Below, piece by piece: positions 1 to 64,000 of a stretch of 64,000 nucleotides of DNA (the first letter of the stretch is position 1; each line of letters opens with the position of its first letter). Source of the stretch: Cryobacterium glaciale (GTDB lineage Bacteria; Actinomycetota; Actinomycetes; Actinomycetales; Microbacteriaceae); contig NZ_SOEY01000006.1 in the NCBI RefSeq assembly GCF_004402535.1, forward strand, positions 62,001 through 126,000, written 5' to 3'. The position numbers and the translations under genes are program-made. The notes beneath the pieces are model-generated. The model had not been told where the DNA came from and did not search any database. It was given only the letters and a program-made list of their open reading frames with translations.

Positions 1-372
1 ACGCCGGAGAAGGTCGTCGAGGTGCAGAAGTATGGGCGCGAACCGATCTCCCTGCACACTCCGCTCGGCGAAGACGGTGACAGTGAATTCGGTGACCTCA
101 TCGAAGACACCGAAGCCGTCGTGCCGGCGGATGCCGTGGGCTTCACCATGCTGCAGAAGCAGCTGGAAAGCTTGCTCGACTCGCTCTCGGAACGCGAAGC
201 CGGCGTGATCCGCATGCGCTTCGGTCTTGGTGATGGCATGCCGAAGACCCTCGACCAGATCGGCGACACCTTTGGTGTCACGCGCGAACGCATCCGTCAG
301 ATCGAGTCCAAGACGATGGCCAAGCTTCGTCATCCGTCCCGGTCGCAGTCCCTGCGCGACTACCTCGAGTAA
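1..372 (+). CDS. sigA: Primary RNA polymerase sigma factor, C-terminal part (partial)
   Basis: The open frame runs in from the left edge and ends at TAA 370-372; about 123 codons are visible. They cover the end of sigma region 3 and all of region 4. Region 4.2 has the helix-turn-helix signature [12 protein letters not shown] followed by a basic tail. This part reads the -35 element and contacts the RNA polymerase flap. The match to the housekeeping RpoD/SigA/HrdB family is strong, in particular the segment [18 protein letters not shown] or group 3 sigma factors do not look like this. The next gene starts within about 45 bases on the same strand, so read-through into murT is possible. The N-terminal domains lie outside the window. 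Confidence 0.95.
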
Positions 373-406
373 ACGTGACAGTGACAGGGTTCGCCCGGTT
401 CGTGAC

Positions 407-1690
407 GTGCAGTTCGTGAGTTCCCTTCGGTACGCTCCCGCGATTCTCGTCGGTCGAGCCGTTCGAGTGTTGGCACGGTGGCGTAAACCGGGCGGCGGCT
501 CCGCCATACCCGGGGTCGTCGTCAATCGCATCGCCCCTGGCTTTCTCGCCACGACCCTCAACGGGTTTCCACTGGGGCTCGTGATCGTCACGGGATCAAG
601 CGGCAAGTCGACCACGACGAAGATGCTCGTCGCCGTTCTGCGTGCCCACGGCCTGTCCGTGTTCACCAACCAGTCGACGGCGAACATCAGTCAGGGCCTG
701 ACGAGCGCTCTCCTGGAGCGGGTCGGCCTGTCCGGGCAGATCGCCGGCGACGTCGCCGTGCTCGAAATGGACGAAGGCCACGGCGCGTTGATCGCCGAGT
801 CGCTTACTCCGCGCGTCGTCGCCCTCACCAACGTCATGGTCGACCAGATCGACCGGTTCCACGACTCCGAAATGGTCGCCGTCCTGCTCGCTAAAATCGC
901 CGCGCGCGCCACGGAGACGGTCGTGCTCAACGCTGATGACCGTTACCTCGCCGACCTCGGCTCCAGCCTTGACGCCACCGTGCGGGTCGCCCGCTACGGG
1001 GTGACCGCCGAGGTGCTGGGCCAGTATCCCCGCGGACTCGGCTACGCCGACACCGCAGCGAGTCGGCTGTCGGCCGGCACCGGCCTCCAGCTCACCCGCG
1101 CGGTCGGTCGTGACGCCGACGTTCAGTTCCCCACGGGCGGCCACAGCATCCGTCTGCCGGCGCGCGGCATCCACTATGCCGTCGATGCTGTGACCGCGTT
1201 GAGCACGGCCCAGGCAACTCTCGGCGAACGCTTCGATCCCACCATCGCCTGTACTGCGCTGTCGGCCATGCCGGCCGTTTTCGGTCGCGGCGAGGTTGTC
1301 ACCGTTGGCGGCAAGACCATCGAGTTCGTTCTCGTGCAAAACCCGTCGAGCTTTCAACTGAACGTCGACAGTCTCGAGGCCGGGACCGAGCAGATTCTCG
1401 TGATCATCGGATCCGACGTACGTGACCCGTCCTATTTTTGGCCGGTGGACACCTCGGGCCTCAGCCACGTGCTCATCGCTTCGGGGCTCAAGGCACACGA
1501 CATCGCCCTGCAGCTGGCCTACGACAATGTCGCGGTGGACCGGGTCGAACCCGATGTCCCGACCGCACTCGATGCGTTCCTGGCACTGCCCGATCCCGCG
1601 TCCGGGGTGAAAACCATTATCTTCTCCGCCGACGGCATGCGGCGCACCCGCGCGCACCTCGGCCTGGTCTCCAATGCTGAGGAATCGTAA
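407..1690 (+). CDS. murT: MurT-like Mur ligase family protein (divergent lipid II isoglutaminyl synthase ligase subunit)
   Basis: About 427 residues. GTG 407 is chosen because it follows sigA and gives the short helical N-terminus usual in MurT; GTG 416 is an alternative and no strong ribosome site is seen. Known MurT uses ATP to activate the alpha-carboxyl of D-Glu-2 in lipid II for amidation by ammonia from GatD. Visible features are a P-loop TGSSGKSTTT (about 62-71; the usual form is TGTNGKTTT), LEMDEGH, TNVMVDQIDRFHD, NADD, and a C-terminal DUF1727-type domain with VQNPSSF and RDPSYFWPVD. The four-cysteine zinc ribbon normally inserted after NADD is absent; the only cysteine is in IACTALS. 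The family KNP is QNP here, and the Asp of the SWxWD motif is Pro. The stop abuts the ATG of the GatD-like gene, so the two are coupled. Family membership is secure; the reaction is probably altered. Confidence 0.85.
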   Translation: MQFVSSLRYAPAILVGRAVRVLARWRKPGGGSAIPGVVVNRIAPGFLATTLNGFPLGLVIVTGSSGKSTTTKMLVAVLRAHGLSVFTNQSTANISQGLTSALLERVGLSGQIAGDVAVLEMDEGHGALIAESLTPRVVALTNVMVDQIDRFHDSEMVAVLLAKIAARATETVVLNADDRYLADLGSSLDATVRVARYGVTAEVLGQYPRGLGYADTAASRLSAGTGLQLTRAVGRDADVQFPTGGHSIRLPARGIHYAVDAVTALSTAQATLGERFDPTIACTALSAMPAVFGRGEVVTVGGKTIEFVLVQNPSSFQLNVDSLEAGTEQILVIIGSDVRDPSYFWPVDTSGLSHVLIASGLKAHDIALQLAYDNVAVDRVEPDVPTALDAFLALPDPASGVKTIIFSADGMRRTRAHLGLVSNAEES

Positions 1691-2449
1691 ATGACCGTCA
1701 CTTCGCTTCAGCGTCCGTTCATTGTCGTTTCGCTGCTGCCGCGCCTGCTCAACACCAACGGTGATGCCGGCAACGCTCGCGTGCTCGCGCAGCGGATTCG
1801 CTGGAGCGGTCACGACGCGCAGGTCGTCGACGTGCACTCCCGCGCTGACCTTCCCGAACACGTCGACGCCGTGTCGATCGGTTCCGGAACGGATGCTGCG
1901 CTCCTGCCTGCCCGAGACGCGCTACGAACTCTGGTTGAGGAACTGCGCGTGTGGTCCAACTCCGGCGTGCCCATCCTGGCCGTCGGTACCGGCTGGGAAT
2001 TGCTGAGCTGGGGCATCGACCTGGCCGACGGCAGTGTGTTGGAGGGCCTGGGACTCGTGGCCGGTCAGGCCGTGCCCCGAGCGACGCGCGCCACCGATGA
2101 CATCATCGTCGCATCGAAATACGGGCGGCTGATCGGATTCGAAAACCACGCACGCGACTATGTCGGCGCCGAAGCCAGTCCGCTCGGCCGGGTGGTCTAC
2201 GGCTCCGGCAACGGCGATCGAGCATCCGGCCCACGGATCGAGGGGCTGACGATGGGGGAGGTGTTCTGTACCCACCTGCATGGTCCGGTGTTGGCGCGCA
2301 ATCCTGGTCTCGCCGATCACCTGCTGCGGGCAGCATTCAGTCGCCATGGACTCGAGTATTCACGCGGCGCTCGGGCAGGCAGCGTCGATGCGACCGCACT
2401 GGCCGCACGCAATCAGGTCGCCGTTCGGTTAGGCCAGAGCGCCGAATAG
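1691..2449 (+). CDS. gatD: GatD-like class I glutamine amidotransferase homolog lacking the catalytic cysteine
   Basis: 252 residues, starting at the ATG directly after the murT stop (TAAATG). The order and fold signatures are those of GatD, the glutaminase partner of MurT. They include an N-terminal NTNGDAGNARVL, EGLGLV, GFENHARDYVG, and the histidine block THLHGPVLARNP with the presumed catalytic His at residue 197. The nucleophile elbow that reads CGGFQLL or CGGYQLL in active members is AVGTGWELL here, with Gly-99 where Cys should be. The only cysteine in the protein is Cys-193, beside the histidine block. The GGGxD segment is also changed, to GSGTDAA. It should therefore not hydrolyse glutamine by the known mechanism. 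It may serve as a structural or substrate-binding partner of the MurT-like protein. Confidence 0.85.
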   Translation: MTVTSLQRPFIVVSLLPRLLNTNGDAGNARVLAQRIRWSGHDAQVVDVHSRADLPEHVDAVSIGSGTDAALLPARDALRTLVEELRVWSNSGVPILAVGTGWELLSWGIDLADGSVLEGLGLVAGQAVPRATRATDDIIVASKYGRLIGFENHARDYVGAEASPLGRVVYGSGNGDRASGPRIEGLTMGEVFCTHLHGPVLARNPGLADHLLRAAFSRHGLEYSRGARAGSVDATALAARNQVAVRLGQSAE

Positions 2450-2467
2450 CTCCGGCTGTAAGAAAAA

Positions 2468-2495
2468 CAGGCGGCTGGCCGAAGCCAGCCGCCTG
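2468..2495 (-). terminator. Intrinsic terminator of the DUF7455 gene (possibly bidirectional)
   Basis: A perfect 12-bp inverted repeat with a CGAA loop lies between the gatD stop and the DUF7455 stop. On the - strand it is followed by a T-rich tract (TGTTTTTCTT), so it fits rho-independent termination of the - strand gene. It may also stop the + strand sigA-murT-gatD transcript. Confidence 0.8.
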
Positions 2496-2520
2496 CGCAG
2501 CGTAGAAACTCGAACAGCAG

Positions 2521-2772
2521 TTAGGAGCGCTGGTCTTCGAGCAATCTGCTCGACTCGTCGTGCCAGCTTTCGGCGATGCTCGCGAGCTTCTCCTGATGCT
2601 TTCGGCCGTGGTGGGCACAGAACAGCAACTCGCTGTTCTTCACGACGACACGAATGTAAGCCTGGGCACCGCAAGCATCGCAGCGGTCGGCTGCGGTGAG
2701 CTGGTGGGGGGTGCCCTGCTTGTTTACAGCACCGTTGTCTACAGCACCATTTTCGGTGGCGATCTGGGACAT
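2521..2772 (-). CDS. DUF7455 family small zinc-binding-type protein
   Basis: 83 residues. ATG 2772 is preferred because a strong GGAGGAGGAG site lies just upstream; an upstream in-frame start at 2799 would put that site inside the gene. The protein has CDACGAQAY and a later CAHHGRKH, a CxxC...CxxH arrangement that could hold one zinc ion. The C-terminus is charged and predicted helical. This small protein is found beside the sigma factor and topoisomerase genes in many actinobacteria (from memory). Its function is unknown. It is transcribed divergently from the topoisomerase B gene, and the region between them holds a short palindrome, TTTAC-TAAT-GTAAA, near 2808-2821. Confidence 0.8.
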   Translation of the reverse strand: MSQIATENGAVDNGAVNKQGTPHQLTAADRCDACGAQAYIRVVVKNSELLFCAHHGRKHQEKLASIAESWHDESSRLLEDQRS

Positions 2773-2956
2773 ATTCTCCTCCTCCAGACTGAATTGCATG
2801 AACCCTCTTTACTAATGTAAACACGCCGGAGGACCAATGACGAGATGTACGGCCGGTATTTCGCTTACCGCGTAGACGTGCTCTGCCGGGCGTCGGCCAG
2901 TGACCAGCTAGGTCGGCGCGAAAGATCGCCGGTCGGGGCCGGTATTCTTGATCGTT

Positions 2957-5035
2957 GTGAGCTCCGACTATTCCGCCCGCCACCTGTCAGTCCTCGAGGG
3001 ACTGGAGGCAGTGCGCAAACGCCCCGGTATGTACATCGGTTCCACCGACTCGCGTGGTCTGATGCACTGCCTGTGGGAGATCATTGACAACTCCGTCGAT
3101 GAGGCCCTTGGCGGGCACGGCGCGAGCATCCACATTGAACTGCACCCCGACCAGAGCGTCGAAGTGCGCGACACCGCTCGCGGCATCCCGGTCGACATCG
3201 AACCCAAGACCGGCCTGACCGGCGTTGAGGTCGTGTTCACCAAGCTGCATGCCGGCGGAAAGTTCGGGAGTGGGTCTTACGCCGCGTCGGGCGGGCTGCA
3301 CGGGGTGGGAGCATCCGTTGTGAACGCCCTGTCCGAGCGGCTCGACGTCGAGGTCGACCGTGACGGCAAGACCTGGGCAATGTCCTTCCACCGCGGCGAA
3401 CCGGGCCTGTTCGCCGATTCGGGGGAGAAGAGCCCCGACGCGCCGTTCACCCCGTTCGAGAACCAGAGCGAACTGCGGGTGATCGGCAAGGTCAAACGCG
3501 GCGTCACTGGAACCCGTATCCGCTATTGGGCCGATCGCCAGATCTTTACCAAGGGAGCCGCTTTCCAGACCGACGAAGTGCTGAACCGAGCCCGCCAGAC
3601 GGCCTTCCTCGTACCTGGGCTCGCCATCGAGGTCGCTGACCGACGCACGGACGAGCCCGTGACCAGCCTGTTCCAATTCCACGGCGGCATCTCCGAATTT
3701 GTCGAACACCTCGCAACGGATGCTCCGATCACCGATACCTGGCGACTGACCGGCAGCGGCACCTTCCGTGAGACTGTGCCCGTGCTCACCGACAAGGGGG
3801 CGATGGTGCCGACCGAGCTCATGCGCGAGTGCCAGGTGGACATCGCCCTTCGTTGGGGCACCGGCTACGACACGATCGTGCAGAGCTTCGTCAACATCAT
3901 CGCCACGCCCAAGGGCGGAACCCACCAGGCCGGATTCGACGCCGGACTGCTGAAATTTCTGCGCGGCCAGGTCGACCTCAATGCCCGCCGCCTCAAGGTC
4001 GGCAGTGACAAGCTCGACAAGGACGACGTGATGGCCGGGCTCACCGCCGTGCTCACCGTGCGCCTGCCCGAGCCTCAGTTCGAGGGGCAGACCAAGGAGG
4101 TGCTCGGTACTCCGGCGGTGCGCGCGATCGTCGCGAACGTCGTGGCCACGGCCATGGCCGAACGGTACGCCTCGCCGAAACGCGACGACAAGACGCAGTC
4201 AGCCCTGTTGCTCGACAAGATCGTCGCCGAGATGAAATCCCGCATCTCCGCCCGGGCTCACAAGGAGACCCAGCGACGCAAGAATGCTCTGGAAAGTTCG
4301 TCCCTGCCGGCGAAGCTCGTCGATTGCCGCAGCAACGATGTGTCCACGAGCGAGCTGTTCATCGTCGAGGGGGACTCGGCCCTCGGTACCGCCAAGCTCG
4401 CCCGCGACAGCGAGCACCAGGCACTGCTGCCGATCCGCGGCAAGATTCTCAACGTGCAGAAGGCATCCGTTGCCGACATGCTCTCCAACACCGAGTGTGC
4501 CTCGATCATCCAGGTGATCGGTGCCGGTTCCGGCCGCAGTTTCGACCTGTCGGCGGCCCGCTACGGCAAGGTCATCATCATGAGCGACGCCGACGTCGAC
4601 GGCGCCCACATCCGTACCCTGCTCCTCACGCTGTTCTTCCGCTACATGCGACCGATGATCACCGAGGGCCGGGTCTTCGCCGCCGTGCCGCCGCTGCACC
4701 GGGTCGTCGTCATGAACCCGGGCAGCAAACCGAATGAGACCATCTACACCTATTCGGAGAACGAACTGCACGCGGTGCTGAGCGCGCTCGAGAAGAAGAA
4801 CCGTCGCTACCAGGACCCGATTCAGCGGTACAAGGGCCTTGGTGAAATGGATGCCGACCAGCTCGCGACCACGACCATGGAACGCGCCCACCGCACGCTG
4901 CGGCGGGTACGCGTCGATGACGCCGAATCCGCTGGAAAGGTATTCGAACTCTTGATGGGCAACGACGTGGCCCCCCGCAAGGAATTCATTATCGACAGTT
5001 CCGACACGCTCTCCCGTGATCGGATCGACGTCTAG
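2957..5035 (+). CDS. parE: Type IIA DNA topoisomerase (topoisomerase IV/gyrase-like) subunit B
   Basis: About 692 residues from GTG 2957; a TTG three codons upstream (2948) is possible but weaker. It is the ATPase/TOPRIM subunit that drives strand passage with subunit A. The GHKL ATPase domain has EIIDNSVDEALGG and the glycine-rich lid GGLHGVGASVVNAL. The TOPRIM domain has EGDSALGTAKLARD and the metal site DADVDGAHIRTLLL, and the C-terminus has the usual QRYKGLGEMDADQL block. The length fits ParE, or gyrase B without the proteobacterial insertion. The A subunit gene is convergent and close by. In actinobacteria this pair is usually the second type II enzyme besides gyrA/gyrB near the origin. 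Whether it mainly decatenates or relaxes DNA cannot be read from sequence. Confidence 0.93.
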   Translation: MSSDYSARHLSVLEGLEAVRKRPGMYIGSTDSRGLMHCLWEIIDNSVDEALGGHGASIHIELHPDQSVEVRDTARGIPVDIEPKTGLTGVEVVFTKLHAGGKFGSGSYAASGGLHGVGASVVNALSERLDVEVDRDGKTWAMSFHRGEPGLFADSGEKSPDAPFTPFENQSELRVIGKVKRGVTGTRIRYWADRQIFTKGAAFQTDEVLNRARQTAFLVPGLAIEVADRRTDEPVTSLFQFHGGISEFVEHLATDAPITDTWRLTGSGTFRETVPVLTDKGAMVPTELMRECQVDIALRWGTGYDTIVQSFVNIIATPKGGTHQAGFDAGLLKFLRGQVDLNARRLKVGSDKLDKDDVMAGLTAVLTVRLPEPQFEGQTKEVLGTPAVRAIVANVVATAMAERYASPKRDDKTQSALLLDKIVAEMKSRISARAHKETQRRKNALESSSLPAKLVDCRSNDVSTSELFIVEGDSALGTAKLARDSEHQALLPIRGKILNVQKASVADMLSNTECASIIQVIGAGSGRSFDLSAARYGKVIIMSDADVDGAHIRTLLLTLFFRYMRPMITEGRVFAAVPPLHRVVVMNPGSKPNETIYTYSENELHAVLSALEKKNRRYQDPIQRYKGLGEMDADQLATTTMERAHRTLRRVRVDDAESAGKVFELLMGNDVAPRKEFIIDSSDTLSRDRIDV

Positions 5036-5064
5036 CCCGTCCCTTTCCGCAGGCGGGGGGAGGA

Positions 5065-7557
<2,493 letters not shown>

Positions 7558-7676
7558 CGTGAATTCTGCTTCAGGCGTGCGGCGACAACCGGTCGTACCG
7601 GTCGGGCTGCACTACGTAGGGAGCGCCTTCGAGCGCTGGAGGGCTCGGGTTCGTCCCTGTGAAAGAATGAGACCCG

Positions 7677-8837
7677 ATGCCCACCATGCTACCGGCCCGC
7701 CAATTCAGCGCCCTGCGCCTTGCCGATGTTCTCACCAGTTCCCTCGACGCCGTTTGCGCCCGGCCGAATCCGCTGGGGCTTCCCGCGGTGCGGAAGGCGG
7801 TGGTGATTCTGGCCGACGGTCTCGGTGCCAGCTCGATCCGGGCTCGGGCCGGGCACGCCCGTTTTCTGTCGTCCCGCCTGAACAAGTCCAGCATCATCGA
7901 CGGAGTTTTCCCAGCGACGACGGCCGCAGGGATCGCTACCCTGACCACCGGGGTGGAACCGGGCCAGCATGGCCTGGTTGGCTACCAGGTGCTCGATGGT
8001 GCCCGCGACCGCGTCGTGAACCAACTCACCGGCTGGGACGACGACATGCTGCCAGCCACCTGGCAGCGGGCCCGCACCGTCTTCGACCGTGCCGCCGACG
8101 AGAACGTTCCCAGCTTCGCCATCGGCCCCAAACGGTTCGTGGCCTCTGGCTTCACCCAGGCCGTGCTGCGCGGCGCCCGGTACGTTCCTGCCGACACTGT
8201 GGCCGATCGCTTCGCTGCCGCGCGCAGCATCCTCTCAGAAAACCCGACGGCACTGATTTACCTCTATGTGGCCGAGCTCGACGTCGCTGCGCACGCGCAC
8301 GGTTGGGAATCCGACCGGTGGCTGGCCCAGCTCGAGACCCTCGACTCCGAAGTGACCCGCTTTGCGTCGACCCTGCGCTCCGATGAAGGCCTGCTGCTCA
8401 CCGCGGATCACGGTGTGATCGACGTGCCGAGCACCCGACACGTCTTGTTCGACACGGAACCGGCGCTCGTCACCGGCGTGCGCCACGTCGCGGGGGACCC
8501 TCGCTGCGTGCAGCTCTACCTGGAGCCGCAGCAGACCGCGGCCGGGTCTGACTCGACCGCCGCCGACACACTCGCGGATGCCTGGCGCGAGTCCCAGGGG
8601 GACCGCGCCTGGGTCTACACCCGCGCCGAAGCTGTCGCCGCCGGTCTGTACGGCCGGGTGGCCGACGAGGTCCTTCCTCGCATCGGCGACGTGGTCGTCG
8701 CAGCCCGAAAATCAGTCGCCTACTACGACTCCCGACCGGCGAATCAGAAGGCTCGCGGCATGATCGGGCAGCACGGCTCCCTCACCGATGAGGAAGTCCG
8801 GGTGCCCCTGATCCGCGCGGGCGCCTTCGCTAGATAA
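7677..8837 (+). CDS. Alkaline phosphatase superfamily protein (nucleotide pyrophosphatase/phosphodiesterase-like)
   Basis: 386 residues from ATG 7677 (a second ATG lies three codons in). The fold belongs to the alkaline phosphatase/NPP superfamily, which hydrolyses phosphomono- or diesters with two metal ions. The first metal Asp is in VVILADGLG, the Thr nucleophile region is FPATTAAGIATLTTG, the PGQHGLVGY segment follows, and TADHGVIDVP carries the late Asp-His ligands. No signal peptide or membrane segment is evident, so it may act in the cytoplasm, unlike typical secreted NPPs. The substrate is not predictable. It starts about 120 bases from the divergent topoisomerase A gene. Confidence 0.85.
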   Translation: MPTMLPARQFSALRLADVLTSSLDAVCARPNPLGLPAVRKAVVILADGLGASSIRARAGHARFLSSRLNKSSIIDGVFPATTAAGIATLTTGVEPGQHGLVGYQVLDGARDRVVNQLTGWDDDMLPATWQRARTVFDRAADENVPSFAIGPKRFVASGFTQAVLRGARYVPADTVADRFAAARSILSENPTALIYLYVAELDVAAHAHGWESDRWLAQLETLDSEVTRFASTLRSDEGLLLTADHGVIDVPSTRHVLFDTEPALVTGVRHVAGDPRCVQLYLEPQQTAAGSDSTAADTLADAWRESQGDRAWVYTRAEAVAAGLYGRVADEVLPRIGDVVVAARKSVAYYDSRPANQKARGMIGQHGSLTDEEVRVPLIRAGAFAR

Positions 8838-8854
8838 CCACACCAGAAACTGCG

Positions 8855-8881
8855 CGTCCGGCGCCCCAGGGGCGCCGGACG
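8855..8881. terminator. Hairpin between convergent genes
   Basis: A GC-rich inverted repeat (stem of at least 11 bp around a CCAGG loop) sits between the stop of the phosphatase-like gene and that of the DUF3043 gene. It has no clear T-tract, but its place between convergent genes suggests bidirectional termination. Confidence 0.55.
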
Positions 8882-8908
8882 GTGCCCGCAAGGTGTGACT
8901 CGGACCGG

Positions 8909-9502
8909 TCAGACCGGGTACTGGCGGCGCTTGACCTGCGGCTTGGGCAGGCGCATCGGCCGCAGCTGCAGCGCGCGCATGGCCGCATACCAGCGGATGC
9001 GTTCGGCCTTGTCAGCACCGAACTTAGCTTCGATCTTTTTGGTGAGGATGAAGCCGAGCACGACGCAGTCAATGACAGCGAGGATGAAGAAGGCCCAGAG
9101 CGCGAAGATCGCATAAACGTCGATGCTGGGAATCGTGGTGAGCAGGATGACCAGGAACATGATCGGAATCATCAGCTCGCCCACGTTGAAGCGCGCATCG
9201 ACGTAGTCGCGGGCGTACCGCTTCTGCAGGCCTCGTTCCCGCAGCGGCAGGTACTTATCGACGCCCGCGGCCATGCCGGCCCTGGCTACATCGCGCGCCG
9301 CGGTCGACTTGGCGCGCGCCTGTTTGGCGGCGAGCTTGCGGTCGTCCGGAACCAACGGGCGCTTGTTCGCTGCTTCCTGCTTCTTGCGGGTGGGGGTCGC
9401 CTGACCCTTGCCTGCATTGTGCGTGAGACCGAGGCGCGCTGCGGTCTCGTCGGAACTTTCTATCGACGGCTGGGCGTCGGGGTTTACGGGAGGCTTGGCC
9501 AC
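8909..9502 (-). CDS. DUF3043 domain membrane protein
   Basis: 197 residues. GTG 9502 is chosen because AAGGA lies about six bases upstream; a TTG at 9517 is the longer alternative. The N-terminal half (1-115) is hydrophilic and rich in Lys, Arg and Ala. It is followed by two membrane segments, around ELMIPIMFLVILLTTI and AIFALWAFFILAVIDCVVL, and a basic C-terminal tail. This architecture is the actinobacterial DUF3043 family, of unknown function. The basic tail and N-terminus are probably cytoplasmic. It diverges from the M20 dipeptidase gene, whose start lies 38 bases away, so the two promoters share a very short region. Confidence 0.82.
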   Translation of the reverse strand: MAKPPVNPDAQPSIESSDETAARLGLTHNAGKGQATPTRKKQEAANKRPLVPDDRKLAAKQARAKSTAARDVARAGMAAGVDKYLPLRERGLQKRYARDYVDARFNVGELMIPIMFLVILLTTIPSIDVYAIFALWAFFILAVIDCVVLGFILTKKIEAKFGADKAERIRWYAAMRALQLRPMRLPKPQVKRRQYPV

Positions 9503-9540
9503 ATCAAATCCTTGCAATTGGGTGCCTTAAGATTACCCGT

Positions 9541-11004
9541 ATGACTGGTAACCCACAGACAAATTCCCGTTCCGACGGCCGTCCGCCCGCCTCCGACACC
9601 GATTCTGGCGTACGGGCCAGCCTCCGCGCCGCTGTCGAATTGGGCCTCCCCACCACGATCGCCGACCTGTGCGCACTCGTGCGTATCCCCTCGGTGTCTT
9701 GGGCAGCCTTCGACCGTGCGGCGGTCGCCGCGAGCGCAGAGGCCGTCGCCACGCTCGTGCGCGAACTCGACGTGTTCGAGTCGGTCGAGATCGTGCAGGC
9801 TGGCATTGGGCCGGCCAGTGCCGGCGGCCACACCGAGCTGGGCCAGCCGGCGGTCCTGGCGTCGCGCCCGGCCAGAAACGGCCGCCCGACCGTTCTGCTT
9901 TATGCCCACCACGACGTGCAGCCTCCCGGTCGAGACGAGGACTGGGAGTCGGATCCATTCACACCGACCGTGCGCGGCGACCGCCTCTACGGGCGCGGCG
10001 CTGCCGACGACAAGGCCGGTGTCATGGCCCACGTCGCCTCCGTCCGCGCCCTCGTCGCGGCCGTCGGCGCTGACTTTGATCTGGGGATCGCCCTGTTCAT
10101 CGAGGGGGAGGAGGAATTCGGTAGTCGCTCCTTCGCGACCTTCCTCGACGAAAACCGTGAGGCGCTGCGCGGCGATGTGATCGTCGTGGCCGATTCGAAC
10201 AACTGGGACATCAAAACGCCAGCAATCACCACCGCGCTGCGCGGCAACGTCACCCTGCGTTTGACGGTGCGCACCCTGGCCCACGCCTCGCACTCCGGCA
10301 TGTTCGGGGGAGCGGTGCCCGATGCCATGCTCGCCACGATCCAGCTGCTCGCCACGCTCTATCACGCGGATGGTTCGGTGGCCGTGGCCGGCCTCACCAG
10401 CATCGATGTGCCCACCCCCGACTATTCCGAAGAGCAGTTGCGAGCGGAGACCGGACTGTTGCCCGGTGTCACGCCGATCGGCCACGGCTCCATCCTGAGC
10501 CGAATCTGGTCCCAGCCAGCCCTGACCGTGACCGGCATTGACGCGCCCACCGTCGACAATGCGTCCAACACCCTCACCCCGTCGGTCACCGTCAGGATCA
10601 GTACTCGCATCGCCCCCGGCCAATCGGCGGTCGAGGCGGCCGTGGCGATCGAGGCGCACCTGCGCGAGAACGCCCCCTTCGGCGCGGTCCTCGAGATCGA
10701 TGATGTGGACACGGGCGAGCCGTTCCTCGTCGACACCAGTGGCTGGGCCGTGGCCGAGGCTCGATCCGCCATGGCCGCTGCCTGGGGTGTACCACCGGTC
10801 GACATCGGTGTCGGCGGGTCCATCCCGTTTATCGCCGACCTGGTGCGTGTCTTTCCGGCTGCTCAGATTCTGGTGACTGGAGTGGAGGATCCGGATTCCC
10901 GGGCGCACAGTCCGAACGAATCCCTGCACCTCGGCGTCTTCAAACGCGCCGTCCTCAGCGAGGCATTCCTGCTCGGCAGCCTGAACGAGCGCGCCGGCCA
11001 CTGA
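9541..11004 (+). CDS. M20 family dipeptidase
   Basis: 487 residues from ATG 9541. It is a cytoplasmic two-zinc peptidase expected to split dipeptides or short peptides. Metal-site motifs are YAHHDVQPPG (first His-Asp), GRGAADDKAG (bridging Asp), and EGEEEFGS (catalytic Glu and ligand). A late His lies in SRAHSPNESLHL. The dimerisation (lid) domain is the middle third, about residues 225-390. The length of about 450-490 and the motif spacing match the dipeptidase branch near carnosinase-type/CPG2-like enzymes. The exact substrate is open. Confidence 0.9.
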   Translation: MTGNPQTNSRSDGRPPASDTDSGVRASLRAAVELGLPTTIADLCALVRIPSVSWAAFDRAAVAASAEAVATLVRELDVFESVEIVQAGIGPASAGGHTELGQPAVLASRPARNGRPTVLLYAHHDVQPPGRDEDWESDPFTPTVRGDRLYGRGAADDKAGVMAHVASVRALVAAVGADFDLGIALFIEGEEEFGSRSFATFLDENREALRGDVIVVADSNNWDIKTPAITTALRGNVTLRLTVRTLAHASHSGMFGGAVPDAMLATIQLLATLYHADGSVAVAGLTSIDVPTPDYSEEQLRAETGLLPGVTPIGHGSILSRIWSQPALTVTGIDAPTVDNASNTLTPSVTVRISTRIAPGQSAVEAAVAIEAHLRENAPFGAVLEIDDVDTGEPFLVDTSGWAVAEARSAMAAAWGVPPVDIGVGGSIPFIADLVRVFPAAQILVTGVEDPDSRAHSPNESLHLGVFKRAVLSEAFLLGSLNERAGH

Positions 11005-11050
11005 CCAACCGCGAATTCGATCACAGCCGACGGCCAAGAAAATATGACAC

Positions 11051-11066
11051 CGTGGGAATGCCCACG
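11051..11066 (+). terminator. Small hairpin downstream of the dipeptidase gene
   Basis: A 6-bp perfect stem (CGTGGG/CCCACG) with an AATG loop lies 47 bases after the dipeptidase stop. It is followed by a weak T-rich stretch, so it may be a weak terminator. It also sits just upstream of the putative erpA promoter. Confidence 0.35.
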
Positions 11067-11094
11067 TCGACTTTCTGGTTGTCGCAGGTAGAAT
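11066..11094 (+). promoter_or_regulatory. Putative promoter of erpA
   Basis: TAGAAT at 11089-11094 is a good -10 element. GTCGAC at 11066-11071, 17 bases upstream, is a weak -35. Transcription would start near 11101, at a direct repeat of AGATCGCAA (11100-11108 and 11116-11124), which could be an operator. Nothing else supports it. Confidence 0.35.
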
Positions 11095-11155
11095 TTATTA
11101 GATCGCAAATCAATGAGATCGCAACAGTGCGTGACTGCGTGAACCGAGGAGAAGC

Positions 11156-11542
11156 ATGACCGACACCATGACCGAAACCGTCAGCGCTGCTGACACCGCA
11201 CCCGCCCCGGCCGCTGCCCATGGCGTCGGACTCACCGAGGCCGCCGCACTCAAGGTCCGCAGCCTGTTGACGCAGGAAGGCCGCGAAGACCTCCGCCTGC
11301 GCGTCGCCGTGCAACCTGGCGGCTGCTCCGGCCTCATCTACCAGCTCTACTTCGATGAACGCGTACTCGACGGCGATGCGCTCGTCGATTTCGACGGCGT
11401 CGAGGTCGTCGTCGACAAAATGAGCGTTCCCTACCTGGATGGTGCTTCGATCAACTTCGAGGACACGATTGAGAAGCAGGGTTTCACCATTGACAACCCA
11501 AACGCCGGCGGCAGCTGCGCATGTGGAGATTCCTTCCACTAG
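11156..11542 (+). CDS. erpA: A-type iron-sulfur carrier protein (HesB/IscA/ErpA family)
   Basis: 128 residues. ATG 11156 follows GAGGAGAAGC, a good ribosome site. The protein carries assembling Fe-S clusters to target enzymes. The three family cysteines are present: one in GGCSGLIYQ and two in the C-terminal SCACGDSFH. The N-terminal 25 residues are a low-complexity Ala/Thr extension. The gene stands just before the cytochrome oxidase genes and near the Rieske gene, which needs a 2Fe-2S cluster; this neighbourhood is common in actinobacteria. The symbol follows common annotation and could equally be an IscA-type name. Confidence 0.9.
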   Translation: MTDTMTETVSAADTAPAPAAAHGVGLTEAAALKVRSLLTQEGREDLRLRVAVQPGGCSGLIYQLYFDERVLDGDALVDFDGVEVVVDKMSVPYLDGASINFEDTIEKQGFTIDNPNAGGSCACGDSFH

Positions 11543-11584
11543 CTCCGGTTCGCGGCAGCATCGGTGTTGGAGAAACACTCGGCG

Positions 11585-11619
11585 GGGACATCATCACTTC
11601 GATGGTGTCCCTGCTTTTT
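11585..11619 (+). terminator. Intrinsic terminator after erpA
   Basis: A 10-bp stem with one G-U pair (arms 11585-11594 and 11602-11611) is followed by TGCTTTTTG. It lies 42 bases after the erpA stop and separates erpA from the ctaC operon. Confidence 0.75.
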
Positions 11620-11789
11620 GCCTGAATTACGTCTCATTCGCCCGAATCTGCGCACCGCGACGGTGCCAGGGGCGCAAATCGTCGGCGACCCGACCCGGAG
11701 TGCACAACGCGAGCGTTCCTGCGGAGTAGGCTAGGAATCGATCAAAACGCTTCCTGAGAAGTGTCCTCGAATCTCCCGAAAGGTCCCCG

Positions 11790-12680
11790 GTGCGCAATAA
11801 TCACCGCCTTCGTTGGGCTGCTATTCCGCTCGCCGCGACGCTCGCCGTTGTACTGGCCGGATGTACGCAGGCCCAGCTCCATGGCTACCTGCCCGGTTTT
11901 GAAGAAGAGGGCGAAACGGCGGTGACCAACCAGACCGATCGCATTGCGGGTCTCTGGACCACCTCCTGGATCGTGCTCCTCATCGTTGGCCTCATTACCT
12001 GGGGCCTGATCATCTGGACGATCGTCGTCTATCGGCGCCGCAAAGGCCAGACCGGACTGCCGGTTCAGCTGCGGTACAACATGCCGATCGAGATCTTCTA
12101 CACGGTCGTGCCGCTCATCCTCGTTGTCGGCTTCTTCGCATTCACCGTGCGCGACCAGATCGCCCTTGAAGCTCGCTATGACAATCCCGACGTGACGATT
12201 GAAGTTCAGGCCAAGCAGTGGGCCTGGGACTTCAACTACGTCGATGAAGACGTCTACTCACCGGGTATCCAGGGTCAGTCGGATCCGGACGGTGAACGTG
12301 GCTCACTGATCGAGTCCGAACTTCCCGTGCTCGTTCTCCCGGTCGACAAGACCATTGAGATCGCACTGGAATCACGCGACGTCATCCACTCGTTCTGGGT
12401 CATCGACTTCCTGTACAAGAAGGACGTCATCCCCGGCAAGACCAACTACATGTCGGTCACCCCCGAGCGCATCGGAACCTACGCCGGAAAGTGTGCCGAA
12501 CTTTGCGGTGAATACCACTCCCTCATGCTCTTCAACGTCAAGGTCGTCTCTCAGGCTGACTACGACACGTACATCCAGTCCCTGCGCACCGCGGGCAACG
12601 TCGGTCAGCTCGACAACGAGTTCGACCGCAATCAGAATCAGCCGGGCACGAGCGCCCCGACGGCTCCGGAGGGCAACTAA
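11790..12680 (+). CDS. ctaC: Cytochrome c oxidase subunit II (aa3-type), lipoprotein
   Basis: 296 residues from GTG 11790, with GAAAGG about six bases upstream. It receives electrons from cytochrome c (here QcrC) through the CuA centre. A lipoprotein signal ends in VVLAGC, with Cys-25 as lipid anchor, and two membrane helices follow (about 50-75 and 98-118). The C-terminal cupredoxin domain has the CuA ligands in CAELCGEYHSLM plus the earlier His in DVIHSFWV. The segment QWAWDFNY is the usual electron-entry site. The ctaC-ctaD-ctaF genes are spaced by 0-3 bases and form one operon. An acidic, Asn/Gln-rich tail ends the protein. Confidence 0.96.
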   Translation: MRNNHRLRWAAIPLAATLAVVLAGCTQAQLHGYLPGFEEEGETAVTNQTDRIAGLWTTSWIVLLIVGLITWGLIIWTIVVYRRRKGQTGLPVQLRYNMPIEIFYTVVPLILVVGFFAFTVRDQIALEARYDNPDVTIEVQAKQWAWDFNYVDEDVYSPGIQGQSDPDGERGSLIESELPVLVLPVDKTIEIALESRDVIHSFWVIDFLYKKDVIPGKTNYMSVTPERIGTYAGKCAELCGEYHSLMLFNVKVVSQADYDTYIQSLRTAGNVGQLDNEFDRNQNQPGTSAPTAPEGN

Positions 12681-12683
12681 GCC

Positions 12684-14414
12684 ATGACCACGACCATCGC
12701 ACCCGCCCAGTCACACCCGGCGGCACCAGTCTCCACGTCGGCGGAACGCAAGGGCAACACCCTCGTCCGGTGGATCACCTCCACCGACCACAAGATCATC
12801 GGGTACATGTACCTGATTACCTCGTTCATCTACTTCTGCATCGGCGGCGTCATGGCGCTGATCATTCGCGCCCAGCTGTTCGCTCCGGGGCTCGACGTGG
12901 TGCAGACGAAGGAACAGTACAACCAACTCTTCACGATGCACGGCACGATCATGCTCCTGATGTTCGCGACGCCGCTCTTCTTCGGCTTCGCCAACTTCCT
13001 GGTTCCGCTGCAGATCGGCGCCCCTGACGTTGCCTTCCCGCGGCTGAATGCCCTCGCCTACTGGTTCTTTAACTTCGGCAGCCTCATCGCCGTCGCCGGG
13101 TTCCTCACCCCGCAGGGTGCGGCTTCCTTCGGCTGGTTCGCCTACCAGCCGCTAGCCAGCACAACCTTCTCACCCGGCGTCGGAGGCAACCTCTGGATGG
13201 TCGGCCTCGGCCTCTCCGGTTTCGGCACCATTCTCGGTTCAGTCAACTTCATCACGACCATCATCACGATGCGTGCTCCCGGCATGACGATGTGGCGGAT
13301 GCCGGTCTTCACCTGGAACTCGCTCATCACTGCGCTGCTCGCGCTCCTGGTCTTCCCGGTGCTGGCCGCTGCCATGCTCGCTGCCGCCTCCGACCGTATC
13401 TTCGGTTCGCACATCTACGATCCCGCCAACGGTGGTGCCATCCTGTGGCAACACCTGTTCTGGTTCTTCGGCCACCCCGAGGTCTACATCATCGCGCTGC
13501 CGTTCTTCGGAATTGTCTCCGAAGTGTTCCCGGTCTTCAGCCGCAAGCCGATGTTCGGCTACAAGACTCTGATCTACGCGACCATCTCGATCGCCGCGCT
13601 GTCCGTTTCGGTCTGGGCGCACCACATGTACGTCACTGGTTCGGTGCTGCTGCCGTTCTTCTCGCTCATGACCATGCTGATCGCGGTGCCCACCGGGGTG
13701 AAGATTTTCAACTGGATCGGCACGATGTGGCGAGGGTCCATCACCTTCGAAACCCCCATGATCTGGGCCATCGGCTTTCTCGTCACGTTCACCTTCGGTG
13801 GCCTGACCGGAGTCATCCTGGCGTCGCCGCCGCTCGACTTCCACGTGTCAGACACTTACTTCGTCGTCGCGCACTTTCACTACGTCATCTTCGGTACCGT
13901 GGTGTTCGCGATGTTCAGCGGGTTCTACTTCTGGTGGCCGAAGTGGACCGGCAAGATGCTCAACGAGAGCCTCGGCAAGTGGCACTTCTGGCTATTGTTC
14001 ATCGGCTTTCACACGACCTTCCTGATCCAGCACTGGCTCGGTGTGATGGGCATGCCGCGTCGATACGCGACCTATTCGCCGGAAGACGGGTTCACCTGGA
14101 TGAACCAGGTATCCACCATCGGCGCCATGATCCTCGCCGTCTCGATGATTCCGTTCTTCCTGAACGTGTACATCACGGCTCGCAAGGCCCCGCTGGTCAC
14201 CGTCAACGACCCCTGGGGTTATGGGTCGTCGCTTGAGTGGGCGACGTCCTGCCCGCCGCCGCGTCACAACTTCACCTCCATTCCGAGAATCCGCTCCGAG
14301 CGCCCGGCCTTCGACCTGAATCACCCCGAAGCCGGCCTGCCCGTCGGCATCGGACCGGGCAAGGATGCGCCCGACGCTGCGGTTTACGACATCGACTCGA
14401 ACCAGGTGAAATAA
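12684..14414 (+). CDS. ctaD: Cytochrome c oxidase subunit I (aa3-type)
   Basis: 576 residues; ATG three bases after the ctaC stop. It is the catalytic core that reduces oxygen at the heme a3-CuB site and pumps protons. Twelve membrane helices are visible. Key motifs are TMHGTIMLL (heme a His), [13 protein letters not shown] (CuB His and cross-linked Tyr), [10 protein letters not shown] (two CuB His) and [11 protein letters not shown] (heme a3 and heme a His). The N-terminal 30 residues are a hydrophilic extension and the C-terminus is polar, as in other actinobacterial CtaD proteins. Confidence is very high. Confidence 0.97.
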
Positions 14415-14837
14415 ATGAAGACCAACATCAATATCCTCTGGGTCCTCACCGCCTTCTTCGGAATTGTGACGGTCGTCTACGTCACGTGGAGCCTGCTCGA
14501 TCCCGATCACGGGCGAATTGAGTGGGCCGGAACATTCATGCTCGCCCTCTCGACTCTGCTCGTCGCGTTCATTGCTTTCTACCTCGACAAGGTGCACGGC
14601 GCACAGGCTGGCGAACTGCCCGAGGATCGCCTCGATGGCAACATCGACGATGGAGATCCCGAGATGGGTTTCTTCAGCCCGTGGAGCTGGTGGCCGATCT
14701 TCCTGGCCGCAGCCACCGCGCTGGTTTTCCTCGGCCTCGCCGTGGGAATCTGGGTTGGCTTCATCGGCCTGGGTCTTGGACTTGTCGCACTGACCGGTTG
14801 GGTCTATGAGTATTATCGGGGTCTCTTCGCCCGCTAA
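14415..14837 (+). CDS. ctaF: Cytochrome c oxidase subunit IV (actinobacterial CtaF)
   Basis: 140 residues; its ATG abuts the ctaD stop. It is the small actinobacterial subunit IV that stabilises the aa3 oxidase in the bc1-aa3 supercomplex. Four hydrophobic segments are visible: residues 5-27, 36-55, 93-113 and 117-134, the last two split by a glycine-rich turn. A charged loop carries GFFSPWSWWP, a family hallmark. It is the last gene of the ctaCDF operon and is followed by a terminator hairpin. Confidence 0.93.
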   Translation: MKTNINILWVLTAFFGIVTVVYVTWSLLDPDHGRIEWAGTFMLALSTLLVAFIAFYLDKVHGAQAGELPEDRLDGNIDDGDPEMGFFSPWSWWPIFLAAATALVFLGLAVGIWVGFIGLGLGLVALTGWVYEYYRGLFAR

Positions 14838-14853
14838 GCATTCTGAACAGTCG

Positions 14854-14883
14854 ATGCCGATCTCCCTGGTGGGAGGTCGGTAT
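14854..14883 (+). terminator. Terminator of the ctaCDF operon
   Basis: A 13-bp stem with two G-U pairs and a TGGT loop starts 16 bases after the ctaF stop and is followed by a short T-rich stretch. It lies between convergent operons and may also work for rlmA. Confidence 0.7.
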
Positions 14884-14931
14884 CGTCGTTTAACGGGATG
14901 CTGGCGCCACCAGTGCCCACCCGTCACCGGG

Positions 14932-15756
14932 TCAGCGGCGACGAAAACCGAAGATGTCGAAGGCGACGGTAACATCCCGATCGAGACTCCCCGAACCGGC
15001 CGCGGCGGCGCTGTCGGTGTGGTGCGCGGACGGGCCCATGCCGATAAGAGACGACACCTCGGTCATCGACAGCCGCACGGTGCGTTCGAGCTGGTCGTGC
15101 GACTCGAGGCTGAACCAGGCAGCAAGACTTGTCGTCAGGTGAGCGGCCTTGTCGGCCTGCATTTGCACGGCAAGACCGGACTCGCGCAGCTGCCGCAGGT
15201 GAGTCGGCTGCGGCACGACGACCAGCAGCAGCCCATCCGGCCGGAGCACCCGGCGAAATTCGGCAGCGTTGCGCGGTGCAAAAACGTTCAGGATGAGGTC
15301 GGCGGCACCAGCGCGCACGGGAAGGGGGGACCAGACATCCGCTACCAGCCCGTCAGCGCGATCGTGCGAGCGGATGGTGCGTCCGACGGCGACGGGGGAG
15401 AGGTCCATTCCCAGCGCGCGCACATCGTCTCCTGGGGGCAACGCTGCCCCCAGGTAATACCCGGTCCCACAACCGACATCGAGGATGCGCCGGGGGGACT
15501 CACCGGCAACCCGGGTGCGGATGGTGTCTCGGAGGGGTTCGTACCATCCGGCGTCAAGGAAGCGATCACGGGCGTCGAGCATGGCTGCACTATCCCCGAT
15601 GAACTTGCGCGGCCCGGTGAGCAGGGTGACGAATCCCCGCTTGTTCACGTCAAAGGAGTGCCCGCGTTCACACCCCAATTGGAGCTGGCCGCTGGGGTGC
15701 AGGGGGAGAAAACAGTTCGGGCACCGAAGCCACTCCGATAACGTCTGGAGAGACAT
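14932..15756 (-). CDS. rlmA: 23S rRNA guanine-N1 methyltransferase family protein (RlmA/TlrB-like)
   Basis: 274 residues from ATG 15756. The N-terminal zinc finger (CPNC near residues 13-16, then CERGHSFDVNKRGFVTLL) is typical of RlmA enzymes, which methylate G745 or G748 in helix 35 of 23S rRNA. A Rossmann methyltransferase domain follows, with the SAM loop LDVGCGTGYYLGA and the later NVFAPRN in place of the usual motif IV. In actinobacteria the family includes RlmAII and the tylosin-resistance enzyme TlrB. Which guanine is modified cannot be told from sequence. It lies only 24 bases downstream of qcrB, so it is probably the last gene of the ctaE-qcrCAB transcript. Confidence 0.85.
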   Translation of the reverse strand: MSLQTLSEWLRCPNCFLPLHPSGQLQLGCERGHSFDVNKRGFVTLLTGPRKFIGDSAAMLDARDRFLDAGWYEPLRDTIRTRVAGESPRRILDVGCGTGYYLGAALPPGDDVRALGMDLSPVAVGRTIRSHDRADGLVADVWSPLPVRAGAADLILNVFAPRNAAEFRRVLRPDGLLLVVVPQPTHLRQLRESGLAVQMQADKAAHLTTSLAAWFSLESHDQLERTVRLSMTEVSSLIGMGPSAHHTDSAAAAGSGSLDRDVTVAFDIFGFRRR

Positions 15757-15780
15757 CGATGCCCGTTCTGTTCGTTTCTG

Positions 15781-17430
15781 CTACTTGTCGGTGATCTCCG
15801 CTGGGTGATCGCCATGGGCGTGGTCCAGTTCGGTCTGCGTCACCGGGGTGATCCGGTCTTCGAAGAACCAGCGGGACAGGCCGGCACGTACCTTCTCGGC
15901 CGGACCGATTTTGCCCTGAGCGTTCGGACGCAGCATGAGGGGCTTGAAGTCGCTGTAGCTGACCAGCTTCCAGCGTTCGTACTCGTCGACGGGCTGGTGC
16001 ACTTCGACGAATTCTCCACCGGGAAGCCGAACGATACGGCCGGACTCATAACCGTGCAAGACGATCTCGCGGTCCTTCTTCTGCAGGGCCAGGCAGACGC
16101 GCTTGGCGATGAAGAAAGCGAGGAACGGGCCGAGCAGTGTTGTCGCCTGGAGGGTGTGGATGACCCCCTCCATGGTGAGGTGGAAGTGCGTGGCCATGAT
16201 GTCCGACGATGCTGCGGCCCACAGGGACGCGTAGAACGTGACGCCGGCCGCGCCGATTGCGGTGCGGGTCGGTGCGTTACGCGGCCGGTCAAGTACGTGG
16301 TGTTCGCGCTTGTCTCCGGTGATCCACGCTTCGATGAACGGGTAGATCATGACGGTCACGATGAACAATCCGACCACGGCCAGCACGACCACAATGTTCA
16401 GCGAGTAGGTGTGGTTGAGCCAGACGAACTCCCACCCCGGCGGGATCAGACGCATGGCGCCATCAGCGAAACCGATGTACCAGTCCGGCTGGGTACCGGC
16501 GGAGACCGGTGACGGGTCATACGGTCCGTAGTTCCAGATCGGGTTGATCGTGAACAGGGACGCGATCAGCATGACCACACCGAAGACGATGAAGAAGAAT
16601 CCACCGGCCTTGGCTGCGTACACGGGGAGCACGGGGTAGCCGACCACGTTCTGGTTGGTGTGTCCGGCGGCAGGGTACTGGGTGTGCTTGTGCACGACGA
16701 CGAACAAAAGGTGCATCGCGATCAACGCGACGATGATGGCCGGCAGCAACAGGATGTGCAGGGAGTACAGACGACCCACGATGTCGGTGCCGGGGAATTC
16801 TCCCCCGAAGAGCAGGAAGGAAGTCCAGGTGCCGACAACGGGGATGCCCTTGACGAGACCGTCGATGATACGCAGTCCGTTACCGGAGAGGAGGTCGTCG
16901 GGGAGGGAGTATCCGGTGAATCCTTCCGCCATGGCCAGGATGAAGAGGATAAAGCCAATGACCCAGTTGAGCTCGCGAGGCTTGCGGAACGCTCCCGTGA
17001 AGTAGATGCGCAGCATGTGCAGGCCGATGGCCGCCACGAAGAGCAGAGCGGCCCAGTGGTGAACCTGACGCATGAGCAGGCCGCCGCGGATGTCGAAGGA
17101 GATGTCCATCGTCGAGGACATCGCCGCCGACATCGGGATGCCCTTGAGGGGCGCGTAGGACCCTTCGTAGACGACTTCAGCCATGGACGCCTGGAAGAAG
17201 AAGGTCAGGAATGATCCTGACAACAGGATGATGACGAAGCTGTACAGCGCTACTTCGCCGAGGAGGAACGACCAGTGGTCGGGGAAGATCTTGCGGCCCA
17301 GCTCCTTGACCGCGCCCGAGATGCTCGTGCGCTCGTCAATGTAGTTGGCAGCGGAAGCGGTGAAGCCTCCGGATTTCTTCACCCCGACAGCTTGATCCTC
17401 AGTGGATTCGCGGGTGGTTATCGTTGTCAT
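15781..17430 (-). CDS. qcrB: Cytochrome bc1 complex cytochrome b subunit
   Basis: 549 residues. ATG 17430 overlaps the qcrA stop by four bases (ATGA), showing coupling. It holds hemes bL and bH and the quinol sites of complex III. Heme-ligand segments are VHHWAALLFVAAIGLHMLR and the second His pair in LYSLHILLLPAIIVALIAMHLL. The quinol oxidation site motif is a PDWY variant (TQPDWYIGF). As in other actinobacteria, the protein has a long C-terminal extension beyond the eight-helix core, starting around residue 410. It is part of the bc1-aa3 supercomplex with CtaCDFE. Confidence 0.96.
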   Translation of the reverse strand: MTTITTRESTEDQAVGVKKSGGFTASAANYIDERTSISGAVKELGRKIFPDHWSFLLGEVALYSFVIILLSGSFLTFFFQASMAEVVYEGSYAPLKGIPMSAAMSSTMDISFDIRGGLLMRQVHHWAALLFVAAIGLHMLRIYFTGAFRKPRELNWVIGFILFILAMAEGFTGYSLPDDLLSGNGLRIIDGLVKGIPVVGTWTSFLLFGGEFPGTDIVGRLYSLHILLLPAIIVALIAMHLLFVVVHKHTQYPAAGHTNQNVVGYPVLPVYAAKAGGFFFIVFGVVMLIASLFTINPIWNYGPYDPSPVSAGTQPDWYIGFADGAMRLIPPGWEFVWLNHTYSLNIVVVLAVVGLFIVTVMIYPFIEAWITGDKREHHVLDRPRNAPTRTAIGAAGVTFYASLWAAASSDIMATHFHLTMEGVIHTLQATTLLGPFLAFFIAKRVCLALQKKDREIVLHGYESGRIVRLPGGEFVEVHQPVDEYERWKLVSYSDFKPLMLRPNAQGKIGPAEKVRAGLSRWFFEDRITPVTQTELDHAHGDHPAEITDK

Positions 17431-18500
17431 GCTCGCTCCCAGAAACTCGGGCCGACTGGTTCAGTGAAATCGCTCTGCGCGATCAGGTAGCCCTCAGCGT
17501 CCACGGCGATCGGGAGCTGGGGTAGTGCCCGTTTGGCCGGACCGAAGATGACCTTGCAGTGGTTCTCAACGTCGAACTGCGACTGGTGGCACGGGCAAAG
17601 CAGGTGGTGCGTGTGCTGTTCATACAGGGCAACCGGGCACCCGACGTGGGTACAGATCTTGGAATATGCCACTATGCCCTGATAGGACCAGGACTTACGG
17701 TCGTCGGACTCAATAAGGTCCGCGGGATCCATGCGGATGAGAAGGACGGCCGCTTTAGCCTTTTCCTCCAGTCGACCGTGCTCCATCTCGGACAGGCCCT
17801 CCGGAATGACGTGGAACGACGATCCAAGCGTGACATCCGCCGCCTTGATTGGGATCCCGCTCGGGTCCATGGTGAGGCGAACGCCCTTCTTCCACATGGT
17901 CTCGTTGAGAAGCGCCACCGGGTCCTGGTCCATCGGGCCGAGGCCACGGAACAGTACAACCGCCGGCAGCGGGAAGACGACGAGGGCGCCGATCAGGCTG
18001 TTGCGAATGAGCGTACGGCGACCGAAGCCCGATTCCTCATTGGCCTGCTGGAAAATTTCCACGGCGCGGGCCCGAACGGGCTCGGTTCCACGCACGGGGT
18101 GACGTTCGTCGACACCTTCATGATCGCTCATGAGGGCCTTGCCCCAGTGCACCGCGCCGATGCCGATGGCCAGCAGCGCGAGGCTGAGTCCGAGGCCGAT
18201 GAAGAGGTTGTTCAGGCGAACAGAACCCGGGTCTTCGGCAACGATCGGGAAGGCCATGTACGCGGCGATGGCAAAAACACTACCCACGATGGATACGTAA
18301 AACAGCGTGTAAACGGCACGCTCAGCCTTGCGCTCTTCCTTGTGATCAAGGTCGGTGATGCGCGGACGGTGCGGCGGGAATCCTGGGTTGACCAGGGCAT
18401 CCCGTGTAACGACGGCTGTGCTTGCGGCGGATGTCGCGAGCTGCGCGCCAGGCGAGTCGGCGGCGGTTACGTGCTCCGCGCCGTTATCGTCCTTGGCCAT
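17427..18500 (-). CDS. qcrA: Cytochrome bc1 complex Rieske iron-sulfur subunit
   Basis: 357 residues from ATG 18500 (AAAGGAGAAC just upstream). It carries the 2Fe-2S cluster that takes electrons from quinol. Three N-terminal membrane helices (about 75-95, 110-130 and 185-205) are the actinobacterial form, unlike the single helix of other bacteria. The cluster-binding motifs CTHVGC and CPCHQS, with the disulfide cysteines, are near the C-terminus and separated by LYEQHTHHLL. It overlaps qcrB by four bases and follows qcrC by 95 bases. Confidence 0.96.
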   Translation of the reverse strand: MAKDDNGAEHVTAADSPGAQLATSAASTAVVTRDALVNPGFPPHRPRITDLDHKEERKAERAVYTLFYVSIVGSVFAIAAYMAFPIVAEDPGSVRLNNLFIGLGLSLALLAIGIGAVHWGKALMSDHEGVDERHPVRGTEPVRARAVEIFQQANEESGFGRRTLIRNSLIGALVVFPLPAVVLFRGLGPMDQDPVALLNETMWKKGVRLTMDPSGIPIKAADVTLGSSFHVIPEGLSEMEHGRLEEKAKAAVLLIRMDPADLIESDDRKSWSYQGIVAYSKICTHVGCPVALYEQHTHHLLCPCHQSQFDVENHCKVIFGPAKRALPQLPIAVDAEGYLIAQSDFTEPVGPSFWERA

Positions 18501-18595
18501 TGTTCTCCTTTGTGGGCTGTGTAAATACTCTGCACTCTGGTGCTGCGCGGCATTCGATCGGAATCGAATGCCGCGTCATCACCGGATACCGATGC

Positions 18596-19408
18596 TTAGT
18601 TTGATTTTGCGGTGATCCACACGGTGAGGGCAACGATTGCGCCCAGTCCGAAGATCCAGATGAAGAGGCCCTCGGCTACCGGTCCCAGCGAGCCCAGAGC
18701 CAATCCGCCCGGAGACGGGTTGTCCTCGACGTACTTGAGGTAGGTGATGATGTCGCGCTTGTCTTCGGGGGTGATGTTCATGTCGTTGAAGACGGGCATG
18801 TTCTGCGGGCCGGTGATCATGGCCTCGTAGATGTGCTGGGCCGACACGTTCTCGATCGCGGGGGCGAACTTGCCCTCGGTCAAGGCGCCACCGGCACCGG
18901 CGACGTTGTGGCACATGGCGCAGTTGATGCGGAACAATTCAGCACCGTTAGCGGAGTCACCCGCGCTGTCGAGGAGTTCAGCGGCGGGAATGGCCGGCCC
19001 GGGAGCGAGCGAGGCAACGTACGCGGCGAGAGCCGCTGTCTGCTCCGCGGTGAACTGCACGGGCTTCTTCTGCGCCTGCGGACCCTGCATCTGCATCGGC
19101 ATGCGACCGGTGCCGACCTGGAAGTCCACCGATGCGGCGCCAACTCCGATCAGGCTGGGGCCTTCTGACGAGCCTTGGGCACTGAGTCCGTGGCAGGTGG
19201 CGCAGTTCGCCGCGAAGAGTTTTTCACCCTGGGCGATGGTCTGCTGCGAGGAAGCATCCGTTGTTGCAATTGCGGTGCTCGTACTGAAAGCTGCGTAGGC
19301 GCCTCCGGTGAAGAGCAACCCGATGGCAATGAGGGCGACACTGGCGAGGGGATGGCGACGTCCGGCTTTGCGTGCCCGGCGTGCGCGAGGGGTTTTGATC
19401 GTGGTCAT
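18596..19408 (-). CDS. qcrC: Cytochrome bc1 complex diheme cytochrome c subunit
   Basis: 270 residues from ATG 19408 (MTTIKTPRARR); upstream in-frame codons read as non-coding. It bridges complex III and the aa3 oxidase in actinobacteria, which lack soluble cytochrome c. Two heme c sites are seen, CATCHG and CAMCHN, each in its own cytochrome c domain. A membrane signal anchor lies near residues 18-40 and a second helix, EGLFIWIFGLGAIVALTVW, at the C-terminus. A basic N-terminus (RARRARKAGRR) keeps the start in the cytoplasm. It sits between ctaE and qcrA. Confidence 0.95.
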   Translation of the reverse strand: MTTIKTPRARRARKAGRRHPLASVALIAIGLLFTGGAYAAFSTSTAIATTDASSQQTIAQGEKLFAANCATCHGLSAQGSSEGPSLIGVGAASVDFQVGTGRMPMQMQGPQAQKKPVQFTAEQTAALAAYVASLAPGPAIPAAELLDSAGDSANGAELFRINCAMCHNVAGAGGALTEGKFAPAIENVSAQHIYEAMITGPQNMPVFNDMNITPEDKRDIITYLKYVEDNPSPGGLALGSLGPVAEGLFIWIFGLGAIVALTVWITAKSN

Positions 19409-19445
19409 GCTGAAGTGGTCCGCTCCCGTTTCTAAGTATGAACTT

Positions 19446-20075
19446 CTATTTAAGAACGTAGATGACCAGGAAGAGCCCGATCCAGACGACGTCGACGAAG
19501 TGCCAGTAGTAGGAAACCACAATGGCGCTGGTGGCTTCCTTGTGGCCGAAGTTCTTGACCGCGAATCCGCGCCCGATCACAAGAAGGAAGGCGAGCAGAC
19601 CGGCAGTCACGTGAATGCCGTGGAAACCGGTCGTGATGTAGAAGGCAGAACCGTACGCGTTTGAGGCGAGAGAAATTCCTTCCGACACCAGGGTGGCGTA
19701 TTCGAAAACCTGGCCGGTGACGAAGATGGCACCGAGGGCGTAGGTGAGGAAGAACCACTCAACCATGCCCCACTCACTCGGCTTCCAGCCGGTCGAGCGC
19801 GCCTGCAGCCGTTCGGCGGCAAACACTCCGAACTGGCAGGTCACCGAGGATGACACCAGGATCAGCGTATTGATCAACGCGAAGGTGAAGTTGTGCTTGT
19901 CGGCCTCGAAGAGCCATAGCTCGGGGGAGGTTGAACGAAGCGTGAAGTAGATTGCGAAGAGCCCCGCGAAAAACATCACCTCGCTGCCCAACCACACAAT
20001 GGTGCCTACAGCCACGCTGTTGGGCCGGTTCACGACGGGCGCACTCGCCGTCTGAGTAATTGAGGTGCTGGTCAC
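19446..20075 (-). CDS. ctaE: Cytochrome c oxidase subunit III
   Basis: 209 residues from GTG 20075 ([18 protein letters not shown]). An upstream in-frame start at 20114 exists but gives an atypical N-terminus. Five membrane helices are visible, and signatures include [18 protein letters not shown] and [16 protein letters not shown]. The protein stabilises subunit I and lines the oxygen path. The GTG has no properly spaced ribosome site, while CATAAT lies just upstream as a possible -10, so the mRNA could be leaderless. It is the first gene of the ctaE-qcrC-qcrA-qcrB unit. Confidence 0.94.
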
Positions 20076-20206
20076 CCCTCCATTATGGCCGATATTCCCA
20101 CAGGTTTTTCTCAATCAGGCGTGCAAGTGAGTGTTAATACCTGGTTCGGGATTGCAATCTCGGGGTACGAATGCCGTGAATTCGGGGGAGTTGGGCCCGT
20201 TCTCCT

Positions 20207-21271
20207 ATGATCGGAAACATGCTTGAATCGCAGTCTTGGCCGAACATATTAAATTCCCTTCTCGACGGACGGGACCTGAGTGTGGCGGATGCCGCGTGGA
20301 GTATGGAACGGATCATGCTCGGCGAAGCCTCTCCGTCCCAATTGGGGGCCTTCCTGGTGGCGCTTCGTGCCAAAGGCGAGACCGTCGACGAGATTGTTGG
20401 ATTCCGGGATGCGATCCTCGAGCAGGCCGTCGCGTTGCCGGTGAATCCCATGGCCCTCGACATCGTCGGAACCGGTGGTGATCAGTTCGGCACGGTAAAC
20501 ATTTCCACGATGGCGTCCATCGTGTGCGCAGCGGCCGGTGTGCCGGTCGTCAAGCATGGGAACCGAGCCGCCAGCTCGGCCTCCGGAGCGTCGGACGTGC
20601 TCGGCGAATTGGGCATCGACCTGTCGCGGGATGCGACGCGGGTAGCCCAGGTGTTCAAGGAGACCGGGATCACCTTTGCTTACGCGGCGGCTTTTCATCC
20701 CGGATTCCGGCATGCCGCGCTCACCCGCAAGGAGTTGGGGATCCCCACAGTGTTCAACTACCTCGGACCGTTGTGCAATCCGGCCCGGCCGGAGGCATCC
20801 GCTGTCGGTGTGGCCAATCTTGACCGGGTACCGCTCTTCGTTGGTGTGTTCCAGACCCGCGGCGCGACAGCACTGGTCTTTCGCGGCGATGACGGACTCG
20901 ACGAGCTGACGACCACCGGGCACAGTCACGTCTGGGAGGTGTCCCGTGGTCTGGTTACCGAGCACGACATTGACCCGCGAGATCTCGACATTAAACGAGT
21001 GCAGATGAGCGACCTGGTGGGCGGCTCGCCCCAGCACAATGCGGACGTCGTGCACTCCGTTCTCGCCGGCGAGACGGGTGCGATCCGTGACATCGTCTTG
21101 CTCAACGCCGCTGCCGGGCTCGTGGCCTTCGATCTGGCCAACGACGCCTCACAGATGCAGGTGGCTATCCTCGACCGATTCCGCGCCAAAATAGCTGTCG
21201 CTGCTGAGGCCGTCGACTCCGGTGGGGCCACGGCCAAGTTGTCGGCATGGATTGCGGCGACCCAGGTTTGA
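20207..21271 (+). CDS. trpD: Anthranilate phosphoribosyltransferase
   Basis: 354 residues from ATG 20207; ATG 20219 is a possible alternative. It joins anthranilate to PRPP in tryptophan synthesis. The PRPP loop is GTGGDQFGTVNISTMAS, followed by KHGNRAASSASGASDVLGELG, and the Mg site DDGLDE is also present. The length is normal. It stands alone, away from other trp genes, divergent from ctaE. This arrangement is common in actinobacteria, so it is not evidence of transfer. Confidence 0.95.
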   Translation: MIGNMLESQSWPNILNSLLDGRDLSVADAAWSMERIMLGEASPSQLGAFLVALRAKGETVDEIVGFRDAILEQAVALPVNPMALDIVGTGGDQFGTVNISTMASIVCAAAGVPVVKHGNRAASSASGASDVLGELGIDLSRDATRVAQVFKETGITFAYAAAFHPGFRHAALTRKELGIPTVFNYLGPLCNPARPEASAVGVANLDRVPLFVGVFQTRGATALVFRGDDGLDELTTTGHSHVWEVSRGLVTEHDIDPRDLDIKRVQMSDLVGGSPQHNADVVHSVLAGETGAIRDIVLLNAAAGLVAFDLANDASQMQVAILDRFRAKIAVAAEAVDSGGATAKLSAWIAATQV

Positions 21272-21285
21272 TTCCGGGTCGCCGC
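21254..21285 (+). terminator. Hairpin overlapping the trpD stop
   Basis: A perfect 10-bp stem (arms 21254-21263 and 21276-21285) encloses the trpD stop codon. It has no T-tract but lies just before the convergent glpK stop, so it may terminate or stabilise either message. Confidence 0.45.
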
Positions 21286-21310
21286 ATCCACTGATCGCTA
21301 CAGACGGTGG

Positions 21311-22825
21311 CTAAAGAACGTCGTCGTCGACCCAGCCGAAGGTTTTCGTGACCGCCTTCTTCCAGTTGCGCAACTGGCGGCTGCGTTCGGCCTCGTCCAT
21401 CTGGGGCGTCCACCGGCTGTCTTCCTGCCAGTTGGTGCGCAGTTCGTCGAGACCGCTCCAGAACCCGACTGCGAGGCCGGCGGCGTAGGCGGCGCCGAGG
21501 GCGGTCGTCTCGGCGACGACCGGTCGCACCACCGGAACACCGAGAATATCCGCCTGGAACTGCATGAGCAGGTTGTTCGCGATCATGCCGCCGTCGACCT
21601 TGATCTCGGTGAGGGGAACACCGGAGTCGGCGTTGACCGCATCGATGACCTCCCGAGTCTGGAACGCCGTCGCCTCCAATGCCGCGCGGGCAATGTGGCC
21701 CTTGTTCACGAACCGGGTGAGGCCCACCAGAGCGCCCCGGGCGTCGGAACGCCAGTACGGGGCGAACAGTCCCGAAAACGCCGGCACGAAGTAGGCTCCG
21801 CCGTTATCGTCGACTGTTTTCGCGAGGCTCTCGATCTCGGCGGCCGAGCTGATCATGCCGAGGTTGTCGCGCATCCACTGCACCAGGGCACCGGTCACGG
21901 CGATGGAACCTTCCAGGGCGTAGTGCGGAGCGTCATCGCCGAGTTTGTAACCGAGGGTGGTCAGGAGGCCGTTCTTGGAGTGCACGATCTCCGTTCCGGT
22001 GTTGAAAATCAGGAAGTTTCCCGTGCCGTAGGTGTTCTTCGCTTCGCCCTGGTCGAACGCCGCCTGACCGAACGTCGCGGCCTGCTGGTCGCCGAGGATG
22101 CCTGCCACTGGCACTTCACGGAGCAGGCTCGAGGTGTGCGCGGTGCCGTAGACCTCCGACGAGGAGCGGATCGACGGCAGCATCGACTGGGGCACGTCAA
22201 AAATAGCGAGGATCTCGTCGTCCCACTGCAGGGTTTCCAGGTCCATGAACAACGTGCGGCTCGCATTGGTGACGTCGGTGGCGTGCACGCCGCCGTCCAC
22301 TCCACCGGTCAGGTTCCAGAGCACCCAGGAGTCCGTAGTTCCAAAGAGCAGGTCGCCGGCATCCGCTTTGGCCCTGGCGCCCTCGACGTTCTCAAGGATC
22401 CAGACGATCTTGGTCCCGGAGAAGTAGGTGGCCAGGGGCAAGCCAACCTTCTTTTTGAACCGCTCGACACCTCCGTCGGCAGCGAGCCGGTCGACGATCG
22501 GCTGGGTGCGGGTGTCCTGCCAAACGATGGCGTTGTAGACGGGTACCCCGGTCGTTTTGTCCCAGACCACAGCGGTTTCGCGCTGGTTGGTGATTCCGAT
22601 GGCCCGGATGTCATGCCGGGTGAGATTGGCCTTGGACAGAGCCTGTCCGATCACTTCACGGGTGTTGTCCCAAATTTCTTTCGGGTCGTGCTCGACCCAG
22701 CCGGCCTGAGGAAAGATCTGCTCGTGTTCGAGCTGCCCGGTCGACACGATCGATCCGGCCTTATCGAAGATGATGGCCCGGGAACTGGTCGTTCCCTGGT
22801 CGATGGCGAGAATGTAGTCAGTCAT
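21311..22825 (-). CDS. glpK: Glycerol kinase
   Basis: 504 residues from ATG 22825, with AAAGGA upstream. It phosphorylates glycerol to glycerol 3-phosphate. FGGY-family motifs are complete: [13 protein letters not shown] at the N-terminus, [13 protein letters not shown], the substrate loop WQDTRTQP, and the C-terminal [11 protein letters not shown]...DI segment. The gene follows glpF on the same strand by 91 bases, which contain an imperfect hairpin. The two form a glycerol uptake and activation unit. No glpD or glycerol dehydrogenase gene is in the window. Confidence 0.96.
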
Positions 22826-22916
22826 TGGTACGTGTCCTTTTCTTGAGTAGTTCAGGAAACATGTCTTCTACGCGACAACGGACCGGTCCTCTGGGAACCG
22901 GCCCGTTTGGCTCGGG

Positions 22917-23684
22917 TCAGGTGGTGAGCAGGGGCAGGAGAGCCAGCGCTGACCAGCCGGCCAGCAGTCCGCCGATGACGGGGCCGACGACGGGAACCCA
23001 AGAGTAGGCCCAGTCGGAGCTGCCCTTGCCCTTGATCGGCAGAATGAAGTGCGCGATCCGCGGACCGAGGTCACGAGCGGGGTTGATGGCGTAGCCTGTC
23101 GGGCCACCAAGCGACGTGCCGATGACGATCACGAGCAGTGCCACTGGAAGGGCGCCGAGAGAGGCCAGCCCGCCGGTCTCGCCCTGCCGGCCACCTCCGA
23201 AAGCTATGACAACGAAAACTAGAACGAAGGTACCGATGATCTCGGTGACGAGATTCCAGCCGTACGAGCGAATGGCCGGCCCGGTCGAGAAGACACCGAG
23301 TTTGTTGGCCGGGTCGGGTTCGGCGTCGAAGTGTTGCTTGTAGGCGAGCCAGCAGGCCACGGCGCCGAGAATGCCACCGATCATCTGCGCGCCGATGTAG
23401 GCGAGCACGGAGACCGCGTTGACGGGAACGTCCATTCCGAATTCTGTGGAACCATTGGCGACGAGGCCCAGGGTGACGGCGGGATTGAGGTGTGCCCCTG
23501 AACGGTAGGCGACTACGACGCCGGCGAACACTGCGAAGCCCCAGCCGATGGTCACCATGAGGAACCCACCCCCGAGCCCCTTGTTCTTGGCCAGGGCCAC
23601 GTTGGCGACGACGCCGGTTCCCAGAAGGACCAGCATCGCGGTACCCACGACCTCCGAAACGAATACAGCTCCGATATTTTCCAC
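22917..23684 (-). CDS. glpF: Glycerol uptake facilitator (MIP/aquaporin family)
   Basis: 255 residues from GTG 23684, with AAAGG about six bases upstream. It is a channel for passive glycerol entry. Both pore half-helix motifs are present: AHLNPAVTLG and YAINPARDLGPR. The Asp after the second NPAR is typical of glycerol-conducting members rather than pure water channels. Six membrane helices are visible. It is the promoter-proximal gene of glpF-glpK. Confidence 0.93.
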   Translation of the reverse strand: MENIGAVFVSEVVGTAMLVLLGTGVVANVALAKNKGLGGGFLMVTIGWGFAVFAGVVVAYRSGAHLNPAVTLGLVANGSTEFGMDVPVNAVSVLAYIGAQMIGGILGAVACWLAYKQHFDAEPDPANKLGVFSTGPAIRSYGWNLVTEIIGTFVLVFVVIAFGGGRQGETGGLASLGALPVALLVIVIGTSLGGPTGYAINPARDLGPRIAHFILPIKGKGSSDWAYSWVPVVGPVIGGLLAGWSALALLPLLTT

Positions 23685-23927
23685 GAGAACCTTTCTGATC
23701 AGGCCGGGGATGCCGAAGCTGCCCCTCTGCGGCGAGCGGTTGGCAACAACATAGCGCGGGGTGTCATCGAGGGGAATGGGCTGATGGAGTTGGCTATCGC
23801 CCCTTACCGCGCGCGGTCGCAGCGCGTATGTTGACCGTGGGAAAATGGCAGTTCAGGGCGCTGGCGCGCCCGCCCCGCCGTGGTCCTCCTGATTTGAACC
23901 GTGGCATCACCGAGTGAATGGATGGTC
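23685..23927. promoter_or_regulatory. Divergent control region between glpF and dhaK
   Basis: 243 bases without a gene separate the glycerol uptake genes from the dihydroxyacetone kinase genes. It must hold promoters for both operons. I see TTGACC near 23832 and a small inverted repeat GTTG-G-CAAC near 23740, but no convincing promoter or operator pair. Confidence 0.4.
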
Positions 23928-24929
23928 ATGAAGAAGCTCATCAACGATCCCAGGAACGTCGTCAACGAGGCCGTTGCCGGGTTCGAAGCGGCGCACGGCG
24001 ATATCGTGCGCGTCTCGCACGATCCGATCTTCATCGCGCGCAGCGATGCCCCCGTGCAGGGCAAAGTGGGGATCGTCAGCGGTGGTGGAAGCGGCCATGA
24101 ACCACTCCACGGAGGGTTCGTCGGGTACGGAATGCTGGATGCTGCCGTGCCAGGAGCCGTGTTCACTTCGCCGACGCCCGATCCGATTCTCGCGGCCACC
24201 CACGCCGCCGATGGCGGCGCCGGGGTGTTGCACATCGTGAAGAACTACACCGGGGACGTCTTGAACTTTGAGACCGCGGCCGATCTGGCATCCGCTGAAG
24301 GCATCGATGTGCGCACGGTCATCATCAACGATGATGTGGCCGTCAAGGACTCTCTCTACACGGCCGGACGCCGCGGAGTTGCCGGAACGGTACTGGTGGA
24401 AAAGATCACCGGTGCCGCTGCCGAACGCGGGGATGACCTGGCTGCCGTCGTCGCCGTGGCCGAGAAGGTGAACTCCCGGGTGCGCACCATGGGCGTTGCG
24501 CTGACCCCGTGTGTGGTTCCCCACGCGGGGGAGCCGAGCTTCGTTCTCGCCGACGACGAGATCGAGATCGGCATCGGAATTCACGGCGAGCCAGGGCGGG
24601 AGCGGATCAAGCTCGAACCGGCCGATGCCATCGTGGACCGGCTGCTTGCTCCCATCCTTGACGACCTGCCCTTTGTCACTGGCGACACTGTGCTCCTGTT
24701 CGTCAACGGCATGGGCGGAACGCCACAGGTTGAGCTGTACATCGTGTTCCGCCGCGCCGCAGAAGTGCTCAAGGATAGGGGGATCACGGTCACCCGCAGC
24801 CTGATCGGCAATTACACGACGAGTCTCGAAATGGCCGGAACATCCATTTCCGTTCTCAAACTCGATGAGGAACTCACGAGCCTCTGGGATGCCCCGGTTC
24901 AGACAGCGGCGCTACGGTGGGGACGGTAG
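23928..24929 (+). CDS. dhaK: Dihydroxyacetone kinase subunit DhaK
   Basis: 333 residues from ATG 23928 ([12 protein letters not shown], the standard family start). It binds dihydroxyacetone covalently through a histidine, here in [12 protein letters not shown], and receives phosphate from Dha[16 protein letters not shown] near the N-terminus is the substrate loop. It is the first gene of dhaK-dhaL-dhaM, an ATP-independent, PTS-driven pathway to dihydroxyacetone phosphate. Start spacing to DhaL is 11 bases. Confidence 0.95.
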
Positions 24930-24940
24930 AAGGAGAGTCA

Positions 24941-25639
24941 ATGACCCCGAAGGAACAACCCGACGCTGGCGCAAACCTGAGCAACACAGCGGGCGGTGGT
25001 GCGCTCACGCTCGACACCGCCTGGACCGTTCGCTGGATTCGGCAGAGCGCCGAGGTGCTCGCCGCCAGCCGTGCCGCACTCAATACCCTCGACCGGGACA
25101 TTGGCGACGGTGACCACGGCGAGAACATGGATCGAGGCTTTCAGGCGATCCTGCCCAAACTCGAGCAGCTGGCCGATGAGACAACCCCGGGCGCGGTGCT
25201 CAAGCTGGTCGCCACCACTCTCATCTCAACCGTGGGCGGCGCCGCCGGGCCGCTGTATGGCACGGCTTTTCTCAAAGCCGCCGGCGCGGTCGGGTCGGCG
25301 ATGTCGCTGGATGCGACCGCACTCGTCGCCCTGCTGACGGCGGCCCGCGACGGCATCGTGCTTCGAGGCAAAGCAGAGGAGGGTGACAAGACCATGATCG
25401 ACGCCTGGACTCCCGCGGTCAACGCGGCGGAGGCAGCGCAGGCAACCGGTTCAGCTGTGGCTGGCGTCTTGCTGGCCGCAGCGGATGCCGCAGCATCCGG
25501 CGCGCAGGCCACGGAACCGCTGGTGGCGCGCAAGGGGCGGGCGAGCTACCTGGGGGAGCGAGCGATCGGACACCGCGACCCTGGCTCCCAGTCGACCTCG
25601 CTGCTGTTGCGCGCCGCCGCCGACGTGACCGCGGCGTGA
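24941..25639 (+). CDS. dhaL: Dihydroxyacetone kinase ADP-binding subunit DhaL
   Basis: 232 residues from ATG 24941, with AAGGAGAG upstream. DhaL holds a bound ADP that is phosphorylated by DhaM and passes phosphate to dihydroxyacetone on DhaK. The Mg-ADP aspartates lie in DRDIGDGDHGENMDRG, and GGAAGPLYGT and RKGRASYLGERAIGHRDPG are further conserved. The C-terminus is normal. Its stop overlaps the dhaM start by one base (TGATG). Confidence 0.94.
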   Translation: MTPKEQPDAGANLSNTAGGGALTLDTAWTVRWIRQSAEVLAASRAALNTLDRDIGDGDHGENMDRGFQAILPKLEQLADETTPGAVLKLVATTLISTVGGAAGPLYGTAFLKAAGAVGSAMSLDATALVALLTAARDGIVLRGKAEEGDKTMIDAWTPAVNAAEAAQATGSAVAGVLLAAADAAASGAQATEPLVARKGRASYLGERAIGHRDPGSQSTSLLLRAAADVTAA

Positions 25640-26388
25640 TGGGGGCGGCATCCGCTCAGCTCGTGGGTATCGTTTTCGTTTCCCACAGCGAGAAGATCGC
25701 GACGGGGCTGGTCGAACTGGCGCGGCAGATGGCGCCAACCGCGCAGCTCATCGCCGCGGGGGGAACGGATTCCGGCGGGATCGGGACCAGCTTCGACAAG
25801 ATCAGTGAGGCAATCGCCGTGGCAGACACCGGGGATGGCGTTGTGATTCTCTGTGATCTCGGTTCGGCGATCCTGACGGCGGAAACGGCACGTGACTTTC
25901 TGGAGGAGTCCGACCAGTACCGCGTGCGGATCGTTGATGCTCCCCTCGTCGAGGGCGGGGTAGCGGCAGCGGTAGCCGCAGAAACCGGGGGAGATTTGGA
26001 CGCTGTCGTGGCGGCGGCTCAGACAGCGCTGCAGCTGACCAGTGCGAACACATTCCCAGCACGTGATGACGGCGCCCCCGCGGGTACACCGCGCGACGAC
26101 TCCCAGCCGGTCACCGATTCGTCGGCTTCGGCCGTGACCTCGCGCACGGTGATCCTTGTCAACAAGGATGGCCTCCACGCCCGTCCGGCCGCCGAGTTCG
26201 TCAACCTGGCGAGCACATTTTCGTTTCCCATCACGGTGAACGGAACGGATGCGAGAAGTCTACTGAGCATTATGTCGCTCGGGCTGGCCAGGGGGAGCAG
26301 CGTGCGGCTCGCCTCGACCGACCCGTTGGCCGGGCCGGCGATCAAGGCCCTCGCTGACCTGCTGGAATCAGGCTTCGGCGAGCACTAG
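25639..26388 (+). CDS. dhaM: DhaM phosphoryl-transfer subunit with fused HPr domain
   Basis: 249 residues from ATG 25639. Residues 1-130 form the EIIA-Man-like domain, with the phospho-accepting His in IVFVSHSEKIATG and the segment GDGVVILCDLGSAILTAE. After an Ala/Asp/Thr linker, residues about 165-249 form an HPr domain with the active His in KDGLHARPAAEFV and the regulatory-site region SLLSIMSLG. The chain would pass phosphate from enzyme I through HPr and EIIA to DhaL-ADP. No EI domain is present, so EI must come from elsewhere. A terminator follows. Confidence 0.92.
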   Translation: MGAASAQLVGIVFVSHSEKIATGLVELARQMAPTAQLIAAGGTDSGGIGTSFDKISEAIAVADTGDGVVILCDLGSAILTAETARDFLEESDQYRVRIVDAPLVEGGVAAAVAAETGGDLDAVVAAAQTALQLTSANTFPARDDGAPAGTPRDDSQPVTDSSASAVTSRTVILVNKDGLHARPAAEFVNLASTFSFPITVNGTDARSLLSIMSLGLARGSSVRLASTDPLAGPAIKALADLLESGFGEH

Positions 26389-26396
26389 CAGCTTCG

Positions 26397-26440
26397 GGCA
26401 CGCGCCGATCCGAACTGACCTAGCAGTTGCGTGCCTTTTT
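26397..26440 (+). terminator. Intrinsic terminator of the dhaKLM operon
   Basis: Outer arms GGCACGC (26397-26403) and GCGTGCC (26429-26435) enclose an inner AACTG/CAGTT hairpin and are followed by TTTTT. It begins nine bases after the dhaM stop. Confidence 0.75.
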
Positions 26441-26465
26441 GTCCAATCCGGCGTATCGTAATGGC

Positions 26466-26687
26466 ATGATTCAGGACAGGAACACCTCAAACAGTCCGGA
26501 AGAGCGGAGTTCGACTGGCTTGCAGGCGTGCCCGATCTGCGGCCACGCGATGCGCGAGCACACCATCGATCATTCGACCCGAAACACCGTGGTCAACTGT
26601 CCGGTTCCCCATCCCGGGGCCTGGGACCGCGACGCTTTTGAACCGGTCAATGAGTTCGGCATGGTGATTCACCGTACCCAAGCCTGA
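26466..26687 (+). CDS. Small hypothetical protein with a CxxC motif
   Basis: 73 residues from ATG 26466. The N-terminus is polar. ACPICGHAMREHTID follows, then NCPVPHPG, so Cys-x-x-Cys plus a later Cys and several His could bind one zinc ion. I do not recognise the family. The gene stands alone between the dha operon and a transporter remnant. A nested hairpin downstream (26743-26787) could end its message. Coding is supported by base use and the conserved-looking zinc motif only. Confidence 0.6.
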   Translation: MIQDRNTSNSPEERSSTGLQACPICGHAMREHTIDHSTRNTVVNCPVPHPGAWDRDAFEPVNEFGMVIHRTQA

Positions 26688-26742
26688 CGCGTTCACCCTA
26701 TTGTCGACCAGCCCACCGGTGCACTGATCCGCGCCGGTCTGA

Positions 26743-26787
26743 CCCCTCTCCGCGAAGGATCCGGTCGCTTGCGACCGGTCCAGGGGA
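26743..26787. repeat. Nested inverted repeat
   Basis: CCGGTCGC (26761-26768) and GCGACCGG (26771-26778) form a perfect stem, flanked by outer CCCCT/AGGGG arms. It has no T-tract. It may be a terminator of the small upstream gene or part of a leader before the truncated transporter. Confidence 0.4.
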
Positions 26788-26813
26788 GGCTGGGCCACTC
26801 CGGGGGCTAGCCT

Positions 26814-27131
26814 GTGAACATGACGTCGGAGCGGAGTGTGCGAGTGCACGCCGCTGTGCGGACGATGCCGCCAGGATGCTTTGCGATGGTAATGGCCACC
26901 GGAATCATCTCGATCGGCATGAACCTGATTGGGATCGAGGCCCTCAGTCTTGCAGTCCTCGTCGTCTGCGCTGAGGCCTATCTCGTATTCGTGGTTCTCA
27001 CTGCGTGGCGGGTTATGGCCTTTCGTTCGGCCTTCTCCGATGACCTGCGGCGGCGCTGGAGCCAGAGCAGGCGTTCAGCGCTGTCCCCGATGCGAGGTGC
27101 CGCTTCGGCCCTTTCGAAACGACTTACTTGA
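26814..27131 (+). pseudogene. Truncated TDT-family transporter (TehA/SLAC1-like), N-terminal remnant
   Basis: The first about 80 residues match the tellurite-resistance/dicarboxylate transporter family: MPPGCFAMVMATGIISIGMNL and the second helix LSLAVLVVCAEAYLVFVVLTAWR. After the first two helices the frame runs into a basic, non-membrane sequence and stops. The family normally has about 320-380 residues and ten helices. No other frame downstream restores it before the convergent uvrA-like gene. It is a decayed fragment, probably cut by a deletion that joined it to the next gene. Confidence 0.7.
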
Positions 27132-27215
27132 CATAATGTGCATTATCGGTCATTAGGTGGGTGGCTCTGAGCGGGGTCAGCATGGGTTCCTTCCCGGCGA
27201 GGCTAGACCGCGCGG

Positions 27216-29630
27216 TCAGGCACAGGTCCTGACAACTGCCACAGCGCCGACGTAGGCTGCAAGGTGCTCGCCCGTGAGTGTCGAACGAGCGGACACAAGG
27301 TCGGCTGGTGTGCCCTCAAAGACGATCTGACCGCCGTCGTGGCCGGCTCCCGGGCCGAGGTCGATGATCCAGTCTGCGTGCGCCATGACAGCTTGGTGGT
27401 GCTCGATCACGATGACCGACTTTCCAGAGTCGACGAGCCGGTCGAGCAGGCCGAGCAGATTCTGGACGTCGGCCAGATGGAGACCGGCGGTCGGTTCGTC
27501 CAGAATGTATACATCGCCTTTTTCGGCCATGTTGGTAGCGAGCTTCAGCCGCTGCCGTTCGCCGCCGGACAGTGTCGGCAGCGGCTGGCCGAGGCTGAGG
27601 TATCCGAGCCCGACGTCGGCCAGCCGACCCAGGATCGCGTGGACGGCCGGAGTGCGTGCCTCCCCCACACCGAAGAATTCATTGGCCTCGGTCACCGACA
27701 TTGCCAGAACTTCGCTGATGTCGCGACCGCCGAAGCGGTACTCCAAAACGGATGCCTGGAACCGCTTTCCCTCGCACACCTCGCACGGTATGGCAACGCC
27801 GGCCATCATCCCGAGATCGGTGTAGATGACGCCGGCACCGTTGCAGTTGGGGCATGCACCTTCGGAGTTGGAACTGAACAGTGCAGGTTTGACGCCGTTG
27901 GCTTTTGCGAAGGCCTTGCGAATCGGTTCGAGCATTCCCGTATAAGTGGCCGGGTTGCTGCGTCTGGAGCCCTTGATCGCACCCTGGTCAACGGTCACCA
28001 CCCCGCCTCGGCCGGAAACTGAGCCCTGGATCAGTGAGCTCTTTCCCGAACCGGCCACGCCGGTCAGCACCGCCAGCACACCGAGCGGAATGTCGACGTC
28101 GACGCTTTGCAGGTTGTGGGCATCGGCACCGCGCACCTGAAGGACACCCGAGGGTGTGCGCACCGTCGGTTTCACGGCGGCCCGGTCGTCCAGGTGCCGC
28201 CCGGTCAACGTACCGCTGGATCGGAGACCGGCGAGGGACCCCTCGAACACAATGGTGCCACCGTCCGTGCCCGCACCAGGGCCCAGATCAATGACGTGGT
28301 CGGCGATCATGATCATCTCCGGCTTGTGCTCCACGACGAGCACCGTGTTGCCCTTGTCGCGCAGCTGTACCAGCAGGGTGTTCATCCGTTGGATGTCGTG
28401 GGGGTGCAGGCCGATCGTCGGCTCGTCGAAGACGTAGGTGACGTCCGTGAGGGAAGAACCGAGGTGACGGATCATCTTGGTGCGCTGCGATTCGCCGCCG
28501 GAGAGGGTGCCAGAGGAGCGGTCGAGGGACAGATAGCCGAGCCCGATCTCGACGAAGGAGTTCAGTAGGTGCTGCAAAGATACGAGCAGCGGCGCGACGG
28601 ATGGTTCGGCCAGCTCCCGTGCCCAGTCGGCGAGGTCGCTGATCTGCATCGCGCAGGCATCCGCGATACTTATGTCGTTGATTTTGGACGACCGGGCCCC
28701 CGCGCTCAGTCGGGTTCCGTCGCAGTCAGGGCAGACGGTGAAGGTGACCGCTCGCTCCACAAACGCGCGGATGTGAGGCTGAAGCGAGTCGACGTCCTTG
28801 GAGAGCATCGATTTCTGAATCTTCGGGATCAGCCCCTCATAGGTGAGGTTGATGCCCTCGATCTTGATCTTGGTCGGCTCCCTGTGGAGCAGGTCGCCGA
28901 GCTCCTTCTTGGTGAATTCAGCAATCGGTTTATTCGGGTCGAAGAATCCACAACCGTTGAAGATGCGGCCGAACCAGCCGTCCATGCTGTACCCCGGGAT
29001 GGTGAGCGCTCCGTCGTTGAGGGACTTGGTGTCGTCGTACAGCGCTGTTAGGTCGATGTCGGTGACGGAGCCCCGCCCCTCGCAGCGGGCACACATCCCG
29101 CCGGTGATGCTAAAGCTGCGGCGCTCCTTGACGGTTTGTCCGCCGCGTTCGATCGAGACGGCACCGGCGCCGCTGATCGAGGCGACGTTGAAGGAATACG
29201 CCTGTGGCGAGCCGATGTGAGGCTGGCCGAGCCGGCTGAAGAGGATGCGCAGCAGCGCGTTGGCGTCTGTGGCGGTGCCGACGGTGGAGCGCGCGTTGGC
29301 ACCCATGCGTTCCTGGTCGACGATGATGGCGGTCGTCAGCCCGTCCAGCACATCGACGTCCGGCCGCGCCAGGGTCGGCATGAACCCCTGGACGAATGTG
29401 CTGTACGTCTCGTTGATCATGCGTTGGGACTCGGCGGCGATGGTACCGAAAACGAGCGAGCTCTTGCCGGACCCGGATACCCCGGTGAACACGGTCAGCC
29501 GCCGCTTCGGAATCTCGACGTTGACGTCTTTGAGATTGTTCGCCCGGGCGCCCTGCACGCGGATCAGATCGTGGCTGTCCGCAATCGGGATTTTACCTGA
29601 CGGGGTGGCCGTTTTCGAGGTCGTGCTCAT
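27216..29630 (-). CDS. UvrA-like ABC ATPase (short UvrA paralogue)
   Basis: 804 residues from ATG 29630 (AGGAGAACCG upstream). It has two ABC ATPase halves with Walker A GVSGSGKSSL and GVAGSGKSSL, and signature motifs TLSGGESQR and TLSGGERQR. Zinc-finger cysteines are in CARCEGRG, CPDCDGTRL, CPNCNGAGV and CEVCEGKRF. At about 800 residues it is shorter than true UvrA (about 950), so it is probably not the main excision-repair protein. Such paralogues are linked to drug or DNA-damage resistance (e.g. the DrrC type). Its start overlaps the end of the S9 peptidase gene by 38 bases, suggesting coupling. Confidence 0.88.
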   Translation of the reverse strand: MSTTSKTATPSGKIPIADSHDLIRVQGARANNLKDVNVEIPKRRLTVFTGVSGSGKSSLVFGTIAAESQRMINETYSTFVQGFMPTLARPDVDVLDGLTTAIIVDQERMGANARSTVGTATDANALLRILFSRLGQPHIGSPQAYSFNVASISGAGAVSIERGGQTVKERRSFSITGGMCARCEGRGSVTDIDLTALYDDTKSLNDGALTIPGYSMDGWFGRIFNGCGFFDPNKPIAEFTKKELGDLLHREPTKIKIEGINLTYEGLIPKIQKSMLSKDVDSLQPHIRAFVERAVTFTVCPDCDGTRLSAGARSSKINDISIADACAMQISDLADWARELAEPSVAPLLVSLQHLLNSFVEIGLGYLSLDRSSGTLSGGESQRTKMIRHLGSSLTDVTYVFDEPTIGLHPHDIQRMNTLLVQLRDKGNTVLVVEHKPEMIMIADHVIDLGPGAGTDGGTIVFEGSLAGLRSSGTLTGRHLDDRAAVKPTVRTPSGVLQVRGADAHNLQSVDVDIPLGVLAVLTGVAGSGKSSLIQGSVSGRGGVVTVDQGAIKGSRRSNPATYTGMLEPIRKAFAKANGVKPALFSSNSEGACPNCNGAGVIYTDLGMMAGVAIPCEVCEGKRFQASVLEYRFGGRDISEVLAMSVTEANEFFGVGEARTPAVHAILGRLADVGLGYLSLGQPLPTLSGGERQRLKLATNMAEKGDVYILDEPTAGLHLADVQNLLGLLDRLVDSGKSVIVIEHHQAVMAHADWIIDLGPGAGHDGGQIVFEGTPADLVSARSTLTGEHLAAYVGAVAVVRTCA

Positions 29631-31749
29631 CGGTTCTCCTGTGAGTCGGTGTGGCTGGCAGGTGTCGGTCCCACCAATCCAGAATAATCTCGAACCGTTC
29701 CAGACGGTGCCGTGGGCGACCGGTGCGGCTGAGGTCGTGGTTCTCCCCCGGAAAGATGACCAGTTCCGTCGGAACTCCGCCGCGTTTGAGCGCCGCGTAA
29801 TATCGTTCCCCCTGCGCGAGCGGGCATCGGAGGTCTTGTGCTGAGTGCAGCACCAAGGTCGGGGTGACCACGTGGCCGACCTGGAACTGTGGACTCTGGG
29901 ACCGCAACAGTTCGGCATCCGTTCCCGCATATTCGTCGCCGAAGAAGTCACCGATATCACTGGTACCGACGAACGCTTCGGGATCGAGAAAGCCGCGTTC
30001 CACGATGGCCGCGGCAAATCGATGGTCGTGGGCGATCGTCCAGGCGGTCAGATAGCCGCCGTAGGACCCGCCCATGATGCCGACCCGGTCAGGATCGAGA
30101 ACGGGCTCGGCCCGCAGGGCGCCATCGAGGAAATCCAGGACATCGGCCAGGTCGAGGGTGCCCAGACATTGCCGAATGGCGCGCCCGTGGGCTTCACCGT
30201 AACCGGATGAACCGCGCGGGTTGCACAGGACAACCGCGTAGCCCGCGTCGACGTAGACCTGGGTCTCATCGAGCAGCGCACCGGTGTACTGTGCGAATGG
30301 GCCGCCGTGAATGGTCAGGAGTACCGGGTGCGGGCCCGGCCCCGGAGGGGCGTGCACCCAGCCGTGCACCGGATAGCCGTCTCGCCCGGTGACGGTGAGC
30401 TCGATGCCGGATACCAGACCGGTTGCTCGTAGCGCAGCGGAGAAATCGGTGAGACGCCGGGGTCCGGCGTCCCGCGGCTCGGCGTCGTTGCGGTCGAGGC
30501 GCACGAAAACGAGGTCACCGGTCGTGCCGGCGGACTGCACGGCGACGACGACGGTGAACTCGCAGGCAGCCACGGCCGTGACCACGGCCGCGCCGCAATC
30601 GACGGCTTCGACCGGTCCCTGACCGTGCACGCGAACCAGCTCGACCCGGCCCCGGGTACCGCGCAGCACGAGCGCCGAGCCATCCGCGAGAGGGGTGATG
30701 CCCCCGGCCGGGTCGAGGTCGAGCCGGTCCTGATCGTTCTGCTCCGGGTCTGTCACGCGGATCGGAGCTGAGTCGTCGAACGGGGTACTGCAGTGGTACA
30801 AAGCAGTCACCCGTCCGACGAAATCTCGGCCGGCCAGGCCCAGGTCGGTCGCGAGAAACCACAGTGACCCGTTCTCGGCGCAGGCCAGCCCGGAGATGCT
30901 CAGGTTTCCCTCCGGCCCCACCACAGTGCGAACGGGAACCACCGTCTCGGCATCCTCGATGTTTTTGAGGTCGAGTTCGATGATTTGGCCGCGCAGGTCA
31001 CAGTCACGCCCGGCATGGCGGGCCGAAATCGTCAGGAGACGGGTCCCATCCGGAGAGAACGCCAACCCGGAATGATCGAAGTCCCCGTCGGTCAATTGGC
31101 GGGCGACAGCGAGTCCGGACGGGACGATGGCGGCAGCGATGAATCCGGCGGCAGCGTCGGTGCCGGACTCGGTGCGCGTCACATCGGCCGCGGAGGGCGC
31201 GGAAGCGGGCGTCGGTTCATCCCAGACGTTGGGAACCGCAGCCAGGAAAACGTGGAGCCGGCGATCGGTGGTGTAGCCGACCCCGTTTGCCTGGTATCGG
31301 AGGGTCAGAACACGGCGGGCCGGCTCGGATTCTGCGGACAGACCGGCCACTGTGCCGTACCGGCCCTGCTCGGGAACCCGGGCCAGGAAGGCGATCCGAT
31401 CGCCGCTTGGATGCCACCGGAAGTCGGTCACGCCGAGCGCGGCGTCGGTCATTGCAACGGGTTCGCCCCCGGCCGCGTCGACAACGTGCAACTGTGCTGC
31501 ACCACCGGCCTGCGCCCGAAGGAATCCGATCAGGCTGCCGTTTGGGGAGAACCGGGGCGCCGAATCGCGGAAGCCGCGAGTCACACGGCGCGGAGCGGGC
31601 TCCCCCAGCAGCGCGACAGTCCAGAGCTGGCCGACGTAGTCATCCGCTGAAAAATCGGCATGGGCCCTCGCAAACACGGCCCGAGAACCGTCGGGATGGA
31701 TCGTCGGGCGCGACAAAGACCCGAGCAGGGGAAGATCGGCGGCCTTCAT
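29593..31749 (-). CDS. S9 family peptidase (acylaminoacyl/prolyl oligopeptidase-like)
   Basis: 718 residues from ATG 31749. Residues 1 to about 450 form a seven-bladed beta-propeller with repeated WD/TolB-like strands. The C-terminal alpha/beta hydrolase has the oxyanion segment LTIHGGPFAQY, the nucleophile GGSYGGYLTAW, the Asp in SAQDLRCPL and the His in PGENHDLSR. It probably trims oligopeptides in the cytoplasm, since no signal peptide is seen. The 3' end runs 38 bases into the uvrA-like gene in another frame. Confidence 0.92.
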   Translation of the reverse strand: MKAADLPLLGSLSRPTIHPDGSRAVFARAHADFSADDYVGQLWTVALLGEPAPRRVTRGFRDSAPRFSPNGSLIGFLRAQAGGAAQLHVVDAAGGEPVAMTDAALGVTDFRWHPSGDRIAFLARVPEQGRYGTVAGLSAESEPARRVLTLRYQANGVGYTTDRRLHVFLAAVPNVWDEPTPASAPSAADVTRTESGTDAAAGFIAAAIVPSGLAVARQLTDGDFDHSGLAFSPDGTRLLTISARHAGRDCDLRGQIIELDLKNIEDAETVVPVRTVVGPEGNLSISGLACAENGSLWFLATDLGLAGRDFVGRVTALYHCSTPFDDSAPIRVTDPEQNDQDRLDLDPAGGITPLADGSALVLRGTRGRVELVRVHGQGPVEAVDCGAAVVTAVAACEFTVVVAVQSAGTTGDLVFVRLDRNDAEPRDAGPRRLTDFSAALRATGLVSGIELTVTGRDGYPVHGWVHAPPGPGPHPVLLTIHGGPFAQYTGALLDETQVYVDAGYAVVLCNPRGSSGYGEAHGRAIRQCLGTLDLADVLDFLDGALRAEPVLDPDRVGIMGGSYGGYLTAWTIAHDHRFAAAIVERGFLDPEAFVGTSDIGDFFGDEYAGTDAELLRSQSPQFQVGHVVTPTLVLHSAQDLRCPLAQGERYYAALKRGGVPTELVIFPGENHDLSRTGRPRHRLERFEIILDWWDRHLPATPTHRRTDEHDLENGHPVR

Positions 31750-31780
31750 CGGCTAATAGACCCGGTACTCGCCGATCACC

Positions 31781-32545
31781 CTACTCGCCGACGAAACCGG
31801 TCGTGTCGCCAACGAGGCGGGTGTTTCCGACCGGAACCGGCTCGACCGCTGCCGAAACGATCTCCCCAGCGAACTCGCTGACGTTGTACAGTCGTCCGGC
31901 CGCTTCCTTGCGGGCGCTGAGGGCTCCCGGGTTGGACCGTTCGAGGAGAGTCGCCGTGATGGTGCCCTCGATCATGTCGCCCGAGACGACGACGAATCCG
32001 ATACCGGAGTCTTTGAGCTGGGGGATGACAGCGCGCAGGGCATCCTCGCCGGCGCGCTTGCTGCGGGCGACCGGCTCGTACTCCGGCATGGTGGGGGTGG
32101 TCTTGATGAAGTGTGCCTGATGGCTCGTGACGTAGACGATTCGCGAGTCGTCGCCGAGCAGCGGGATGGCCTCGTTCAGCAGGTTCACCTGGGCGTCACG
32201 GTTGAGCGTCATGGCATAGTCCTCAGCCATACCGCTTTCCATGCCGCCCGAGGCGTTCATAACGAGAATGTCGAGGCCGCCGAATTCGGACCGGATGGTC
32301 TCGAACATCGCGGCGACCGAAGCCGGATCGGTCAGGTCGGCGCCGACCGTGATGGCTTCTCCCCCGGCGGCGCGAATGGCGTCGGCGAGTTTGTTCGCGC
32401 GCGCCTCCTTGTTTCGGTAGTTGATGACGACGCGTGCTCCGGCTTCGGCGAAATAGCCGACCGTGTCGGCGCCGATACCGCGAGACGAGCCGGTGACGAG
32501 TACACGCTTGCCCTCGAGTGATCCTGCTGCAAGTGGATTGGTCAC
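31781..32545 (-). CDS. SDR family protein with non-canonical active site
   Basis: 254 residues from GTG 32545, chosen because GAGGAG lies five bases upstream; in-frame starts at 32572 and 32608 are longer options. The Rossmann dinucleotide loop LVTGSSRGIGADT and NASGG are as in classical short-chain dehydrogenases. The catalytic Tyr-x-x-x-Lys is altered: the Lys is in VARSKRAGED, but the residue four before it is Val, and the nearest Tyr is seven before. It may reduce by another arrangement or only bind NAD(P). The substrate is unknown. It sits behind the S9 peptidase start by about 30 bases. Confidence 0.85.
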   Translation of the reverse strand: MTNPLAAGSLEGKRVLVTGSSRGIGADTVGYFAEAGARVVINYRNKEARANKLADAIRAAGGEAITVGADLTDPASVAAMFETIRSEFGGLDILVMNASGGMESGMAEDYAMTLNRDAQVNLLNEAIPLLGDDSRIVYVTSHQAHFIKTTPTMPEYEPVARSKRAGEDALRAVIPQLKDSGIGFVVVSGDMIEGTITATLLERSNPGALSARKEAAGRLYNVSEFAGEIVSAAVEPVPVGNTRLVGDTTGFVGE

Positions 32546-32709
32546 GGGTGCTCCTCTAAATTCAGTCATCGATATTCCGTGGCGAAGTGTGACCTGATCG
32601 GCCATCATCTACCGTCCGACCTTATCAACAAGCCTCGGCGACTCCCCCGGCGTGTTGTCCCCGGCACCTGCTAGTTTCGAGGGGAAACGGAATGTGGAAG
32701 GTGTCACCC

Positions 32710-33180
32710 ATGGTCGACCTGACCGACTATCTCTGGATCTTGTGGCTCGTGTTCATTCTGGTGGCCATCACCATCGAACTGTTGAGCCTGGAATTCACAT
32801 TCCTGATGATCTCCATCGGCAGCCTCGGGGGTCTGGCCGCCAACCTGCTCGGCCTGGAATGGTGGCTGCAGATCGTGGTTGCCGCTGGCCTGTCGGTGCT
32901 GCTGCTCCTGACCATCCGGCCCTTTCTGTTGCGAGCCCTGCGCAAGGGCGGCGATCCGGCGCTCAGCAATATCGATGCTCTGATCGGGATGACCGGCCGG
33001 GTCGTCTCGACCGTCACCGAGACCGGCGGGCTGGTCAAACTGGCCAATGGTGAAACCTGGACGGCTCGCCTGCTGATGGCCAGAGCGGGCATCGAGCCTG
33101 GCCATCCGGTCACCGTGCATCTCATCGAGGGCTCAACCGCCGTCGTCATCCCCGCTGAAAGGACCCAGAACAATGCTTGA
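32710..33180 (+). CDS. NfeD family membrane protein
   Basis: 156 residues from ATG 32710 (GGAAGG upstream); ATG 32692 is an alternative. Membrane segments cover residues about 5-25, 27-50 and 55-75, and a C-terminal OB-fold domain (about 85-150) has GMTGRVVSTVTETGGLVKLANGE. NfeD proteins pair with SPFH proteins in membrane microdomains, and the next gene is an SPFH protein overlapping by eight bases. The protease domain of long NfeD forms is absent. Its exact role is unclear. Confidence 0.85.
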   Translation: MVDLTDYLWILWLVFILVAITIELLSLEFTFLMISIGSLGGLAANLLGLEWWLQIVVAAGLSVLLLLTIRPFLLRALRKGGDPALSNIDALIGMTGRVVSTVTETGGLVKLANGETWTARLLMARAGIEPGHPVTVHLIEGSTAVVIPAERTQNNA

Positions 33181-34138
33181 CCCAGCAGCCTTCATCGGGC
33201 AGATCTTCGTGATCGCCCTGCTCGCCGTATTGGCCGTGTTTGTCATCGTCATCCTCGTGCGCGCCATTCGCATCATCCCGCAAGGCAACGCCGGTGTGGT
33301 GGAACGCCTCGGCAAGTACCACAAGACCCTGCTCCCCGGCCTCAACCTGCTCGTGCCGTTCGTCGACCGGGTGCGGCCGCTCCTGGACATTCGTGAGCAG
33401 GTCGTTTCCTTCCCCCCGCAGCCAGTGATCACCGAGGACAACCTCGTCGTCTCCATCGACACCGTGGTCTATTTTCAAGTGACGGATGCCCGCGCCGCCA
33501 CCTACGAGATCAATAATTATCTCGGTGCGGTCGAACAGCTCACCACGACGACCCTCCGCAACGTGGTCGGCGGCCTGAACCTCGAGGAGGCGCTGACCAG
33601 CCGCGACAACATCAACAGCCAATTGCGCATCGTCCTCGACGAAGCCACCGGCAAATGGGGCATTCGCGTGGGCAGAGTCGAGCTCAAGGCCATCGAACCA
33701 CCCCACTCCATCCAGGATTCGATGGAAAAGCAGATGCGGGCCGAACGTGACCGTCGCGCGCTCATCCTCACTGCTGAGGGCACCAAGCAATCAGCCATCC
33801 TCACCGCTGAGGGAGCACGCCAGGCGGCGATCCTCGAAGCCGAGGGTGATGCCAAAGCGGCCGTTCTGCGCGCGCAGGGCGAGGCCGAAGCCATCACCAC
33901 GGTGTTCAAAGCCATTCACGACGGAGATCCCGACCCGAAGCTCCTCGCCTACCAGTACCTGCTCACGCTGCCCAAACTTGCCGAGGGCAGCGCCAACAAG
34001 CTCTGGATCGTGCCGAGTGAATTAACCGAAGCGATGAAGGGCATCGGCAGTGCGTTCGGTGCGAATGCGGCCCAGTCCCCCGGGGCTGCGCCGTCCGGCG
34101 CGGCCGCACCGGCAGCATCCGCTTCACCCCAGGTCTAG
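33173..34138 (+). CDS. SPFH/Band 7 (stomatin/paraslipin-like) protein
   Basis: 321 residues; ATG 33173 lies within the end of nfeD. An N-terminal membrane helix (about 8-30) is followed by the PHB domain: VERLGKYHKTLLPGLNLLVPF through the GGLNLEEALTSRD segment. A long coiled coil is rich in Ala/Glu/Lys repeats (about 185-240), and the tail is Ala/Pro-rich. Members scaffold membrane microdomains and regulate membrane proteases. Together with NfeD it forms a conserved two-gene unit; the next gene begins immediately after its stop. Confidence 0.92.
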   Translation: MLDPAAFIGQIFVIALLAVLAVFVIVILVRAIRIIPQGNAGVVERLGKYHKTLLPGLNLLVPFVDRVRPLLDIREQVVSFPPQPVITEDNLVVSIDTVVYFQVTDARAATYEINNYLGAVEQLTTTTLRNVVGGLNLEEALTSRDNINSQLRIVLDEATGKWGIRVGRVELKAIEPPHSIQDSMEKQMRAERDRRALILTAEGTKQSAILTAEGARQAAILEAEGDAKAAVLRAQGEAEAITTVFKAIHDGDPDPKLLAYQYLLTLPKLAEGSANKLWIVPSELTEAMKGIGSAFGANAAQSPGAAPSGAAAPAASASPQV

Positions 34139-34906
34139 GTGGTGGTCGACAGCGCACCGTCGGAGTTCTTGACCGCACCGTCGCCCCGGGTATTCGCCCA
34201 CCGCGGCCTGGCGCAGGAAGCGCCGGAAAATACCCTGCTCGCCTTCGTAAAGGCCCTCGCCGGCGGGGCGACCCACCTCGAGACCGATGTTCAGGTGTCC
34301 CTTGACGGTGTGGCGGTCATCAGCCACGATCCCGATCTGGCGACCCTGGGGCGGGACGTGCGCATTGACCAGCTCACCATGGCCGAGTTGAGACACATCG
34401 ATCTGGGCTACGGGCAGGGTTTCACGTCCCTGGCGGATGCGCTCGAGGCGTTTCCGACAGCATTGTTCAATATCGATATCAAGACGGATGCCGCCGCCGA
34501 ACCGACCGCCCGGGCGATCAGGGACCAGCGAGCCACCGCTCGGGTCCTCGTGACCTCGTTCAACGAACGACGCCGCCGACACGTGGTCAGTCTGCTGCCC
34601 GGTGTGGTCTCATCGGCTTCCGCGCCGCTCGTGGCCCGGGCCGTGGCGGCGGCGAACCTGGGGCTTACCACCCTGGTCCGCCGCGCCCTCGAGGGTTGTG
34701 TCGCCGTGCAGGTTCCCGAACGAGCCGGCGCTCTTCGAATCGTCACGCCCCGGTTCGTGGCGATGATGCACAGAGCAAGCGTTGAGGTGCACGTGTGGAT
34801 TATCAACGACCCCCTCGACATGATTCGACTCCTCGACCTCGGTGTCGATGGACTGGTCACTGACCGCACGGATCTTGCTGTGAACGCCATTACTCGCCGA
34901 ACCTGA
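34139..34906 (+). CDS. Glycerophosphodiester phosphodiesterase
   Basis: 255 residues from GTG 34139, directly after the SPFH stop (GTG 34142 is also possible). It splits glycerophosphodiesters to glycerol 3-phosphate and an alcohol. Catalytic and metal residues are visible in FAHRGLAQEAPENTL, HLETDVQVSLDGV and ISHDPDL; the C-terminal VHVWIINDP and DGLVTDRTD are typical. No signal peptide is seen. It is co-transcribed with nfeD and the SPFH gene. Confidence 0.92.
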   Translation: MVVDSAPSEFLTAPSPRVFAHRGLAQEAPENTLLAFVKALAGGATHLETDVQVSLDGVAVISHDPDLATLGRDVRIDQLTMAELRHIDLGYGQGFTSLADALEAFPTALFNIDIKTDAAAEPTARAIRDQRATARVLVTSFNERRRRHVVSLLPGVVSSASAPLVARAVAAANLGLTTLVRRALEGCVAVQVPERAGALRIVTPRFVAMMHRASVEVHVWIINDPLDMIRLLDLGVDGLVTDRTDLAVNAITRRT

Positions 34907-35018
34907 GAATTACCTCCCAGAATGGGGGGTCTGGGAAGGTTAATACCCAGCTTGATGGTTTACAACTGTGAAAGCGTCGTGATCGAACCTGTGATTGCGA
35001 GCGAGAGGAGACCACACT

Positions 35019-35387
35019 ATGGCTGACCGCAGTTTGCGTGGCATGAGATTAGGCGCACAAAGCCTACAGAGCGAAGAAGGCGTCACCTTCTCCCCCCGAT
35101 TACCGCACACCTACCGGTGTGAAACGTGTGGGCGGGAGACGGTTATGATTTTTTCGGCCGAAGCCGAGGCTCCGGACGAATGGGAATGCAAGTACTGTGC
35201 ACGGACGGCGACCCGGCTCGTTGACTCCCTGCCGGTGATCGTTGACCACTCGGACGAGAAGATCCCTCGGACCCACTGGGACATGCTGCTGGAACGTCGC
35301 ACCAGGGACGAACTCGAAGAGTTGCTCGAAGAGCGCCTCTCCGTGTTGCGTCTGCGCCGTGGTGGCCAGCAGAAGATCGGCGCCTGA
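35019..35387 (+). CDS. rbpA: RNA polymerase-binding protein RbpA
   Basis: 122 residues from ATG 35019 (GAGAGGAG upstream). RbpA binds the primary sigma factor and RNA polymerase and stabilises the open complex in actinobacteria. The start MADRSLRGMRLGAQSLQSEE matches the family N-terminus, which contacts promoter DNA. The zinc-ribbon core has CETCGRETVMIF and CKYC. The C-terminal helix RTRDELEELLEERLSVLR is the sigma-interaction domain. It is convergent with lnt, as in other actinobacteria. Confidence 0.95.
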   Translation: MADRSLRGMRLGAQSLQSEEGVTFSPRLPHTYRCETCGRETVMIFSAEAEAPDEWECKYCARTATRLVDSLPVIVDHSDEKIPRTHWDMLLERRTRDELEELLEERLSVLRLRRGGQQKIGA

Positions 35388-35406
35388 CCGCCGGTTGCAC
35401 CCCGCA

Positions 35407-35432
35407 CGACTCCGCACCTGGTGGCGGGGTCG
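35407..35432 (+). terminator. Terminator after rbpA
   Basis: A 9-bp stem with one G-U pair lies 20 bases after the rbpA stop, followed by TCGTCGGTTAA. The T-tract is weak, but the place fits. Confidence 0.6.
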
Positions 35433-35501
35433 TCGTCGGTTAATCAGGAAGTTGGCTAGTCAGGCTGTTGGTTCACCAGGCGGTTCGATATCCGGGGTGG
35501 G

Positions 35502-37028
35502 CTAGCGGCGTCGTGGACGCCGAGCGGCACCGATACAGAGCGCCAGACCGGCGAGGCCCAGCCCCGACACGAGCCATTCCACGCCGCGGCCGGCCAGCAT
35601 CGCCGGCGTGACGGCGTCACTGAGCGGCACCGTTTGCACCATGGCGCCCGCCGTGAAGGTCGGCAAGCTGTCCAGCGTCTGTCCGTCGGGAGTGATGATG
35701 GCGCTCGACCCGACGGTGGAGATGTTCACCACCGTGCGTGAAGTTTCCAGCGCGCGCAACCGGGCGATGGCGAGTTGCTGCACGCTCTCGTCGGTGCGGC
35801 CGAAATCGGCGTTGTTGGTCTGCGCGAGGATGATCTGAGCGTTTCCGTCGATCATCTCGCGCACGAGCTGATCGTCGGCGATGTCGAAGCAGATCGCGAT
35901 GCCAGCCAGCACCCCATCGATGTCGAAGATGTTGTCGCGGGTGCCGATGCCGTAGTCGCGGCCGATGAGGTCGATCAGGTCCGGGGCGAATGGTCGCCAG
36001 AAGGCCCGATCCGGCATGTATTCCGCGAACGGTACCGGATGAATCTTGTCGTAGACGTCGACGGCTCCCCGATCGGCCTTCCAGAGCAGCGAGCTGTTGA
36101 AATAGGTGTCTCCGGGCCGGGTGATGGTGCCGGTGATGAGCGGGGCATCCATTTCGGTGCTGATGTAGTCGAGTACCTGCGCCGCGGCTGCCGACCGGGT
36201 GGGGTCGATGTCGCTCGCGTTCTCCGGCCACACGACGAAATCGACCGTCTCGCCGAGCAGCGGCAGGGTGGCTGAGGTGTGGTCCTGCAGAATCTGGCCG
36301 GGGGCATACTCGGCGAACAGCCCGGCATCCGCGTTGCCCTGCACTGCGGCCAGGCGGATCGTTCCGCTCTGGATGGTCGGCCAGGCCGGGATGGCGAGGA
36401 CGAGCGCGACGGCTCCGACGCCAATGCCGGCGCGCAGGGTGCGTGCCAGGTCGGGCTCGCGGCACAGCTGCACGGCGAGGGCGCTCAGCCAGACCACGAT
36501 GAAGCTCAGGCCGGACAGGCCGACCCAGGCGACGAGTGGTCCGAACGGGCTCTCCGACTGCGACAGCGCGACTCGGCCCCAGGCAAAACCACCATAGGGC
36601 CAGACCGCGCTGATGGCTTCACGCGCCGTCCACAGACCGGCGACAATGACAGGCAGGAGACCGAGACGGCCCCAGCTGCTCGGCCAGACTCGCGGACCGT
36701 GCCGCAGCACGACGGCGGTGAAGCCGAGTCCGGCGGCGAAGAACAGGCTCTGCAGCCCGCCGAGCGCAAACCACGGCACGAGACCGAGATACAGGGTGAT
36801 CCAGAAGATGTGGATCAGCCAGAACGACAATCCGGCGACCAGCCCCACGAGCAGCCCGGTGCCCAGGCTGCGTCCGAGCAGGGCCAGGAGCATGAGAGCG
36901 ACGCCCACGGGCGCGAGAAACCACCAGTCGCGATCGGGGAAACCGGCATCGAGAATCGCTCCGGCGCCCGCGGCGACGAGAACGGATGCCCACAACGGCA
37001 GGCTGAACGCACGCTCACTCCCCCCCAT
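35502..37028 (-). CDS. lnt: Apolipoprotein N-acyltransferase
   Basis: 508 residues from ATG 37028. It adds the third fatty acid to lipoproteins; in actinobacteria it is a homolog of the Ppm1 Lnt domain. About seven N-terminal membrane helices precede the nitrilase domain (about 215-460). The catalytic triad is visible as Glu in VVWPENASDID, Lys in YDKIHPVPFAEYMP, and Cys in GIAICFDIADDQL. A last helix ends the protein. No polyprenyl-monophosphomannose synthase domain is fused. It starts seven bases after helY and closes the long - strand operon. Confidence 0.92.
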   Translation of the reverse strand: MGGSERAFSLPLWASVLVAAGAGAILDAGFPDRDWWFLAPVGVALMLLALLGRSLGTGLLVGLVAGLSFWLIHIFWITLYLGLVPWFALGGLQSLFFAAGLGFTAVVLRHGPRVWPSSWGRLGLLPVIVAGLWTAREAISAVWPYGGFAWGRVALSQSESPFGPLVAWVGLSGLSFIVVWLSALAVQLCREPDLARTLRAGIGVGAVALVLAIPAWPTIQSGTIRLAAVQGNADAGLFAEYAPGQILQDHTSATLPLLGETVDFVVWPENASDIDPTRSAAAAQVLDYISTEMDAPLITGTITRPGDTYFNSSLLWKADRGAVDVYDKIHPVPFAEYMPDRAFWRPFAPDLIDLIGRDYGIGTRDNIFDIDGVLAGIAICFDIADDQLVREMIDGNAQIILAQTNNADFGRTDESVQQLAIARLRALETSRTVVNISTVGSSAIITPDGQTLDSLPTFTAGAMVQTVPLSDAVTPAMLAGRGVEWLVSGLGLAGLALCIGAARRPRRR

Positions 37029-37035
37029 GGCCGGT

Positions 37036-39495
37036 TCAGGCCACCGAGGAGTACGCGACGATGCCGCGACGGATCGCGTCCATGGCCGCCCGGGCGGTCG
37101 ACCCGACCTGTGCGTCGCCGGCGATGGACAGTTGATCGAGCAGGTCGATGGTTTGTTTGGTCCAGCGCACGAAATCGCCGGCGGCCATCTCCGCTTCGTA
37201 GAGCACGTCGCTCAGTGACGCGCCGCGGGCCCATTTCCACATGGCGAGGCTGAGGCCGACCGCGAGCGGATTGCTGCCGGGCAGTTTGTGGTCGCGTTCG
37301 AGGTCGTCGATGCGGCTCCAGAGGTCTTGCGTCTCGTCGAGGGCGGGGCGGAAAGCACCCTTGGGCAGGAAGCGGGCATCGATGAGTCCCTCTTCCCGGC
37401 GCGGCTCGAAGACGAGCGCACAGGCCATCGCTGCGAGGCTCGCGGCATCGAGTTCGTTCCACAGGCCCCGGCGCAGGGACTCGGCAACGAGCAGATCCCG
37501 TTCCGCGTAGATGCGGCGCAGGATGCGTCCGCTCTCGCTGAGCGCGATGGCGCCGCTCGCATCGGATTCGAGATAACCGTAGCCGAGGAGAACATCGGAC
37601 ACCCGGTCGAAAACGCGGGCGATGGCTCCGGTGCGCTGCGAGATTTGCTGGTTGAGGGCATCCTTTTGCCGCTTGAGTTTGAACCATCGTTCCGCCCACC
37701 GGGAGTGCGCCTCCCGGTCTGGGCAGTGGTGGCAGCCGTGTGCGCGCATTTGCTTGCGCAGGCTGGTCACTTCACGCTGACGCTTGTCCCGCTCACCGCG
37801 TAGGGAATTATCGGCCTTGGTGCCTTCGCGTTCCACCTCGGTCAGACGGCGACGAATCGACGAGTAGTCCTCGAAATTGCCCAGGTGGCAGGTCATGCTG
37901 GTCTTGAATCCGGCCAGGGACTCTTCTTGCTGGCGCACCGAGCGGGCCAGGTCGACGACGGCGCGATCGGCCTGGAACTGCGCGAACGACGATTCCAGCA
38001 CTCCGCGGGTGCGCACGACACCGAACTGGTCGATGAGATTGACGGCCATGTTGTAGGTCGGCTTGAAGCTCGAATTCAGCGGATAGGTGCGCCGGGAGGC
38101 GAGCGAGGCAACGGCCTGGGGGTCGAGTCCCTGCGCCCACTGGATGACCGAGTGGCCGAGAGTGTCGATGCCGCGGCGACCGGCCCGACCGGTCAGCTGC
38201 GTATATTCCCCCGGCGTGATCGGAACCCGAGCCTCACCGTTGAACTTCTCGAGTTTGTCCAGGACGACCGTGCGGGCCGGCATATTGATGCCGAGCGCAA
38301 GCGTTTCCGTCGCGAACACCGCCTTGACGAGCTTCTTCTGGAACAGCTCCTCCACGACTTCCTTGAACGCCGGCAGCAGGCCGGCGTGGTGGGCGGCGAC
38401 ACCGCGTTCGAGCCCGTCCAGCCACTCGAAGTAGCCGAGCACGCCGAGGTCTTCGTCGAGCAGGGTACGGCACCGATCGTCGACGATCTGGCGAATTTCT
38501 TCGCGCTCGTGTTCCTGCGTCAAACGCACCCCGGAGCGGAGAACCTGCCGCACGGCCTGGTCGCAGCCGACCCGGCTGAAGATGAAGAAGATGGCCGGCA
38601 GCAAATGCTTGCCGTCGAGCATGCGCACGATATCGCCACGATCCATCCGACCGGCGTCGAACTGCGGGCGCTGCTTGTCATGCCCCCGGTAGCCCCCGGA
38701 GGCGCCGCCCTGGCGGCCGGAACCTCGGCCGCGCCCGCCAGCCGAGCGCCCCCCGGCGTGGGCCAGACGAACGAGTTCGGGGTTCACCCGATGGGTGCCG
38801 ATCAGGCCGGTGGAATCAAACAGGTCGAGCATATTGTTCTTGACGAGCACGTGTTGTTCGAGCGGGACCGGCCGCTCCTCAGACACGATCACGTCGGTCT
38901 CGCCGCGCACGGCCTGCAACCAGTCTCCGAATTCTTCCGCATTCGACACCGTCGCGCTGAGCGAGACCATGCGCACCGGCTGGGGAAGATGGATGATCAC
39001 TTCCTCCCACACAGCTCCTCGAAAACGGTCCGCGAGATAGTGCACCTCGTCCATCACCACGAAGGCGAGGTTCGTCAGCAGATCGGAGTCGGCATAGAGC
39101 ATGTTCCGGAGCACCTCGGTCGTCATGACCACGATGCGTGCTCCCGGATTGACGTTGCTGTCACCGGTAAGCAACCCCACCTGGTCTGCGCCGTACTCGG
39201 CAACGAATTCCTGGAACTTCTGATTGCTGAGCGCCTTCATGGGCGCGGTATAGAAAACTTTCGCACGGGACTGTCGCATCGCCAAGTAGATCGCGAACTC
39301 GGCCACGATCGTTTTGCCGGCTCCGGTCGGTGCTGCCACAAGCACACTATTGCCGGCCTCCAGACAGGCGCAGGCCTCGCGCTGAAACGGATCGAGGTCG
39401 AATTTGAGGCCGCCCTCGAAGTCCTGCAGCATTGGCTGGCCGGCCCGGGTGCGTGCGGCCGCGTACCGTTCGGCCGGCGATTGCGTGTGCGTCAC
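37036..39495 (-). CDS. helY: Ski2/HelY-type DEAD/DEAH RNA helicase
   Basis: 819 residues from GTG 39495. It belongs to the Ski2-like superfamily 2 helicases and is expected to unwind RNA in decay or ribosome-related work. Motif I is APTGAGKTIVAEFA, motif II MDEVHYLADR and motif VI QLTGRAGRRGID. An Arg/Gly-rich insert lies near 250-270 (GGRGRGSGRQGG). The C-terminal DSHCT-like region carries a CHHCPDREAHSRWAER segment. It follows tatC by 36 bases and precedes lnt. The order tatA-tatC-helY is conserved across actinobacteria. Confidence 0.93.
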   Translation of the reverse strand: MTHTQSPAERYAAARTRAGQPMLQDFEGGLKFDLDPFQREACACLEAGNSVLVAAPTGAGKTIVAEFAIYLAMRQSRAKVFYTAPMKALSNQKFQEFVAEYGADQVGLLTGDSNVNPGARIVVMTTEVLRNMLYADSDLLTNLAFVVMDEVHYLADRFRGAVWEEVIIHLPQPVRMVSLSATVSNAEEFGDWLQAVRGETDVIVSEERPVPLEQHVLVKNNMLDLFDSTGLIGTHRVNPELVRLAHAGGRSAGGRGRGSGRQGGASGGYRGHDKQRPQFDAGRMDRGDIVRMLDGKHLLPAIFFIFSRVGCDQAVRQVLRSGVRLTQEHEREEIRQIVDDRCRTLLDEDLGVLGYFEWLDGLERGVAAHHAGLLPAFKEVVEELFQKKLVKAVFATETLALGINMPARTVVLDKLEKFNGEARVPITPGEYTQLTGRAGRRGIDTLGHSVIQWAQGLDPQAVASLASRRTYPLNSSFKPTYNMAVNLIDQFGVVRTRGVLESSFAQFQADRAVVDLARSVRQQEESLAGFKTSMTCHLGNFEDYSSIRRRLTEVEREGTKADNSLRGERDKRQREVTSLRKQMRAHGCHHCPDREAHSRWAERWFKLKRQKDALNQQISQRTGAIARVFDRVSDVLLGYGYLESDASGAIALSESGRILRRIYAERDLLVAESLRRGLWNELDAASLAAMACALVFEPRREEGLIDARFLPKGAFRPALDETQDLWSRIDDLERDHKLPGSNPLAVGLSLAMWKWARGASLSDVLYEAEMAAGDFVRWTKQTIDLLDQLSIAGDAQVGSTARAAMDAIRRGIVAYSSVA

Positions 39496-39531
39496 GTGGT
39501 CCTTAACAATTGCTACATCCAGGTCTTAGCG

Positions 39532-40326
39532 CTAGAGCGCGAGTTCTTTTTCGAACGCGAGCACTTTCCTGGCCACGCGCCGATCGTGCAGCCAGGCGAT
39601 GCCATAGGCGGCAAAGTACAACATGACCATGGGAATGGCCAGCAGGAACATCGACACGACGTCGGCGGCCGGGGTGGCGATCGCCGTGAAGAGCACGATG
39701 ACCAATATGGCGATCCGCCAAGATTTGATGATCGACGTGGCACTGATGACGCCGGCGAAGTTGAGAAGCACGATGAAGACCGGCAGCACGAACGCAATTC
39801 CGATCGCTACGACGAGCTTGAGCACGAAGTCAAAGTATCCCTGCGCGTTGATGAACGCCGAATCCTCGGTGGGGGCGAAGCTCGTCATGAGCTCGACCAC
39901 GTGCGGCAGTACGATCCACCCCGCTGCGCAGCCGGCCAGAAACAAGGGAATGGCCGTGAACAGGAATCCGAAGGTGTATTTCTTCTCGGTGCGGGTGAGC
40001 CCGGGAACGAGGAAGGCGAAGACCTGGTAGAGCCACACCGGGCTCGAAACGATGAGCCCGACATAGAGCGAGATCTTCAGTTTGAGGTCGAAAGCACTCG
40101 TGATGTCGGGGTAGTTGATCTGGGCGTTACGATGTTGCGCATTGATGATGGCATAAATCGGTTCGCGCAGCTGATCCCAAACGAAATCGGAAAGGAACCA
40201 ACCAGCGATGGCACCGATGAGGAGACCGGCCGCAGCCAGATAGAGGCGCTTGCGCAGTTCGATCAGATGCTGGCCCAGCGACATCTTTCCCGCTTCGGTC
40301 GCACTTCGTCGGGCGCGGACCGCCAC
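39532..40326 (-). CDS. tatC: Twin-arginine translocase subunit TatC
   Basis: 264 residues from GTG 40326, four bases after the tatA stop. An ATG at 40284 (MSLGQHLIELRKRL) has a fair GGGAAAG site and may be the true start, as that is the usual TatC beginning. It is the receptor for twin-arginine signal peptides. Six membrane helices and the conserved LRKRL and FLVPGLTRTEKKYTFGF regions are visible. The C-terminus is cytoplasmic and basic/acidic. Confidence 0.94.
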   Translation of the reverse strand: MAVRARRSATEAGKMSLGQHLIELRKRLYLAAAGLLIGAIAGWFLSDFVWDQLREPIYAIINAQHRNAQINYPDITSAFDLKLKISLYVGLIVSSPVWLYQVFAFLVPGLTRTEKKYTFGFLFTAIPLFLAGCAAGWIVLPHVVELMTSFAPTEDSAFINAQGYFDFVLKLVVAIGIAFVLPVFIVLLNFAGVISATSIIKSWRIAILVIVLFTAIATPAADVVSMFLLAIPMVMLYFAAYGIAWLHDRRVARKVLAFEKELAL

Positions 40327-40330
40327 GGTG

Positions 40331-40579
40331 CTAGGGCTTGACGGCGGGATCGGCTGGGCCGGCCGCCGTCGGGCCGGACGTCTTCGATGCGTCATTCCCC
40401 GCGGACTGGGCCGCAGCGTTGGGATCAGGATCGACAGAATCGCTCTTGATCTCGCTCTTGAAGATCTTCATCGACTGCCCCAGGCTTCGCGCGAGTCCGG
40501 GAAGCTTGGGAGCACCGAAGAGGAGCAGTACGACGACGAGGATGATCAGGAAATGCCATCCGGTCAGGTTTTGCAGCAT
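40331..40579 (-). CDS. tatA: Twin-arginine translocase subunit TatA
   Basis: 82 residues from ATG 40579. A single N-terminal membrane helix (about 8-24) is followed by the family hinge [16 protein letters not shown], an amphipathic helix, and a charged, Ala/Pro-rich tail. It forms the pore-like assembly for folded-protein export with TatC, whose gene follows. The FGAPKLP form is usual in actinobacteria (FG-KLP). Confidence 0.94.
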
Positions 40580-40613
40580 GAGGGTATGTCCTCTGGATCA
40601 GCGGGCGTGGCGG

Positions 40614-40928
40614 TTAGCGGGCGTTTCGCATCAGTTTACCCCGCACGATCAGCGCATCGCGACGCAGCTGGCGTCGGTGGGTGCGTTCCACTCGCTGCTG
40701 CTCGACATCGTGCAGCAGCACTGTCGCATCCGCGAACGCGGCGGCAGCGAAGGGAGGCGTGGCGGACGACAGATCACGGTCGATTGCGGAGACCTGATCG
40801 CTCAAAGATTCCAGAGCCCGCAGAGTCCCACGGACCTGACGGTACAGCGCCACGGTGAACCAGCTGAGCACAGCCAGCAGGCCGAGCGCCAACATGCACC
40901 AGATGAGCAGCCAGGACCACCAGGGCAT
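40614..40928 (-). CDS. Small single-pass membrane protein between pafBC and tatA
   Basis: 104 residues from ATG 40928, three bases after the pafBC stop. An N-terminal membrane helix (WWSWLLIWCMLALGLLAVL) is followed by a predicted coiled-coil stretch (LRALESLSDQVSAIDRDL) and a very basic C-terminus with RTHRRQLRRD. I do not recognise the family. It lies inside the pafBC-tat-helY operon; homologs at this place in other Micrococcales would make a link to the Tat system worth testing. Confidence 0.7.
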   Translation of the reverse strand: MPWWSWLLIWCMLALGLLAVLSWFTVALYRQVRGTLRALESLSDQVSAIDRDLSSATPPFAAAAFADATVLLHDVEQQRVERTHRRQLRRDALIVRGKLMRNAR

Positions 40929-40931
40929 CCG

Positions 40932-43088
40932 CTAGCCCTCTTCCGACGTTGACTCGTTACCGGAATATTGCGCGAGTCCGGCCGCGGCCCAGTCGGCGAC
41001 TACAGCCCGCGATTCGGCCGGTTCGAGAACGGTTACGATTCCGGCCAGGCCGGTGACGAGGCGTTTCAACGCATGAGCGTGAGCGACGCGCAGGGTGGTG
41101 CGGGTGCGGGCTCCCGAGCCGATGGGTTCGGACCGTTCGGGATGGTAATCAGCCAGCAGCGGCAGGGCCGCGGTCGCGAGCTCGAGTCGGACGTCGATGT
41201 CTTCGGCTGACGCCTGGAACAGGGTGTCGGGCAGGAGCAGGTCGGCCGGGTGCGTGCTGCGCGGCGCGGCGGTGACTCGTGGGCTGCTCATCCGGTCCAG
41301 CCGGAACGTGCGCACGGCTTCCCGGAGGTGACACCAACCGCGAAGATACCAGTCGCTGTCGACGGATTCAATGCGCAACGGGTCCACAAGTCTGTGTTCC
41401 TGGCCGCCGCGAGCATTGAGATAGTCGAACTCGACCTGCATCCCGGTGCTCAAAGACGTCTGCACGATATCGCGGGTGGTACCGGCATCCCGCTGAGCGA
41501 CGGCGACCTGCGTGGGCGGCGCCGATGCGCCGCGAGTCAACTTGGCCATCAGTGACGCGATGGCGTCGGTGTCGGTATTGTGGGGAAGCGCGGACAGATA
41601 CTGCAGTCCGGCAATGAGCGCTGCGGCCTCGCGGGCCGAGAATCGTGGTGAATCGTCGATGGCGACCTGGTGGGTGAGTACGATCCGATCGTTGTTCTCG
41701 AATTCGTCCCAGAGAATGTCGAACAGGTCGCCGTGCAGGTACTGGTGCGTTTCCCCGGGGATACCAGACAGGGCAATCAGGCTGACCAGGCCACGAACCC
41801 GCTCCGGTGTAAGTCCGAAGTGCTCGGCTACCTCGGAGACGGTGACGCGTCCCTGATCGATGAGGTACGGGACGAGGGACAGCAGGAGGGTGAGTTGGTC
41901 ACCGGCCACCCGCGGCTGGGCGGCCGGTCTGCCCGTAGCCGCGAGCAGCGGTGGCGTTCGACGTCGCGGCGTGCGCCCGGACAAGGCGGCCGGCAGCCGA
42001 CTGGCATGAGCGTCCCGAGCCGCGACGAGTCGATTTCGCACGGCGGTGCGTAAGGCGCGAGGAGTGTCGACGAACACTTCGGGGCCGAATCCGGCCAACT
42101 CGTCGGCGAGGATGTTCAGGTCGGTGAAGTGCAGTGTGCGCTCAAGCCCAGTCGACTCGTCGGCCGGCGGGTTGGTTGTCGTGTGCCTGGCACCGAGGCG
42201 CACGGCGGCGTCGGAGCCTGGCAGCACGACAACTCGGGCAGTGTTGCTGGCCCACAGGGCGTCGAGCTCGGCGAGAGCGCGGGCGCTGTCCGTCGTCCCG
42301 TCGGCCGCGCGTCTGGCCGCGTCGTCAGACTCGCCGTCACTGAACGGAGCAGGAATCGCGTGGGGAACGACCGCCACGGCGCCGACGATGCGCGCCAGGA
42401 GGAATGTTCGCGGTGCGTGAACGGCCTCATCTGTGGCGTACAGGTGCCAGCGGCCGTCATGCTGCACGATTGCGCGCGGAGCTACCACCCGACGTGCCGG
42501 TTTGGTCTGCCCCGGCTTGAGGTAGAGGAAGGCCACGACCTGCGCGCGGTCCATCGCCTTGGCGAGAGGTTCAAAGCTCTGGTCCCTCGTGCGCACCAGG
42601 GGTGCGTAACCGAGGACCGGTTCGCTCGATTCGACACCGAGAGAATTCAATTTCATCAGCGCGCGTCGTGATTCCCCCGACAACGATCCTTCCCGCCAGA
42701 CGGTGCCGGCGAGTTTGAGCAGGGACACCTCGTCGGGCGTGAAGGTCACGTCGGCCGGCAGGTCGTAGAGACCTTTGGGGATTCGATAGCGCAGGAAGTG
42801 ATTGCTGCCGGGATCGTCCGGCGGCTCGATAGTTTCCAGCGGAATACCCAACTCGCGGATGTCGTCTTTATCCCGCTCAAACTGGCGTTCCAGACTCTCG
42901 TTGGAGCCGCCGGAAACGTACCGCTGGCGGTACCCCTGCACGTTGGCCAGGATGTCGGATTTGGTCAGCCCCGATTCCGTTGCCACGAGCGCCAGAACCA
43001 GGCTGAACAGCCGCTCCGGAGCCGCGACCGCCAGCGGTTTGAGTTCGGTTCGCTCGGTTGAATCTGAGTGAGGGGGCGTCGGAGTCAC
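40932..43088 (-). CDS. pafBC: PafB-PafC fusion, WYL-domain transcriptional regulator
   Basis: 718 residues from GTG 43088. Residues 1 to about 350 are PafB-like, with an N-terminal winged HTH (ERLFSLVLALVATESGLTKSDI) and a WYL domain around 190-260. Residues about 390-718 repeat the plan as PafC, with HTH segment VSEVAEHFGLTPERVRGL and WYL-like VDPLRIESVDSDWYLRGWC. In mycobacteria PafB and PafC are separate and act as a heterodimer that switches on the LexA-independent DNA-damage response. Here the two are one chain. No pafA, pup or proteasome genes are beside it. Confidence 0.9.
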   Translation of the reverse strand: MTPTPPHSDSTERTELKPLAVAAPERLFSLVLALVATESGLTKSDILANVQGYRQRYVSGGSNESLERQFERDKDDIRELGIPLETIEPPDDPGSNHFLRYRIPKGLYDLPADVTFTPDEVSLLKLAGTVWREGSLSGESRRALMKLNSLGVESSEPVLGYAPLVRTRDQSFEPLAKAMDRAQVVAFLYLKPGQTKPARRVVAPRAIVQHDGRWHLYATDEAVHAPRTFLLARIVGAVAVVPHAIPAPFSDGESDDAARRAADGTTDSARALAELDALWASNTARVVVLPGSDAAVRLGARHTTTNPPADESTGLERTLHFTDLNILADELAGFGPEVFVDTPRALRTAVRNRLVAARDAHASRLPAALSGRTPRRRTPPLLAATGRPAAQPRVAGDQLTLLLSLVPYLIDQGRVTVSEVAEHFGLTPERVRGLVSLIALSGIPGETHQYLHGDLFDILWDEFENNDRIVLTHQVAIDDSPRFSAREAAALIAGLQYLSALPHNTDTDAIASLMAKLTRGASAPPTQVAVAQRDAGTTRDIVQTSLSTGMQVEFDYLNARGGQEHRLVDPLRIESVDSDWYLRGWCHLREAVRTFRLDRMSSPRVTAAPRSTHPADLLLPDTLFQASAEDIDVRLELATAALPLLADYHPERSEPIGSGARTRTTLRVAHAHALKRLVTGLAGIVTVLEPAESRAVVADWAAAGLAQYSGNESTSEEG

Positions 43089-43176
43089 GGTGCGATCCTA
43101 TCTTCCTAACAACACTGCACGAGCGGGATCACAGGCGCATGGAGATCACGCCCATCAACGCGCTGAGTTTCGACAA

Positions 43177-44115
43177 TCAGTCGATGCCCAGGATGTCCAC
43201 TGCGTAGACCAGGGTTGAACCACCGGGAACCTTGTCCTGCGTTTCCGGGCCAAAGCCCAGGTCAGGCGGAACAACGACGACGAGCTGGGAGCCGACGGTC
43301 TGACCGGTGAGCGCGGTCGCCAGGCCCTCCGGCAGGTCACCCAGTGCTGCCACGCGGGGACTTCGGGTCGCCCAGGTGGACTCGAAGACCGTGTCTCCCG
43401 CCCACAACAGGCCGGTGTAGTGAATCACGACCGTAGAGTCAGCCGGAACCTTCTCGCCAGCGCCTTTCTTGAGGAGACCCACTTCCAGACCCGTCGGCAT
43501 ATCACCGGACGGAAGCACGATGCCGGGTGTGCCGTCGGCATCCAGCACCACGGCAGGAAGACCGTTAGCGACGGCCTGCTCTTCTCCGTCGGCCCGCGGC
43601 AGGAAAGCCTTGACGATGTCAACGACGAGAACGAGAGAATCCGTCGCGCCGATTTGGAGCTGATCGTTGACACCGAGGCCGTCCTCCGGTGCCATGACGA
43701 CCGCAACGCGCTCGCCCACCCGGGTGCAGACCAAACCATCGACAAGTCCGGCAATGGTGGTATCGCCCAGAGCGAGTGGTAGGGCGGTGCTGCCGTCGAA
43801 AGCTCCCAACTGGAGAGCAGCGCCGGTTGTGCCGTTGTACAGGTTCAATTCGACCGAGACCATCTGCCCGGGAAGCACCCGTTGCCCGGAGCCCGCAATG
43901 ATCTCACTGCGCTGAGTGGTGGATGACTTCAGCGGCGTCGGAAAGCTGACCGCCGGAGCAGAACCGAGATTCCCCGTCACCGTGACCAGCTTCGAGGCCG
44001 GGCCCGACGCGGCCCCCGCGTCGCAGGAGGCCTGGGCGCTGCCAGGGCTGGCGCACGCCGTCAGTGCCGTCATCACGAGGCCGGCGGTGATGATCAGCGC
44101 GGATGCTTTGCGCAC
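43177..44115 (-). CDS. FKBP-type peptidyl-prolyl isomerase lipoprotein
   Basis: 312 residues from GTG 44115 (AAGGA five bases upstream). The lipobox LTACASPG lies near residue 22, so the protein is anchored outside the membrane. The C-terminal FKBP domain (about 205-312) has VVIHYTGLLWAGDTVFESTW and VPPDLGFGPE. Residues about 65-190 look like a second, degenerate FKBP-like domain (GQMVSVELNLYNGTTG, GLVCTRVGERVAVV). It probably assists folding of exported proteins, which suits the tat genes downstream. Confidence 0.88.
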   Translation of the reverse strand: MRKASALIITAGLVMTALTACASPGSAQASCDAGAASGPASKLVTVTGNLGSAPAVSFPTPLKSSTTQRSEIIAGSGQRVLPGQMVSVELNLYNGTTGAALQLGAFDGSTALPLALGDTTIAGLVDGLVCTRVGERVAVVMAPEDGLGVNDQLQIGATDSLVLVVDIVKAFLPRADGEEQAVANGLPAVVLDADGTPGIVLPSGDMPTGLEVGLLKKGAGEKVPADSTVVIHYTGLLWAGDTVFESTWATRSPRVAALGDLPEGLATALTGQTVGSQLVVVVPPDLGFGPETQDKVPGGSTLVYAVDILGID

Positions 44116-44245
44116 AAGTCCTTCTTTCGGTACGGGGTTGCTGCAACATGGGTCTGCTGCGCTGGTGTGAGGGGTGGTAGGGGTGCTGCGGGCGCATGAT
44201 GGCTGCGGCTTCGGCGCACTACAACCAAAAGGGCCGGGGTCCATC

Positions 44246-45247
44246 CTAACCGGCGTCGAGGTCTCGAGCCTTGGAAAGCTCGGCGCTCGTGCCGGCGGCG
44301 CGCACGCGTTTACGCATGACTTTCGCGCTCACGTTGCGTTCGCCGAGCGCTCCGGGAGTCCAGGCCTCGACATCCGCGTCGCTGAAGTCTGTCTTGGAGG
44401 GGCGTCGTTTCAGTTCCGGCAGGATCGTGTCGGGGGCCAGACGTCGAGCGGTGATGAGGAAGCCGGTGTGGCCGATCATGCGATGATCCGGTCGCACGGC
44501 GAGACCCTCCACATGCCAGCCTCGAATCATCGTTTCGTTGGAATCCGGGTTGGTATAGAACCCCGTGCCGCGGATGGCTTCAGCGACGCGGGAGAGCTGC
44601 GTCACCGTGGCGACGTAGCAGAGCAGCACTCCCCCAGGCTTGAGGGCATCGGAAACGGCGCCGAGGCATTCCCACGGAGCCAGCATGTCCAGGACGACTC
44701 GGTCGACGCTGTGCGCCGGCAGGGTATCGGGCAGCGTCTCGGCGAGGTCACCGAGCGTGATGGTCCAGTTCTGTGGGTCGGATCCGAGGAAGGTGGCGAT
44801 ATTGTCCCTCGCCACATCGGCGAATTCTTCGCGCCGTTCGAAGGAGGCCAGCCGGCCGGCCGGCCCGATCGCGCGCAGCAGCCAGAGTGACAGCGCCCCC
44901 GAACCGACGCCGGCCTCGACGACGGTTGCGCCGGGAAAGATATCCGCCTGCGCGAGGATCTGGGCAGCGTCCTTGGGGTAGATAATTGCGGCACCGCGCG
45001 GCATGCTCATCACGAAATCCACCAGCAGGGGTCGCAGGGCAAGATGTTCGACCCCGACGTTGTTGCTGACGACGGATCCGTCTGGCTGCCCGATGATGTC
45101 GTCATGCGCGAGGATGCCGCGGTGTGTGTGGAAGGTGAGGCCCTCCTGGAGCGTGATGGTGTTCATCCGCCCCTTGGGCCCGGTGAGTTGCACCCGGTCG
45201 CCGACGCGAAAAAGCCCACTGTTCTGGATGACCTGGTTATTGCTCAT
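44246..45247 (-). CDS. trmI: tRNA (adenine-58-N1)-methyltransferase
   Basis: 333 residues. ATG 45247 overlaps the HAD stop (ATGA). It makes m1A58 in the T-loop of tRNAs. The N-terminal small domain starts MSNNQVIQNSGLFRVGDRV, and the SAM-binding domain has VVEAGVGSGALSLWLLRAIG, VDRVVLDMLAPWE and a family-like basic C-terminus. In other actinobacteria trmI heads the block leading into the Pup-proteasome genes; here it is followed by FKBP after 130 bases. Confidence 0.92.
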   Translation of the reverse strand: MSNNQVIQNSGLFRVGDRVQLTGPKGRMNTITLQEGLTFHTHRGILAHDDIIGQPDGSVVSNNVGVEHLALRPLLVDFVMSMPRGAAIIYPKDAAQILAQADIFPGATVVEAGVGSGALSLWLLRAIGPAGRLASFERREEFADVARDNIATFLGSDPQNWTITLGDLAETLPDTLPAHSVDRVVLDMLAPWECLGAVSDALKPGGVLLCYVATVTQLSRVAEAIRGTGFYTNPDSNETMIRGWHVEGLAVRPDHRMIGHTGFLITARRLAPDTILPELKRRPSKTDFSDADVEAWTPGALGERNVSAKVMRKRVRAAGTSAELSKARDLDAG

Positions 45248-46032
45248 GCGAGTGGTGCACTTTCGTTTCGGGCGGACCCGGTGGGGGCGAGAGGATGAAC
45301 GGGAGCGGCCGAATCGGACCGCGTCGAGATGTGGTACAGCGCGGTAATGTCTTCGAGGGTGCGCCCGGTGAGGGTGGACCAGCGGGTGTAATAGTCGCTC
45401 TCCGGAAGGTCGATCTGGTGCGGAACGGCGATGGTGATGGTGCCGGCCGCAACAGCGGATGCGACGCCAGGCAGGGAATCCTCGATCGCGACGCACTCCG
45501 CCGGGTCGACTCCGAGTTGCGCGGCAGCGACCAGGTACGGATCCGGGTGCGGCTTGCTGTTGGCGACCATATCGCCGGCGACGACAACGTCGAACGCGAC
45601 GAAATCGATGAGGTCGATGATCTGGCGGGCCATGCGCTCCACCGACATTGTCACGAGTGCGGTCGGGACACCGGCGGCTTTCAACTCCTGCAGCAGCTCG
45701 CGTGATCCGGGACGCCAGGGAATACCGTGTTCAGCCAGCTGCTCCTGCACGCGATCCGTGAGGCGGGCCACGATGGCATCCGGGGAGAGTTCCACGCCTC
45801 GCGCTTGCAGGATCGCAGCGGAATTCCACAGCCCGGATCCGACGAGCAACATACCGTCATCGTGGGTCCAGACACCGCCGAACTCGGCCACGAGTTCAGT
45901 TTCCGCCCGCATCCAGTACGGTTCGGTGTCGACGATGGTGCCGTCCATGTCCCAGAGGACAGCAGCGGGCAGGGAAAGGGGCGTGGGCAGCGGTAGCGGA
46001 AAAACATTCACGGGGTTCAAGTGTAGGGCCAC
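45244..46032 (-). CDS. HAD family hydrolase (phosphatase/phosphoglucomutase-like)
   Basis: 262 residues from GTG 46032, with AAGGA six bases upstream; GTG 46011 is a shorter option. Motif I is WDMDGTIVDTEP, a Thr/Ser motif II lies near ALVTMS, the Lys is in ANSKPHPDPYL, and motif IV is CVAIEDSLPGV. The cap is alpha-helical (class I). The family dephosphorylates sugar phosphates or similar small molecules. It overlaps trmI by four bases and diverges from the PAC2 gene. Confidence 0.9.
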   Translation of the reverse strand: MALHLNPVNVFPLPLPTPLSLPAAVLWDMDGTIVDTEPYWMRAETELVAEFGGVWTHDDGMLLVGSGLWNSAAILQARGVELSPDAIVARLTDRVQEQLAEHGIPWRPGSRELLQELKAAGVPTALVTMSVERMARQIIDLIDFVAFDVVVAGDMVANSKPHPDPYLVAAAQLGVDPAECVAIEDSLPGVASAVAAGTITIAVPHQIDLPESDYYTRWSTLTGRTLEDITALYHISTRSDSAAPVHPLAPTGSARNESAPLA

Positions 46033-46091
46033 CGCCTATCCTTGACTGAGGCCCTCCACGTGGGAGGCCGAAGGAATTGAGGACAGACACG

Positions 46092-47039
46092 GTGGCTGAC
46101 GGTAATGGGTTTCTGAGCGGTCGCCTTCTGGTCGTCGCTTTCGAAGGCTGGAACGATGCCGGAGAGGCCGCGACGGGTGCCGTTCGCGCGCTCAAGGACC
46201 TGCTCGACGTCGAGGTGATCACCGAGGTCGATCCGGAGTTGTACTTCGACTATCAGTTCAACCGGCCGAACGTTTCGACGAATGAAGACGGCGTTCGCGC
46301 GCTCGGCTGGCCGGGCGCGATCATGTACGGCCCCAAAACGCCTGGAGTCGTCAGCGTTCCCCTCGCCGAAGATGCCCAGTTGCGGGTCAGCGGAACCAAC
46401 GCGGGCAACATCTACCTTCTGATCGGCACGGAGCCGTCACGCAGCTGGAAGAGTTTTGCCGCAGAGATTCTCGACTCGGCTCTCGCCGCCGACGTGAGTT
46501 GCGTGGTGTTCCTCGGAGCGATGCTCGCCGATGTTCCGCACACCCGTCCGATTTCGATCTTCGTTTCCAGCGACAATGCGCAGGTTCGCGCCGAGCTACA
46601 GATCGAACGCAGCAACTACGAGGGCCCGGTGGGTATTCTCAGCGTGTTGTCGGACGCCGCCGAGACGCTCGGAATTCCTACCCTGTCGATTTGGGCATCC
46701 GTCCCCCATTATGTGCATAACGCCCCCTCGCCCAAGGCGATGCTCGCGTTGATCGACAAGCTCGAGGAGGTCATCGACGTGGTCATCCCCCGCGGGGCGC
46801 TCGTCACCGAAGCGGCCGACTGGGAGACCGGTATCGACGTCCTGGCCGGAGAGGACGAGGAAATGGCCGCCTACATCGCCCAGCTTGAGCAGGCCCGCGA
46901 CACCGTCGACTCGCCCGAAGCGAGCGGAGAAGCTATCGCGCAGGAATTTGAGAAGTACCTGCGCAAGCGCGGCGGCGACGGCCGACCCGACGGTCGCCCG
47001 GATGGTCCCGGCAGCAGGCCCGACGGCCCACGACACTAG
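46092..47039 (+). CDS. PAC2 family protein
   Basis: 315 residues from GTG 46092 (GAGGA eight bases upstream); a TTG at 46077 is an alternative. Signature regions are LLVVAFEGWNDAGEAATGAV, GTEPSRSWKSFA and PHYVHNAPSPKAMLALI. The fold is that of the eukaryotic proteasome-assembly chaperone PAC2, but the bacterial role is unknown and need not involve a proteasome. The C-terminus is an Arg/Gly/Pro-rich repeat of GRPDG/GP-type units. No proteasome genes are in the window, which argues against a strict link. Confidence 0.9.
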   Translation: MADGNGFLSGRLLVVAFEGWNDAGEAATGAVRALKDLLDVEVITEVDPELYFDYQFNRPNVSTNEDGVRALGWPGAIMYGPKTPGVVSVPLAEDAQLRVSGTNAGNIYLLIGTEPSRSWKSFAAEILDSALAADVSCVVFLGAMLADVPHTRPISIFVSSDNAQVRAELQIERSNYEGPVGILSVLSDAAETLGIPTLSIWASVPHYVHNAPSPKAMLALIDKLEEVIDVVIPRGALVTEAADWETGIDVLAGEDEEMAAYIAQLEQARDTVDSPEASGEAIAQEFEKYLRKRGGDGRPDGRPDGPGSRPDGPRH

Positions 47040-47044
47040 CCGAG

Positions 47045-47065
47045 CCGCGGGGATCACGCCCGCGG
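47045..47065. terminator. Hairpin between convergent PAC2 and mshC genes
   Basis: CCGCGGG (47045-47051) pairs with CCCGCGG (47059-47065) around a 7-base loop, just between the two convergent stops. No T-tract is seen. Confidence 0.5.
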
Positions 47066-47075
47066 AATGGCAGCG

Positions 47076-48368
47076 CTACAGCGCAACGCCGAGCAGTGCG
47101 CTGATCGCACGGTTGACCAGGCCGAGGTCATCGAGCGGGACGTCGACCGCGTCGTCGATGAGCTGCAGGGCCTCTGGAGTGTCGAGGTCATGGCGGAGCG
47201 CGAGCCGGAGGGATTGCACAAGCTCGGCGGACGCACCGGTCGTCGCCGTGCCAGCTGCGCCCGCGGCAGTGGTCACGGCCGCAGCTCCGAAGGCCGCAGT
47301 CCACACGGACAGGCGCACGACGGCCTCGTCCAATAGCGCTGCGGTCCATTCCCAGTCGGTGCGGTAGTGCCGGGCCAGGAGCGCCAGTCGAATCGCGCGC
47401 GGGTCGAAACCGCCGGCGCGCAGCCTTGAGACCAGAACGAGGTTTCCGAGGGACTTGCTCATTTTCTCGCCCCGATACGCCACCATTCCGGTGTGGCTGT
47501 AGACGCCGGCAAGCGGATGTCCGGACAGCGCCTGTGCGTGCCCGGCACTCATGTCGTGGTGCGGGAAGATCAGGTCTGAGCCGCCCCCCTGCACGGTGAA
47601 ATCGGTGCCGAGTTCTTTCAGGGCGATGACCGAACATTCGATGTGCCACCCGGGTCTCCCGGCACCGACCATCGATTCCCACGCCGGTTCGCCGGCTCGA
47701 GCGGCTTTCCACAGCAGCGGGTCGAGGCGATCGCGTTTGCCTGCCCGGTCGGGGTCTCCCCCGCGCTCGGCGAACAGCCGGAGCATGCTGACCAGGTCGA
47801 GGTTGCTCTCGTCGCCGAGGGTCCAGTCTGTGCTGGTTTCAGCCGCTTGAATGTCGAAATACAGGTCAGCTGCGATCGTTCCGTCAGCCCCTGCGATGGC
47901 ATCGTCCGTCGGCACGGTGTAGGCGAACCCGGCTGCCTGCAGGAGCGCGACGGCGGCGGCGACCTCGTCGATGACCTCGGTCACGGCGACGAAATCATTC
48001 GGCGGAATAATGCCGAGGGACTCCATGTCGGTGCGGAACAGTTCAACCTGCGATTCGGCCAGCTCACGCCAGTCCACGCCGGTGGCGGTGGCGCGTTCCA
48101 GAAGCGGATCGTCGACGTCCGTCACGTTCTGGGCGTAGTGCACGCGGAAACCGGCGTCGATCCAGACCCGCTGCAGGGTGTCGAAGGCCAGGTAGGTGTT
48201 GGCGTGGCCGATGTGGGTCGCGTCGTAGGGTGTAATTCCGCAGACGTAGAGGCGGGCGGCATCGAGCGGCCGTGCCAGCACGAGGCTGTCGGTTTTGGTG
48301 TCGTGGAGCCAGGGTGCACTCGACTCACCGGGGACAGAGACAATGTCGGGTCGTTCCCATGCACGCAT
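47076..48368 (-). CDS. mshC: Cysteine:1-D-myo-inositol-2-amino-2-deoxyglucopyranoside ligase (mycothiol synthesis)
   Basis: 430 residues from ATG 48368. It is a cysteinyl-tRNA-synthetase-like enzyme that joins cysteine to GlcN-inositol in mycothiol production. LYVCGITPYDATHIGHANTY holds the zinc Cys and the HIGH-like motif, IECSVIALKELG holds another zinc ligand, and GEKMSKSLGN is the KMSKS loop. The short C-terminus, without the anticodon-binding domain of CysRS, fits MshC. It supports an actinobacterial host. Confidence 0.93.
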   Translation of the reverse strand: MRAWERPDIVSVPGESSAPWLHDTKTDSLVLARPLDAARLYVCGITPYDATHIGHANTYLAFDTLQRVWIDAGFRVHYAQNVTDVDDPLLERATATGVDWRELAESQVELFRTDMESLGIIPPNDFVAVTEVIDEVAAAVALLQAAGFAYTVPTDDAIAGADGTIAADLYFDIQAAETSTDWTLGDESNLDLVSMLRLFAERGGDPDRAGKRDRLDPLLWKAARAGEPAWESMVGAGRPGWHIECSVIALKELGTDFTVQGGGSDLIFPHHDMSAGHAQALSGHPLAGVYSHTGMVAYRGEKMSKSLGNLVLVSRLRAGGFDPRAIRLALLARHYRTDWEWTAALLDEAVVRLSVWTAAFGAAAVTTAAGAAGTATTGASAELVQSLRLALRHDLDTPEALQLIDDAVDVPLDDLGLVNRAISALLGVAL

Positions 48369-48427
48369 TCGACCAGCCTAGCTTCGCTGCGGCGATCGGT
48401 TGGCAGGGGTCATGCTGTAGGGGCCGG

Positions 48428-49282
48428 CTACGCGGAGATGACGTTGGTGCCGAGGAGCACGAACAGCACGATGCCGAGCACGATGCGATAGATCACGAAC
48501 GGGAGAAAACTCCGTTTGGAAATGTAGTTCATGAAGAAGGCGATCACGGCGAGGGCAACGACGAAGGCGATGATCGTTGCCACGAGTGTTTCGAGCGGTC
48601 CGAAGATTTCGGGGGTGCAGGTGGTCGCGCCGGCCAGGCAGGGTTCGGCGATGGACTTGTAGACCTGGAAGAAGCCGCTCCCGAGAACGGCGGGAATCGC
48701 CAGCAGGAAGGCATAGCGGGCAGCGGCGGCGCGCTCATAGCCGAGGAACAGGCCAGCGGTGATGGTTCCGCCCGACCGGGACACGCCTGGGATCAGCGCG
48801 AGCGCCTGGGCGAAGCCGTAGATTGCACCGTGGCCGACGGTGATGTCTTGCAGTTTGCGCCGTTTGGCGCCGACGTAGTCGGCAATGCCGAGCAGGACGC
48901 CGAAGACAATGAGCATGGTGGCGGTGATCCAGAGCGAGCGCAGCACGGTCTCGATCTGGTCCTGGAACAGCAGGCCCAGAATGATGATGGGCAGCGAGCC
49001 CAGAATGATCAGCCAGCCCAGGCGGGCATCCGGGTCCGCTCGCGGGACTCGGCCAGTGAGGGATCTGGCCCACTGACCGATGATGCGCACGATGTCGCGC
49101 CAGAAAAAAATGACGACGGCTGCCTCGGTGCCGATTTGCGTGATGGCGGTAAATCGAGCCCCAGGGTCTTCACCGGTGCCGAGAAACTGGCCGACAATGG
49201 TGATGTGCGCGCTCGAGGACACCGGAAGGAACTCGGTCAATCCCTGGACCAGGCCCAGGATGATCGCATTCAGAAAATCCAC
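48428..49282 (-). CDS. uppP: Undecaprenyl-diphosphate phosphatase
   Basis: 284 residues from GTG 49282. This membrane enzyme recycles undecaprenyl diphosphate for cell-wall synthesis (BacA family). The catalytic region [15 protein letters not shown] and the second loop [11 protein letters not shown] are intact. About eight membrane segments are present. One periplasmic loop holds Cys residues ([13 protein letters not shown]), perhaps a disulfide. It follows the M20 hydrolase on the same strand by about 75 bases. Confidence 0.95.
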
Positions 49283-49357
49283 ACGCTTCGCTTTCTCAGG
49301 TCACTCAGGATACTCACAGGAGCCCGAGCCCGGCTGCGCCGAGCGGGGTTCACTTCG

Positions 49358-50725
49358 TCAATAGTTTGACAGCAGGTCGGTCAAAACCTGCCTGCCAAAC
49401 ACTAATGCGTCCAGCGGTACCCGCTCGTCCACACCGTGGAACATTGCCGGGAAATCCAGGTCGGCCGGGAGGCGGAGCGGTGCGAAACCGTAGCCCTTGA
49501 TGCCGAGCGTGCTGAGCGCCTTGTTGTCGGTTCCCGCGGACAGCAGGTACGGCAATACCGGAGCACCGGGGTCGTGGCGCTCCAGGGTGCTCACGACCGC
49601 CTCGATGAGCGGCCCCCTGAATTCCGTTTCCAGGCCGATATCGCGGTGCATCGTCACAATTTCGATGTCGGAACCGACAATCTCCTGAATCTGGGCGAGT
49701 ACGAGGTCTTCCTCGCCCGGCAGGGAACGGATGTCGATGAGGGCCTGGGCCGTGTCGGGAATGACGTTGTGCTTGTAACCGGCGGCCAGGCCGGTCGGGT
49801 TCGCGGTCGTGCGCAGGCTGGCCTGGATGAAGCCGGCGGCTGTACCGGTCGCCAGGGCGAGCTCGTCGGGGCCGACCCGCTGAGGGTCGACGTCCAGGAT
49901 GCGGGCAATTTCACCGAGCAGCTGCTCAGTCGTGTCGGTCAGCCGAATCGGCCATTCGTGGCGACCGAGCCTGGCCACGGCCTCAGCAAGCCGGGTGATC
50001 GCGTTGTTCGGGTGCATGCGGGAGCCGTGCCCCGCCTCGCCGCGGGCGACGAGTTTGACCCAGATCAGGGCCTTCTCCCCGGTTTGAAGCAAATATGCAC
50101 GTTTTCCGCCGAGTGTGATCGAGTACCCGCCGACCTCACTGATCGCCTCCGTCGCACCGTGGAACAAGTGTGGGTGCTCGTTGACGAGAAAGTGCGAGCC
50201 GAGAACGCCACCCGCTTCTTCGTCGGCGAAGAACGCGATGATGAGGTCTCGCTCGGGCGCACCGTGGGCGCTGATCACGTCCTGGAGGGAAGCCAGGATC
50301 ATGGCATCCATGTTCTTCATGTCGACCGCGCCACGGCCCCAGAGCAGGCCGTCCTTGATCACGCCGGCGAAAGGGTCGACGCTCCAGTTGGCCGCATCGG
50401 CCGGCACAACGTCGAGGTGCCCGTGCACGACCAGCGCCGGCCGGGAGGCGTCGCGCCCTTTCACCCGCGCGACCACACTGGTTCGGCCCGGTTCGGAATC
50501 GAACAGCTGGGGTGCGAGGCCGAGGGCGCGCAGCTTCTCGGCAACGTACTCGGCGGCGTCCGTTTCGCCGTTGGAACGACCCTCACCATAGTTTGTGGTG
50601 TCAAAACGGATGAGATCCCTCGCGATTTCTGCGGTCAGGTCTAGTTTTTGAGGAACGTCCTCACGGGACGGCCCCGCTGAATCAGCGGAATGTGGGGCCG
50701 GGGGCACGTTTGGGAAAGAAGCCAT
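49358..50725 (-). CDS. M20/M25/M40 family metallo-hydrolase
   Basis: 455 residues from ATG 50725; an in-frame TTG at 50731 lies two codons upstream. Two-zinc hydrolase motifs are VVHGHLDVVPAD, GRGAVDMKNMDA, ADEEAGG and a late HGVDERVP. The lid domain is residues about 210-330. The family includes dipeptidases, aminoacylases and succinyl-diaminopimelate desuccinylases, so the substrate is open. It is about 240 residues apart from the 9541 dipeptidase in motif style and is not a close copy. Confidence 0.9.
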   Translation of the reverse strand: MASFPNVPPAPHSADSAGPSREDVPQKLDLTAEIARDLIRFDTTNYGEGRSNGETDAAEYVAEKLRALGLAPQLFDSEPGRTSVVARVKGRDASRPALVVHGHLDVVPADAANWSVDPFAGVIKDGLLWGRGAVDMKNMDAMILASLQDVISAHGAPERDLIIAFFADEEAGGVLGSHFLVNEHPHLFHGATEAISEVGGYSITLGGKRAYLLQTGEKALIWVKLVARGEAGHGSRMHPNNAITRLAEAVARLGRHEWPIRLTDTTEQLLGEIARILDVDPQRVGPDELALATGTAAGFIQASLRTTANPTGLAAGYKHNVIPDTAQALIDIRSLPGEEDLVLAQIQEIVGSDIEIVTMHRDIGLETEFRGPLIEAVVSTLERHDPGAPVLPYLLSAGTDNKALSTLGIKGYGFAPLRLPADLDFPAMFHGVDERVPLDALVFGRQVLTDLLSNY

Positions 50726-50831
50726 GATCAAACGCTACCGGTCGGTGCCGGGGGCAGTGACACAACGAGGGTTCTAAACCGTGCTAAGTTATTACCTCGG
50801 CAGCCGGTTCATCCGGAGGCCGTTTCACCCA

Positions 50832-50916
50832 GTCCGGGTGGCGGAATTGGTAGACGCGCTGGCTTGAGGTGCCAGTGCCCGTTAAGGGCGTGTGGGTTCA
50901 ATTCCCATCTCGGACA
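50832..50916 (+). tRNA. tRNA-Leu (anticodon GAG)
   Basis: The 85-base cloverleaf has an acceptor stem 50832-50838 pairing with 50909-50915 (one G-U pair). Its anticodon stem is CTGGC/GCCAG with the 7-base loop TTGAGGT, giving anticodon GAG for CUC/CUU. It also has a long variable arm and a TTCAATT T-loop. CCA is not encoded. The long variable arm is typical of Leu tRNA. Confidence 0.95.
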
Positions 50917-50962
50917 CGGAGATTTCTTTCGAGAGATCAACGAGGACTGGTTGAGACAGTTC

Positions 50963-50993
50963 ACAAGGCCGGATCCCATGGATCCGGCCTTGT
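50963..50993 (+). terminator. Strong hairpin downstream of tRNA-Leu
   Basis: A perfect 14-bp inverted repeat (50963-50976 and 50980-50993) around CAT lies 46 bases after the tRNA. It is followed by CTCGTTAAGTTTG. It probably ends the tRNA transcript and may also face the convergent permease gene. Confidence 0.7.
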
Positions 50994-51026
50994 CTCGTTA
51001 AGTTTGCTTGTCTCTCCGGCTGTGCA

Positions 51027-51899
51027 TCAAGACAGGATGTCTTTGGTGACGAATCTGCTGTAAGCCAGCGCCCCGAAAACTGCCAGGTAGCACGCCTGCA
51101 CGATCGCGTTCTGGCCGAACGAGCCCAGGTCGAGGGGTTGCCGGAGCAGGTCGGCGAAGCCGAGCCAATAGTGGCTGAACAGCCAGGGGTGCAGCCAGGA
51201 CAGCTGCGGAATGACGTCGAGGATCTGGGCGACGACCGAGACCACGATCGTCGCCGCCATAGCGCCAACGGGAACGTCGGTGAGCGTGGAGATGAACAGC
51301 CCGATCATCGCCAGACCCAGCAGAGAGACGGTGACGTAGGCGGCCATGAGCAGCGAACGCAGCAGCGATTCGGCCACGCTGATGGTGTCGCCCGACAACA
51401 GAGTGACGGGTCCGACCGGGAACAGCGCCGCACCGATGAGCGCTCCGGACAGAGTGAGCGTCAGCGTCGCTACGAGGCAGAACAGGGCCGCACCGGTGAA
51501 CTTGACCAGCAGCAGCCGCACCCGGCCGGCCGGCGCCACCAGAAGGTAGCGCAGGGTGCCGAGGCCGGCTTCCCCGGCGATCGTGTCACCGGCGACCACA
51601 CCGATGGTGAGCGGCAGAAACAGGGGGACGGCGACGACCATCGCGGTGAAGCCGACGAACAGGCCGTTCTGAGTCACCCGATCGAGGAAAGGCGGCCCCT
51701 CCCCCGGGTCCAGTGTCGACGAAGACAACCGTACCGCGACGGCGAGCAGGATCGGGATGAGTGCAACGGCGACGAGCATGGCCCAGGTGCGACGGCGGCG
51801 AAACAGCACCGCTATTTCGGATCCGAGCAGGTTCCAGCCACCCCCGCGGCGGGCGGGGAAGTCGGCGCTTTTCGGCGCAAGAACGTCACTGGACGACAT
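51027..51899 (-). CDS. ABC transporter permease (ABC-2 type)
   Basis: 290 residues from ATG 51899. Six membrane segments are visible, with a large extracytoplasmic loop after the first. The segment VVAGDTIAGEAGLGTLRYLLVAPAGR is the ABC-2 exporter loop that couples to the ATPase. It overlaps the ATPase gene by 14 bases. Substrate unknown. It is the last gene of a three-gene operon with the LolA-like protein. Confidence 0.9.
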   Translation of the reverse strand: MSSSDVLAPKSADFPARRGGGWNLLGSEIAVLFRRRRTWAMLVAVALIPILLAVAVRLSSSTLDPGEGPPFLDRVTQNGLFVGFTAMVVAVPLFLPLTIGVVAGDTIAGEAGLGTLRYLLVAPAGRVRLLLVKFTGAALFCLVATLTLTLSGALIGAALFPVGPVTLLSGDTISVAESLLRSLLMAAYVTVSLLGLAMIGLFISTLTDVPVGAMAATIVVSVVAQILDVIPQLSWLHPWLFSHYWLGFADLLRQPLDLGSFGQNAIVQACYLAVFGALAYSRFVTKDILS

Positions 51900-52854
51900 C
51901 GAAACCCTCCCCGGTCAAGGCGACGAAGCGTTCTTCGAGGCTCGGCTCCTCGATGAGGAAACCACGGATGCGCACCCCACCGGCCACGAGGGCCGTCACG
52001 ATGGCCTCCGGCTGCCAGTGGGAGCCGCGAAGCGGCGCGACCACGTCCGGGTCGGCACCGTCGTTCGGAGCGTGTGTCGGCTCCAGCCCGAGGTGGGTGA
52101 GCACGCGGACCGCACCGGCGGCATCCGGTGTGCGCACGCGCACCCGTGTGTCCCCGACCTGCCGCAGCGCGGCCAGGGTGCCCTGGGCGACGATGCTGCC
52201 GGCGCTCATCACGGCGGCGTGAGTGCAGATCTGCTCCACCTCCGCGAGCAGATGGCTGGAAACGAACACCGTCGTTCCCTCGGCCGCCAGGGAACGCACC
52301 AGGCTGCGCACCTCCCGGGTGCCCTGGGGATCCAGGCCGTTGGTGGGCTCATCGAGTACCAACAGCTCGCGCGGCAGCAGCAGCGCATTGGCGATGCCGA
52401 GCCGCTGCTTCATGCCCAGTGAATAGGCGTGCACCTTCTTGTCTGCCGCATGGGAGAGCCCGACCCGCTCGAGGGCGGACTGCACCCTGGCGCGGCGGGT
52501 GATGCTCGGTGCGTTTCGGTCGGCGGTGTCCAGTCGGCGCAGGTTGGCCGCACCCGAGAGGAAGGGATAGAAGGCCGGCCCTTCGACGAGGGCACCGACC
52601 CGGGGCAGTACGTCGTGGAGCCGGTCCGGCATGGAGTGGCCCAGCACGGAGATCGTGCCGCTCGTGGCCTGGGTCAGAGCGAGCAGCATGCGAATGCTGG
52701 TGGTCTTGCCGGAACCGTTTGGTCCGAGAAAACCGAAGACGGAGCCGCGGGGAACCGCGAGATCGATGTTATTCACAGCGGTTTGCTTGCCAAACCGCTT
52801 GGTGAGCCCCCGGCTCTCGATCGCGAAGTCTCGCTCCGTAGTATCGCCGGTCAC
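51886..52854 (-). CDS. ABC transporter ATP-binding protein
   Basis: 322 residues from GTG 52854; no good ribosome site, but GATATA upstream could be a -10 of a leaderless message. Walker A is GPNGSGKTTS, signature YSLGMKQRLGIA, Walker B LLVLDEPTNGLDPQG, and H-loop VFVSSHLLAE. A C-terminal regulatory region (about 230-322) is the type found in ABC-2 export systems. It works with the permease just downstream. Confidence 0.93.
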   Translation of the reverse strand: MTGDTTERDFAIESRGLTKRFGKQTAVNNIDLAVPRGSVFGFLGPNGSGKTTSIRMLLALTQATSGTISVLGHSMPDRLHDVLPRVGALVEGPAFYPFLSGAANLRRLDTADRNAPSITRRARVQSALERVGLSHAADKKVHAYSLGMKQRLGIANALLLPRELLVLDEPTNGLDPQGTREVRSLVRSLAAEGTTVFVSSHLLAEVEQICTHAAVMSAGSIVAQGTLAALRQVGDTRVRVRTPDAAGAVRVLTHLGLEPTHAPNDGADPDVVAPLRGSHWQPEAIVTALVAGGVRIRGFLIEEPSLEERFVALTGEGFDVVQ

Positions 52855-52897
52855 AGCGTGGGGTATATCAGTACGATGACCAGCACTGCTGGAGAAC

Positions 52898-54025
52898 TCA
52901 CTCGGCGGCTGCCTGGAGCAGAGCGAGCGGGACCGCGCCGACAAAGACGCGACCATCAGTGGCCAGGAAGACCGTCAGGAGGGACGTCGTCAGAGCGCGC
53001 CCGCCGTCGACGGCAGTCATCAGCTGGTCGACCATGGGGTTGTCCCCCAGCTCGGCCGGTACCGTGGCTGCGGGCACTTCGATGATGGTGGACCAGCCGG
53101 TTCCCGTAACAACGGGCATGTCGCCCGTCACTGCGCTGTGGTCGCCGGCGTGATCGACGCCATCACCGGGAGCGCCGTCAGACATTTTCGAGAAGGTTTG
53201 CTCCGTGACCGTGGCACCGGCCGGCGGCACGAAGTCGAACAGAGCGGCGTCGGGAACTGCGAAGTCAATTGCGGTGAAGCCGACCTGAAGCGCCGGTGCG
53301 CTCTGGTCCTGAGCCAGCACGGTCACCCGCAGAGGCAATCCGGTCTCGGCGTCAACGGCGATAGAAACGGATGCGACGAGGGTATCCGCCGTCTTCGGCG
53401 TGAGCACCAGCTGGTAGACGCTGCGCCCGGCCACCCGGGCGTCGGTACCGACCGACACCGTCGTACTCGGGTCGAGCTCGGCCAGAAAACGCTCGGCGAG
53501 CTGGGCCGGCGTCGACAGTTCGGTCGGCAGTTGCGACTGCAGTTCGGCCAATTTCGCCTCGGCGGTGGCAGAGAGGTCTGGCTGGAGGCTCAGGTGGGTC
53601 GCCGCGTTGCTGCTCGAGTCGTACAGCCAGACGTCGCTGCCGTTGTGGATCACGTTACGTTCCGACATACGGTCCTTGACCTGTACTCGGGACCGGTTCT
53701 CATCTTTGACGTACACCCGAAAATCGTGCGAGCCGCTGAGCAGTTCCAGGGCCGTGGTCAGCGCCCCGGTCGAGGATTCGGTGGGGGCGACCTCACCCAT
53801 GCCAGCGCCGAGATCGAGGGACGGCAGGCCTAGATCAGCTGATTGGGCGACCGTGCCGGAGAAGGCGGACACGGTGCTGTCATTCACAAGGAGCAGCACC
53901 TGCTCGGGTGTTTTGTCGGGCAGATCGCCGGCAGCGCCGGCCTGGAGCGGCACGGCGATGACTGCGGCGACAACGACGGCCGGTACGACGATGGCTGGGA
54001 GCCAGCGGAGAGAATTGCGAGACAT
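52898..54025 (-). CDS. LolA-like/DUF2092 exported lipoprotein-carrier-fold protein
   Basis: 375 residues from ATG 54025. An N-terminal signal or anchor (WLPAIVVPAVVVAAVIAVPLQAGA) is followed by an extracytoplasmic domain. The segment SGSHDFRVYVKDENRSRVQVKD and GLPLRVTVLAQDQ are typical of LolA/RseB-like folds that bind lipids or lipoproteins. It is 43 bases upstream of the ABC ATPase and is probably co-transcribed with the exporter. The role (signal sensor or carrier for the exporter) is not known. Confidence 0.82.
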   Translation of the reverse strand: MSRNSLRWLPAIVVPAVVVAAVIAVPLQAGAAGDLPDKTPEQVLLLVNDSTVSAFSGTVAQSADLGLPSLDLGAGMGEVAPTESSTGALTTALELLSGSHDFRVYVKDENRSRVQVKDRMSERNVIHNGSDVWLYDSSSNAATHLSLQPDLSATAEAKLAELQSQLPTELSTPAQLAERFLAELDPSTTVSVGTDARVAGRSVYQLVLTPKTADTLVASVSIAVDAETGLPLRVTVLAQDQSAPALQVGFTAIDFAVPDAALFDFVPPAGATVTEQTFSKMSDGAPGDGVDHAGDHSAVTGDMPVVTGTGWSTIIEVPAATVPAELGDNPMVDQLMTAVDGGRALTTSLLTVFLATDGRVFVGAVPLALLQAAAE

Positions 54026-54129
54026 GATCAACGACCTCGTGCATTCGGATTCATACCCGGATCGTACGCCCCGAGCATGCCTGAAAGCTGCCAGGTCAGC
54101 GGACTTTCAGGTGCGCGGACCGCGGGACG

Positions 54130-54510
54130 TCAGACCGATTCGCCCTGGGGCGGCGCCTCGTCGGTGATGCCGATGAACTGACTGCCGATGCCGTCGCACT
54201 CGGTGCGCCCACATCCGGCGGCGGGCTCAGGTAATTCGTCGAAGCCGTGGTTGGAGCAACTGATGTAGGTGAAGGTCGGCCACCACTTCTTGGGGCGAAC
54301 GGCTTCGGTGTACCCACAAATCGTGCAGGTGAGCTGCACCCAGACCGGCTTCTTGCCGGTGCGATTGGCGCGCGACTGCACCAGCCAGACCGGCGGTTCG
54401 GCCTCGAGCTTGGCGAGTTGGCCCTCGCTGAGGCGCGAGGGAATCCCGTGGCGGGCCGCCATCTCCAGGGGAATATCCAGGCGCAGTGCTACTTCTCGTC
54501 GCGTAATCAT
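54130..54510 (-). CDS. Hypothetical protein with Cys-rich ribbon
   Basis: 126 residues from ATG 54510 (MITRREVALRLDIPLEMAARHG). The N-terminal 40 residues resemble a small HTH-like or helical segment (LSEGQLAKLEAEP). Then come TCTICGYTEAVRPKKWW, SCSNHGFDELP and CGRTECDGIG, three cysteine pairs that could hold zinc. I do not recognise the family. It may bind nucleic acid. It diverges from the HAD gene at 54604. Confidence 0.65.
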   Translation of the reverse strand: MITRREVALRLDIPLEMAARHGIPSRLSEGQLAKLEAEPPVWLVQSRANRTGKKPVWVQLTCTICGYTEAVRPKKWWPTFTYISCSNHGFDELPEPAAGCGRTECDGIGSQFIGITDEAPPQGESV

Positions 54511-54603
54511 TACTGGCAACGATAGGCGCTTGTGCCAGTGGGCGCAGCATCCGCTTGCCGTCACCGCCTGATGGCGCACCGGCCGCCATGGGAAGATGGT
54601 GAG

Positions 54604-55482
54604 ATGCCTACGCCCGTATCCCCACTCGGACTGCTCCTCGACGTCGACGGTCCGATTGCGAGCCCGATCACGCGCACCATTGCCACGCCAGGCATTCTGA
54701 CCGACCTGATCACCCTCGCGGCCGGACACGTGCCAATCGCATTCATCACCGGGCGGTCAGCCGGCTTCATTCGCGAGCAGGTCGTCGCCCCGCTCGTGGC
54801 GGCGGGGTTGCCGGAAACGTTCCGAATGTACGCCGTCTGCGAAAAGGGCGCCGTGTGGTTTCCGATCGAGCGGAACGGCATGGGTGACGTGGCCGTCGAC
54901 CGGGACGTGGCGTTGCCGCCGGCGGTCGTCGACGACGTGCGCCAGCTGGTCACGCAGTCGTTTGCGAGTGAGATGTTCTTCGACGAGACCAAGCAGGCCA
55001 TGATCTCGGTCGAGCAGCGCACCGATGTGAGCCAGTCCGACTTTCGTGCCCGCCAACCCGAATTCAACACAGCGGTCTTCGCCATCCTGGTGAAACACGG
55101 GCTCGGCGTCAGATTCAACGAGCTCGAGTCAGCGGATGCCTCCGGCGAAATTCCATTTCGGCTGGACGCCACGATCATCTCGACCGATATCGAATCGGTC
55201 ACCCTCGACAAGGACCACGCTGCGAAGCGCGTCCTCGCGTATTTCGCGCAGGGCGGCCCGCTGCCCCGGCTGTGGCGCTCGGTGGGCGATTCCCGCAGCG
55301 ACTATCGCATGGCCGACCACCTGCACGAGGCCGGTTACGACGTCTCGCACGTGGACGTGCGGCCCTCGGATGGGATTTTGGAACGACCGTACCCGGTGAT
55401 CGTGATCGGCGACCAGATTCACGATGAGGCCGGGGCGACGTTCCTGCGACACTGGGTCGACAAGCTGGCGTTGCCCGCGTAA
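54604..55482 (+). CDS. HAD superfamily protein
   Basis: 292 residues from ATG 54604. Motif I is LLLDVDGPIAS (Asp-x-Asp), with a Thr/Ser motif in AFITGRSAGF and the C-terminal GDSRSDYRMADHL, typical of class II (Cof/trehalose-phosphatase-like) HAD enzymes. The cap domain lies between residues about 85 and 190. The substrate is unknown. Its stop is three bases from the convergent J-domain gene stop. Confidence 0.8.
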   Translation: MPTPVSPLGLLLDVDGPIASPITRTIATPGILTDLITLAAGHVPIAFITGRSAGFIREQVVAPLVAAGLPETFRMYAVCEKGAVWFPIERNGMGDVAVDRDVALPPAVVDDVRQLVTQSFASEMFFDETKQAMISVEQRTDVSQSDFRARQPEFNTAVFAILVKHGLGVRFNELESADASGEIPFRLDATIISTDIESVTLDKDHAAKRVLAYFAQGGPLPRLWRSVGDSRSDYRMADHLHEAGYDVSHVDVRPSDGILERPYPVIVIGDQIHDEAGATFLRHWVDKLALPA

Positions 55483-55485
55483 CGG

Positions 55486-56421
55486 TTAGCTATTGACGAA
55501 ACGGATGCCGTTTTGCAGGGTACTGCGCAGCTCGAACACCTTCTCGAAGCTGCCGCGTTCCATACCGCCCAGTCCGTCGCGGAGCACACCGACGAGGCAC
55601 GAACGCGGGATGACGATGATCATCGGCCTGCGGCCGCGCTTGGGCAGCGATACGGGTTCGTCGAGCGCGCCGTCCGGCAGTACGACGATGAGGGCGGTGA
55701 ACCGCACCTTCAGTCCGCGGGTCAGGGAGCGGGCGGCATCGTCGAACCGGTGAATCGGGCGTTCCCCTTCGGGCAGGTCGTCGCCGGCCAGTTCACCGCG
55801 GCGCAGCTGCACCGGTCCGCCCCAGTCCTCGGAGAGCAGGCCGAACAGCCCGGCCGGGCCGAGGATGATGTGGTCGAGTTTGTCGCTCTGGCCGCCGGTA
55901 TCGATGTCGTGCCAGGCGGTGAATCCGATGCCGAGGTTGGCCACGAGCAGGGCGGTCGCCTCTTCGGCGAGGGCTTTGGCGAGGCAGTGGCGCACGAGTT
56001 TCGGGGCACTGCGAATGAGGGCGGGGGCGTACGGGTCGTCGATGACCGTGCCGCGGCCGGCCCATTCGCGCACTAAATCGAGGTATCTCAGCCGCGCCTG
56101 GCCGCCGGGATGACCGTGCATACGGGTTTTCAGGCTGGATTTCGTGGCGGGACCGCGGGTGGAGGGGGCGGCGTAGGCATCCGTTGTGGCGGTCGGTTCG
56201 GGGACGTCGAAGCGGCGACGATCGTAGGCAGCACGGTTTTCGGGGCTGCCGATGCGTTCCCAGGCGAGCTGCACGACGTGAAATTTGGGAGCGCTGCCGC
56301 CGACATCGGGGTGGGTCTGGCGGAGCAGCAGCCGGTAGGCGCGACGCAACTCATCGTCGGTCGCGGTTGGGCTCACGCCCAGGACCTCGTAGGGAGTGGA
56401 TGCGGCCGGGCTGTCTTGCAT
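55486..56421 (-). CDS. J-domain protein fused to a NERD-like domain
   Basis: 311 residues from ATG 56421. Residues 8-70 are a DnaJ J-domain with the essential HPD (LLRQTHPDVGG), which would stimulate DnaK. No Gly/Phe-rich or zinc-finger region follows; instead there is a linker (75-110). The C-terminal domain has DKLDHIILGPAGLFGLLSEDW around 190-210, which resembles the nuclease-related NERD motif IDHVVVGPGGVFVIxxK. The Lys of that nuclease motif is replaced (SEDW), so nuclease activity is doubtful. No membrane segment is seen. Confidence 0.75.
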   Translation of the reverse strand: MQDSPAASTPYEVLGVSPTATDDELRRAYRLLLRQTHPDVGGSAPKFHVVQLAWERIGSPENRAAYDRRRFDVPEPTATTDAYAAPSTRGPATKSSLKTRMHGHPGGQARLRYLDLVREWAGRGTVIDDPYAPALIRSAPKLVRHCLAKALAEEATALLVANLGIGFTAWHDIDTGGQSDKLDHIILGPAGLFGLLSEDWGGPVQLRRGELAGDDLPEGERPIHRFDDAARSLTRGLKVRFTALIVVLPDGALDEPVSLPKRGRRPMIIVIPRSCLVGVLRDGLGGMERGSFEKVFELRSTLQNGIRFVNS

Positions 56422-56582
56422 CCTGGGCGGGACCTTTCCGGGTTCGGGACAATCGCTGCGAAATCGATCGAAGGGTCAACGATACCGCGGGATTCTGACA
56501 CCGGGCCGAGGGTGCGAGCGAGCCGTGTCCGGCTGCGCGGGCTCGGGTGCTCTCGCCGGTTCGGACGCGACGTTGGCGCTGA

Positions 56583-56747
56583 CTAGTCGCGCAGCAGGTG
56601 GAACGGGATCGCCATGGCAATCGACACGCACAGGATTCCGCCAATGAAGATCGGTGCCATCAGCGAGGTAACCGAGAAAGCCAGGCCGAACAACCAGAAA
56701 CCGAAGACGAAGATCGCAAATGCGACGACGAAGGCGACAATGTTCAT
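56583..56747 (-). CDS. Small two-helix membrane protein
   Basis: 54 residues from ATG 56747, which has AAAGGA seven bases upstream; a longer start at 56822 lacks such a site. Two membrane helices fill nearly the whole chain (IVAFVVAFAIFVFGFWLF and APIFIGGILCVSIAMAIPF), ending in HLLRD. No known family. It sits upstream of the J-domain gene on the same strand, after a gap of 161 bases that holds no gene. Confidence 0.65.
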   Translation of the reverse strand: MNIVAFVVAFAIFVFGFWLFGLAFSVTSLMAPIFIGGILCVSIAMAIPFHLLRD

Positions 56748-56851
56748 GGGTGTTCCTTTCACGGCAGCGCCCGCGTAATTTCGCCAGTCACTGATCTGAG
56801 CGTACGGATCATTCGTACTCATTCGAGCGTACCGGTTGGGCCCCGGTGCAA

Positions 56852-57562
56852 TTACATCGAATCGTTGGCGATCGGCTCGATCAGTTCTGGGCCGTTGCCG
56901 GTCACCGGGGCGACCTCGTGGAAATCAAGTGACTCCACGACCGCCCGCGAAGCTGCTACGGCGGCATCCACGAGGGCCTGGTCGCCCTCCGCGGTCGGGT
57001 CCAGCCAGTGGTCCCACCACTCCTCCGGCAGGGCTACGGGGGTGCGGTCATGGATCTGCGCGACGGGACCGTGGGCATCCGTCGTCAGGATGGTGGCGGA
57101 CAACACCCAGCGCGCCGGATCGGTCTCAGCGGCTGCAGGGTTCTTCCACCAGGAAAACAGGCCGGCGAAGGCCAGTGGCAGGCCATCGTCGGAGTGGACG
57201 AAGTACGGCGTCTTGACGTTGCCTTCGGTGTGCCATTCGAAATACCCCGTGGCCGGTACCAGGGCGCGCCGTGACCGCACGGAAGTCTTGAAGGTCGGCT
57301 TCTCGGCGGCGGTTTCTGCCCGAGCGTTGAACGTTGGAAATTTAGACGTCGCTTCCGTCGCAAAGGACGGAATCAACGACCAGCGGGCCGACTCCAGCCG
57401 GCGCACGGGCGGATCGGTTCTGGCGGATTCGAGCACGATCGGAATCTGCTCGGTCGGCCGGATATTCCAGGACGGCTCAGGCAGGTTCTCCCCCTCGTGT
57501 TCGACATCGAACATGGCCGCCAAATCGGGCGCTGTATCGGTAATGATGAATCGACCACACAT
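56852..57562 (-). CDS. SOS response-associated peptidase family protein (SRAP/YedK/HMCES-like)
   Basis: 236 residues from ATG 57562. SRAP proteins form a covalent link with abasic sites in single-stranded DNA through Cys-2. The start MCGRFIITD keeps Cys-2. The conserved Asn is in PSWNIRPTEQIP, the Glu in TGYFEWHTEG, and the His in QIHDRTPVAL. All active residues are present. It stands alone, divergent from the DUF3097 gene. Confidence 0.92.
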   Translation of the reverse strand: MCGRFIITDTAPDLAAMFDVEHEGENLPEPSWNIRPTEQIPIVLESARTDPPVRRLESARWSLIPSFATEATSKFPTFNARAETAAEKPTFKTSVRSRRALVPATGYFEWHTEGNVKTPYFVHSDDGLPLAFAGLFSWWKNPAAAETDPARWVLSATILTTDAHGPVAQIHDRTPVALPEEWWDHWLDPTAEGDQALVDAAVAASRAVVESLDFHEVAPVTGNGPELIEPIANDSM

Positions 57563-57621
57563 GGGTCCAGAATACCGCGCCCTGCCCGGGCGATTCGCGG
57601 TTGTCCGCTAGCGTCGATGCA

Positions 57622-58458
57622 ATGGACGATCGATACAGTGCAGACGTGCTTTCCCCCGGCTGGCGCGAAGCCGGCCGCCGAATCATTCCGACGCAGGAAG
57701 CTACTCGTGATCTGGTCGTCGAGGAGATCGCCACGGGATTCTGCGGTGCCGTAATTCGTGTGGAAAAGAAGATCGTCACTCTGGAGGATCGGCACGGCAA
57801 ACTGCGGCTCTTTCCGCTCGGCTCCGGGTTTCTGATCGACGGCCGTCCGGTGACGCTCGTGGCTCCGACGATGGCCGCCGCCCTCGGCCGGGTGCGCACG
57901 GCCTCGGGCTCGACCGCTGTGCCGAATGCCCCGGCCAGGGTCGCGCGCGCGAGCCGTATCTTTGTCGAGGGACGTCACGACGCCGAGCTGGTGGAAAAGG
58001 TCTGGGGCGCCGATCTGCGCATCGAAGGCGTCGTCGTGGAGTACATCGAGGGGGTCGACAACCTCGACGAAATCCTCCGCGAATTCCGGCCGGGACCTGG
58101 TCGTCGGGTCGGGGTGCTGGTCGACCACCTCGTACCCGGTTCCAAGGAGAGCCGCATCGCGGATGCTGTGGAGCGCGGGCCGTTCGCCGCGAACGTGCTC
58201 GTGGTGGGGCATCCGTTCGTCGACGTGTGGCAGTCGGTCAAGCCGGCTCGGGTGGGCCTCACCGCCTGGCCGGATGTGCCCCGGAGTGTCGAGTGGAAAC
58301 ACGGAATCTGCGCCGCGCTCGGCTGGCCGCACGAGGAACAGGCCGACATCGCCAGGGCCTGGCAGCGAATTCTCGGCCGCGTGCGCACTTTTGCCGATCT
58401 GGAACCGCAACTCTTAGGGCGCGTGGAACACCTGATCGACTTCGTGACAGCCGAATGA
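57622..58458 (+). CDS. DUF3097 domain protein
   Basis: 278 residues from ATG 57622 (MDDRYSADVLSPGW). It belongs to the actinobacterial DUF3097 family. The N-terminal part (1-100) looks like a small beta domain with RVEKKIVTLEDRHGKLRLFPLG. The middle part has RIFVEGRHDAELVEKVWG, GVVVEYIEGVDNLDEIL and GVLVDHLVPGSKE, which together resemble a TOPRIM-like E...DxD arrangement. It may bind nucleic acid or nucleotides, but no function is established. The gene ends 311 bases before cspA. Confidence 0.85.
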   Translation: MDDRYSADVLSPGWREAGRRIIPTQEATRDLVVEEIATGFCGAVIRVEKKIVTLEDRHGKLRLFPLGSGFLIDGRPVTLVAPTMAAALGRVRTASGSTAVPNAPARVARASRIFVEGRHDAELVEKVWGADLRIEGVVVEYIEGVDNLDEILREFRPGPGRRVGVLVDHLVPGSKESRIADAVERGPFAANVLVVGHPFVDVWQSVKPARVGLTAWPDVPRSVEWKHGICAALGWPHEEQADIARAWQRILGRVRTFADLEPQLLGRVEHLIDFVTAE

Positions 58459-58769
58459 CACGCCGTAACACGTGTCGAGAACCAGTGGCCCTGGACCTGC
58501 ACGGGCAGTGGTAGACCGGGAGTTCACTCGAATCTGGCCGTAAACGTAACGCTTTCATGTCGAAAAGGCTGGGAATTTTGAAACCGTCCAGACTTGTGGG
58601 CTAGTGTTGGACACGAAGTTGTAGTGCTTGCACGTCTTAAACGCACCGACAGTGATTCAACTGGATCGCGGTTTGTGCGCCACATTCCTTTCGGAAGCGG
58701 ACGACGAATACCGCGACGAACGGTCCCGACAGTCGGGGCCGGTCTAACACTCCTGGAGGAGTTTTACAA
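58459..58769. other. Gene-free 311-base region containing the cspA leader
   Basis: No convincing coding sequence is seen here. The last 155 bases are the likely untranslated leader of cspA. The first part may hold the end of the DUF3097 message; no strong terminator is visible in it. Confidence 0.6.
58578..58607 (+). promoter_or_regulatory. Putative cspA promoter
   Basis: TTGAAA (58578-58583) and TAGTGT (58602-58607) are separated by 18 bases. Transcription would begin near 58614 and give a leader of about 155 bases, a length usual for temperature-controlled cold-shock mRNAs. Confidence 0.5.
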
Positions 58770-58973
58770 ATGGCAACAGGTACCGTGAAATGGTTCAACG
58801 CTGAAAAGGGCTTCGGCTTTATCGCACCCGACGACGGAAGCGCCGATGTTTTCGCGCACTACTCCGCGATCGCGTCGAACGGCTACAAGTCCCTCGATGA
58901 GAACCAGAAGGTCGAGTTCGAGGTAACTCAGGGCCCCAAGGGTCCTCAGGCCGAGAACATCCGCGCCCTCTAA
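58770..58973 (+). CDS. cspA: Cold-shock protein (CspA family)
   Basis: 67 residues from ATG 58770, with CTGGAGGAG upstream. It is a single-domain OB-fold RNA chaperone. RNP1 is KGFGFI and RNP2 is DVFAHYS, with [11 protein letters not shown] at the start. The length is standard. It stands alone with its own promoter, long leader and terminator. Confidence 0.96.
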
Positions 58974-58985
58974 ATAGAGCTTGCG

Positions 58986-59019
58986 AAGAACGCCTCCCGC
59001 TTCGGCGGGGGGCGTTCTT
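58986..59019 (+). terminator. Intrinsic terminator of cspA
   Basis: A 15-bp stem with one G-U pair and a TTCG tetraloop starts 12 bases after the cspA stop; the following tail is GTGTTAACC. The stable loop makes it convincing despite a weak T-tract. Confidence 0.8.
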
Positions 59020-59037
59020 GTGTTAACCGGTCCGGGC

Positions 59038-59517
59038 CTATTTGACCAGGTCTTGCCAGCCGTCACCGTCGACGTACTCAAAGATCAGGTTGGTCTCGGT
59101 GTGGGCGACGGCCGGATGCTCCGCGAGGTGTTCCAATACGAAGTCACGCAGGTGCGAGGCATCCGCTGCGGCAACGTGCAGCAGGTAGTCGTCGGCACCG
59201 GCGGTGTGGAACAGGCCGATCACGCCGGGCCAGTGCGGGGCTGCGTTACGAAAGTCATCGATCTGCACCCTGGCGTGCTTGGCCAGCCGTACCGAGATAA
59301 GAGCCTGCAGGCTGGCGCCGAGCGCGGCCAGGTCGATATTGGCCCGGTAGCCACGAATGTGGCCGAGCTGCTGCAGACGGCGCAGGCGCAGGGACACGGT
59401 GGACTCGGCGACGCCGATTTCGCCGGCCAGGGCCGCCCCCGAGGCCCTGGCATTGACCGACAGCGCGCGCAGCAGTGCGCGGTCGACCCGGTCAAGTTCC
59501 GGCTTCTTCGATTCCAT
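59038..59517 (-). CDS. Lrp/AsnC family transcriptional regulator
   Basis: 159 residues from ATG 59517. An N-terminal winged HTH has LLRALSVNARASGAALAGEIGVAESTVSLRLRR in its recognition area (positions about 14-46), and the C-terminal RAM domain (about 70-150) is the amino acid-sensing ACT-like fold. It is divergent from the PLP enzyme gene with 106 bases between, so it probably controls that gene in response to an amino acid, perhaps methionine or another sulfur amino acid. Confidence 0.9.
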   Translation of the reverse strand: MESKKPELDRVDRALLRALSVNARASGAALAGEIGVAESTVSLRLRRLQQLGHIRGYRANIDLAALGASLQALISVRLAKHARVQIDDFRNAAPHWPGVIGLFHTAGADDYLLHVAAADASHLRDFVLEHLAEHPAVAHTETNLIFEYVDGDGWQDLVK

Positions 59518-59623
59518 AAAGAGACTCCCTCGTTGTCAAGGAGTTTATGCGATGTGAAGAACAGTTTTGCAAGGGTCTGCAGCGAGCCTTGCACGATCGC
59601 ACAGAATCTGCTTCTGTAAGGAC

Positions 59624-60847
59624 ATGCTGCCATTGACGCCACATATTGAGACCCTGGCCGTGCATGCCGGAATGGACGGTCTCGCCGAGGCAGGGGTTCA
59701 CGTTCCGAGCATCGACCTGTCGACCACGAATCCGCTGAGCGGCGTGGAGGCGGGCGGTGAGTCCTACGAGAACCTGGCGAGCGGCGGGACTCCGGAGCCC
59801 GGGGACTCCGCCGTCTACCAGCGGTTGTGGCAGCCCGGAGTCGCCCGGTTCGAAACTGCCCTCGCGGCCCTGGAACGGGCCGAGGGCACTGTGGCCTTCG
59901 CCACCGGAATGGCTGCCCTCACCGCGACGCTGATCGCGACGGTCACCGCCGACAAACCCCATATCGTGGCCCTGCGCCCCCTCTACGGCGGAACGGATCA
60001 TGTCCTGGCCAGTGGGCTGCTCGGCACGACGGTCACCTGGACCGATCTGGCCGGCGTGGCTGGGGCCATCCGTTCGAACACCGGTCTGGTGGTTCTGGAG
60101 ACGCCGGCCAACCCGACCCTCGAGCTCACCGATATTCGGGCGGTCGTGGCGGCTGCCGGAGATGTTCCGGTATTGGTGGACAACACCTTCGCTACCCCGG
60201 TGCTGTCGCGCCCGATCGAGTCGGGGGCGACCCTGGTGCTGCACAGCGCGACCAAATTCCTCGGTGGGCACGGCGATGCCATGGGCGGAACCGTCTCGGG
60301 GCCACAAGAGTGGATGGTTCGTCTGCGGCAGGTGCGCGCGCTCACCGGTGGCTTACTGCAGCCCTTCAACGCCTACCTGCTGCATCGCGGGCTGCGCACC
60401 CTGCCGATTCGGGTACGCGCCCAACAGCACACAGCGGGTCTGATCGCTGCCCGGCTCAACGAACACCCGGCGCTGACCCGTGTGCTCTACCCCGGCCTGC
60501 CCGGCCAGGACCCGCAGGGGCTGATCGGCCGACAGAGCGCCGGGGCCGGTTCCCTGATCGCCCTGGACCTCGGCTCCTTTGCCGCCGCCGTGCGCTTCAC
60601 CGAGGCGCTGCGGCTGATCACGCACGCCGTGTCGCTCGGCGGTGTCGACTCCCTTGTCCAGCATCCGGCGTCCCTGACCCACCGCCCGGTCGTGGCGGAG
60701 GCACGCCCTGGCGCCGGCATCGTGCGCCTTTCGATCGGGTTAGAGCACGTCGATGACCTCCTCGACGACATTCTCACCGCACTGCTGGTTGCCCGCGTGC
60801 CCGTGGGCGCCGGGACCGCCGCCCGGTCGGCGCCACTGCGGAGCTAG
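59624..60847 (+). CDS. PLP-dependent trans-sulfuration family enzyme (Cys/Met metabolism)
   Basis: 407 residues from ATG 59624, with TAAGGA just upstream. The PLP Lys is in LHSATKFLGGHGDAMGG. SYENLASGGTPEPGD, YQRLWQPGVARFE and FATGMAALTATL are the phosphate and substrate loops of the family, which includes methionine gamma-lyase, cystathionine gamma-synthase and gamma-lyase. The exact reaction cannot be set from sequence; the divergent Lrp-type regulator favours a catabolic lyase. Its stop shares the CTAG with the convergent helicase stop. Confidence 0.87.
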   Translation: MLPLTPHIETLAVHAGMDGLAEAGVHVPSIDLSTTNPLSGVEAGGESYENLASGGTPEPGDSAVYQRLWQPGVARFETALAALERAEGTVAFATGMAALTATLIATVTADKPHIVALRPLYGGTDHVLASGLLGTTVTWTDLAGVAGAIRSNTGLVVLETPANPTLELTDIRAVVAAAGDVPVLVDNTFATPVLSRPIESGATLVLHSATKFLGGHGDAMGGTVSGPQEWMVRLRQVRALTGGLLQPFNAYLLHRGLRTLPIRVRAQQHTAGLIAARLNEHPALTRVLYPGLPGQDPQGLIGRQSAGAGSLIALDLGSFAAAVRFTEALRLITHAVSLGGVDSLVQHPASLTHRPVVAEARPGAGIVRLSIGLEHVDDLLDDILTALLVARVPVGAGTAARSAPLRS

Positions 60848-62661
60848 CTGCGACCGAGGCGGCGGCGCAACAGGTCGATGCGCATCTGCAACTGCGTGAC
60901 GCTGGCCTGGGCGACGGCGGGCCCTCCACAGATCCGACGCATCTCGGCGTGGATCATGCCGTGCGGCTCATTGGCCAGCTTCGACCACATGCCGACGAGG
61001 CTCGACAGCAGCGTGCGCTGTTCCTTGAGCGTGCGGTACAGCGGCGGTGGCTCGAGCGGGGCGATGTCACCGGTCACCGGATCTTTGCGCTTGTCGGTCG
61101 ACCGCTTGGACTGACGGGATTGGCGCTGTCGCAGCAGCTCAGAGACCTGTTCCGGTTCGAGCAGGCCCGGGATGCCGATGAAGTCGAATTCTTCGTCGGT
61201 GCCCGGTTCTGCGAGCTCTCCGAATTCGTCGCCGTCGAACATGACCATGTCGAAGGTTGCCTGCGAGTCGAGGGCCTGCCAGGTGAAATCGTCCTGGCCG
61301 AGCTCGTCAGAGGCCTTGTCTTCCTTGTTCGCTGCGGCGACCATGGCGTCCTCGGGGTTGAACATCCCGTCGTCGCCGTCGTCACGGTTGCTGCGATCGA
61401 GGGCGTGATCACGTTCGAGTTCGAGCGCGTTGGCCAGGCTGAGCAGTCCTGGGACGTTCGGCAGAAAAATGGATGCCGTCTCCCCACGCCGGCGGGCCCG
61501 CACGAAACGGCCGATCGCCTGCGCGAAGTAGAGCGGCGTGGCCGCGCTGGTCGCGTAGACGCCGACAGCGAGGCGCGGCACATCGACACCCTCCGACACC
61601 ATCCGCACAGCGACCATCCAGCGACGGGTGTTCTTGGAGAACTCGTCGATCCGGTCGCTCGCTTCCTTCTCATCGGAGAGCACGATCGTGACGGGTTCAC
61701 CGCAGATGTCCTCGAGGATGACCGCGTAGGCGCGTGCGGTGGTCTGGTCGGTGGCGATGACGAGGCCACCGGCATCCGGAATGCCGTGCCGCACCTCGGT
61801 CAGGCGAGAATTCGCGGCGCGCAGGACGGACGGAATCCACTGCCCGCTGGGCTCGAGGGCAGTGCGCCAGGCCTGGCTCGTGATGTCCTTGGTGTTGCCC
61901 TCCCCGAGCTTGGCTTCCATCTCGTCGCCGGCGCGGGTGCGCCACTTCATGTGCCCGGCGTAGACCATGAACATGACCGGGCGCACCACGCCGTCGGCGA
62001 GGGCGCGGCCGTACCCGTAGGCGTAATCGCTCTGCGACATGCGGATGCCGTGCTTGTCGGGCAGATAGCTGACGAACGGGATCGGCGACGTGTCTGACCG
62101 GAACGGGGTACCGGTCAGTGACAGCCTGCGGGTGGCCGGGCCAAAGGCCTCACGGATCGCGTCGCCCCAGCTCAGGGCGTCTCCCCCGTGGTGGATTTCA
62201 TCGAGGATCACCAGGGTGCGGCTCGACTCGGTGAGCTGCTTGTGCAGGGCGGCGCGCGCGGCGACCTGGGCGTAGGTGACGACGACCCCGTGATAATGGC
62301 TGCCGTAACTGCGGTCGGCGTTCTTGAACATGGGATCGAGACGGATGCCTGCGCGCGCCGCGGCATCGGCCCACTGGTTCTTGAGATGCTCGGTCGGGGC
62401 GACGACGGTAATGCGGTCGATCGTGCGCCGAGACCGGAGTTCGGCCGCCAGGCGCAAGGCGAACGTCGTCTTGCCGGCACCGGGCGTGGCCGCGGCGAGG
62501 AAGTCGCGGGGTTCGTGCACAAAGTAGGCTTCGAGCGCTTCGGCCTGCCAGGCCCGCAGCTTGCCGGCGGTACCCCAAGCTGCGCGTTCGGGAAAGGACG
62601 GCGAGAGGTGTTCGGCTGCACTCGTTCCCTGTGCAGGACCGAAAACCGATGGAGTATTCAC
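60844..62661 (-). CDS. DEAD/DEAH box helicase
   Basis: 605 residues from GTG 62661; an upstream reading would cross the divergent SGNH gene. Motif I is ATPGAGKTTFAL, motif II LDEIHHGGD, motif III SLTGTPFRSD, motif VI QAIGRFVRARR. It resembles type III restriction/UvrB-like superfamily 2 helicases that work on DNA, but no methyltransferase or nuclease neighbour is present, so it is probably a housekeeping repair-type helicase. The C-terminal 100 residues are Lys/Arg-rich (SRQSKRSTDKRKD). Confidence 0.88.
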   Translation of the reverse strand: MNTPSVFGPAQGTSAAEHLSPSFPERAAWGTAGKLRAWQAEALEAYFVHEPRDFLAAATPGAGKTTFALRLAAELRSRRTIDRITVVAPTEHLKNQWADAAARAGIRLDPMFKNADRSYGSHYHGVVVTYAQVAARAALHKQLTESSRTLVILDEIHHGGDALSWGDAIREAFGPATRRLSLTGTPFRSDTSPIPFVSYLPDKHGIRMSQSDYAYGYGRALADGVVRPVMFMVYAGHMKWRTRAGDEMEAKLGEGNTKDITSQAWRTALEPSGQWIPSVLRAANSRLTEVRHGIPDAGGLVIATDQTTARAYAVILEDICGEPVTIVLSDEKEASDRIDEFSKNTRRWMVAVRMVSEGVDVPRLAVGVYATSAATPLYFAQAIGRFVRARRRGETASIFLPNVPGLLSLANALELERDHALDRSNRDDGDDGMFNPEDAMVAAANKEDKASDELGQDDFTWQALDSQATFDMVMFDGDEFGELAEPGTDEEFDFIGIPGLLEPEQVSELLRQRQSRQSKRSTDKRKDPVTGDIAPLEPPPLYRTLKEQRTLLSSLVGMWSKLANEPHGMIHAEMRRICGGPAVAQASVTQLQMRIDLLRRRLGRS

Positions 62662-62719
62662 TTCTGCCAAATCTATCAAAGCCCGCCGACCTTCGTAGCC
62701 GACGGCACCGTTTGCACCG

Positions 62720-62748
62720 TTGACACAGGGTTCAGACAGAATGGTTTG
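62720..62748 (+). promoter_or_regulatory. Possible promoter element upstream of the SGNH hydrolase
   Basis: TTGACA at 62720-62725 is a perfect -35 hexamer, but no good -10 follows at proper distance before the ATG at 62749. It is listed only as a weak candidate in the 87-base divergent region. Confidence 0.2.
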
Positions 62749-63537
62749 ATGACGAAGCAACAGCATCCATGGTCGCGCTACGTCGCGCTCGGCGATTCGT
62801 TCACCGAGGGCATCGGTGACCCCGAAGACCAGAGCCCCGGCGGGCACCGTGGCTGGGCGGACCGGGTCGCCGAGGTACTGAGCGAAGGGACCGATGATTT
62901 CGCCTATGCGAACCTCGCCGTGCGCGGCAAACTCATCCGGCAAATCGCCGACGAACAGATCGAGCCGGCGCTGGCGCTGCGCCCGGACCTGATCACGATC
63001 TCGGCCGGCGGCAACGACGTCATTCGCCCCGGAACCGACCCGGATTTCATCGCGGCGCGCTGTGACGAGGCGATCTCCAGATTGAGCCGGGACGGCGCGA
63101 CGGTCGTGCTGTTCACCGGAGCCGACGTGGGATTCTCTCCCGTTTTTCGCAGCATTCGCGGCAAGGTCGCCATCTACAACGAGAATATCCGGGCCATCGC
63201 GTCAAAGTATGACTGCATCGTGGCCGACATGTGGCAGCTGACCGAAATCCAGGACCCTCGCCTGTGGGCGCCCGACCGGCTGCACCTCAACGCGCTCGGA
63301 CACCACACCGTGGCGCGCATGGTGTTGAAGACCCTCAATGTGAAGAACTCGCTGGAGCCGAGCGAGCCGGAGCCGATGCCCGGAACCAGCTGGCGTCAGG
63401 CCCGCACCGAAGATTTCGCCTGGGCGCGCGAGTACCTCGTACCCTGGGTGCTGCGTCGGGTGCGCCACCAGTCTTCCGGCGACCACGTGTTGCCCAAACG
63501 GCCGGAGGCCGGCCCCTTCACCCTGCCGCCGCTCTGA
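62749..63537 (+). CDS. SGNH/GDSL-type hydrolase
   Basis: 262 residues from ATG 62749. Block I is YVALGDSFTEG, block III SAGGNDVIRPG, and block V DRLHLNALGHH; all catalytic Ser, Gly, Asn, Asp and His are visible. It is a probable esterase or lipase-like enzyme without signal peptide, so it acts inside the cell. Substrate unknown. The C-terminal part (about 205-262) carries a Trp/Arg-rich extension. Confidence 0.9.
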   Translation: MTKQQHPWSRYVALGDSFTEGIGDPEDQSPGGHRGWADRVAEVLSEGTDDFAYANLAVRGKLIRQIADEQIEPALALRPDLITISAGGNDVIRPGTDPDFIAARCDEAISRLSRDGATVVLFTGADVGFSPVFRSIRGKVAIYNENIRAIASKYDCIVADMWQLTEIQDPRLWAPDRLHLNALGHHTVARMVLKTLNVKNSLEPSEPEPMPGTSWRQARTEDFAWAREYLVPWVLRRVRHQSSGDHVLPKRPEAGPFTLPPL

Positions 63538-63556
63538 CCCGCGAGTCCTCCGTGGA

Positions 63557-64000
63557 TCAGCCGCCAGCGAGTTCGCCCGGGTGCCCCATACGCCAGGCCG
63601 GGCCGGGATCGGCCAGGGTGCGCCGGAGTTCGAGCGGCACAGTCACCGTCGTCGGCGTTCCCATGCCGATCGTGAAGGACACCTCCCCCACCTCGTCGCC
63701 GGCTCGACCAAGCTGCACGTCGGCGGCCGCCGCGGCACCGGTGATCGGTGAGTCCGACCAGACCAGAACGGATGCCGCCCGCTCGGCTACGATGTCGCTC
63801 ACGTCGCCCCACTCCGTCGTATAACTGCCGAACACGCCACCGGCTTCAGCCAGCACGACCTCGTGAAACCCGGGCTGCACGCTCGTGATGAGCTCGGAAA
63901 TCGCAGAATTGAGCTCGGAGTGCGTGTCTCCGCCGAGCACCACTCCGACGAGGGTGACCGTGTTGGTTCCGACCGTGAAGTCGGTCGAGAACAACAAGCA
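63557..64000 (-). CDS. D-alanyl-D-alanine carboxypeptidase (S11), C-terminal part (partial)
   Basis: The gene enters from beyond the right edge; about 147 codons are visible. LLFSTDFTVGTNTVTLVGVVLGG followed by HSELNSAI is the end of the penicillin-binding S11 carboxypeptidase domain. The remainder is a beta-rich C-terminal domain. The SxxK, SxN and KTG motifs lie outside the window, so activity cannot be judged. It would trim D-Ala from peptidoglycan stem peptides. Confidence 0.75.
   Translation of the reverse strand, partial: CLLFSTDFTVGTNTVTLVGVVLGGDTHSELNSAISELITSVQPGFHEVVLAEAGGVFGSYTTEWGDVSDIVAERAASVLVWSDSPITGAAAAADVQLGRAGDEVGEVSFTIGMGTPTTVTVPLELRRTLADPGPAWRMGHPGELAGG

Follow-up and report, generated by a model that had tools for sequence, protein, structure and literature searches.

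The closest described counterpart of the region studied here is the Pup-proteasome locus of actinobacteria. According to a current review, this locus is present in all Actinobacteria, and Bpa strictly co-occurs with its core genes. A 2013 review (PMC4255298) describes proteasomes as almost universal among actinobacteria, and mentions that others surveyed four genomes, two of which probably lacked proteasome genes. Roles in the system have also been proposed for neighboring genes: PMC2588565 suggests that PAC2 acts as a chaperone of the proteasome and that FKBP assists pupylation. A reduced arrangement is represented by the Corynebacterium glutamicum type, which lacks the proteasome and keeps the pupylation enzymes. 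As the reference for the complete arrangement we used locus L035 of family f6, which has the order MshC-PAC2-HAD-TrmI-Mpa-Dop-Pup-PrcB-PrcA-PafA-FKBP-FKBP-PafBC-hyp104-TatA-TatC-HelY.

A 64-kb stretch of the Cryobacterium glaciale genome, in the following called the window, was compared with this reference. The gene order was established using open reading frames, Pfam and tblastn (Table 1). The flanking genes trmI, FKBP, pafBC, tatA, tatC, helY and PAC2 were arranged and oriented as they are in L035, but all six core genes were absent. An initial annotation of the window had relied on a reference order around the Pup-proteasome genes, and L035, with the block between the same flanks, agreed with it. 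The gene list of that annotation was also correct in its order, although it had omitted the HAD hydrolase between PAC2 and trmI. Its main observations were confirmed: the stop codon of trmI and the start of the FKBP gene are separated by 130 bases, none of the genes mpa, dop, pup, prcB, prcA and pafA was matched in the window, and the Pfam domains identified the remaining PafBC and PAC2. The name mshC was taken over from it and is based on the gene context. TrmI of the window is 98% identical to that of Cryobacterium gelidum, and the conserved protein of 104 amino acids recurs in many loci of the family Microbacteriaceae (f1) and in L035. A scan of positions 40800-45400 for promoters and terminators found none.

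Table 1. Features of the window around the trmI/FKBP junction
Feature	Position	Strand	Pfam families
uppP/bacA	48428-49282	-	BacA
mshC-like, cysteinyl-tRNA-synthetase fold	47076-48368	-	tRNA-synt_1e
PAC2-family protein	46077-47039	+	PAC2
HAD-family hydrolase, overlaps trmI start	45244-46032	-	HAD_2
trmI, tRNA m1A58 methyltransferase, left junction flank	44246-45247	-	TrmI-like_N, GCD14
Junction spacer trmI/FKBP, 130 bases; elsewhere site of mpa-dop-pup-prcB-prcA-pafA	44116-44245	-	
FKBP-type peptidyl-prolyl isomerase, lipoprotein-like start, right junction flank	43177-44115	-	FKBP_C
Fused PafB-PafC transcriptional regulator	40932-43088	-	WYL (two), HTH_PafC, WCX
Conserved 104-aa protein between pafBC and tatA	40614-40928	-	no Pfam family
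tatA	40331-40579	-	TatA_B_E
tatC	39532-40395	-	TatC
helY-type DSHCT/DEAD helicase	37036-39495	-	DSHCT, DEAD
lnt	35502-37028	-	LNT_N, CN_hydrolase
rbpA	34995-35387	+	RbpA

The initial annotation had left the choice between a clean deletion and a relocation of the block. The block genes were sought with four profiles in the whole genome (3,715,656 bases, 99.33% complete). No match was obtained for Pup (PF05639), for PafA/Dop (PF03136) or for a 20S core subunit, either PrcA/PrcB or HslV (PF00227). The profile for Mpa/ARC (TIGR03689) yielded only cross-matches to AAA+ proteins, the best of which reached 159 bits versus a cut-off of 504.75. The searches were then considered for the Microbacteriaceae as a whole. 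PafA/Dop was found in none of 299 genomes from 85 genera, and none of 100 genomes had the 20S core; C. glaciale was included in both counts. In the same number of genomes, no Pup match exceeded the cut-off, and one fell below it (22.2 bits, genome G065); this match was not counted as a gene, and its frame lacks the C-terminal GG[EQ]. Mpa was also below its cut-off in all 100 genomes, 99 of which had lower cross-matches of at best 163.3 bits. The sole Microbacteriaceae match to PF03136 in the order-wide search (genome G662, E 7e-4) presumably lies below the cut-off and was not counted as a gene.

These results bear on the possibility that the block now lies at another site of the genome, or has diverged beyond recognition. 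In principle, entire operons are often transferred, and the assembly of C. glaciale consists of 35 contigs. However, because none of the six genes was found in the window or in the 99%-complete genome, relocation is very unlikely, and within the limits of its completeness the genome of C. glaciale refutes it. The family-wide absence of PafA/Dop and 20S includes several genomes that are single contigs, and the good reach of the PafA/Dop profile is shown by the order, where 353 of 396 genomes gave a match above its cut-off. We consider relocation or divergence extremely improbable. The clean deletion is the part of the original proposal that found support.

The initial annotation rested on one genome, so that a recent local deletion in the strain, or a gap in the assembly, also had to be considered. 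Yet a single unbroken contig spans the junction in the window, and the same junction was present in all 140 other family loci, which were analyzed in two sets. In every locus of both sets, which comprised 60 and 80 loci, TrmI was followed by FKBP as the next marker, with no block gene between them. PafBC was kept in 59 and 80 of them (139 of 140), the HAD hydrolase in 58 and 80, and PAC2 in 54 and 79. A recent event or an assembly artifact is thereby refuted and has practically no probability left. The loss is not specific to the genome or the genus; most likely, the block was already missing in the last common ancestor of the family as sampled.

The situation is different in other families. 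The block adjoins trmI, the FKBP gene, or both in 16 outgroup loci, which come from 15 other families of the order. TrmI is visible in 14 of these stretches (13 families), and Mpa comes next in each of them; PafA has FKBP at its side in 14 of the 16 loci. Because these loci show the block beside trmI or FKBP, it was very probably present here on the stem of the Microbacteriaceae. The initial annotation had named, as a refutation of its reading, a family ancestor that never had the block here, and this is half the case: it most likely applies to the ancestor of the sampled family, but very probably not to the stem. A tree of TrmI, computed with a quick method, required only one change of state, and the branch parting 61 Microbacteriaceae from 14 PPS rows had an SH-aLRT value of 96.

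It could nevertheless be argued that the block was never present in the family and is a later acquisition of the other families at this site, all the more as a review (PMC8223512) holds that the Mpa and 20S genes were most likely acquired by horizontal transfer. Such a late gain would require many insertions at one site, as the block lies beside the same neighbors in 15 families, and PafA/Dop is present in 250 of 296 genomes of the class. Thus, late gain is very improbable, and the simplest reading of a block that is absent from the family loci and present in 15 other families is a deletion before the family radiated.

We conclude with high confidence that the block was deleted whole on the stem of the Microbacteriaceae and that PafBC was retained, most likely still activating recA. 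The deletion would have removed the mpa-dop-pup-prcB-prcA-pafA stretch between trmI and the FKBP gene, and with it pupylation, depupylation, the unfoldase and the 20S core together. The genes trmI, FKBP, pafBC and tat would have remained undamaged and come to adjoin one another, and the resulting junction would have been inherited by the descendants, including Cryobacterium.

A single event is probable, but the loss may also have occurred in two steps as a graded decay, first of prcBA and then of the pupylation genes. The 20S core was found in 122 of 198 genomes searched, with none from families f3, f4 and f10 and only two from f12, yet these four families have genomes with PafA/Dop. Two loci of f3 (L032 and L033) contain Mpa-Dop-PafA without a match to prcBA. 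The C. glutamicum type is similar in its secondary loss of prcBA, and differs from the Microbacteriaceae in that the latter have lost the pupylation enzymes as well. Outside the Microbacteriaceae, PafA/Dop was missing in few genomes of the order, namely eight of f4 and one of f3. However, not one of the 299 Microbacteriaceae genomes searched represents an intermediate. We regard a two-step loss as possible and clearly less probable than removal of the block as a whole.

The comparison of the junction with that of relatives, which the initial annotation had proposed for finding a scar, revealed none. In total, 140 spacers, including that of the window, were compared in six frames with the block proteins. 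The 840 frame queries resulted in eight matches at E<=0.01, which is the level expected by chance, and none of them came from the window. A blastn-short search gave 50 short matches, and those listed were scattered over the outgroup loci, so that no scar is claimed. Because neither scar nor remnant was found, the DNA provides neither a date nor a direct record of the deletion itself. Locus L118, which was left out of the spacer set, has a gap of 1.5 kb at the junction; it holds a gene for a glycosyl hydrolase of family 10 and is an insertion, not a remnant of the block.

A second case was found in another order. In family f44, which we take to be possibly the Nanopelagicaceae, PafA/Dop was absent from all 27 genomes, the PafC HTH domain was present in all 27, and the seven loci laid out had no block gene between TrmI and PafBC. 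This family has lost the block independently and has kept PafBC. In contrast to the Microbacteriaceae, its genomes are small (1.2-2.2 Mb), and at the junction FKBP is either absent or encoded on the opposite strand. Genomes of Microbacteriaceae reach 4.6 Mb.

The Microbacteriaceae are a large and easily cultured family with full-size genomes, and they retain PafBC, FKBP and PAC2 with no block in the genomes searched. Because these three are kept without the block, roles inferred from the neighborhood are separable, and proteasome chaperoning by PAC2 and pupylation help by FKBP cannot be their sole roles in this family. The Microbacteriaceae are thus an exception to the reviewed view of the block as universal in Actinobacteria. 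Among the titles listed in the literature searches, none dealt with such a loss; the absence in single species may well have been published.

In mycobacteria, PafBC activates DNA-damage genes from RecA-NDp promoters. The family resembles this pathway, as found in mycobacteria and Arthrobacter, in its fused PafBC with WYL and PafC HTH domains and in a matching recA promoter, and differs from it in having no pupylation arm. Sites were scored out of 12 with an assumed form of the motif, and a score of at least 10 was taken as the threshold. It was reached upstream of recA in 14 of 18 Microbacteriaceae and in 12 of 12 outgroup genomes, and in none of 30 control stretches inside recA; the remaining four Microbacteriaceae scored lower. 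The site of C. glaciale had a score of 10, which was borderline in two shuffles (p 0.020 and 0.056). From these motifs, PafBC in the family most likely still activates recA. The task of shutting off the PafBC damage response would then fall to ClpP or FtsH complexes as the alternative proteases. Together with f44 as a second independent loss, the family is a natural knock-out in which it can be tested how this response ends without pupylation. Lon was rejected as a replacement in the 23 Microbacteriaceae genomes sampled (five genera), which had only weak cross-matches to PF05362. This profile matched all 297 genomes, and exceeded 200 bits in only ten (nine of f16 and G426 of f18).

A further observation, made post hoc, concerns RecA itself. 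Its usual C-terminus is a phenylalanine, mostly in VDF or VEF. RecA of the Microbacteriaceae mostly ends in a longer, Ala-rich tail instead, usually with basic residues followed by a terminal -GA or -SA. Speculatively, the loss of the Pup-proteasome might have re-routed the off-switch of PafBC, with this tail as a putative ClpP degron that replaces RecA pupylation, an idea to which we assign a low probability.

The gene order that the initial annotation had described for the locus was borne out by the open reading frames and by domain and homology matches, but two genes had been omitted: a HAD hydrolase gene between trmI and the PAC2 gene, and one that encodes a 104-aa protein and sits between pafBC and tatA. 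The latter protein is conserved, belongs to no Pfam family, and recurs in many Microbacteriaceae loci and in family f6 of the same order. PafB and PafC are fused into one 718-aa protein. The TrmI sequence shares 98% identity with its Cryobacterium gelidum counterpart, which places the window in Cryobacterium, and the described distance of 130 bases between trmI and the FKBP gene was confirmed.

Positions of the features discussed (window genes on the minus strand, except the PAC2 protein gene on the plus strand)
Feature	Sequence	Position
104-aa protein gene	window	40614-40928
FKBP gene	window	start 44115
trmI	window	end 44246
PAC2 protein gene	window	46077-47039
Glycosyl hydrolase family 10 gene	locus L118	4006-5548

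The reported absence of the block mpa-dop-pup-prcB-prcA-pafA was likewise verified, as none of the six genes had a match anywhere in the 64-kb window. In the whole genome (3,715,656 bases, 35 contigs), profile searches detected no Pup, no PafA or Dop, and no 20S or HslV subunit, and the Mpa profile found general AAA+ proteins only, with a best score of 159 bits versus a cut-off of 504.75. Therefore, relocation of the block, which the initial annotation had offered as an alternative to deletion, is excluded within the assembly completeness of 99.33%. The reference proteins for the gene order all exceeded their own NCBIfam cut-offs (Mpa 823.8, Dop 657, PafA 689.3, PrcB 303.7, PrcA 277.1 and Pup 67.2 bits).

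Absence of the block is a trait of the Microbacteriaceae. PafA/Dop was found in 0 of 299 genomes from 85 genera, and in 0 of the 268 genomes of good quality. Among 100 genomes of the family, none matched the 20S profile, none had Mpa above the cut-off, and a single one matched Pup, below the cut-off and with a frame lacking the GG[EQ] end. Across the class, 250 of 296 genomes had PafA/Dop. Across the order, 354 of 396 genomes had a match, 353 of them above the cut-off; the only Microbacteriaceae row with a match in that search, G662 (E 7e-4), is presumably the one below it. Of the 42 order genomes without a match, the 20 listed were all Microbacteriaceae, and 19 more, inferred and then looked up, comprised 10 Microbacteriaceae, 8 genomes of family f4 and 1 of f3; this breakdown covers 39 of the 42.

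The junction was compared in two sets of Microbacteriaceae loci. The first contained 60 loci from 100 genomes, mostly of different genera, picked from the listed TrmI positions with fragmentary or weak ones excluded. The second contained the best 80 of 592 relatives and thus leans to close kin (Cryobacterium, Leifsonia, Agromyces, Rathayibacter, Clavibacter, Microbacterium, Curtobacterium, Frigoribacterium, Leucobacter and others); two of its loci are titled as other groups, L228 as Microthrixaceae and L235 as Planococcus, and are probably mislabelled. The FKBP gene was the next marker after trmI in 60/60 and 80/80 loci, and block genes were found in 0/140. One genome carries a glycosyl hydrolase family 10 gene exactly at this junction. 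PafBC was kept in 59/60 and 80/80 loci; the sole locus without a match, L117, stems from a genome of 0.93 Mb. The PAC2 protein was retained in 133 of the 140 loci, all lacking the block, which speaks against a role solely as proteasome chaperone.

For comparison, 16 loci from 15 other families of the order were centred on the PafA/Dop match. Mpa followed TrmI in all 14 stretches showing TrmI (it is not shown in L034 and L042), and FKBP flanked PafA in 14 of 16 loci, the exceptions being L039, which stops before PafA, and L045, which has PafA without an FKBP match. The prcBA genes were found in 13/16 loci, missing from both f3 loci and from L039, which ends early; Pup exceeded the tblastn threshold in 6/16. 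The reference order given in the initial annotation is borne out by L035 (family f6), which shows the complete run of MshC through HelY and carries the block at this site. In a quick TrmI tree, which omitted the two loci without TrmI and in which the L117 branch was very long, a single branch (96 SH-aLRT) divides 61 Microbacteriaceae rows from the other 14, and therefore one change of state suffices. The simplest account is that the block was lost on the stem of the family. The clean deletion initially proposed is supported, probably on the scale of the family stem, and may have been one event or more. None of the genomes with 20S belonged to family f3, f4 or f10, yet PafA and Dop occur in members of these families, so that a loss in two steps has a natural precedent.

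Family f44, which belongs to another order and has small genomes, also lost the block and likewise retained PafBC close to TrmI. None of 27 sampled genomes had PafA/Dop (5 listed, 22 inferred and then looked up), and all 27 had the PafC domain. Eight loci were laid out, seven of them from f44 (L296-L299, L301-L303). No block gene lay between TrmI and PafBC in these seven; L298 has some 880 bases free of markers there, the junctions of L299 and L303 each show FKBP matched on the opposite strand, and the TatA, TatC and HelY matches come after PafBC. The eighth locus, L300 (family f57), contains FKBP and PafBC, and neither TrmI nor a block gene. In contrast to f44, the f4 genomes without PafA/Dop also lacked PafC (0/8). 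In single genomes without PafA/Dop, PafC was present in G690, G833 and G918, absent in G768 and G901, and matched only weakly in G625; the completeness of G690, G768 and G901 is 60-81%.

That the 20S core can be lost while pupylation is retained is well established, and a 2019 review puts the loss of the core genes at about half. Absence in single species may already be known, and no report of a whole-family loss of the block was found in the literature searched.

Lon_C exceeded 200 bits in only 10 of 297 order genomes, and in none of the 23 Microbacteriaceae, from five genera, in this sample. HslV was absent in the 20S/HslV profile search. ClpP and FtsH complexes would be the proteases left after the loss.

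Mycobacterial PafBC switches on recA, among other genes, through RecA-NDp promoters, and RecA is lowered again by the proteasome system (PMC8223512). In 30 genomes, we scanned the stretch of 300 bases preceding recA for PafBC-type sites, scored out of 12. The consensus, taken to be TTGTCRGTG-N7..9-TAnnnT, was matched with a score of at least 10 in 14/18 Microbacteriaceae and 12/12 outgroups, and in 0/30 control stretches inside recA; p was at most 0.05 against shuffles in 13/18 and 12/12, respectively. From these site counts, the PafBC-recA circuit seems to have been kept in most Microbacteriaceae, with the proteolytic arm gone. The site of the C. glaciale genome scored 10 (p 0.020 and 0.056 in two shuffle runs), those of G055 and G036 scored 9, below 10, and that of G010, which has PafBC, scored 8 (p 0.73). 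The 0.93-Mb genome, G015 (loci L117 and L294), has neither a PafBC match at the locus nor a good site before recA (score 9, p 0.77). The recA promoters of two genomes from different families (L286, f3; L292, f14) carry an identical 23-base site, which may stem from chance, close kinship or contamination.

The RecA C-termini in loci L266-L294 also differed sharply, a pattern noticed post hoc. In the Microbacteriaceae, 16 of 18 RecA proteins had [GST]A as their last residues (exceptions G036 and G015), mostly preceded by basic residues, and Ala-rich tails; the median tail length was 32.5 aa over the 16 measurable ones. In families with the Pup-proteasome genes, the median was 18 and F stood at the end in 10 of 11 readable proteins, seven of these ending in VDF or VEF; the eleventh, from G366, has NA at its end, while that of G330 extends past its locus. 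RecA of E. coli and M. tuberculosis also ends in -DF. The difference between the families amounts to a single change on a single branch and was spotted only afterwards, so it shows no cause. In L295 (G330), the RecA match falls into two parts, both assigned a 779-aa open frame, as an intein would produce.
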